Below, one piece after another: positions 1-33,551 of a stretch of 33,551 nucleotides of DNA. The first letter of the stretch is position 1, and the number at the start of each line of letters is the position of its first letter. The stretch comes from an uncultured SAR324 cluster bacterium. GTDB lineage: Bacteria > SAR324 > NAC60-12. The stretch lies in NCBI GenBank assembly GCA_902564345.1, contig CACFAY010000016.1, positions 1-33,551 of the forward strand, given 5' to 3'. A model generated the notes under the pieces. That model did not search any database, was not told the DNA's origin, and saw only the letters and a program-made list of their open reading frames with translations. The translations under genes and the position numbers were made by a program.

Positions 1-629
1 AACTTCTCCAATTTGGAGTCACGTAAGCCTAAAACGTGAAGACTTTTTGCAGTATTTATAACATATTCGTGACATGAACCACAGTTTCCTTCAGCTCTAA
101 CAACTCTTTCTACAATTTCTTCCAATTGCAGATTTGGAATATAATGGTCATGATCCTGGTTAATTATAAAAGTGATAGCGGAAATGGCCCCCTTTTTTGT
201 AGTCACGTTTACCCATGTAGGTATATAAGTTCCAGCAAACATCTCTCTTGCCCATATTTTCTGTAATTCAGACTGAATATTTTCCTTTGATATTCTAAAT
301 GCCATTCCCTGACAGCTTTCTCCATTATCTAGGCCAAATACCAAACCATGATAATCAGGTGATCCTCTGTATACTATTGATTTTATACATAATCGCCGAT
401 GATACCCTTTTAATGTTCCTGTTCTTTTCTCAATTAATTTAAAATCAGGGTTCCACATCAATGATCCATAACCAAATACCCAAACACCATTTTCTATATT
501 AATACCTTTCAAAGTATTCTCAACTGAATCTAAAAGTTTTTCTGAGTTCATTGTTCTTATTGAGTCTGCCTCATCTCCAGTACCCCACTTATATGAACTA
601 TTTAGTTTAAAATTAGTTTTTAAATTCAT
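1..629 (-). CDS. ChaC-like gamma-glutamylcyclotransferase (glutathione-specific type), C-terminus truncated by window edge
   Basis: Absent from the ORF track. Manual reverse-strand translation from ATG at 629 is open to the window edge: MNLKTNFKLNSSYKWGTGDEADSIRTMNSEK...VFGYGSLMWNPDFKLIEKRTGTLKGYHRRLCIKSIVYRGSPDYHGLVFGLDNGESCQGMAFRI... The YGSLMWNP and GYHRRLC motifs are typical of ChaC. Confidence 0.88.
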   Translation of the reverse strand, partial: MNLKTNFKLNSSYKWGTGDEADSIRTMNSEKLLDSVENTLKGINIENGVWVFGYGSLMWNPDFKLIEKRTGTLKGYHRRLCIKSIVYRGSPDYHGLVFGLDNGESCQGMAFRISKENIQSELQKIWAREMFAGTYIPTWVNVTTKKGAISAITFIINQDHDHYIPNLQLEEIVERVVRAEGNCGSCHEYVINTAKSLHVLGLRDSKLEK

Positions 630-965
630 TTTATTATCATAATTTTTGGTAATTTTTTGAACTTGATTTTGTTCATAATGTACCAATTAATTCAATTATA
701 TTGTATTTCATTCATTCAATAAAATATTTTTATATAATCATTTTGATAATGTTTATTTAATGAAAAAGTGATGAATGTTTATATTTGTTAGTATTATTCT
801 AAATATTTATTATTAGCTTAAACAGTAATTTATAAATTCTCTAGTAAGTACTAAATACAACTTTATATTTTAAGGGAAGGTTATTTAAAGTAGGAACTAA
901 ATTGCAAACATTTTACATTAAGTAACTATATTTTTCAGACTGACCAGTCTGTTTGGTTAAACTGC

Positions 966-1166
966 TCATCTGAATTGACTATTCGCAGAACGTCGTTCTG
1001 ATACCTTACTAAGCCTATTTACTCCAACAGAAAAGCAACTTAATAATCGACTTGTTTCCATTTTTCCACATTCAGGACAGTTGATTGGTGAATCTATTTC
1101 CGTAGTTCTTCTAAGCTCACTGAAACTGTTATCACAATGATTGCAGATATAGTCGTATAAAGGCAT
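966..1166 (-). CDS. FmdB-family zinc-ribbon protein
   Basis: MPLYDYICNHCDNSFSELR...CPECGK: N-terminal MPxYxYxCxxC...CPxCG zinc ribbon typical of the FmdB/CxxC_CxxC_SSSS family. Confidence 0.85.
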   Translation of the reverse strand: MPLYDYICNHCDNSFSELRRTTEIDSPINCPECGKMETSRLLSCFSVGVNRLSKVSERRSANSQFR

Positions 1167-1378
1167 TTAATTATTACTTTTACTATTTTTTTAACATAAA
1201 AAAAAATTTTTTTAATTTAACACACATTAGTTTTACATAAAAGGGAATTATATTTTTTATAATTAAAACTACGTCTATTGAATTTAACACATAAATAATA
1301 GACATTAATGAATATTATTTTTTTTATAAATTATTTCTTTAAGGTTAATGTTTATGATTTTATAAACCTTATATTATC

Positions 1379-1407
1379 TTGACAGATACCCTCATGGGGT
1401 ATATAAT
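1379..1407 (+). promoter_or_regulatory. Consensus sigma70 promoter with embedded CsoR/CstR-like palindrome
   Basis: TTGACA (1379-1384), 17-nt spacer, TATAAT (1402-1407). The spacer carries ATACCC-TCATG-GGGTAT (1386-1402), upstream of the YceI-like ORF. Confidence 0.6.
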
Positions 1408-1522
1408 AATCTTATAATTTTTCTATCATTTTAATTTTTTTTTATCTAGAAATGTCAACTGTTTTTAAGGACAACTGTCAAAAACAGATATCTATCTTTA
1501 ATAAATATGTCCTTAAATTAAA

Positions 1523-2146
1523 TTGTTACTTATGATTAAACTCCTCAGTAATCTAATTAAGTCCTTTATCTTCATTTATACTTTAGGGATTGGAACTCTA
1601 CAACTGAATGCTGATGAAATTTTTAAGAAAGGAGACCACTGTCTTGCATATCAAACAGAAGAGACAATTTTTCTATTTATAAATTCTGTTGTGATAGGCA
1701 AAACATGTGAAATATCTGTTCAGGTTGAACGTGATGCCAATAATACTAGGTTTGTGTTAAGCTTTCCAATAAACTCACTTGATTCAGGAGTGAACATGAG
1801 AGACGAAGATGTGGTGGAAATGCTTTCAGATGAAAAAGCTAGTGACATACGTTTTGTTAGTGATTTTATCACGCGCGGACAGGTAAACGCAGCTTTGAAA
1901 AGTGGTAAAACAAAATTAGGAGGAGTTCTTGAGGTAGCTGGAAAATCAAATAATGTTATATTTCCCTTGAATCTATCCGAAAACTCAGGGACATGGTTGG
2001 TAACTGGGAAATTGATAACTTCCCTTTCAGAATTCGGTTTAGAACTACCTTCTGTTCTTGGTGGAGTAGTTGCAGATACTCACGACTATCTTGAACTACT
2101 GGTTCACCTCAACTTTAAACTTATGAATGGACTTCCAGAGTTTTAG
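1523..2146 (+). CDS. YceI-like secreted/periplasmic protein
   Basis: N-terminal signal-like hydrophobic segment. 'SDIRFVSDFIT...GVLEVAGKSNNVIFPLNL...SLSEFGLELPSVLGGVVADTHDYLELLVHLNF' resembles the YceI beta-barrel pattern. An alternative ATG lies at 1532. Confidence 0.6.
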   Translation: MLLMIKLLSNLIKSFIFIYTLGIGTLQLNADEIFKKGDHCLAYQTEETIFLFINSVVIGKTCEISVQVERDANNTRFVLSFPINSLDSGVNMRDEDVVEMLSDEKASDIRFVSDFITRGQVNAALKSGKTKLGGVLEVAGKSNNVIFPLNLSENSGTWLVTGKLITSLSEFGLELPSVLGGVVADTHDYLELLVHLNFKLMNGLPEF

Positions 2147-2307
2147 TCCGTGTGCATGAACCAAAAATGATCTAACACTAGTAAAATTAATATCCGTTCT
2201 TCTTATCCTCTTAATATTTGAAGTATCAAGAACTCAAAAAATACTGCATAATAATAAAGTATCTTCATATAATTTATAAAACCTATTTTGTTCTCTAGAG
2301 TAAATTT

Positions 2308-4317
2308 ATGGCCGATTTTGGTACAATTTCATTAATGGCCGCACTGGCCGTTTGTGTTTACGGATCTGTAATACCTCATTTTGGTGTAAAAACAAATAAT
2401 TGGAATCTAATCCGTTCTGCTCAAAATGCTAGCATTTTATCATTTTTCCTTATATCAGTTGCATCATATGTCTTAATTTATTCGCTTGTAACAAGCGATT
2501 TCAGTATATTTTACGTCTGGAGCCATTCAAGTACTGACATGCCCCTTATCTACAAAATAACGTCGTTTTGGGGGGGGTTAGAAGGTTCACTATTATTTTG
2601 GATACTGGTTCAGAGTTTTTTTGCAATGATCGTAGCTTTCCGCTATCAATATTCAAATAGAGAAATAATTCCATATGTAATTACTACATTAAATGCAATT
2701 TTGGCTTTTCTTCTTGTATTGCTCATTGGTTGGTCTAATCCACTTGATTTACAGGCAATAATACCAAAAGAAGGACAAGGGCTTAACCCACTTTTGCAAA
2801 ATCCAGCCATGGCAATTCATCCTCCATCATTGTACCTAGGTTTTATAGGGTTTAGTGTGCCCTTTGCCTTTGCAATGGGGGGACTGATACGTGGGAAACT
2901 TGACAACGAATGGGTTCTTACAACACGTCGATGGACATTAATGTCCTGGTATTTCCTATCCGCTGGATTGATACTAGGAGGACAGTGGGCATATGAAGAA
3001 CTTGGATGGGGTGGCTTCTGGGCATGGGATCCTGTTGAAAACGCTGCATTAATGCCATGGTTGACTGGTACTGCATTTTTACATTCTGTAATGATACAAG
3101 AAAAACGTAATATGTTAAAGATTTGGAATGTGGTACTTATCATTACTACATTTGGATTAACCATTGTTGGAACTTTTCTTACTCGTTCAGGAATAATTAA
3201 TTCAGTGCACTCTTTTACCCAGTCTGAAATTGGACCTGCATTTTTAGTTTATTTGGCACTGGTTTTAGTAGCAGGATTTGCATTTCTTTTTAAAAGGATT
3301 CAATTACTCGAGTCAGATTATAAAATTGAATCAGTATTATGTCGTGAAAATGTGTTTCTTGCTCAAAATATATTACTCGTGGGCATTGCCTTCACAGTAT
3401 TGTTGGGCACAACATTCCCTCTACTTGCCGAAGCAGTTAGGGGCACAAAACTTTCAATTCAAGCTCCATTCTTCAATACAATTACAGCACCAATGGGTTA
3501 CGCTTTATTAATTTTAATGGGTATCGGCATGCTAATTCCCTGGCGAAGATCGAGCTTGGAAAATTTTCGCAGAAACTTTCAAAATCCATCAATTTTCGCC
3601 ACCCTTGGCACGATTTTTTTAGTTTGGTTCTTCTATGGTAAAAGTTTGCAATGGGGTGTTTATATCATTTTGTGGTCAACAATTTTTGTAACCTCAACCA
3701 TATTATTAGAACTTATCTTAGCCACTCAAATGAAAGCTAAACAAACAAAAAGTAATTTCATTATTGGATTTTATTACGTAATCTTAAGAAACAGAAGACG
3801 TTATGGTGGCTTGCTAATACATTTTGGAGTTGTATTAATGTTCTTAGGATTTGCAGGTACATTTTTTGGTATAGAAAAAGATCTAACACTTGAAGTTGGG
3901 GAATCAAAAGAAATCGGTAACTATCGACTAGAGTTTAAAAATATTGGTGAGTTTATGTCAGGTAATGCTAGACACAGGGCAGCAATTATCAATGTTTATG
4001 ACTCAGATAATAATTTTCTTGAAATACTGAAACCAGCAAAAAGTTTTTATCCTACTCAGCCTCAACCTCTTACCGAAGTTGCTATTCGCAGAACATTTCT
4101 TGAAGACCTTTATCTAATCTTTTCAAGCGAAAATGCAAAAGAAGAAAATTCTATCACAATTAAAGTTTATATAAACCCTCTCGTAGGCTGGGCATGGGCT
4201 GCTTTGCCGATTTTCACAATTGGTATTGGCATTTGCTTGACTTATAGACCAAAAAGCTTGATAGCTCATGAATTAGTCCATAAAGAGCGCTATATGGCCA
4301 TTAATAAATCATTATAA
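2308..4317 (+). CDS. ccmF: Cytochrome c-type biogenesis heme lyase subunit CcmF
   Basis: Multi-TM protein with WWD-domain signature WGGFWAWDPVENAALMPWL, plus TFGLTIVGTFLTRSGIINSVHSF and a C-terminal YRRYGGLLIHFGV-like segment. Confidence 0.95.
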   Translation: MADFGTISLMAALAVCVYGSVIPHFGVKTNNWNLIRSAQNASILSFFLISVASYVLIYSLVTSDFSIFYVWSHSSTDMPLIYKITSFWGGLEGSLLFWILVQSFFAMIVAFRYQYSNREIIPYVITTLNAILAFLLVLLIGWSNPLDLQAIIPKEGQGLNPLLQNPAMAIHPPSLYLGFIGFSVPFAFAMGGLIRGKLDNEWVLTTRRWTLMSWYFLSAGLILGGQWAYEELGWGGFWAWDPVENAALMPWLTGTAFLHSVMIQEKRNMLKIWNVVLIITTFGLTIVGTFLTRSGIINSVHSFTQSEIGPAFLVYLALVLVAGFAFLFKRIQLLESDYKIESVLCRENVFLAQNILLVGIAFTVLLGTTFPLLAEAVRGTKLSIQAPFFNTITAPMGYALLILMGIGMLIPWRRSSLENFRRNFQNPSIFATLGTIFLVWFFYGKSLQWGVYIILWSTIFVTSTILLELILATQMKAKQTKSNFIIGFYYVILRNRRRYGGLLIHFGVVLMFLGFAGTFFGIEKDLTLEVGESKEIGNYRLEFKNIGEFMSGNARHRAAIINVYDSDNNFLEILKPAKSFYPTQPQPLTEVAIRRTFLEDLYLIFSSENAKEENSITIKVYINPLVGWAWAALPIFTIGIGICLTYRPKSLIAHELVHKERYMAINKSL

Positions 4318-4447
4318 AAATATCAAAATCTAATTTTCTTGTAAATTATGGATAATTATAAGATCAGAAATCTACCCACAGATATCTAAAAAATATTAAG
4401 ACCTATTTATTAAAAATATAATTGTAAAATTAAAACTATCATGAAAA

Positions 4448-5740
4448 TTGGATAAAAAAATAGCAGTGATTGGCAGTGGCATAGCTGGCCTAACAGCTGG
4501 ATTATTATGCCGTGATTCAGGTGCAGAAGTCACAATCTTCGAAGCAAGTTCGAAACGTGGTATGGATCTAAATAGTCTTAACTTAGATCTTGATGATCAA
4601 AATTCAGGCTATGTAGATATACCATTGAGGGTTATGAGCCCTCATGCTTGGCCGTTAACTTTGAAAATGTGTGAAATTCTTAGTGTGAAAACTTTTGAAG
4701 TCGACACACCTGTTGCATGTAGTTGGCTTGATGAAAGTACATGGTTCAGAAGCAGCAAATTTCGCCTAGGCTCTAAATTGATTCCATGGGTTCCAGTACG
4801 TTATCTTTTTCAATCTGAAACTTACCAGATTTTATTGGGATTTTTTAAGATTTTAAAATTAAATCCAGATAATTTTCCTCCAGAATTGACTGTTAAGGAC
4901 TTTATTGAACAACTAAACTTTGCACCTCTTTTCTCGAAGGGATTTTTATTTCCTCTCTTAACTACTATTTGTACCTGTGATGAAAAATCACTTGAAAAAT
5001 GGCCTGCTATTCAGATTCTTGATTTGATGAAAAAAATTGTTTTTGGTGATAGATTGCGGAGAATTGCAGGAGGAACAAAAGCCTTAGCAGAAAAACTTGG
5101 TATGGGTCTTAATTGGCAAAGTGGTGTCTATATAAAAAATTTGTCAGAGAAATCTAAAGGAATCTTTTTAAGTTCTAAAAATATGAATTATGGTCCGTTT
5201 GATAATGTGATATGCGCAGTGCAGGCAAATCAACTTAAATTTCTTCCAAATAGTTATGACCCTGAATTAAAAATTCTAAGATCATTCCCATATACCTCTG
5301 GCACTCTATGGATCCATAGAGATATGCGCTTCATGCCAAAAAATAAAAATGACTGGTCAGCACTGCACTATCAGGTAAAAAAAGATTTCAGTAGCTCAAT
5401 GTTCAGTGTTTGGGTTAATCCTATAGAACCATCTATTGCGAGACATGAGCCAATTCTTCAAACATGGAACCCAATTATTGAACCAAGGCAAGAAAAAGTT
5501 TACAAAACTTTAACTATGGAACGTGCAGTTGTCTCTGGAGAAAATCAAAAATTATTACAACAACTTAATGACGTGCATCAATTACCAAATAGAAAGGTAT
5601 TTTTCTGTGGGTCCTATGCTGCACCAGGAGTCCCTCTACTTGAATCTGCAGTGCAATCAGCAATCACAGTTATTAACCAACTAGGTCTTACTCCTCTTAA
5701 TCGAGAAATATATGAAATGTGTTCTCCCAAAATGCATTAA
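4448..5740 (+). CDS. FAD-dependent oxidoreductase (amine oxidase/protoporphyrinogen oxidase-like fold), TTG start
   Basis: N-terminal Rossmann motif IAVIGSGIAGLTAGLLCRDSGAEVTIFEAS; C-terminal VFFCGSYAAPGVPLLESAVQSAITV FAD-binding motif. Confidence 0.75.
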   Translation: MDKKIAVIGSGIAGLTAGLLCRDSGAEVTIFEASSKRGMDLNSLNLDLDDQNSGYVDIPLRVMSPHAWPLTLKMCEILSVKTFEVDTPVACSWLDESTWFRSSKFRLGSKLIPWVPVRYLFQSETYQILLGFFKILKLNPDNFPPELTVKDFIEQLNFAPLFSKGFLFPLLTTICTCDEKSLEKWPAIQILDLMKKIVFGDRLRRIAGGTKALAEKLGMGLNWQSGVYIKNLSEKSKGIFLSSKNMNYGPFDNVICAVQANQLKFLPNSYDPELKILRSFPYTSGTLWIHRDMRFMPKNKNDWSALHYQVKKDFSSSMFSVWVNPIEPSIARHEPILQTWNPIIEPRQEKVYKTLTMERAVVSGENQKLLQQLNDVHQLPNRKVFFCGSYAAPGVPLLESAVQSAITVINQLGLTPLNREIYEMCSPKMH

Positions 5741-5762
5741 ATTCTATCTTATATCTGTAATA

Positions 5763-8354
5763 TTATGAACTTCTTAACAAATTAAGCGGGGACGATTTCA
5801 ATGTTTTGCGTGTCGCTATCCATGCTACTATAACACTTAATGTTGTAACTCCTATCACACTTGCTAAACTTGTCTGCCATGTCCATTTCCAAAGGTTTTC
5901 AAAAAACCACCAAGCTATTCCGTATGACATTATCAAACTTACACCTACTCCAAAAAGTCCTGCACAAATGCCTAATATAGCAAATTCGATCTGAATCATT
6001 TTCTGTATATCATTAAATTTAGCACCTAGTACTTTAAGCAGGTTTAGCTCCCACAACCTCCCCTGCACTTCATGTCTGGCAATGGAAAAAACAACAACAA
6101 GTCCAGCCATTATCGAAAGATACGCCATAAAACGGAGTGCCAAAACCATTTGGTCCGATATTTTTAGAATACGTTCTACAGTCCTTGTTACATCAATTAC
6201 TGAAATATTAGGGTATTCCTGTACTATCAAATTCTGATAATTCATTCTTTCCAATCTATCAAGACCTCCCATAGAAGCAAGATAAGTGGCAGGCGCATCA
6301 TCTAGAACACCAGGTTGAAATAGGATGAAAAAATTAGGCTGAAAACTATTCCATTTGACTTTTCGTAAATTTATTACTTTTGCTGAAATTGGGACTTCAT
6401 GTACATTAAATTCGAGAAAATCACCAAGCTTTAACCCCATTCTTTCAGCAAATCTTTCTTCTAGTGAAACTTCTGCCGGCATATCAGAATTCCAATCATA
6501 GTTGCCGGCAAGCTTACGTCCTTCAACAATATTTTCTGAATCTGATAACTTTGTTCTATACGAAAGGTTTAAGGTTCGCATACGGAATCCCTGTTCTCGC
6601 TGTCTTTCTCTCGTACTTAGACCCTCATTAAAATCTGATTTGTATTTCCTGCCATTAACTTTTTCCAAACGCGCCCTGACCATAGGTGAAATATAATTTA
6701 AATTCATTTTATTGTCGGCTAGTAAATTTTTAAGTGGTTCAATTTGCTCAGTTTGGATATCAAACAAAAACAAGCTTGGTATTCGGAAATCAGCAGGACG
6801 GGAAATTTCCTCTTGTAAACCCTGATATATTTGTGGAATCAAATTTATAAGTAAAGTTCCAAGAGAAAGTGCAACAAAACAAGATATTGCTCCTGCCCTA
6901 TTGCGTTGCAAATTGCGAAAAGCAAGTCTTTTTATTGTATTACCAGATGTCTGACTGAGTTTTCCTGCAAACATTAATATTATCCATGACATAGACCCCA
7001 ATAATAATACCGAACAGAACAACATTCCAACAAAAGCACTACCAACTATAAATGATTGAGACTGCCAGACTGACAATATCCATGATAAAATTATTAATGG
7101 AAAGTAACTCAGAGTTTGACGCAAAATCAAAGTTTCAGATCCATGGTTGCCGTTATTTTTGCGTAGAAGCATAAGTGGTTGTACTGAGTGAATCCGGGTA
7201 AGAACTGGAAGACAAAAAACTAGGCTTCCAATGCTTCCCAAAATAAGAGCAAATACTAAACTGCTTAAATTGACATTTGTCTCAAAACCACGGGGAAGAA
7301 AGTTTTCTAGTAACAATTCCAATAGTGGCAATATTCCAAGAGAAAAGATAATAGAAATTAATGCTGCTGCGGTACCCAAGAATACGAGTTGCCATAACAC
7401 CATGCGATAGGTTTGTTGGCGAGTTGCTCCAAGACTCATCAAAATTGACATTTCTTGAAAACGGTGCACCAGATAGTTTCTAAACAAATATGCAGCACCA
7501 ATTCCAGCTAAAAATACTGCGATTAGAGCTATAAGCCCCAAATAATCATTGAGGTAGCCCAAAACACGACCCAAGCTGTTAGCTGCTCTTTTATGAGTTC
7601 TTACTCTGATTTTTGAAAATGAATCATCAAATTTTTGTATTTTGCCCCGTAAGTTTTCAACAAGTACTTTAAGCTCTGTTCCTTTAGGGAAGCGATAAAG
7701 ATACTGATAACTGACCCTGCTTTTTTTGCTCAGCAGTCCTGTTTCCTCAATTTTATTCAAACCTAAATATATTCGCGGCGCGAAACCAAATGATGACATA
7801 GAACTGCTTGGATCATCAATAACTGAGTCTATAACACGAAAACTAGTCTCACCAATATCAATATTTTCCCCTTCATTTATATTTAGCATTAAAAGGAGTT
7901 CGGGATAAATCCATGCATCTTTCTTAAAGTCTAGATTTTGAAGTACCATTTCAGGAATTACCTTACCTGATTCTCTCAGAACCATTTTTCCATAAAATGG
8001 ATATTTTTCTCCTATACCAGTCACCTGCACCAGTACTGATCTTTTTTTGGAAGCGACCATGGTGAAAAGGCTAATTTTTTGAGTAGACATAGTGTTTTCA
8101 GGAAAAATTGATTCAAGATTTCCTAAAGTTTTATCATCAATGGGGACATAACTTGTTAGAGCTAAATCTGCTCCAAGAATTGCCTGTGAATTTTTTCCTA
8201 AATGTATATCAAGTGATTCTTTGAAAGAATCCAGAGCAATAAAACCTGCAAGCCCGAGAGCAAGGTTGAAAAGGAAAAAAATACTGAAACGTCTATTGTT
8301 CAGAAGTTCTTTTAATGCCAGTTTAGACCAGAAAAAAGAGTATGGTTTTTTCAT
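5763..8354 (-). CDS. ABC transporter permease, FtsX/MacB-like (YbbP type)
   Basis: 863 aa with duplicated FtsX-type permease modules (N-terminal KLALKELLNNRRFSIFFLFNLALGLAG; internal LAFRNLQRNRAGAISCFVALSLGTLL). Overlaps the upstream ATPase by 4 nt. Confidence 0.85.
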   Translation of the reverse strand: MKKPYSFFWSKLALKELLNNRRFSIFFLFNLALGLAGFIALDSFKESLDIHLGKNSQAILGADLALTSYVPIDDKTLGNLESIFPENTMSTQKISLFTMVASKKRSVLVQVTGIGEKYPFYGKMVLRESGKVIPEMVLQNLDFKKDAWIYPELLLMLNINEGENIDIGETSFRVIDSVIDDPSSSMSSFGFAPRIYLGLNKIEETGLLSKKSRVSYQYLYRFPKGTELKVLVENLRGKIQKFDDSFSKIRVRTHKRAANSLGRVLGYLNDYLGLIALIAVFLAGIGAAYLFRNYLVHRFQEMSILMSLGATRQQTYRMVLWQLVFLGTAAALISIIFSLGILPLLELLLENFLPRGFETNVNLSSLVFALILGSIGSLVFCLPVLTRIHSVQPLMLLRKNNGNHGSETLILRQTLSYFPLIILSWILSVWQSQSFIVGSAFVGMLFCSVLLLGSMSWIILMFAGKLSQTSGNTIKRLAFRNLQRNRAGAISCFVALSLGTLLINLIPQIYQGLQEEISRPADFRIPSLFLFDIQTEQIEPLKNLLADNKMNLNYISPMVRARLEKVNGRKYKSDFNEGLSTRERQREQGFRMRTLNLSYRTKLSDSENIVEGRKLAGNYDWNSDMPAEVSLEERFAERMGLKLGDFLEFNVHEVPISAKVINLRKVKWNSFQPNFFILFQPGVLDDAPATYLASMGGLDRLERMNYQNLIVQEYPNISVIDVTRTVERILKISDQMVLALRFMAYLSIMAGLVVVFSIARHEVQGRLWELNLLKVLGAKFNDIQKMIQIEFAILGICAGLFGVGVSLIMSYGIAWWFFENLWKWTWQTSLASVIGVTTLSVIVAWIATRKTLKSSPLNLLRSS

Positions 8355-9013
8355 TGAAAAGTTCCATACTGAAGAGTCATCTGTCTAGAGCAACGACCAG
8401 CCATCTCTGTGTTATGAGTTACCAGCAACATTGTCATTCCCGTTGTTTTTACCAAGTCAAAAAGAAGATTTGCAACTTGAATACCGGTTTCATTATCAAG
8501 ATTTCCAGTAGGCTCATCTGCAAGAAGAATTGAAGGTCTTGTAACTATTGCTCTAGCGATAGCTACCCTTTGAGACTCTCCTCCACTTAGTTGATTTGGG
8601 AAATGCTTTTCACGGTCTGAAAGACTGACATGCTCAAGTGCTTCTTTCGCACGAAAAATATAATCTTCATATCCAAACATTTCCAATGGTAAGCTTACGT
8701 TTTCCAATGCTGTAAGGTGGGGCATCAAATAAAACTGTTGAAAAATAATTCCAATATTTTTTGCTCGGAATTGAGTCAGATTCGCTTCACTCATTTCACT
8801 TATTTCTTTGTCTCTTAATCGCAGCGATCCAGTTGTTTGTCGGTCTAATCCTGCCATCAAAGATAAAAGTGTCGATTTCCCACTGCCTGATTGTCCCACA
8901 ACTGCCACTGTTTCACCCTCATGTATTTCAAGATTAATATTTTTTAAAACATCAATTTTACCATGATCAGCCTGCTTAAAAGATTTATATAGTTTATTTA
9001 TTTCTAGTAACAT
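8351..9013 (-). CDS. ABC transporter ATP-binding protein, LolD/YbbA family
   Basis: Walker A GQSGSGKSTLL, signature LSGGESQRVAIARA, Walker B ILLADEPTGNLD. ATGA overlap with the downstream permease. Confidence 0.93.
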   Translation of the reverse strand: MLLEINKLYKSFKQADHGKIDVLKNINLEIHEGETVAVVGQSGSGKSTLLSLMAGLDRQTTGSLRLRDKEISEMSEANLTQFRAKNIGIIFQQFYLMPHLTALENVSLPLEMFGYEDYIFRAKEALEHVSLSDREKHFPNQLSGGESQRVAIARAIVTRPSILLADEPTGNLDNETGIQVANLLFDLVKTTGMTMLLVTHNTEMAGRCSRQMTLQYGTFQ

Positions 9014-9247
9014 TAGATTTTTTATAACCTTATTTTAATATTTACAATTAAACTAATGCCTTCATTTTACAAAAATGAGTTGCTGAAATCAAATTTAGAA
9101 ATTTTTAATTTAGTAATTTTTTGTAACTTCAAATTTCTGGTTTAATCTAGTCAGATCTGATAGAGTAGTGATAGAAAACTAAGTCCAATTTATAATGTAA
9201 AATTGGTATTAAAATGCTAAAACTAAATATATAATATAATCAATTAA

Positions 9248-9607
9248 ATGGGAGCAATAAATATACTTCTTATAGGTGCAGGTTCTGGTGTAATATTCGC
9301 GATAATCAGCATTCTTATGATAAATACTTTCAACTCAGAAAAATACCCGATCGGAGGATTTTTGCCAGCATTATGGATGGTTACAGATTTAGGTGAATAT
9401 TCTAAGATTGAAGCTGCAGGTTTGCTTATAATGGGAGGAATTACAGGTTTTTATATCATGCTCGCATTCAGAAAAATGAAATTTGATATTTTCGGGAAAA
9501 AACTACAAAAACAAATTGAAGAAAATAAAGTATCTAAAGAAAATAATGATGGAAGTCGAAACACTATAACTGTCAAAGGAAAATCTTTGGCAGAATTTCT
9601 TAAGTGA
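9248..9607 (+). CDS. Hypothetical small membrane protein
   Basis: 119-aa ORF with two probable TM segments and a charged, soluble C-terminal tail. No family recognised. Confidence 0.55.
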   Translation: MGAINILLIGAGSGVIFAIISILMINTFNSEKYPIGGFLPALWMVTDLGEYSKIEAAGLLIMGGITGFYIMLAFRKMKFDIFGKKLQKQIEENKVSKENNDGSRNTITVKGKSLAEFLK

Positions 9608-9616
9608 TTATATTTG

Positions 9617-10816
9617 TTAACTTATTATATTATGTTCAGGACCAAAAGGGAATCCTGTCAAGTTTATCGCACCATCTTCAGTTAAAACTAAAATATCATG
9701 TTCACGGTAGCCTCCAGCCCCTGGTAAACCCTCAGGAAGCATCACCATTGGCTCCATAGATATTACCATATTTGGCTCTAGAATAGTTTCTATATCTTCA
9801 CGCAACTCCAGACCAGCTTCGCGACCATAATAATGAGATAATGTCCCGAAAGAATGACCATATCCAAAAGTTCGATATTGAAGCAAATCGTGTTTTCTAA
9901 ATATATCATTCAACTCTAAAGCAATATCACAGCAACGTACTCCGGGCTTAATAATTTCAAGACCATGCTGGTGAACTTCCACGTTAGCCTGCCATACTTC
10001 TAAATGACGCTCTGAAGCATTTTCAAAAAATAAAGTTCTTTCCAAAGCTGTATAGTATCCTTGAATCATTGGGAAGCAATTTAGACTTAATATATCACCT
10101 TTATGAATTTTTCTTGTAGTTACAGGATTATGCGCTCCATCTGTATTAATACCAGATTGAAACCATGTCCATGTGTCCATGATGTCGCTTTCAGGATACC
10201 TATGCGCAATTTCTCGAACCATAGCAGTGGTTGAATGAATCGAAATCTCGTGTTCTGGGATTCCTTCTCCAATTGCTTCCACGCATGCAGCTCCACCAAT
10301 ATCAGCCACTTGCGCTCCATTTCGAATAAGATCAATTTCTTCAACTGATTTTACCATTCTCTGACGCATAGATATTCTTGAGATATCAACAAATTCTGCA
10401 TTAGGAAGTAAATCCTTCAATTTTTTCAAATTTTCTAAATTGATATGATCATATTCAATTCCTATTCGCCCCTTGTTCTTTATTTCATTTTTTACTGCCG
10501 TGAAATAATTATCTTTTTTCCAGTCGGTATAAATAATATTATCTCCAAAACCTCTTCTCCATGGCTGACCTCCATCAATATTTGCAGATATTGATTTGAT
10601 TTTATCATGATTAACTATCAGTCCATATGGTCTTCCAAACGAACAATAAACAAAATGATTGTAATAGTTTATGTTGTGAATGGATGTGAATAAAATTGTA
10701 TCGATATTTTCTGTTTCCATATTTGAACGGAGATCTCTGAGACGATTTTGAATCTCTTCAGAAGAAAAAACTGAATTTTGTTTATTCCCATTTTTAATGG
10801 TAATAAGTTGTTCCAT
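9617..10816 (-). CDS. Creatinase (creatine amidinohydrolase, M24 'pita-bread' fold)
   Basis: Near-collinear with my recollection of Pseudomonas creatinase: NINYY...YCSFGRPY, SANIDGGQPWRR, MDTWTWFQSGINTDGAHNPVTTRK, GDILSLNCFPMIQGYYTALERTLF, LQYRTFGYGHSFGTLSHYYGREAGLELREDI, MLPEGLPGAGGYREHDIL. Confidence 0.92.
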   Translation of the reverse strand: MEQLITIKNGNKQNSVFSSEEIQNRLRDLRSNMETENIDTILFTSIHNINYYNHFVYCSFGRPYGLIVNHDKIKSISANIDGGQPWRRGFGDNIIYTDWKKDNYFTAVKNEIKNKGRIGIEYDHINLENLKKLKDLLPNAEFVDISRISMRQRMVKSVEEIDLIRNGAQVADIGGAACVEAIGEGIPEHEISIHSTTAMVREIAHRYPESDIMDTWTWFQSGINTDGAHNPVTTRKIHKGDILSLNCFPMIQGYYTALERTLFFENASERHLEVWQANVEVHQHGLEIIKPGVRCCDIALELNDIFRKHDLLQYRTFGYGHSFGTLSHYYGREAGLELREDIETILEPNMVISMEPMVMLPEGLPGAGGYREHDILVLTEDGAINLTGFPFGPEHNIIS

Positions 10817-11024
10817 GCTTTTAAAAATTTAATTAGCTACTCAATAAATATTTTCCCAGTTAATAAGGTAGTGAAACCTATTGAGAAGATTGAGTATATT
10901 TTTGGATTAAATAAAGCTGTTAGGGAGAAAAAAACACTCAGTTACCAATATATATTTTACAGAGTATTTTTCAAAATATTTTATATTAATACTAAAAAAC
11001 TGCTACCTCAGGATATATTTAATT

Positions 11025-12059
11025 TTAATTGAAATAATTGTTTAATTGATTATTTACACATACAAATGTAGTACATTTTGAAATATCTTTTATTTTTTTT
11101 GCTCCGATGTATGTACATGTGCTCCTTAAACCACCAAGAAGATCCAGTAATGTGTCTTCAAGCGGCCCTTTATAGGGTATATTAACCACCTTACCTTCAC
11201 TTGCTTTATAATCAATTTTTAAATTATCACTATAATACTTTTCAAGAGCGTTACTGCTGGCCATACCATAAAACTTAACAAATTTTTTCCCAGTTTCTTC
11301 GTCGACAGTTATATTTTCACTATTTTCATCATGACCTGCAAGTAAACCTCCCAACATTACAAAATCAGCATTTGCACCAAAGGCCTTACTGATATCACCA
11401 GAACATGTACATCCACCGTCGGACATAACCATTCCTCCAATACCATGTGCAGCATCTGAACAATCAATAACTGCACTCAATTGTGGTATTCCAACACCTG
11501 CAACATTTCTGGTGATACATGCGGAGCCGCCCCCAATCCCTACTTTTACTATATCGGCACCAGACAATATCAATTGTTCTGTCATTTCTGGGGTACAGAC
11601 ATTTCCTGCGATTATAATTTTTTCCTCAAATTCAGCACGTACCTTTTTTATAAACTCAGAAAATTGTTCTGTATAACCATTTGCGACATCAATACAAATG
11701 AATTTAAATTTTTTAAGATCATCACCAAGCTCATATAGAATATCAAATCCTTCAGCAATTCCGATTGTAATTGCAACATTTTTTCTAATTTCTAAAGGAA
11801 TTTTAATTAATTCGTCTACTGAATGGAATTTATGAAGACAAGTCAGCGTGTTATGTCTACTCAATACTTTCGCAGCACCAATCGTTCCAACTGTATCCAT
11901 GTTTGCTGCTGTTACAGGAATACCTTTCCAGACTTGACTGGACCACTTAAAACTAAACTCTCTTTCTAAATCCACTTCTTTTCTAGAGGTATAGTAACTG
12001 CGTTTAGGTTTAATCAGTACATCTGAAAAGTCATACTTTATTTCGTTTTCTATATGCAT
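11025..12059 (-). CDS. guaC: GMP reductase
   Basis: IMPDH/GMPR fold: YDFSDVLIKPKRS, VGIGGGSACITRNVAGVGIPQLSAVIDCSDAAHG, MSDGGCTCSGDISKAFGANADFVMLGGLLAGH. No CBS domain. Confidence 0.92.
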   Translation of the reverse strand: MHIENEIKYDFSDVLIKPKRSYYTSRKEVDLEREFSFKWSSQVWKGIPVTAANMDTVGTIGAAKVLSRHNTLTCLHKFHSVDELIKIPLEIRKNVAITIGIAEGFDILYELGDDLKKFKFICIDVANGYTEQFSEFIKKVRAEFEEKIIIAGNVCTPEMTEQLILSGADIVKVGIGGGSACITRNVAGVGIPQLSAVIDCSDAAHGIGGMVMSDGGCTCSGDISKAFGANADFVMLGGLLAGHDENSENITVDEETGKKFVKFYGMASSNALEKYYSDNLKIDYKASEGKVVNIPYKGPLEDTLLDLLGGLRSTCTYIGAKKIKDISKCTTFVCVNNQLNNYFN

Positions 12060-12062
12060 TTT

Positions 12063-12521
12063 TTATTCAGTGATGTATTCCTGTGTATTCTCAAATTCCC
12101 ATGGGAAATGTATCCACAAATTTTCAGTATCTTTAGCCACTTCTCTGGCAAAGAAATGGGGTGTAAAATTACATTCATTGTTCCACCAAAGGGAAGCAAA
12201 CTTAGGTTCTTCACAAAACTCATTGATTTCAAGATTAATTTTGTGAAATGTCTCTCCTTCATCACATACATCATCTACAATAAGTATATTTTTGTGCTCT
12301 TTGTCCGGTATATATTTAACCCAGTTTGGAAAGTCCCTTAGTGAAGTCTGAATTGGCACCATGGGCAATTGAAACCAGTGACTTAATCCTACTGCAGGTA
12401 CTAAACCACCTCTCGAAACGCCTACTATAACATCGGGATTAAAGTTGGACAAAGATACCTGTCTTGCTATCTTCTGAATGTCTATTAAACATTCTTTCCA
12501 TGAATAGTAGTACTTTTTCAA
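12063..12521 (-). CDS. Purine-type phosphoribosyltransferase (xanthine/guanine PRTase-like), TTG start
   Basis: PRPP loop ILIVDDVCDEGET, N-terminal DVIVGVSRGGLVPAVGLSH, WW near C-terminus as in Gpt-like PRTases. Separated from guaC by 3 nt. Confidence 0.85.
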   Translation of the reverse strand: MKKYYYSWKECLIDIQKIARQVSLSNFNPDVIVGVSRGGLVPAVGLSHWFQLPMVPIQTSLRDFPNWVKYIPDKEHKNILIVDDVCDEGETFHKINLEINEFCEEPKFASLWWNNECNFTPHFFAREVAKDTENLWIHFPWEFENTQEYITE

Positions 12522-12762
12522 GATTATAAAGGATATATTGTAATTAACTAAGAAAATCAGAAACTGATCAGCCTAAAATATTAGCTAAGTGTTCTGGTTT
12601 GATAAAGGATATATTGCTAAGTTATAAATGTTTTTACATAAAATTGCAAAATTACATTGCAAAAGAACAGACATAAATAATAAAAGATATTTTTGTGTTT
12701 ACATTTTTAAAAAATCTAATTAACAAGTCTTTTATTCATCTATATTTATTTACAAAGTACAT

Positions 12763-12981
12763 TCAATCTGTTTCAAACAGACCAGCTCCTGCACCTTTTT
12801 TTCGGGACTTTTCTGTTGAAGGAACAAGACACCGTTTAAAAAATGAGAAAATAACTGAACATGAATCATATACCGGAATACCAGTCTCTAGTATTTTTTT
12901 TTTGTTATTTCCTGAATAAAATGTCTTTCCTTCCCAATTTTCGTGGTAATTTTTACGATTTTCCACAAATGTAATGTTCAA
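12763..12981 (-). CDS. Possible small protein downstream of the Pot-like operon
   Basis: 72-aa ORF on the same strand, starting 28 nt after the PotC-like stop; basic tail SRKKGAGAGLFETD. An overlapping antisense ORF (12695-12919) also exists. Weak evidence. Confidence 0.25.
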   Translation of the reverse strand: MNITFVENRKNYHENWEGKTFYSGNNKKKILETGIPVYDSCSVIFSFFKRCLVPSTEKSRKKGAGAGLFETD

Positions 12982-13008
12982 ATCAACAGTATTATAATTT
13001 AAATTTTA

Positions 13009-13863
13009 TCAGGAAGGTGAAACTCCCCTAAGGCGTTCAGTGCGTCTTCGCAGTAATTCAAGTGTTGTTAAAAGTGATATTGTTATTAAAATCAACAATG
13101 TTGCAGCTGCAAGGATGGTAGGACTAATTTGCTCTCTTATTCCGGAAAACATTTGCCATGGTATCGTACGTTGCTTATAAGAACCAACGAAAAGGACTAC
13201 GACAACTTCATCAAAAGACGTGACGAAAGCAAACAGAGCACCAGAAATTACACCAGGAGTTATTAATGGGACTACAACTTTAAAAAATGTTTTTGTTGGA
13301 GATGCTCCTAGACTTTGAGAAGCTCTAATTAGATTGTTATCAAATCCAGTCAAGGTTGCAGTAACTGTAATCACAACAAATGGTGTCCCAAGAACTGCAT
13401 GTGCTAAAATTACTCCTAAGTGAGTACCTTGCAAACCTATACGACTATAAAAAAAGAACATTCCTGCAGCAGAAATAATAAGGGGTACTATCATTGGCGA
13501 GATCAAAAGACTCATGATAAGTGTTCGAAAAGGCATGTGTTCTCTCGAAAGTCCCAAAGCCGCAAGCGTACCCAAAAAAGTAGAAATTATAGTTGCAAAA
13601 AATGCTATTATAATTGAATTTTTAACTGCCCCTTGCCAATTCAAACTAGTAAAAAATTCTTTATACCATACCAATGAATATCCTTCAGGTTCGAATGCGA
13701 GCATCTCTTTTGTAAATGTAAAGAAGGGCACAGCATTAAAAGAAAGAGGAGTAATAACAAGAAGTGGGAATACTAAGAAGAATAATACTAAAAAACATAT
13801 TATCCAAAACATGTAATGCCAGATTCTTTCCGGTAGAGACAAGTATGAAGGCAAACGACTCAT
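13009..13863 (-). CDS. ABC transporter permease, PotC-like (spermidine/putrescine type)
   Basis: Binding-protein-dependent permease motif ASQSLGASPTKTFFKVVVPLITPG; order and family consistent with a Pot cassette. Confidence 0.88.
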   Translation of the reverse strand: MSRLPSYLSLPERIWHYMFWIICFLVLFFLVFPLLVITPLSFNAVPFFTFTKEMLAFEPEGYSLVWYKEFFTSLNWQGAVKNSIIIAFFATIISTFLGTLAALGLSREHMPFRTLIMSLLISPMIVPLIISAAGMFFFYSRIGLQGTHLGVILAHAVLGTPFVVITVTATLTGFDNNLIRASQSLGASPTKTFFKVVVPLITPGVISGALFAFVTSFDEVVVVLFVGSYKQRTIPWQMFSGIREQISPTILAAATLLILITISLLTTLELLRRRTERLRGVSPS

Positions 13864-13865
13864 TG

Positions 13866-15137
13866 TTATCCTAATTTCATGTTTTTAATACCTATAATTC
13901 GGTCGTATAGAATGAAAAGGAAAAGCACAATTACTAATAAAATTACTCCGATAGAAGAACCTAAACCCCAATTTAGTGAGTTTGATATATGATACGCAAT
14001 CCTGTTGCTTATAAAAGTTCCTGAACTTCCTCCAACAAGTGCTGGAGTAATATAGTAACCAATTGCCAAAATAAAAACTAAAATTGAACCTGCCCCAATA
14101 CCTGGCCCTGTATTAGGAAAATATATCCTCCAGAATGCAACCCAAGGATGAGCTCCCAAAGAAATGGCTGCCCGCAAATATGATTTTGGAATAGTTTTCA
14201 TCACACTAAATAAAGGGAGTATCATAAATGGCAAAAGAATATGTGTCATGGCTATAACTGTACCCGTAGCATTATGAATCATTGCCAAACGGCCGTCTTC
14301 AGATATAATACCAATCAAAATCAAAAAATCATTAATAACTCCTTCCTGCTGTAATAGTGCTATCCAGGATGTAGTACGAACAAGCAAAGAGGTCCAGAAT
14401 GGTAGAAGCACAAAAATAATTAAAATATTACTGATTCGAGTAGGGACATTTGCCAGCATATAAGAGACAGGGAACCCGATAACAAATGTTAAAAAAGTAA
14501 TCAAGGTGCTCAGCAAAAGGGTTCTAAAAAATAATTTTATGTAGATGCTATCCTTCTCTGGTAATGGCTCAACTTTACCATTAGTGAATTTTCTCGTGAA
14601 ATCAAATGCTGCCAAGTAGTATCCATCTGTTAGGTCAGATGAGTTTTGTTTAATTACTTGCCAAGTATAAATATCAGCCCAGCGTTTATCTGTCTTAATT
14701 AGAGCTTCCTTATAAGGGGGCTTATCTATTTTTTGAACTTTCCTACCGGCTTTCCTGAACAAACTTGCAAAACCAGAACTTTCATAATTAAGACGCGTAC
14801 CAATTTTAGTATGCTCTCGTGCCTTTTTAGCTTTTTTTATATCATCTACCATTGAAGCATAAACAGCTTCATCAGGTAATTCATTTGCATATGGATCCCA
14901 GTTTTTTAGTGACTCTACTGTATTAGGCAAAATTCTATTAACAATAGAATTATCTATAGATAGAAAAAGCATATCTACTATTGGAACAATAAATCCAATC
15001 ATAATAAAAAACAGCAACGGGAAGACCATCATAAATGCCACAAATTTACTGCGCCGCTGGGCTCTAGCCAAGCTTGTCTTGAGAGGTATTCCGTCAGCGG
15101 TGACTAAAATGTTTTTATCAGGGGATTGTTCCATCAA
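13866..15137 (-). CDS. ABC transporter permease, PotB-like, with long insert after TM1
   Basis: Permease EAA-like motif AAISLGAHPWVAFWRIYFPNTGPG. 423 aa, with about 120 polar residues between the first TM and the remaining TM block. Confidence 0.87.
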   Translation of the reverse strand: MMEQSPDKNILVTADGIPLKTSLARAQRRSKFVAFMMVFPLLFFIMIGFIVPIVDMLFLSIDNSIVNRILPNTVESLKNWDPYANELPDEAVYASMVDDIKKAKKAREHTKIGTRLNYESSGFASLFRKAGRKVQKIDKPPYKEALIKTDKRWADIYTWQVIKQNSSDLTDGYYLAAFDFTRKFTNGKVEPLPEKDSIYIKLFFRTLLLSTLITFLTFVIGFPVSYMLANVPTRISNILIIFVLLPFWTSLLVRTTSWIALLQQEGVINDFLILIGIISEDGRLAMIHNATGTVIAMTHILLPFMILPLFSVMKTIPKSYLRAAISLGAHPWVAFWRIYFPNTGPGIGAGSILVFILAIGYYITPALVGGSSGTFISNRIAYHISNSLNWGLGSSIGVILLVIVLFLFILYDRIIGIKNMKLG

Positions 15138-15260
15138 TTCAGAAAGGAAACTAAATTTTGGGTATCTGTTTTACGAAATATTTGACACTGGTTCTTTCAC
15201 CATTTCTAAAGACTTTTTAAAATTTGACGTGAATTATATATACGCAAATTTCAAATGAAC

Positions 15261-15291
15261 AAGCCGGGGAAATATTGATTCCGCCCGGCTT
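15261..15291 (-). terminator. Stem-loop between binding-protein and permease genes (attenuator/mRNA-stability element)
   Basis: AAGCCGGG (15261-15268) pairs with CCCGGCTT (15284-15291), 8 bp, 15-nt loop, located between the PotD-like stop and PotB-like start. Confidence 0.6.
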
Positions 15292-15322
15292 ACGATAAAT
15301 CGTATATGTTCAAATAAACTTT

Positions 15323-16420
15323 TTACTTTAACAACCATGCATTGAACTTGGCATCAAGATCGTCACGATTATCTGCCCAAAACTCATAGTTGAAGAGTAA
15401 AGTAGTTTTTGCATTTTCAGGATCTGTAGGCATATGCGGTGCCATTTCAATTCCCAAAGAAGCATGCTTTCCTACAAGAGGTGCAGATGAAGCACGCGTT
15501 GGACCATAGGATATGAACTTAGCCTGATCTGCCAGTCTTTGTGTATCGGTAGCAAAGCGAAGATACTTCATAACTTCAGCTTTATTCTTACCACCACTCG
15601 GTACAACCCATCCATCTAGATCAAAAACCTGCCAATCCCAAAGCATGGCTACAGGTTGTTTTTGTTCCTCAATTAGAGCAAACAATCGTCCATTGTATGT
15701 TGAACCTACTATTACCTCACCATCAGCTAATAACTGAGGAGTTTGAGCTCCTGCAGTCCACCAAACGACATTGCTTTTAATGGTGTCTAATTTAGCCAAA
15801 GCTCTAGTTACTCCAGCATCTGTTCCTAAGACATCATAAACCTTAGCTGGAGCAACACCATCACATATAAGTGCCCACTCCATATTATTTATTGGTTTTT
15901 TCTCTAAGGAACGTTTACCTGGGAAATTTACCAAGTCAAAAACATCACATACACTTGTCATTGGTCTTGAAACTTTATCCTTCCGATATCCGAAAGTAGT
16001 CGAATAAACGATCTGTGGAATAAAACATGGAGAAACAATAAAATCACCAAAATCATCTGTCGCCGAAGTTCCGTCAGGAGCAGATGCTAAAACTCTGTTA
16101 TGATCGATTTCATCTACCAAACCTTCATCACAAAGCATCATAGCATCTGAAGCAACTGCATCTACCAAATCCCATGTAGTGTTTCCAGCCTGACTCATAG
16201 CCCTCAATTTGGCTACAGCACTTCCTGCAGAATCATCATTAATTATCTTGATCCCAGAATTTCTCTTCATGTATGGGGCATGATAAGCATTTTGCTGACT
16301 CGCAGTATATGCTCCACCCCAAGAAACAACAACCAATTCAGTTGCCGCCATTACTTGGCCTACTAATCCAGCCATTGCCATCACAGCTGATGCCGTCATA
16401 ACACGCAAGAAAGTATTCAT
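15323..16420 (-). CDS. ABC transporter substrate-binding protein, PotD-like
   Basis: Signal peptide MNTFLRVMTASAVMAMAGLVGQVMA, then ELVVVSWGGAYTASQQNAYHAPYMK...; extracellular solute-binding family, inside a Pot cassette. Confidence 0.9.
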   Translation of the reverse strand: MNTFLRVMTASAVMAMAGLVGQVMAATELVVVSWGGAYTASQQNAYHAPYMKRNSGIKIINDDSAGSAVAKLRAMSQAGNTTWDLVDAVASDAMMLCDEGLVDEIDHNRVLASAPDGTSATDDFGDFIVSPCFIPQIVYSTTFGYRKDKVSRPMTSVCDVFDLVNFPGKRSLEKKPINNMEWALICDGVAPAKVYDVLGTDAGVTRALAKLDTIKSNVVWWTAGAQTPQLLADGEVIVGSTYNGRLFALIEEQKQPVAMLWDWQVFDLDGWVVPSGGKNKAEVMKYLRFATDTQRLADQAKFISYGPTRASSAPLVGKHASLGIEMAPHMPTDPENAKTTLLFNYEFWADNRDDLDAKFNAWLLK

Positions 16421-16524
16421 ACCTTATCCTTCAATATTAGGTTTTGCCCCGAATGACTTATCAATTGTCAGATTCTCGAGACTTTAATAATTACCCATAG
16501 ACTCACTGTGAATCTATACCAGGT

Positions 16525-17628
16525 TTATGCGGGCGCATCCAACGCCCGAGCATCTTCTGCCAACCATCCAACTTTTACTGTATTACCAGGCTTCAATTGA
16601 GCATGATGAGCAGAATTTGGGATCTTGACGATAAAATCGTCATGTCCACAAACTTTCATTCGGGAACGAATATGGTCTCCCAAATAAATCAATTCAATAA
16701 CTTCTGCACTTACAATATTGGGGTAACTGCCATTTTCAGGATTGACAACCACTCTTTCAGGTCTTAATGAGATCATAGTATCTGAGCCTATACCCTCAAT
16801 ATTAACTGCAAGAGCTCTTAGTGTCTCATTTTCTCCGACCTCTACTGTGCAAATTTCTTTATTAATAGCTATTACCTTTCCAGATAATGTATTATTTTCA
16901 CCAATAAATTGGGCTACAAATGCATTCTCTGGAGATTCATATAAAACATTTGGTGGTGCCAATTGCTGAATAATTCCATCATCAAATACCGCAATACGAT
17001 TTGACATTGTCAAAGCCTCACTCTGATCATGAGTCACATAAACAACGGTCACTTCTAATTTTTCGTGTAATTCTTTAATTTCATATTGCATTTGTTCACG
17101 TAACTGCTTGTCAAGTGCCCCGAGCGGTTCATCCATCAACACAATCTTTGGTTCAAAGACCAGTGCCCTTGCTACTGCAACACGCTGTTGCTGTCCTCCA
17201 GATAATTGCATAGGCCTTCTTGATCCATACTCACCCAATTGTACCATCTCCAAGGCATTTCTGACTTTTTTTTCTATTTCGTATTTTTCAACTTTTCTAA
17301 CTTGCAGTGGGAAAGCTAGATTTTCGTTTACAGTCAGATGAGGAAACAAAGCATAGTTTTGAAATACCATACCAATGTTACGTTTGTGAGGTGGGACATT
17401 GTTGATCGAAGTGCCGTCTAGTATTATTTCTCCATAGGTAGCGGTTTCAAAACCAGCAAGCATCAAAAGGCAAGTAGTTTTACCAGATCCAGAGGGTCCA
17501 AGCATAGTGATAAATTCACCACGTTCAGCATCTAAATTCAAATTTTTTATGACAAAGCTTTCACCATCATAAGTTTTTTGAACATTCTGGAAACTAACGT
17601 AAGCTTCACTATTATTAGTGTTTCCCAA
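16525..17628 (-). CDS. ABC transporter ATP-binding protein, PotA-like, TTG start
   Basis: Walker A GPSGSGKTTC, signature LSGGQQQRVAVARAL, Walker B IVLMDEPLGALD, C-terminal TOBE domain (ISLRPERVVV). Confidence 0.93.
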   Translation of the reverse strand: MGNTNNSEAYVSFQNVQKTYDGESFVIKNLNLDAERGEFITMLGPSGSGKTTCLLMLAGFETATYGEIILDGTSINNVPPHKRNIGMVFQNYALFPHLTVNENLAFPLQVRKVEKYEIEKKVRNALEMVQLGEYGSRRPMQLSGGQQQRVAVARALVFEPKIVLMDEPLGALDKQLREQMQYEIKELHEKLEVTVVYVTHDQSEALTMSNRIAVFDDGIIQQLAPPNVLYESPENAFVAQFIGENNTLSGKVIAINKEICTVEVGENETLRALAVNIEGIGSDTMISLRPERVVVNPENGSYPNIVSAEVIELIYLGDHIRSRMKVCGHDDFIVKIPNSAHHAQLKPGNTVKVGWLAEDARALDAPA

Positions 17629-17672
17629 AATTTTAAAATTCGTATTTGAGTTAAGTGAACAAAACCCAAATG

Positions 17673-17724
17673 ATTATAAAGATGAACACACAAATGTCAA
17701 ACCCATAATACTTTGTATAATGGG
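17673..17724 (-). promoter_or_regulatory. Consensus sigma70 promoter plus upstream palindrome for the Pot-like operon
   Basis: Minus strand: TTGACA (17700-17695), 16-nt spacer, TATAAT (17678-17673). CCCATAATAC-TTT-GTATAATGGG (17702-17724) lies directly upstream of the -35. Confidence 0.65.
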
Positions 17725-17904
17725 CATAATGCTGCTAATTAATAAGTAGAACTATTAAAGAAAAAGATTTAACAATTTGTAAAAATTCAATATTTAATTT
17801 AGTTTTTTAGCAGTTAATTGAAATTATTTGTCAATTGAATAGAAAACACATATTTTATATTTTAGATAAATTATTTTTTTTAAAATAATAAATATAGATA
17901 AAAA

Positions 17905-18633
17905 ATGAATATTCAAACTGAATTTATATCATACTCGGTTGATAGCATGGATTTTAAGGGATATCTTGCTTGGGACGATTCGTTAAGTCAGGAAAGGCCG
18001 GGAGTACTTATCTTTCCTGAATGGTGGGGTTTGAATTCATACATAAAAAAAAGAACAGAACAAATTGCTGAACTAGGCTATTTAGCCCTTGGAGTGGACA
18101 TGTATGGTGAAGGTAAAATAGTAGAAACACCTGAGGAAGCAGGTTCACTTATGAATGCATTATTAGAAGATAAGGAGGCCACAAAAGCACGTCTAAAAGT
18201 CTCTTTTAATGTTCTTAAGGAACATGCTTTTTCAGATTCAAACAGACTTGGAGCCATTGGATATTGTTTCGGTGGAGCATTAGTTCTTAATATGGCACGC
18301 ATGGGCATGGGAGTCAGAGCAGTTGTTAGCTTTCATGGTGCTCTGTATTCATTTTTAAATCCCTTAGATGAAGATGTAAAAGCTAAAATACTTGTCTGCC
18401 ATGGTGATGCGGACGACTTTATCTCCAAAGAAGCCATAGAACAATTTAAATCAGAGATGGATACTGCTAAAGCAGATTATGAGTTTATTTCATACAAGGC
18501 GGCATTACACGGGTTTTCAAATCCTGCTGCAGATAAACTTGGAAGCAAATATAACATTCCACTTGCTTATAATAAAAGTGCGGATATCAGTTCATGGAAT
18601 TCTATGAAAGACTTATTAGAAAAATATTTATGA
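17905..18633 (+). CDS. Dienelactone hydrolase family protein
   Basis: alpha/beta hydrolase: PGVLIFPEWWGLN, GAIGYCFGGALVLNMA (GxCxGG nucleophile elbow), CHGDADDF, LHGFSNP. Confidence 0.9.
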   Translation: MNIQTEFISYSVDSMDFKGYLAWDDSLSQERPGVLIFPEWWGLNSYIKKRTEQIAELGYLALGVDMYGEGKIVETPEEAGSLMNALLEDKEATKARLKVSFNVLKEHAFSDSNRLGAIGYCFGGALVLNMARMGMGVRAVVSFHGALYSFLNPLDEDVKAKILVCHGDADDFISKEAIEQFKSEMDTAKADYEFISYKAALHGFSNPAADKLGSKYNIPLAYNKSADISSWNSMKDLLEKYL

Positions 18634-18777
18634 GACAGGAGAAGTGGTGGGGGAATTAATTCCATTCTAATCAGATAGAAGAGCTTTGGCTAAATTCACG
18701 TTTTATAGAAATCATTCGCCCGGGGTTAAAATTGTATATGCAATAATAATATCTAAGAATTCAACTAAACTCGTGAC

Positions 18778-19650
18778 TCAACCTGCATAACGTCTGAGGA
18801 CCGAAATAACTTGACCATAATATCCTGTTCCAAACAAGTTGAGATGGTTCAACAAGTGATACAGCTGATACAAAGGTTCACGTTCGGCATATCCTGGAGA
18901 AATTGGATAAGAAGACTTATATGCTGAATAGAAAGCATTTGAAAATCCACCAAACAACGAGGTCATAGCCAAATCTGCTTCACGGTGACCATAGTAAACA
19001 GCCGGATCAATCAGCCATGGAGTACCTTTCTTATCAATTATGTAATTACCTCTCCATAAGTCTCCATGCAAAAGAGACGGTTTTTCCTCAGTTCCAGAAA
19101 TTAAATTTGGAACTTTCTTAATTAGATTTTCCATTAAATTCCTCATTTCAGAAGATGCATATCCATTTTTAACAGCCAAACTAGTTTGAAATTCAAGTCT
19201 ATTTTCTGTATAAAATTGAGCCCAATTAAAACTTCCTTCCTGGGAAGGTTTATTTATCTGCGGGGTGTAACCAAGAAAATTATTTTTAGAAAATCCATAC
19301 TTTTTTCCACGGTATCTATGCAGTTCCGCAAATTGTCTCCCCAACATTTCCATGCTGTAATTCGAACTGCTGTAATCGGCTTCAATCCATTGTAGTAGCA
19401 GAAAATCAGATCCTTTTTTTACGATCTCAGGAACATTTACAGCACCTGATTTGCGAAGCTCTTCTAGCCCAAGCTCTTCAGCATCAAACGTTCTTGAACC
19501 AATGCTACTTAAATGTTTGAGAAAATATATCTTCCCAGACTCAAGCAGTAGTTTGTATGAATCCGCGATACATCCTCCTGAAACAGAAGAAGAAGATTTA
19601 ATAGACTCAGAAATAATTTTTTCAATGTGAGACTTTAAATCAGGATTCAT
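18778..19650 (-). CDS. Fructosamine/ketosamine-3-kinase family protein
   Basis: LLHGDLWRGNYIIDKKGTPWLIDPAVYYGHREADLAMTSLFGGF plus NFLGYTPQ..NWAQFYTENRL; typical FN3K family. Confidence 0.92.
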   Translation of the reverse strand: MNPDLKSHIEKIISESIKSSSSVSGGCIADSYKLLLESGKIYFLKHLSSIGSRTFDAEELGLEELRKSGAVNVPEIVKKGSDFLLLQWIEADYSSSNYSMEMLGRQFAELHRYRGKKYGFSKNNFLGYTPQINKPSQEGSFNWAQFYTENRLEFQTSLAVKNGYASSEMRNLMENLIKKVPNLISGTEEKPSLLHGDLWRGNYIIDKKGTPWLIDPAVYYGHREADLAMTSLFGGFSNAFYSAYKSSYPISPGYAEREPLYQLYHLLNHLNLFGTGYYGQVISVLRRYAG

Positions 19651-20120
19651 TGCTTATTAGATTTTAAATACTTCAAAAGACCTCCACATGCATCCTCTAA
19701 TATATCAATAACAGTTTCAAAACCCTGGTCACCTCCATAATAAGGGTCAGGAACTGAGGTTATTCTCGATACTTGACAAAAATCAGTTATACGCTTGATT
19801 TTATGTGTAAATTTATTATTATGGTCTCGCATGCTGACTTGACTGAAATTATTTTCATCCATAGTAATAATCCAGTCGAAATTTTGAAAATCTTCAAAAA
19901 TAAATTTACGTGAAATGCTGTTCAACTCATAACCTCGCAAACTTGCATGCTCTCGCATCCTTAGGTCAGCAGAATCACCTTGGTGATAATCAATAGTACC
20001 TGCAGAATCACATTCGATCTCATTTTCTTGTCCCTGCTCTTTTATTAAAAATTGCATTATACCTTCGGCGCATGGTGAGCGACAAATGTTTCCCATACAG
20101 ACAAATAGAACTCGTATCAT
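19647..20120 (-). CDS. Low-molecular-weight protein tyrosine phosphatase-like phosphatase
   Basis: MIRVLFVCMGNICRSPCAEGIM P-loop (CxGNxCRSP) and DPYYGG catalytic aspartate motif. ATGA overlap with the FN3K gene. Confidence 0.93.
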   Translation of the reverse strand: MIRVLFVCMGNICRSPCAEGIMQFLIKEQGQENEIECDSAGTIDYHQGDSADLRMREHASLRGYELNSISRKFIFEDFQNFDWIITMDENNFSQVSMRDHNNKFTHKIKRITDFCQVSRITSVPDPYYGGDQGFETVIDILEDACGGLLKYLKSNKQ

Positions 20121-20498
20121 AAGTATTGTGTGTGATTATTTTTTCGGATTAATTTAAATGTTCTTCTGACAGTGAAATTTAAATATTAATCTTAACATTG
20201 TTAGGCTAACCCTGAATATGTTTAAAAGCAAGAACCATAAATACGCCAGTATTTAGGACAAAAAAAAATTTTTTTATTCTACAAAAACAATGTTTAAAAA
20301 ACATTATTTTAATTTTTATTTTTGTAAAATTACTTGAAATTGCCAATAAAAATGCTATTAATGTAAATGATTGTATTGAAACAGAACTTCATAAATTTTA
20401 AGATAATTAATATTTTTGGATAATTCTGATGGTCTATCTGGAGAATGTACTCTGGCAGATTTCGATACTGAATTAGCTATTATAAACTAAGGAGAAGT

Positions 20499-21698
20499 AT
20501 GTATAAAAAAAGCATTTTTCATAAGATTGCTTTTGCATTTGTATGGGCCTTCATAATTCCTACATTGGCTTTTGCTCAAATAAAAATGGGAATAATTTTA
20601 GGTTTTACAGGCCCAATTGAGTCATTAACTCCTGATATGGGGAAATCAGCAGAAATGGCTTTTAAAGAGGTTTCTGATTCAGGTCAATTGTTGGGTGGAC
20701 AAAAAGTCAGTGTAGTCCGTGGTGATTCAACTTGTATTGATGCTGCAGCAGCCACTGCGACAGCAGAAAGATTGATCACTTCTGATAAAGTTACTGGAAT
20801 CATGGGAGCAGACTGCTCTGGTGTTACCACAGCGATTGCTAACAATGTTGCAGTGCCAAACGGTGTAGCTATGATTTCACCGTCTGCAACTTCGCCAGCA
20901 TTGAGTACAATTGCTGATAATGGTTATTTCTTCAGAACAGCACCTTCTGACGCAAGACAGGGACAAGTATTAGCTGAAATAACTATTGAGCGTGGCATCA
21001 ACAACGTCGCTGTCACTTTCATTAACAATGATTACGGTAAAGGCTTGTCTGACTCATTTATTAATGCATATAAGGGACTGGGAGGAAAAGTTAGCGCAGT
21101 AGTGCCTCACGAAGCTGACAAAGCTGATTTCTCAGCTGAAGTTGCTACACTAGATGCTTCAGGAGCAGATGTTCTTGCGGTATTTGGTTATGTTGATCAG
21201 GGTGGTAACCACATAATTCAGGGATCACTTGATTCAGGATCTTTCGATAAGTTTATCTTGGCAGACGGGATGTATGGGGAATCTCTTTTAAAAAATATGG
21301 AAGGAGATCTTTCTGGGACATTCGGAACAGTTCCTGGAACTGATTCAAAAGGGTCTGAAACCTTTAAGGGAATGGCGCAATCAGCAGGTATTACGGTAGG
21401 TGGACCATTTACGGGTGAGTCCTATGATGCAGCTGCTCTTCTGATGCTGGCAATGCAGTCTGCGGGTTCTACAGACCGTGCAGCTATCGCTTCTAATGTG
21501 TTTGCTGTGGCAAATGCGCCTGGTGTAAAAATTATGCCTGGTGAACTTAGAAAAGGACTTATAATTCTTGCAAAGGGTGGTGCAATAGATTATGTCGGTG
21601 CCTCCAATGTGGAACTTGTAGGAGGAGGCGAGGCCTCAGGTTCATATCAGGAATTTGAGGTTAAAGGGAAATCCTTTAGTACTGTAAGATATCGCTAA
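20499..21698 (+). CDS. ABC transporter substrate-binding protein, branched-chain amino acid (LivK/Peripla_BP_6) type
   Basis: Signal peptide ending LAFA; IKMGIILGFTGPIESLTPDMGKSAEMAF...; GIMGADCSGVTTAIA; SPSATSPAL. Confidence 0.9.
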   Translation: MYKKSIFHKIAFAFVWAFIIPTLAFAQIKMGIILGFTGPIESLTPDMGKSAEMAFKEVSDSGQLLGGQKVSVVRGDSTCIDAAAATATAERLITSDKVTGIMGADCSGVTTAIANNVAVPNGVAMISPSATSPALSTIADNGYFFRTAPSDARQGQVLAEITIERGINNVAVTFINNDYGKGLSDSFINAYKGLGGKVSAVVPHEADKADFSAEVATLDASGADVLAVFGYVDQGGNHIIQGSLDSGSFDKFILADGMYGESLLKNMEGDLSGTFGTVPGTDSKGSETFKGMAQSAGITVGGPFTGESYDAAALLMLAMQSAGSTDRAAIASNVFAVANAPGVKIMPGELRKGLIILAKGGAIDYVGASNVELVGGGEASGSYQEFEVKGKSFSTVRYR

Positions 21699-21805
21699 AT
21701 ATAATTTTTAAAAATATTTTTTTTCGTTTCAAACGAGAGTGAGTTCCCATAGCTCAACTTTTAGTAAGCATTTAAAGATTTTTATTATTGAAATCTATAA
21801 TTGCC

Positions 21806-21926
21806 TGCTGCATTTAGTATTATTCAATTGCAGCATATTACAGTTTGTGCTTATATTTGTCGATGGTTCAATGTTGGTAAGTAAGCACAAAAATTTTTGG
21901 ATATTTGAACCAAAAATTATTTTTAA
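21806..21926 (+). promoter_or_regulatory. Structured mRNA leader (interleaved and alternative helices) upstream of the sugar-binding protein gene
   Basis: Helix P TGCTGCA/TGCAGCA (21806-12/21829-35). Helix A TTTGTGCTTA/TAAGCACAAA (21844-53/21882-91). Helix B TGGTTCAA/TTGAACCA (21864-71/21905-12). Helix C AATTTTTGG/CCAAAAATT (21892-900/21910-18) followed by ATTTTTAATT. All arms are perfect complements. Confidence 0.5.
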
Positions 21927-21965
21927 TTCAATTTAAGTAAATAAAATCAGAACATAGGAGAAAAT

Positions 21966-23231
21966 ATGTTAGTTAAATTAGAAAAGTTAATTATAGGATT
22001 CATTTTTGCCTTTAGTACAGTAAGTACTGCAATGGCAGGTGGAGAGGCTGAAGTGCTTCATTGGTGGACTTCAGGTGGTGAAGCAAAAGCATTACAGGTC
22101 CTTAAGGATGATTTTGCTAAAAAAGGAGGAACTTGGAAAGATATGCCTGTTGCAGGTGGCGGTGGAGATGCTGCAAACGTTACTCTTAAGTCCAGAATAG
22201 TCGCAGGCGATCCTCCTACAGCTTCACAAATAAAAGGTCCTACTATTCAAGAATATGATGAAGAGGGTGTAGTTGCTCCTTACCACATTCATGCGGTAGC
22301 TAAAGCTGAGAATTGGGATTCTTTATTAAGTTCTCAGGTTTCAAATCATATGAAGTGTGATGGGTTCACTAAGTACTGTGCTGCTCCTGTAAACATACAC
22401 AGAATTGACTGGTTCTGGGCGAATAAAAAGGTTCTAGATTCTCATGGACTGAAAATGCCAACTTCTTGGGATGAATTTAATGCAGCAGCAAGCAAGTTGC
22501 AATCAGCAGGAATAATTCCTTTTGCCCATGGTGGTCAGCCTTGGCAGGATGCTACGGTATTTGAGGCAGTACTTCTTGGAATTGGTGGAAATGAATTCTA
22601 CCATAAAGCAATTGTCGAATTAGATATGAATGCTTTAAGTGGCCCTACTATGGTTAAAGTCTTCGACCAAATGCGTAAACTTCAAGGATTTACAGATAAA
22701 GGAATGCCAGGGAGAGATTGGAACGTGGCTACTGCAATGGTCATGAATGGTAAAGCTGCTTTCCAAATTATGGGAGATTGGGCTAAGGGAGAATTCTCCA
22801 ATGCTGGTTTAAAACCAGGTGTTGACTATTATTGTCTTCCCACTCCATCTGACCACGGATATTTGTACAATGTTGATAGTTTCATTTTTTACGGAATGAA
22901 AGGGAAAAGCAAAATCGATGGTCAAAAAGCACTTGCTAGCTCTATAATGGGTAAGAATTTCCAGAAAATTTTTAATATTTATAAGGGCTCAATTCCTGCT
23001 CGTCTTGATGTTCCAATGGATGAATTTGATATGTGTGCCAAGGGATCTGCCTCTGATCTGAAGTATTCTGCTATGACAGGTGGACTGCTACCAAGTTTTG
23101 CGCATGGAATGGCTCTTCGTAACGCCCAAAAAGGAGCGATGCAGGACGTTATCACAGAGCATTTCAATTCCAACATGTCTTCTCATGAAGCAGCTAGGAG
23201 ATTAGCAGATGCAATTCAGGCATCATTGTAA
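21966..23231 (+). CDS. Sugar ABC transporter substrate-binding protein (GtsA/glucose-mannose type)
   Basis: Signal peptide ..VSTAMAGG; EVLHWWTSGGEAKAL; RIDWFWANKKVLDSHGLKMPTSWDEF; PFAHGGQPWQDATVFEAVLL; AAFQIMGDWAKGEF. Confidence 0.93.
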   Translation: MLVKLEKLIIGFIFAFSTVSTAMAGGEAEVLHWWTSGGEAKALQVLKDDFAKKGGTWKDMPVAGGGGDAANVTLKSRIVAGDPPTASQIKGPTIQEYDEEGVVAPYHIHAVAKAENWDSLLSSQVSNHMKCDGFTKYCAAPVNIHRIDWFWANKKVLDSHGLKMPTSWDEFNAAASKLQSAGIIPFAHGGQPWQDATVFEAVLLGIGGNEFYHKAIVELDMNALSGPTMVKVFDQMRKLQGFTDKGMPGRDWNVATAMVMNGKAAFQIMGDWAKGEFSNAGLKPGVDYYCLPTPSDHGYLYNVDSFIFYGMKGKSKIDGQKALASSIMGKNFQKIFNIYKGSIPARLDVPMDEFDMCAKGSASDLKYSAMTGGLLPSFAHGMALRNAQKGAMQDVITEHFNSNMSSHEAARRLADAIQASL

Positions 23232-23274
23232 TTTCTGATTATCAATCAATATTTCAGAAGGTAATCAATGCTAT

Positions 23275-23315
23275 GCACCCTCCTTAATCTTATGATTAAA
23301 TAACACGGAGGGTGC
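23275..23315 (+). terminator. Strong stem-loop between sugar-binding protein and permease genes
   Basis: GCACCCTCC (23275-23283) pairs with GGAGGGTGC (23307-23315), 9 bp, inner TTAATC-TTAT-GATTAA mini-stem, followed by TCTTTTAT. Confidence 0.75.
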
Positions 23316-23355
23316 TCTTTTATAGTAAAAAAATAAATAGTCAACCAATTACCAC

Positions 23356-24234
23356 ATGCTCTACTGGCTGCAAAGGAACCTTCCAAAAATTGTCATCTCA
23401 CCATCTTTTGCTGTTATTATTTGGTTTGTTTACGGTTTTGTGCTTTGGACTTTTTATGTCTCATTCACAAAGTCAAAGATGTTGCCCAGATACGAATTCT
23501 GGGGAATTGATCAGCACTTCCGCCTTTGGTCAAATCCTCGTTGGTTCAATGCAGTTGAAAACCTGCTAATTTTTACCATACTTTTTGTTTTAGTTTGTTT
23601 ACTGATTGGGATAATACTTTCAATTTTGTTAGATCAAAAGATTAGAACTGAAGGTTTTTTAAGGACAATCTACCTTTACCCTATGGCGCTATCATTTATT
23701 GTAACAGGGACAGCATGGAAGTGGATACTTAATCCTACTATGGGTCTTGAAAAGCTCTTAAATGACTGGGGATTTACAGAATTCACTTTTGACTGGCTCG
23801 TAAACAGGGATATGTCCATATATACCATTGTGATTGCAGCTGTCTGGCAGTCCTCGGGATTTGTAATGGCACTTTTTCTGGCTGGACTGCGCTCAATTGA
23901 CGATGAAATTGTCAAGGCTGCCAAAATTGATGGAGCCAGTCTCTACAGTATTTATTTAACCATAATCCTTCCGATGATGCGTCCAGTTTTCATGAGCTCC
24001 ATTGTCATTCTGCTACATATCTCGATAAAAAGTTATGACCTAGTGGTCGCTCTTACTGCGGGAGGACCAGGAATATCTTCAGACATGCCTGCTGTATTCA
24101 TGACTCAAATGGCTTTTCATCGCAGTGAAATAGGTCTAGCTTCAGCAAGTGCTGTAATGATGTTTCTCACAGTACTGGCTATTATTGTCCCTTACCTTTA
24201 TTCAGAGCTGAGAAGGCAGGATGCAAACTCTTGA
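23356..24234 (+). CDS. Sugar ABC transporter permease (GtsB-like)
   Basis: MalF-type permease: AAKIDGASLYSIYLTIILPMMRPVF EAA motif; follows the GtsA-like gene. Confidence 0.9.
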   Translation: MLYWLQRNLPKIVISPSFAVIIWFVYGFVLWTFYVSFTKSKMLPRYEFWGIDQHFRLWSNPRWFNAVENLLIFTILFVLVCLLIGIILSILLDQKIRTEGFLRTIYLYPMALSFIVTGTAWKWILNPTMGLEKLLNDWGFTEFTFDWLVNRDMSIYTIVIAAVWQSSGFVMALFLAGLRSIDDEIVKAAKIDGASLYSIYLTIILPMMRPVFMSSIVILLHISIKSYDLVVALTAGGPGISSDMPAVFMTQMAFHRSEIGLASASAVMMFLTVLAIIVPYLYSELRRQDANS

Positions 24235-25126
24235 TTTCCAAAAGATGGAAAACATTGAACGTTCTTCGGCCCGTAAACGTATTTTTTATCGTTGGCTACT
24301 TTTTATAATTCTTGGAATCTTCGCCCTATACTATCTTGCGCCACTTTATGTAATGATTATCACTTCTCTTAAGACCATGGAAGAAATAAGGCAGGGCAAC
24401 TTAATGACTTTACCCAGAGAAATAATTTTCGATTCATGGATTACCGCATGGAGCGGTCGTGGAGGAATTGATGCTGGTAATGTATTTCTTCGCCCTTTTT
24501 TTTGGAACTCATTAAAAATGGTAGTTCCTGCAGTGGCGATTTCAACTTTCTTTGGTGCGCTTAATGGATACGCTCTCACCAAGTGGCGATTTAAAGGAGA
24601 CAATATTATATTCCTTTTGTTCCTTTTCGGTTGTTTTATTCCATATCAAGCTATTCTGCTACCCATGTCTAGAACGCTGGGTTTTCTCGGAATATCAAAT
24701 TCGATCAGCGGATTGGTCCTTGTTCACACAGTATACGGATTAAGCTTTACAACTCTATTTTTTCGTAATTACTATATCTCTATTCCTGACGAAATGATCA
24801 AGGCTGCTAGGATTGATGGAGCAGGATTTTTCAAAATTTTCTTCAAAGTACTAATACCAATATCTGCACCTATAGCAGTAGTGACAGTTATCTGGCAGTT
24901 TACAAATATATGGAATGATTTTCTTTTCGGTTCTTCTTTCTCATTTGGAGAAGCCGCACCCATCCAAGTAGCACTCAACAATATGGTTCTTACAAGTACC
25001 AGTGTTAAAGAATATAATGTAGATATGGCCGCGGCATTCATAGCGGGAATACCAACCCTGCTAGTTTATATTCTAGCAGGGAAATACTTTATCCGGGGAC
25101 TAACAGCAGGTTCAGTAAAAGGATAA
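24221..25126 (+). CDS. Sugar ABC transporter permease (GtsC-like)
   Basis: MalG-type permease: AARIDGAGFFKIFFKVLIPISAP EAA motif, C-terminal KYFIRGLTAGSVKG. Alternative start at 24245. Confidence 0.9.
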   Translation: MQTLDFQKMENIERSSARKRIFYRWLLFIILGIFALYYLAPLYVMIITSLKTMEEIRQGNLMTLPREIIFDSWITAWSGRGGIDAGNVFLRPFFWNSLKMVVPAVAISTFFGALNGYALTKWRFKGDNIIFLLFLFGCFIPYQAILLPMSRTLGFLGISNSISGLVLVHTVYGLSFTTLFFRNYYISIPDEMIKAARIDGAGFFKIFFKVLIPISAPIAVVTVIWQFTNIWNDFLFGSSFSFGEAAPIQVALNNMVLTSTSVKEYNVDMAAAFIAGIPTLLVYILAGKYFIRGLTAGSVKG

Positions 25127-25174
25127 GAAAGACTATATTTAGAATTGTAATGCTTACAAATATTAAATAAAAAA

Positions 25175-26275
25175 ATGGCAACATTAAAAGTTATTAACCT
25201 TACAAAAAGTTTTGGAAATACTAAGGTACTTAAGCAAATTAATCTTAAGGTAAATGATGGTGAATTTATTGTACTACTTGGACCTTCAGGATGCGGGAAA
25301 TCAACTCTTCTCAATATGATTGCTGGTCTTGAGACTGTTGACGATGGAGAAATACTAATTGATGAATACGTGGTTAATCGTGTTGAACCGAAAGATCGCA
25401 ACATAGCAATGGTCTTTCAGTCATATGCTTTATATCCAGCGATGACAGTTCGTAATAACGTCATTTTTGGCCTTAAACAACGAAAAATCTCTAAAGAGCA
25501 TATAGAAAAATCATTAAATCATTTTTCAAAAATGCTCAAAATTGACCAACTCTTAGACCGCAAACCAGCACAACTTTCTGGAGGACAGCGGCAACGTGTA
25601 GCAATGGGACGGGCATTAGTGCGTGAACCACAAATTTTTCTCTTCGATGAACCATTATCCAATCTTGATGCAAAACTTCGTGTAGAAATGAGGCACGAAA
25701 TCAACAAATTGCACGAAAGCTTGGGAACGACAATGATTTACGTGACCCATGATCAAGTAGAAGCGATGAGCCTTGCTACTCGAATAGCTGTCATGAACGA
25801 AGGCATCATCCAACAGATTGGGACTCCTCAGGAAATTTATGATAAACCTAATAGCATTTTTGTTGCTGACTTTATCGGTTCTCCTGCGATAAACCTTATT
25901 CAAGGCAAATTTTACAAAGATGGAACTATATCCTGTTTTATTCCCGAACAGCAAAAAGAAAATGTTAAAATTTCTCTTAACGACTATTCATTTATTTCTG
26001 AACCAAAAGAAGGTCAGGAAATCATTTTGGGATTTCGGCCAGAACATTTAAATCTTCCAGATACTTCTCTAAATTCTCAAATGGCAGTTTCACTCAAACC
26101 TTCACTCATTGAACTTACTGGATATGAAAAGGAAGTTAGTTTTGAATTTTATGGAAACGAAATCACCGGAAGGCTGCCACGTCATATCAATATAGAATTA
26201 GGCAAGCCCATCTCACTAAGCATAGACCTGTCAGAAATCTCGATCTTTGACAAATCAAGCACAATGCGCATTTAA
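25175..26275 (+). CDS. Sugar ABC transporter ATP-binding protein (GtsD/UgpC/MalK family)
   Basis: Walker [12 protein letters not shown], signature [19 protein letters not shown], Walker [18 protein letters not shown]-terminal regulatory domain LGFRPEHL. Confidence 0.95.
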
Positions 26276-26441
26276 AACAGAACATCCTAATAGAATAAAT
26301 TGATTCATTTATTCGTAGAAAAATAAATCTAAAAACTCCAAGTTTTAAATAATTTATTAAGTGTTAACCTTTCAGAGAAATTCAGTGCATAGACTGAATA
26401 AAATTTGAATACTGTCGGATTATAATCAAAGAAAATATATT

Positions 26442-27842
26442 ATGTTAAGTACAAAAATTGTTTGCACCATTGGTCCAGCAAGTGATACCTCTGAAGTATT
26501 AGAAGACCTAGCTGAGGCAGGAATGAATGTCGCTCGATTAAATTTCTCGCATGGCACTCATACTTCGCACAAAAAAATTATTAAGCAAATTCATGAATTG
26601 AACCAAAGCAGAAAATTCCCTATTGCAATTATGCTTGATACACAGGGACCAGAAATCAGGACTGGCAATGAAAAGAGTGCTCTTAAGTCAAAAGAAATAG
26701 TTACTGTTAGCTGCCCACCATTTAAGGAGAATGAAGGAAATATTCATGTAAATTACCCTGCTTTAAAAAGTGATCTGAAACCAGGAAACTATATTTCTCT
26801 AGACAGTGGATTGGTAAAATTAAAAGTTATTGGAAAACACAAAAAAGGACTTAAGTGTGAGGTTATAGACGGTGGCATCGTAAATGGTCACAGACATGTG
26901 AATTTACCAGGTACTGTAGTTAAACTTCCTGGTATAACCAAAAATGACAAGAGAGACATACTTTTTGGTATAAAACATAAAGTTAATTTTATTGCCCTTT
27001 CTTTTGTACGTAATTCTGAAACAATTAAGGAAGTAAGAAAACTATTGGGAAAACATGCTGAGCATACAGAGATAATAGCTAAAGTTGAAAATTTGGAAGG
27101 TGTCGAAAGACTTGAAGAAATAGTTAAAGAAGCTGATGGAGTCATGGTAGCAAGAGGAGATTTAGGAATAGAAGTAGAGTTGGAAGAAGTTCCACAGATT
27201 CAAAGACGAATAGCATTTTTGTGTGCCAAATATGGAAAACGTTCAATTGTTGCGACGCATATGCTGGAATCAATGATTGAACATCCAGTACCAACGAGAG
27301 CAGAGGTTACAGATGTTGCAAATGCAATATTTGAAGAGTCAGATGCAATAATGCTTTCTGGAGAAACTTCAATTGGGAATTATCCTGTTCGTTCAGTAGA
27401 AACATTGAAACGTATAGCAAAACACACAGAAATTTTTCCAGGAGTAAATTTTTCTAAAAATTTGATTATGGAAAAAAATGGGCAACATCTTGCTGCATCT
27501 GCAATCCAAATTGCTTCAGATTTAAAAATTAGAGCAGCTGTTGTAATCACTCGCAATGGTCGTGGTGCAAGATATCTCTCAAATCTTAGACCACACGGAA
27601 TTATTATCTACTCATTTACTGAAAATGCTGATGTTCTCACTTCAAATGTATTGTACAGAGGGGTTTATCCTTTTCTTCTAAAATTAAAGAAAAACCCTGA
27701 AGATAATATACAGGACGCACTAAAGATGCTAAAAGATACCAGAAATTTTAATTCTAATGAGCAAGTAATAGTCTTAGCCAATATTCTCACGGGAGAGGGT
27801 TTTAACACTTCTCTGCAGGTACGCACTATTCCTTCTGATTGA
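26442..27842 (+). CDS. pyk: Pyruvate kinase
   Basis: TKIVCTIGPASDTSEVLEDLAEAGMNVARLNFSHG; GVMVARGDLGIEVELEEVPQIQRR; ATHMLESMIEHPVPTRAEVTDVANAIFEESDAIMLSGETSIGNYP. Confidence 0.96.
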   Translation: MLSTKIVCTIGPASDTSEVLEDLAEAGMNVARLNFSHGTHTSHKKIIKQIHELNQSRKFPIAIMLDTQGPEIRTGNEKSALKSKEIVTVSCPPFKENEGNIHVNYPALKSDLKPGNYISLDSGLVKLKVIGKHKKGLKCEVIDGGIVNGHRHVNLPGTVVKLPGITKNDKRDILFGIKHKVNFIALSFVRNSETIKEVRKLLGKHAEHTEIIAKVENLEGVERLEEIVKEADGVMVARGDLGIEVELEEVPQIQRRIAFLCAKYGKRSIVATHMLESMIEHPVPTRAEVTDVANAIFEESDAIMLSGETSIGNYPVRSVETLKRIAKHTEIFPGVNFSKNLIMEKNGQHLAASAIQIASDLKIRAAVVITRNGRGARYLSNLRPHGIIIYSFTENADVLTSNVLYRGVYPFLLKLKKNPEDNIQDALKMLKDTRNFNSNEQVIVLANILTGEGFNTSLQVRTIPSD

Positions 27843-27949
27843 ATATAGTTTAGTCGTTTTAGTATTTAATTAACTATTTAAAAGTGGTAAACAATCAATA
27901 ACTTTTTTTAAATATGTTGTGCTTATTTAATTTTAAATTGTTTTTAGTA

Positions 27950-28063
27950 TATTTCTTAATAATTTAAAAATTTGATAATCAATAAAAAAAATAATATTAC
28001 TTCGATATTTGATGGGAGTCCATCCTATATATATTAAATAATTTAAAAAATTATTAAGAAATA
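27950..28063 (+). repeat. 16-bp perfect inverted repeat flanking a small hairpin; right arm abuts the DUF1479 start codon (candidate RBS-sequestering leader)
   Basis: TATTTCTTAATAATTT (27950-27965) and AAATTATTAAGAAATA (28048-28063) are exact reverse complements. Internal GATGG-GAGT-CCATC hairpin at 28011-28024. Confidence 0.6.
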
Positions 28064-29308
28064 ATGAGTATTGATACTACAAACATTCAGGATCAGATTT
28101 GCAGGTTAAAACACTCAGTAAACAAAAACTTTACAGATATCAATAAACGCTTCAGTGAGATTGAGGCCATTGTTAAAGAAGAAATAAAAATAATTGAATC
28201 TTATAAAAATAAAGGAGAATCCGTAATCCCTGAGATTATTTTTTCTGACATATTAAAAAATAAAGTTGATAACAAAACAGTTCAATTATTAAGGCGTCAT
28301 GGTGCAGTAGTGATTAGAAATGTTTTCCCAAGAAAAAAATCTGAAAAATGGTATAACCAGCTTTATAGTTATCTTGGTCAAAATGGCTATTACGAACAAA
28401 ATGATCCCGGATTAGACAATTATTTCAGTGACCTTAAATCTGACAAGCCTCAAATATGTTCTGTTTACTGGTCAAAGTCCCAAGTTCAGGCAAGACAAAG
28501 CATTGAAATGTCTAAGACTAAATCTTTCTTGAACCATATCTGGAATTACAAGAGAAAAAACACAAAATACTTTGATCCCGACAGGGAATGTACCTACGCT
28601 GACCGAGTAAGAATGAGGCAGCCAGGAGATACTTCTCTAGGACTTTCTCCTCATGTAGATGGAGGTTCAATTGAACGTTGGCTAGGTAAAAATTATCAGA
28701 ATGTATATCGACCACTGTTTCAAGGTAATTGGAAGGATTACAATCCTTTCAATGGAGAATATAGAACTGAAGTAGAGGGTATTGATTCTCCTGCCGTATG
28801 TCGTGCGTTTAGAACATGGCAGGGATGGACAGCTTTGACCCAACAAGGTCCAGAAGATGGTACATTGCAGCTTATTCCCACTGTAAATAGTATTAGCTAT
28901 GTTTTATTACGACCATTTATGAAAGATGTTCCTGAAGAAATACTTTGTGGAGCAGTTGAGGGTCGTGCTCAAGCAATCACGGAAGAATGGCATTCTTTAC
29001 TGTTGCGCGGACTAGTTTCAATTCCAAGAGTAGAGCCTGGTGACACGGTTTGGTGGCATTCTGATTTGGTACATGCAGTTGAGCATGAACACAAGGGCAA
29101 AGATGTGAGTAGCGTTATTTACATTGGATGCACTCCATTTTGTGAGCGAAACTTACAATTTTTGGAGCGTCAAAAACAAACATTTTTGGATGGGAGAAGC
29201 TCACCTGATTTTGCTCCCGAAGACTTTGAAAAAAACTATCCTGATCGATCAACCATGGAAGATTTGAATGAATTGGGTATGAAACAAATGGGTTTTTCTA
29301 ATTGGTAA
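28064..29308 (+). CDS. DUF1479 (YbiU-like) protein, probable Fe(II)/2-oxoglutarate-dependent oxygenase fold
   Basis: LLRRHGAVVIRNVFPR; LSPHVDGGSIERWL (HxD); PGDTVWWHSDLVHAVEHEHKG (distal His); overall pattern of the DUF1479 family. Confidence 0.85.
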   Translation: MSIDTTNIQDQICRLKHSVNKNFTDINKRFSEIEAIVKEEIKIIESYKNKGESVIPEIIFSDILKNKVDNKTVQLLRRHGAVVIRNVFPRKKSEKWYNQLYSYLGQNGYYEQNDPGLDNYFSDLKSDKPQICSVYWSKSQVQARQSIEMSKTKSFLNHIWNYKRKNTKYFDPDRECTYADRVRMRQPGDTSLGLSPHVDGGSIERWLGKNYQNVYRPLFQGNWKDYNPFNGEYRTEVEGIDSPAVCRAFRTWQGWTALTQQGPEDGTLQLIPTVNSISYVLLRPFMKDVPEEILCGAVEGRAQAITEEWHSLLLRGLVSIPRVEPGDTVWWHSDLVHAVEHEHKGKDVSSVIYIGCTPFCERNLQFLERQKQTFLDGRSSPDFAPEDFEKNYPDRSTMEDLNELGMKQMGFSNW

Positions 29309-29390
29309 TGAATAAAACAAAATTTTCACATATAATTTAGACAAAATAATCTCAAAAAAAGCTTTAATCAGTTAAGCTTAAAATAATAAT

Positions 29391-30164
29391 ATGGATAAAT
29401 TTAAATTTCCAATATTTCCTGATTTAAAAGACAAAACGGTACTAATTACAGGAGGAGGCTCAGGTATTGGAGCATCTTTTGTAGAAGCGTTTGCAAATCA
29501 GGGATGCCGAGTAGCTTTTGTTGATATCCAGAAAAAATCTTCAGAAGAGCTTGTACACAGTTACGCCTCAGCAGATCATACTCCAATGTTTATGCATTGT
29601 GATCTGAGTAACATAACTGCACTCAAAAAAACTGTTAAACAAGTAGAAAAGGATCTTGGTGCTGTACGTGTTCTGATCAATAATGCAGCAAATGATCAAC
29701 GTCATGAGCCTGAGGATGTGACCCCTGAATACTGGGAGGAAAGACTAAAATTAAATCTGAATCACTATTTTTTTGCCTCACAGGCTGTTCAACCAGAAAT
29801 GGCTAAGGCCGGAGGAGGAGCAATCATAAATTTGGGGTCATGCAGTTGGCACATGGCGCTTGAATTTATGCCTGCTTATACGACTGCTAAGGCTGCAATA
29901 GAAGGACTCACCCAAAGTCTTGCAAGAGCATATGGTAAACATCAAATCAGAGTTAATTGCATTATTCCAGGTCAGATTTGGACACCCAGACAAATGAGGG
30001 ATATACTCACTCCAGAATATGAACAGTTCATGAACGAAAAACAATGCATTCCTGGCAGGATTCTGCCTGAAGACGTAGCCCAGCTAGCCCTTTTCCTTGG
30101 TTCAGATTCAGGTCGTATGTGTACCCGCAGAAATTACTATATAGATGCAGGAATAGGAGCATAG
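29391..30164 (+). CDS. SDR aldose 1-dehydrogenase, similar to Caulobacter XylB (D-xylose dehydrogenase)
   Basis: LKDKTVLITGGGSGIGASFVEAFANQG; NNAANDQRHEPEDVTPEYWEERLKLNLNH; GGGAIINLGSCSWHMALEFMPAYTTAKAAIEG; CIPGRILPEDVAQLALFLGSDSGRMCTRRNYYIDAG. Parallels recalled XylB throughout. Confidence 0.85.
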   Translation: MDKFKFPIFPDLKDKTVLITGGGSGIGASFVEAFANQGCRVAFVDIQKKSSEELVHSYASADHTPMFMHCDLSNITALKKTVKQVEKDLGAVRVLINNAANDQRHEPEDVTPEYWEERLKLNLNHYFFASQAVQPEMAKAGGGAIINLGSCSWHMALEFMPAYTTAKAAIEGLTQSLARAYGKHQIRVNCIIPGQIWTPRQMRDILTPEYEQFMNEKQCIPGRILPEDVAQLALFLGSDSGRMCTRRNYYIDAGIGA

Positions 30165-30166
30165 AG

Positions 30167-30919
30167 ATGAATCAAATTGATTTGAAAAACCGCAAAGCAG
30201 TAGTAACAGGAAGTGCACAGGGTATAGGTATGGCAATTGCTGAGAGATTGCTTGATTCAGGTGCCTCTGTATCTCTTTGGGACCGAGACAAATACTTACT
30301 CAAAAAAACATCAGACTCACTTTCCTCCAAAGGAAATGTAGAGACTCTTGAAATGGATGTTTCTGACTTAAATTCGGTCAGAATTGCTGCGAAAAAAACA
30401 AAAGAAATGCTTGGAAAAATTGAGATTCTGGTTTGCAATGCAGGAATAGCAGGGCCCACTGCAAAAATTTGGGAATATCCTGCAGAGGAATGGCAACAGG
30501 TGATAGATATTGACTTAACCGGAGTATTCAACTGCCTTCATATAGTTTCACCAATGATGATTGAACAGAATTATGGCAGAATTCTAAATGTTTCTTCCAT
30601 AGCAGGAAAAGAAGGTAACCCTAATGCTGCAGCATACAGCGCCGCAAAAGCAGGAGTCATTGCACTTACAAAATCACTAGGAAAAGAACTCTCTGGATAT
30701 AATATTGCTGTGAACTGCATTACACCAGCTGCTGCAAAAACAAGAATCTTCGATCAGATAAGTGAAGAACATATTAATTACATGTTAAGCAAAATTCCAC
30801 GAAATAGATTCTTGAAGGTTGAAGAAGTTGCTTCAATGGTAGCATGGCTTTGTTCCGAAGAAAATTCTTTTACCACGGGAGGAGTATTCGATCTTAGCGG
30901 TGGACGTGCAACATACTAA
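30167..30919 (+). CDS. SDR family oxidoreductase (probable sugar-acid/2-keto-3-deoxy-acid dehydrogenase)
   Basis: VTGSAQGIGMAIAERLLDSGA; NAGIAGPT; YSAAKAGVIALTKSLGKEL; C-terminal GGVFDLSGGRATY. ATG at 30167 is preferred over the track start 30119 because it lies just after the previous stop. Confidence 0.88.
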   Translation: MNQIDLKNRKAVVTGSAQGIGMAIAERLLDSGASVSLWDRDKYLLKKTSDSLSSKGNVETLEMDVSDLNSVRIAAKKTKEMLGKIEILVCNAGIAGPTAKIWEYPAEEWQQVIDIDLTGVFNCLHIVSPMMIEQNYGRILNVSSIAGKEGNPNAAAYSAAKAGVIALTKSLGKELSGYNIAVNCITPAAAKTRIFDQISEEHINYMLSKIPRNRFLKVEEVASMVAWLCSEENSFTTGGVFDLSGGRATY

Positions 30920-30997
30920 TAATAATAATTATATATTTAACATTCCCCTTAACATAAAAAATTTTTTCCAGTCACATTTAAAATTATTTTTAATTTT

Positions 30998-32785
30998 ATG
31001 GTCTCAATGAAAAACAAACAAACATCAAGATTGAGAAGCCGTGAATGGTTTGACATTCCTGGAGATCCAAGTTCAACAGCTCTTCACATTGAGCGTTACA
31101 CAAATTTTGGTATTAAGGCTTCTGAACTGCGCTCAGGAAAACCAATCATAGGTATTGTCCAGACTGGCAGCGACCTCGTCCCATGCAACAGAGTTCATGT
31201 TAACCTTGCACAGCGCGTTCGGGAAGGGATCTGTGAAGCAGGAGGAATAGCAATCGAATTCCCTGTCCATCCTATACAGGAAAGCGGTAAACGTCCAACA
31301 GCTGCACTCGACAGGAATCTTCAGTACTTAAGCCTAGTTGAGGTACTCTTTGGCTATCCTTTAGATGGTGTTGTACTTACCATAGGCTGTGACAAGACAA
31401 CTCCTGCCCTTTTGATGGGGGCAGCAACCGTAGACATACCATCAATCTGTCTTTCTTCAGGTCCAATGATGAACGGATACTGGAAAGGGGAACGATGGGG
31501 TTCTGGTACTATAGTTTGGAAAGCAAGGCAATTACTGGCTGCAGGAAAAATAAATGAAGATGAGTTTATCAATTTGGTCGTTGATACTACAACTTCACCT
31601 GGCTACTGTAACACTATGGGTACAGCCACAACCATGAATTCTCTTACTGAAGGTCTTGGAATGTCACTTCCTGGATGTGCTTCCATTCCAGCAACACTTA
31701 GTAAAAGGGCAGAAATAGCTTACATGTCAGGTCTCCGAATAGTAGAGATGGTTGAGGAAGATTTGACTCCGACCAAAATAATGACCCTAGAATCATTTGA
31801 AAATGCAATAGTTCTTAATTCAGCACTTGGAGGTTCAACAAATGCACCCATTCATATCAATGCTATTGCTAGGCATGTCGGAGTGAAGCTCAAGATTGAG
31901 GATTGGCAAAAAATAGGTTTTGAAATACCTCTTCTAGTGAATATGCAGCCTAGTGGCAAATATCTTGGTGAAGATTTTTATCGTGCTGGAGGTGTACCGG
32001 CAGTAATGAATACTTTGCTTGCCGCAGGAAAGCTAAATGATAAGGCAATTACTGCTAATGGGAAAACAATAGCTACAAATTATGCAAAATCATCAATTTT
32101 GAATAAAGATGTAATTCGTGACTTTAATAACCCTATTCTCGAAAATGCCGGTTTCATAATACTTAAAGGAAATATCTGTGAGGCTGCGGTAATGAAAACA
32201 TCAGCAATTAGCGAAAACTTCCATAGGAATTATCTTTCTAAGCCAGGAAGCAAAAATGTTTTTGAAGTCCGAGCTATAGTATTTGAAGGTCCAGAAGACT
32301 ATCACCAACGTATTAATGACCATGAGTTGAACATTGATTTAAACTGTATGCTTGTTATTCGCGGATGTGGACCTGTAGGCTATCCTGGCTCCGCAGAGGT
32401 AGTTAACATGCAACCACCTGATCGTTTAATTCGCAAAGGTATTACTGAATTGCCAACTCTTGGTGACGGACGCCAAAGTGGAACCTCAGGGAGTCCGTCT
32501 ATACTTAATGTTTCTCCGGAATCATCGATAGGTGGTGGATTGTCTTTGCTAAAAACAGGAGACAAGTTGAAAATTGACTTAAATAAATACACTATTAATG
32601 TTCTACTTAATGAAACAGAATTACAGAAACGCCGTGACTTTTTACAATTGAATCTGACTGAAAATCAGACTCCCTGGCAAGAAATATATAGAAACACAGT
32701 TGGGCAGTTATCAGGAGGAGGTATAATTGAACTTGCAGAAAAATACAAAAAAATTCGGCATACAATTCCACGAAATTCGCACTAA
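30998..32785 (+). CDS. IlvD/Edd-family aldonate (pentonate-type) dehydratase
   Basis: GIVQTGSDLVPCNRVH; LTIGCDKTTPALLMGA; SPGYCNTMGTATTMNSLTEGLGMSLPGCASIPA; GDGRQSGTSGSPSILNVSPES. Alternative ATG at 31007. Confidence 0.9.
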   Translation: MVSMKNKQTSRLRSREWFDIPGDPSSTALHIERYTNFGIKASELRSGKPIIGIVQTGSDLVPCNRVHVNLAQRVREGICEAGGIAIEFPVHPIQESGKRPTAALDRNLQYLSLVEVLFGYPLDGVVLTIGCDKTTPALLMGAATVDIPSICLSSGPMMNGYWKGERWGSGTIVWKARQLLAAGKINEDEFINLVVDTTTSPGYCNTMGTATTMNSLTEGLGMSLPGCASIPATLSKRAEIAYMSGLRIVEMVEEDLTPTKIMTLESFENAIVLNSALGGSTNAPIHINAIARHVGVKLKIEDWQKIGFEIPLLVNMQPSGKYLGEDFYRAGGVPAVMNTLLAAGKLNDKAITANGKTIATNYAKSSILNKDVIRDFNNPILENAGFIILKGNICEAAVMKTSAISENFHRNYLSKPGSKNVFEVRAIVFEGPEDYHQRINDHELNIDLNCMLVIRGCGPVGYPGSAEVVNMQPPDRLIRKGITELPTLGDGRQSGTSGSPSILNVSPESSIGGGLSLLKTGDKLKIDLNKYTINVLLNETELQKRRDFLQLNLTENQTPWQEIYRNTVGQLSGGGIIELAEKYKKIRHTIPRNSH

Positions 32786-32927
32786 AAATGTTGAAACTTC
32801 TAAATTCTTATTGAAATTTTATCGATTAAGAGAGAAGTACGTTGAGTAGTTGGTGCTGTAATTCAAAGTAGAAAAAGTTATCTTTTTTTATATGTAGAAT
32901 CCCTAGCTTTAACCTGACTTAGTTATT

Positions 32928-33551
32928 TTATAAACAGGTTCCCAAAACCTCTAGTGTGCGATCAATTTCTTTGGTTGTATTATAATGAACAGGACCAATC
33001 CTCACAACACCTCCCAAATCTTCTAAACCCATCTGGCGAACCGCTTCTAGTGCGTAATTATGACCGTGCCAAACAAAAATATTTTCATCCGCAAGGTTTT
33101 GAGCAATTTTTTGAGGAATTTTATTTTTTACAGTAAATGAAACAGTAGGAACACGACGAGAAAAATACTTTTTATTACTAATACCTGCTATTTTTAAATC
33201 ATTAAACATCTTTAAACCACTAATCAGTCTTTCACTTAGAATCTGTTCATATTCCTGAATGGCGTGCATTGCTGCATGCAGATTTTTTCTTGATCCACTG
33301 AATTCATTAAATTTATCCTGATGTTCTATGCCCATTGATTCGCCAATCCACTCCAAGTATTCAATTACGCCCAATGTACCAGCTTGTGCTTCATGTGACT
33401 GCGTTCCAGTTTCATATTTTCCTGGAGGCTCTTTATCTGCTGGTCGTACCTTATATGACTCAAGTTTTTGTAATAATTCATATTTACCCCATAATACCCC
33501 CTGATGAGGCCCAAAAAATTTATATGGTGAGCAAACAAGAAAATCACATCC
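32928..33551 (-). CDS. Class-V aminotransferase (cysteine desulfurase-like), N-terminus beyond window edge
   Basis: The track ORF 32928-33374 is only part. The same frame stays open to 33551: GCDFLVCSPYKFFGPHQGVLWGKYELLQKLESYKVRPADKEPPGKYETGTQSHEAQAGTLGVIEYLEWIG... The SPYKFFGPHQG segment contains the PLP-lysine motif. Confidence 0.88.
   Translation of the reverse strand, partial: GCDFLVCSPYKFFGPHQGVLWGKYELLQKLESYKVRPADKEPPGKYETGTQSHEAQAGTLGVIEYLEWIGESMGIEHQDKFNEFSGSRKNLHAAMHAIQEYEQILSERLISGLKMFNDLKIAGISNKKYFSRRVPTVSFTVKNKIPQKIAQNLADENIFVWHGHNYALEAVRQMGLEDLGGVVRIGPVHYNTTKEIDRTLEVLGTCL

Follow-up and report, generated by a model that had tools for sequence, protein, structure and literature searches.

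Comparative Evidence for a Conserved Three-Hairpin Leader RNA Directly Before the gts Sugar Transporter Operon of SAR324 Bacteria

The gts Operon and Its Surroundings

The window, that is, the whole stretch of 33,551 nucleotides analyzed here, comes from a genome of the SAR324 cluster (Lambdaproteobacteria), a widespread and largely uncultured marine group. A sugar ABC transporter operon lies on its forward strand. The first gene (21966..23231, + strand) encodes a gtsA-like sugar-binding protein with a SBP_bac_1 domain (Pfam), and the nearest solved structure to its product was 8hqq, a sugar ABC binding protein (chain 8hqq_A, E 4e-206). Two sugar ABC permeases and an ATPase of the MalK/UgpC type follow (gtsB, gtsC and an msiK/ugpC-like gene; 23356..26275, + strand; Pfam and NCBIfam), and the next gene on the same strand encodes pyruvate kinase (26442..27842, + strand; Pfam and NCBIfam). 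The top NCBIfam matches of the binding protein and permeases were archaeal glucose transporter subunits, and because all of these matches were below the cutoff, the transporter is described as putatively glucose-type. A Shine–Dalgarno-like AGGAG (21956..21960, + strand) lies outside every hairpin of the leader. The start codon at 21966 had been placed correctly in the earlier note, as had the ATTTTTAATT after helix C.

The structure of the 14 gene leaders of the window was compared, and the gts leader ranked second (z −3.0; median approximately −0.6). The intergenic region 15135-15330 on the − strand, located between two minus-strand genes, was also strongly structured (z −3.6). It contains a GCCGGG...CCCGGC hairpin without a clear U-run, which is possibly the terminator of the upstream gene.

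Helices of the Window Leader

Four helices, P, A, B and C, had been described in the leader. All of them were exact Watson–Crick helices at the positions given below, and they were the only uninterrupted helices of at least 7 bp within 21800-21930. Hairpin P1, previously helix P, spans 21806..21835 (+ strand), with arms at 21806-21812/21829-21835 and a 16-nt loop; this exact helix is the positional counterpart of the covarying P1 of the relatives (CGGCU...AGCCG). Hairpin P2 spans 21844..21891 (+ strand) and consists of a lower stem (21844-21854/21881-21891), which contains the exact 10-bp helix A (21844-53/21882-91, + strand), and an upper stem (21857-21865/21872-21880), which is present in the MFE structure; P2 covaries in the relatives. 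Helix A had been set against helix B as a complete element. Helix A is real, but the upper stem, which closes its 28-nt loop and also competes with helix B, had been overlooked. Helix A continues into this second stem, and hence the unit is one long hairpin, P2. Its upper strand and loop include TGTCGATGGT (21858..21867, + strand), which carries the loop core UGGU, is identical in two relatives (L044 and L046) and occurs as a single copy in both strands of the window.

The 5′ arm of helix B, TGGTTCAA (21864..21871, + strand), lies in the apical loop of P2 and is the exact complement of 21905-21912. The 3′ arm, TTGAACCA (21905..21912, + strand), overlaps the loop and the 3′ arm of hairpin C and aligns by eye with TTGAAACCAT, the 5′ arm of P3 in L040. 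Hairpin C (21892..21918, + strand; arms 21892-21900/21910-21918) is an exact helix of −5.2 kcal/mol that is followed by ATTTTTAATT, with 5 T among the 8 bases after the stem. By its position, it is probably the counterpart of P3 in the relatives. An alternative window P3 starting at the homologous TTGAACCA arm was rejected because its energy was only −1.1 kcal/mol.

According to dinucleotide shuffles of this 131-nt stretch (21800-21930), a 10-bp helix arose in 3% of cases, an interleaved pair of helices of at least 8 bp in 1%, and both in 0.2%; the MFE z of the stretch was −2.9. The single-sequence energies were −21.5 kcal/mol for the nested fold (full P2 and C) and −14.9 kcal/mol for A and C without the upper stem. 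The structure of this single sequence is unusual, but it is no proof by itself since one stretch was picked from the whole window, and the comparative evidence is what carries its reality.

Covariation Among the Leaders of Relatives

Within this genus and family, twelve GtsA genes shared at least 77% identity, and eleven of them, the window included, had a usable leader. Nearly all of these leaders formed three hairpins, P1, P2 and P3, in identical order directly before the gts operon, followed by the Shine–Dalgarno site and the start codon. P1 of the relatives was CGGCU...AGCCG or a variant; P2 and P3 are exemplified by GCAGAUGUCGA UGG UCGGCAUCUGU and by GGAAACCAU...AUGGUUUUC, respectively. 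The mean shuffle z of the 11 leaders was −3.7 for the sense strand and −2.9 for the opposite strand, with weak values in L039 (−1.1) and L045 (−1.6). A covariance model built on six leaders recovered two leaders outside its training set, namely, L038 (38 bits) and L124, the contig of which ends inside the leader, with E values of 1e-5 and 1e-7 (per genome).

In the eight-leader alignment, 93.4% of the pair cells were standard pairs, compared with at most 48.8% after the partner was slid by 1 to 3 columns; the eight rows were fitted to the model, which somewhat favors the structure. Double-sided changes were found in 8 pairs across all three helices, a count reached by 0/500 shuffles, and P2 had changes on both sides in 4/11 pairs among the relatives. 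Moreover, the MAFFT alignment of six of the eight rows preceded any structural constraint, and the consensus fold of these six likewise showed the identical three hairpins, with five doubly changed pairs. Stem drift made a MAFFT alignment of the full set of 11 leaders unusable, and the covariation is therefore limited to the eight leaders that could be aligned by the model. Within the stems, G-U was counted 30 times and A-C 2 times, indicating that selection acts on the sense-strand RNA.

The hairpin structure was better conserved than the sequence across the leaders, and those of the window, L038 and L039 were not alignable by sequence despite GtsA proteins that were more than 90% identical. 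The UGG of the P2 loop and its flanking U and C were invariant in 7 of the relatives' leaders, while much of the P2 stem varied. Apart from this loop, no conserved unpaired segment was found across the leaders. Compensatory changes in the arms of A, B and C had been put forward as the test of the structure; they were present for the hairpins but not for helix B. At the level of sequence comparison, these results demonstrate a conserved sense-strand three-hairpin leader RNA (P1–P2–P3) directly before the gts operon of SAR324 bacteria.

The lower P2 stem, P1 and P3 of the window are entirely unlike those of the relatives in sequence. The two best model matches in the window both fell on the gts leader, at 13.7 bits (E 0.23, opposite strand) and 12.0 bits (sense strand), neither of which was significant. 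The model alone is thus insufficient; in our judgement, the window leader probably belongs to the element because its position and hairpin order match those of the relatives and TGTCGATGGT is identical in the upper strand and loop of P2. In the window, P2 directly abuts P3, and in the relatives approximately 10 nt lie between the two. Hence, coaxial stacking of A on C, which had been suggested by their adjacency, is no conserved feature.

Genomic Context and Distribution

The model gave one significant site per genome, and a scan of 41 genomes of the order showed no other at E ≤ 0.05 and no regulon elsewhere in these SAR324 genomes. The leader was always just upstream of gtsA wherever the contig reached that far, and the gene before it differed. 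In five genomes, it was a Peripla_BP_4 sugar-sensor-like gene, and P1 began 2-21 nt past its stop codon. In the window, L038 and L039, it encoded a branched-chain amino-acid-type binding protein, and by eye from the sequence it was carbonic-anhydrase-like in L042 and oxidoreductase-like in L045. A decayed end of the sensor gene was recognized by eye before the intact leader in L040 and, less clearly, in L042. The leader stays beside gtsA while the upstream gene changes or decays, which ties it to gtsA. The earlier proposal that the sugar ABC operon has a leader with a functional structure was thus borne out, since the hairpins covary and remain with gtsA under differing upstream contexts.

Further observations were made on the neighboring genes. 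In L040, where the remnant just before the leader is the 3′ end of the Peripla_BP_4 sensor gene, a branched-chain amino-acid-type binding-protein gene approximately 0.3-1.6 kb upstream of gtsA (locus 3420-4880) is split in two frames. In L044 (402-4869), L041, L043, L046 and L048, the genes beside gts encode a Peripla_BP_4 protein, a CHASE5 HWE/HisKA_2 histidine kinase, a response regulator and a protein of 197 aa that matched nothing in Pfam. This cluster is likely a sugar-sensing two-component system, and it is absent next to gts in the window.

The window leader used as a DNA query gave no long match besides itself, and no relatives of GtsA were found in viral contigs. Inspection of the DNA before GtsA in Rhodobacteraceae, in MAGs of Pelagibacteraceae and Bdellovibrionales and in other groups revealed no such leader. 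The predicted leader is restricted to this clade, at the level of one genus or family, and to one operon. The Pelagibacteraceae and Bdellovibrionales MAGs (L049, L050 and L051) encode a GtsA with 73-75% identity to that of SAR324; the leader is missing from L049 and L050, and L051 contains no upstream DNA. The GtsA of these three is probably explained by a horizontally transferred transporter or by errors in binning.

Pairing Between the P2 Loop and the P3 Arm

In the relatives, the GAUGGU of the P2 loop is able to pair with ACCAUU in the 5′ arm of P3, and 97% of 36 cells were standard pairs. Variation was seen in five of the six pairs, in each case confined to one side, with 5 further pair types; no double compensatory change in the contact was found in the alignment of relatives. 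In a scan of every 6-bp column pairing that the six full leaders allow (3,486), the contact ranked first outside P1–P3 (approximately 3,470 pairings). It is possible in 8/9 complete leaders of the genus (core GGU x ACC), taking the form GGUA x UACC in L039, and is absent in L038. Helix B of the window has the same core, UGGU x ACCA, and the same register as the contact of the relatives and is extended on the other side.

The duplex energy of the contact was compared with shuffles, and the p value was 0.012 for the window and 0.10 to 0.86 for the others. In the relatives, this energy was within the range of shuffled and species-swapped partners. Moreover, pairing with the 3′ arm of P3 also constrains the 5′ arm, and since that 3′ arm is similar to the P2 loop, part of the signal could be indirect. 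The interleaved pairing B of the earlier note gained moderate support, as it can form in nearly all cells and is top-ranked, but it lacks a double change and its energies in the relatives are no better than those of the controls. The predicted contact is not established, and the chances that it is real in most of the genus are about even.

Attenuation and Alternative Explanations

The leader probably adjusts the level at which the operon is expressed. The reading that we prefer, with a probability of roughly 0.4, is weak cis-acting attenuation through competition of the P2 loop for an arm of P3. The attenuator would set the read-through into gtsA, and P3 would act as a weak intrinsic-terminator or pausing hairpin. 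The UGGU of the P2 loop would capture the ACCA on the 5′ side of P3, as helix B in the window, while the 3′ arm of P3 is still to be transcribed; this capture would block the formation of P3, and RNA polymerase would continue. When P2 is fully zipped, P3 would form. The balance may be shifted by transcription speed, a protein or a small molecule.

In the window, approximately 47 nt separate the end of P3 from the start codon, and the Shine–Dalgarno site is free. Direct control of ribosome binding is thus unlikely, and an effect on transcription or stability is favored. Furthermore, the invariance of the P2 loop suggests a partner, for which the P3 arm is the best candidate. The P3 stems are AT-rich (−5 to −13 kcal/mol), with 2-6 T in the 8 bases after the stem and U-tracts that are short or interrupted. 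P3 is hence at best a weak terminator or pause. Helix C had been likened to a weak terminator; the AT-rich stems, the broken U-tracts and a terminator scan that found none in the window leader make this a weak case. No convincing promoter match was found for the leader. The simple energies favor the nested fold in the window and were counted against the attenuator. A stricter form, namely, a pseudoknot attenuator class specific to SAR324 with a sugar-derived signal governing the capture of the P3 arm by the P2 loop, is improbable.

The main rival to the attenuator is an ompA-type 5′ mRNA stabilizer, a real but minority possibility, in which hairpins near the 5′ end guard the abundant mRNA of the binding protein from RNase E-type decay, and pairing matters while sequence does not. 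Where a sensor gene lies upstream, the element would be an intercistronic stabilizer or processing element, in keeping with the start of P1 2-21 nt after the upstream stop codon in the sensor-bearing genomes. The stems drift fast in sequence while the structure stays, the linkers are AU-rich, P3 has weak terminator features, the Shine–Dalgarno site is left free, and the first gene encodes a periplasmic binding protein, which is normally needed in excess. All of these suit a stabilizer. However, a plain stabilizer needs neither the P2 loop that is invariant in 7 leaders nor a kept loop–P3 contact. The stabilizer therefore accounts well for the drift and the weak terminators but not for the constant loop.

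A plain terminator, or set of 3′-end hairpins, of the upstream gene without a regulatory role for gts would agree with the position of P1 directly after the Peripla_BP_4 stop codon in five genomes and with the terminator-like P3 of some leaders. It is nevertheless unlikely, because the element persists where the sensor gene has been lost or has decayed (L040, L042) or another gene has taken its place (window, L038), P1 and P2 are superfluous for termination, and the interval from P3 to gtsA in the window gave no promoter-like match on the sense strand. A metabolite-binding riboswitch would have a pseudoknotted aptamer for a sugar, sugar phosphate or aldonate. A riboswitch had been considered earlier, and the operon context, the interleaved helices and the conserved loop speak for it. 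The unpaired sequence outside the P2 loop varies and leaves no conserved unpaired core, and the leader diverges so fast that those of the window, L038 and L039 are unalignable at more than 90% GtsA identity. With the restriction to one genus or family and one operon and with no Rfam match, the riboswitch is very unlikely and the earlier suggestion was not upheld. Least credible of all are DNA-level operator palindromes for a regulator such as the nearby response regulator. The palindromic form of P1 and P2 and the histidine kinase and response regulator found close by in several genomes speak for them, but the stems change with pairing kept and tolerate G-U and not A-C (30:2), which points to single-stranded sense RNA.

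Under the preferred attenuator, the P2 loop x P3 contact is a concrete prediction that can be tested at two sites. A structure-conserved leader before a glucose-type transporter would offer a handle on the control of sugar uptake in SAR324 cells.

Comparison With Known Leader RNAs

No Rfam family matched in the window at the gathering threshold, and a permissive search across 15 loci of relatives gave nothing at E ≤ 1. For the leader alone, the best hit was an unrelated miRNA model at 17.4 bits (gathering threshold 90). The earlier impression that the leader falls outside the known riboswitch classes agrees with these empty searches of the window, the leader and the 15 relatives. In the literature searched, no paper on a sugar-operon leader RNA in SAR324 was found, and the sugar-related content of two structured-RNA surveys with marine sequence (PMC2704228, PMC2864571) describes no such element.

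The leader would work like a pseudoknot or loop-capture attenuator, in which a terminator-like hairpin immediately ahead of the first gene is in competition with another leader hairpin and its loop. It differs in that its terminator is weak and its contact has moderate comparative support. With ompA-type stabilizers, it shares consecutive leader hairpins, a free Shine–Dalgarno site and the precedence of structure over sequence; the stabilization of ompA mRNA by 5′ stem-loops is established according to work cited in PMC3997798 and PMC7509114. It differs from them in the conserved P2 loop and the third, terminator-like hairpin. Similar to H-type pseudoknot riboswitches such as SAM-V (PMC6061858), it is a marine bacterial leader with predicted interleaved helices, but it has neither a conserved ligand-binding core nor an Rfam match.

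The livK-associated hairpin of Candidatus Pelagibacter ubique, as outlined in PMC2704228, likewise lies near transporter genes of a marine bacterium and is followed by a U-tract in about half of the cases; it is, however, a single hairpin at amino-acid transporter genes in another clade. The msiK motif, the leader of a sugar ABC ATPase gene, is also a structured RNA leading sugar ABC transporter genes. As described in PMC2864571, it is a long hairpin with an 11-nt bulge, the base of which includes the ribosome-binding site, whereas the SAR324 leader has three hairpins, precedes the binding-protein gene and leaves the ribosome-binding site free. Among the sources covered, the msiK motif is the nearest named sugar ABC leader, with a different anatomy, and the predicted gts leader of SAR324 is classed as a lineage-specific, uncatalogued structured leader RNA.
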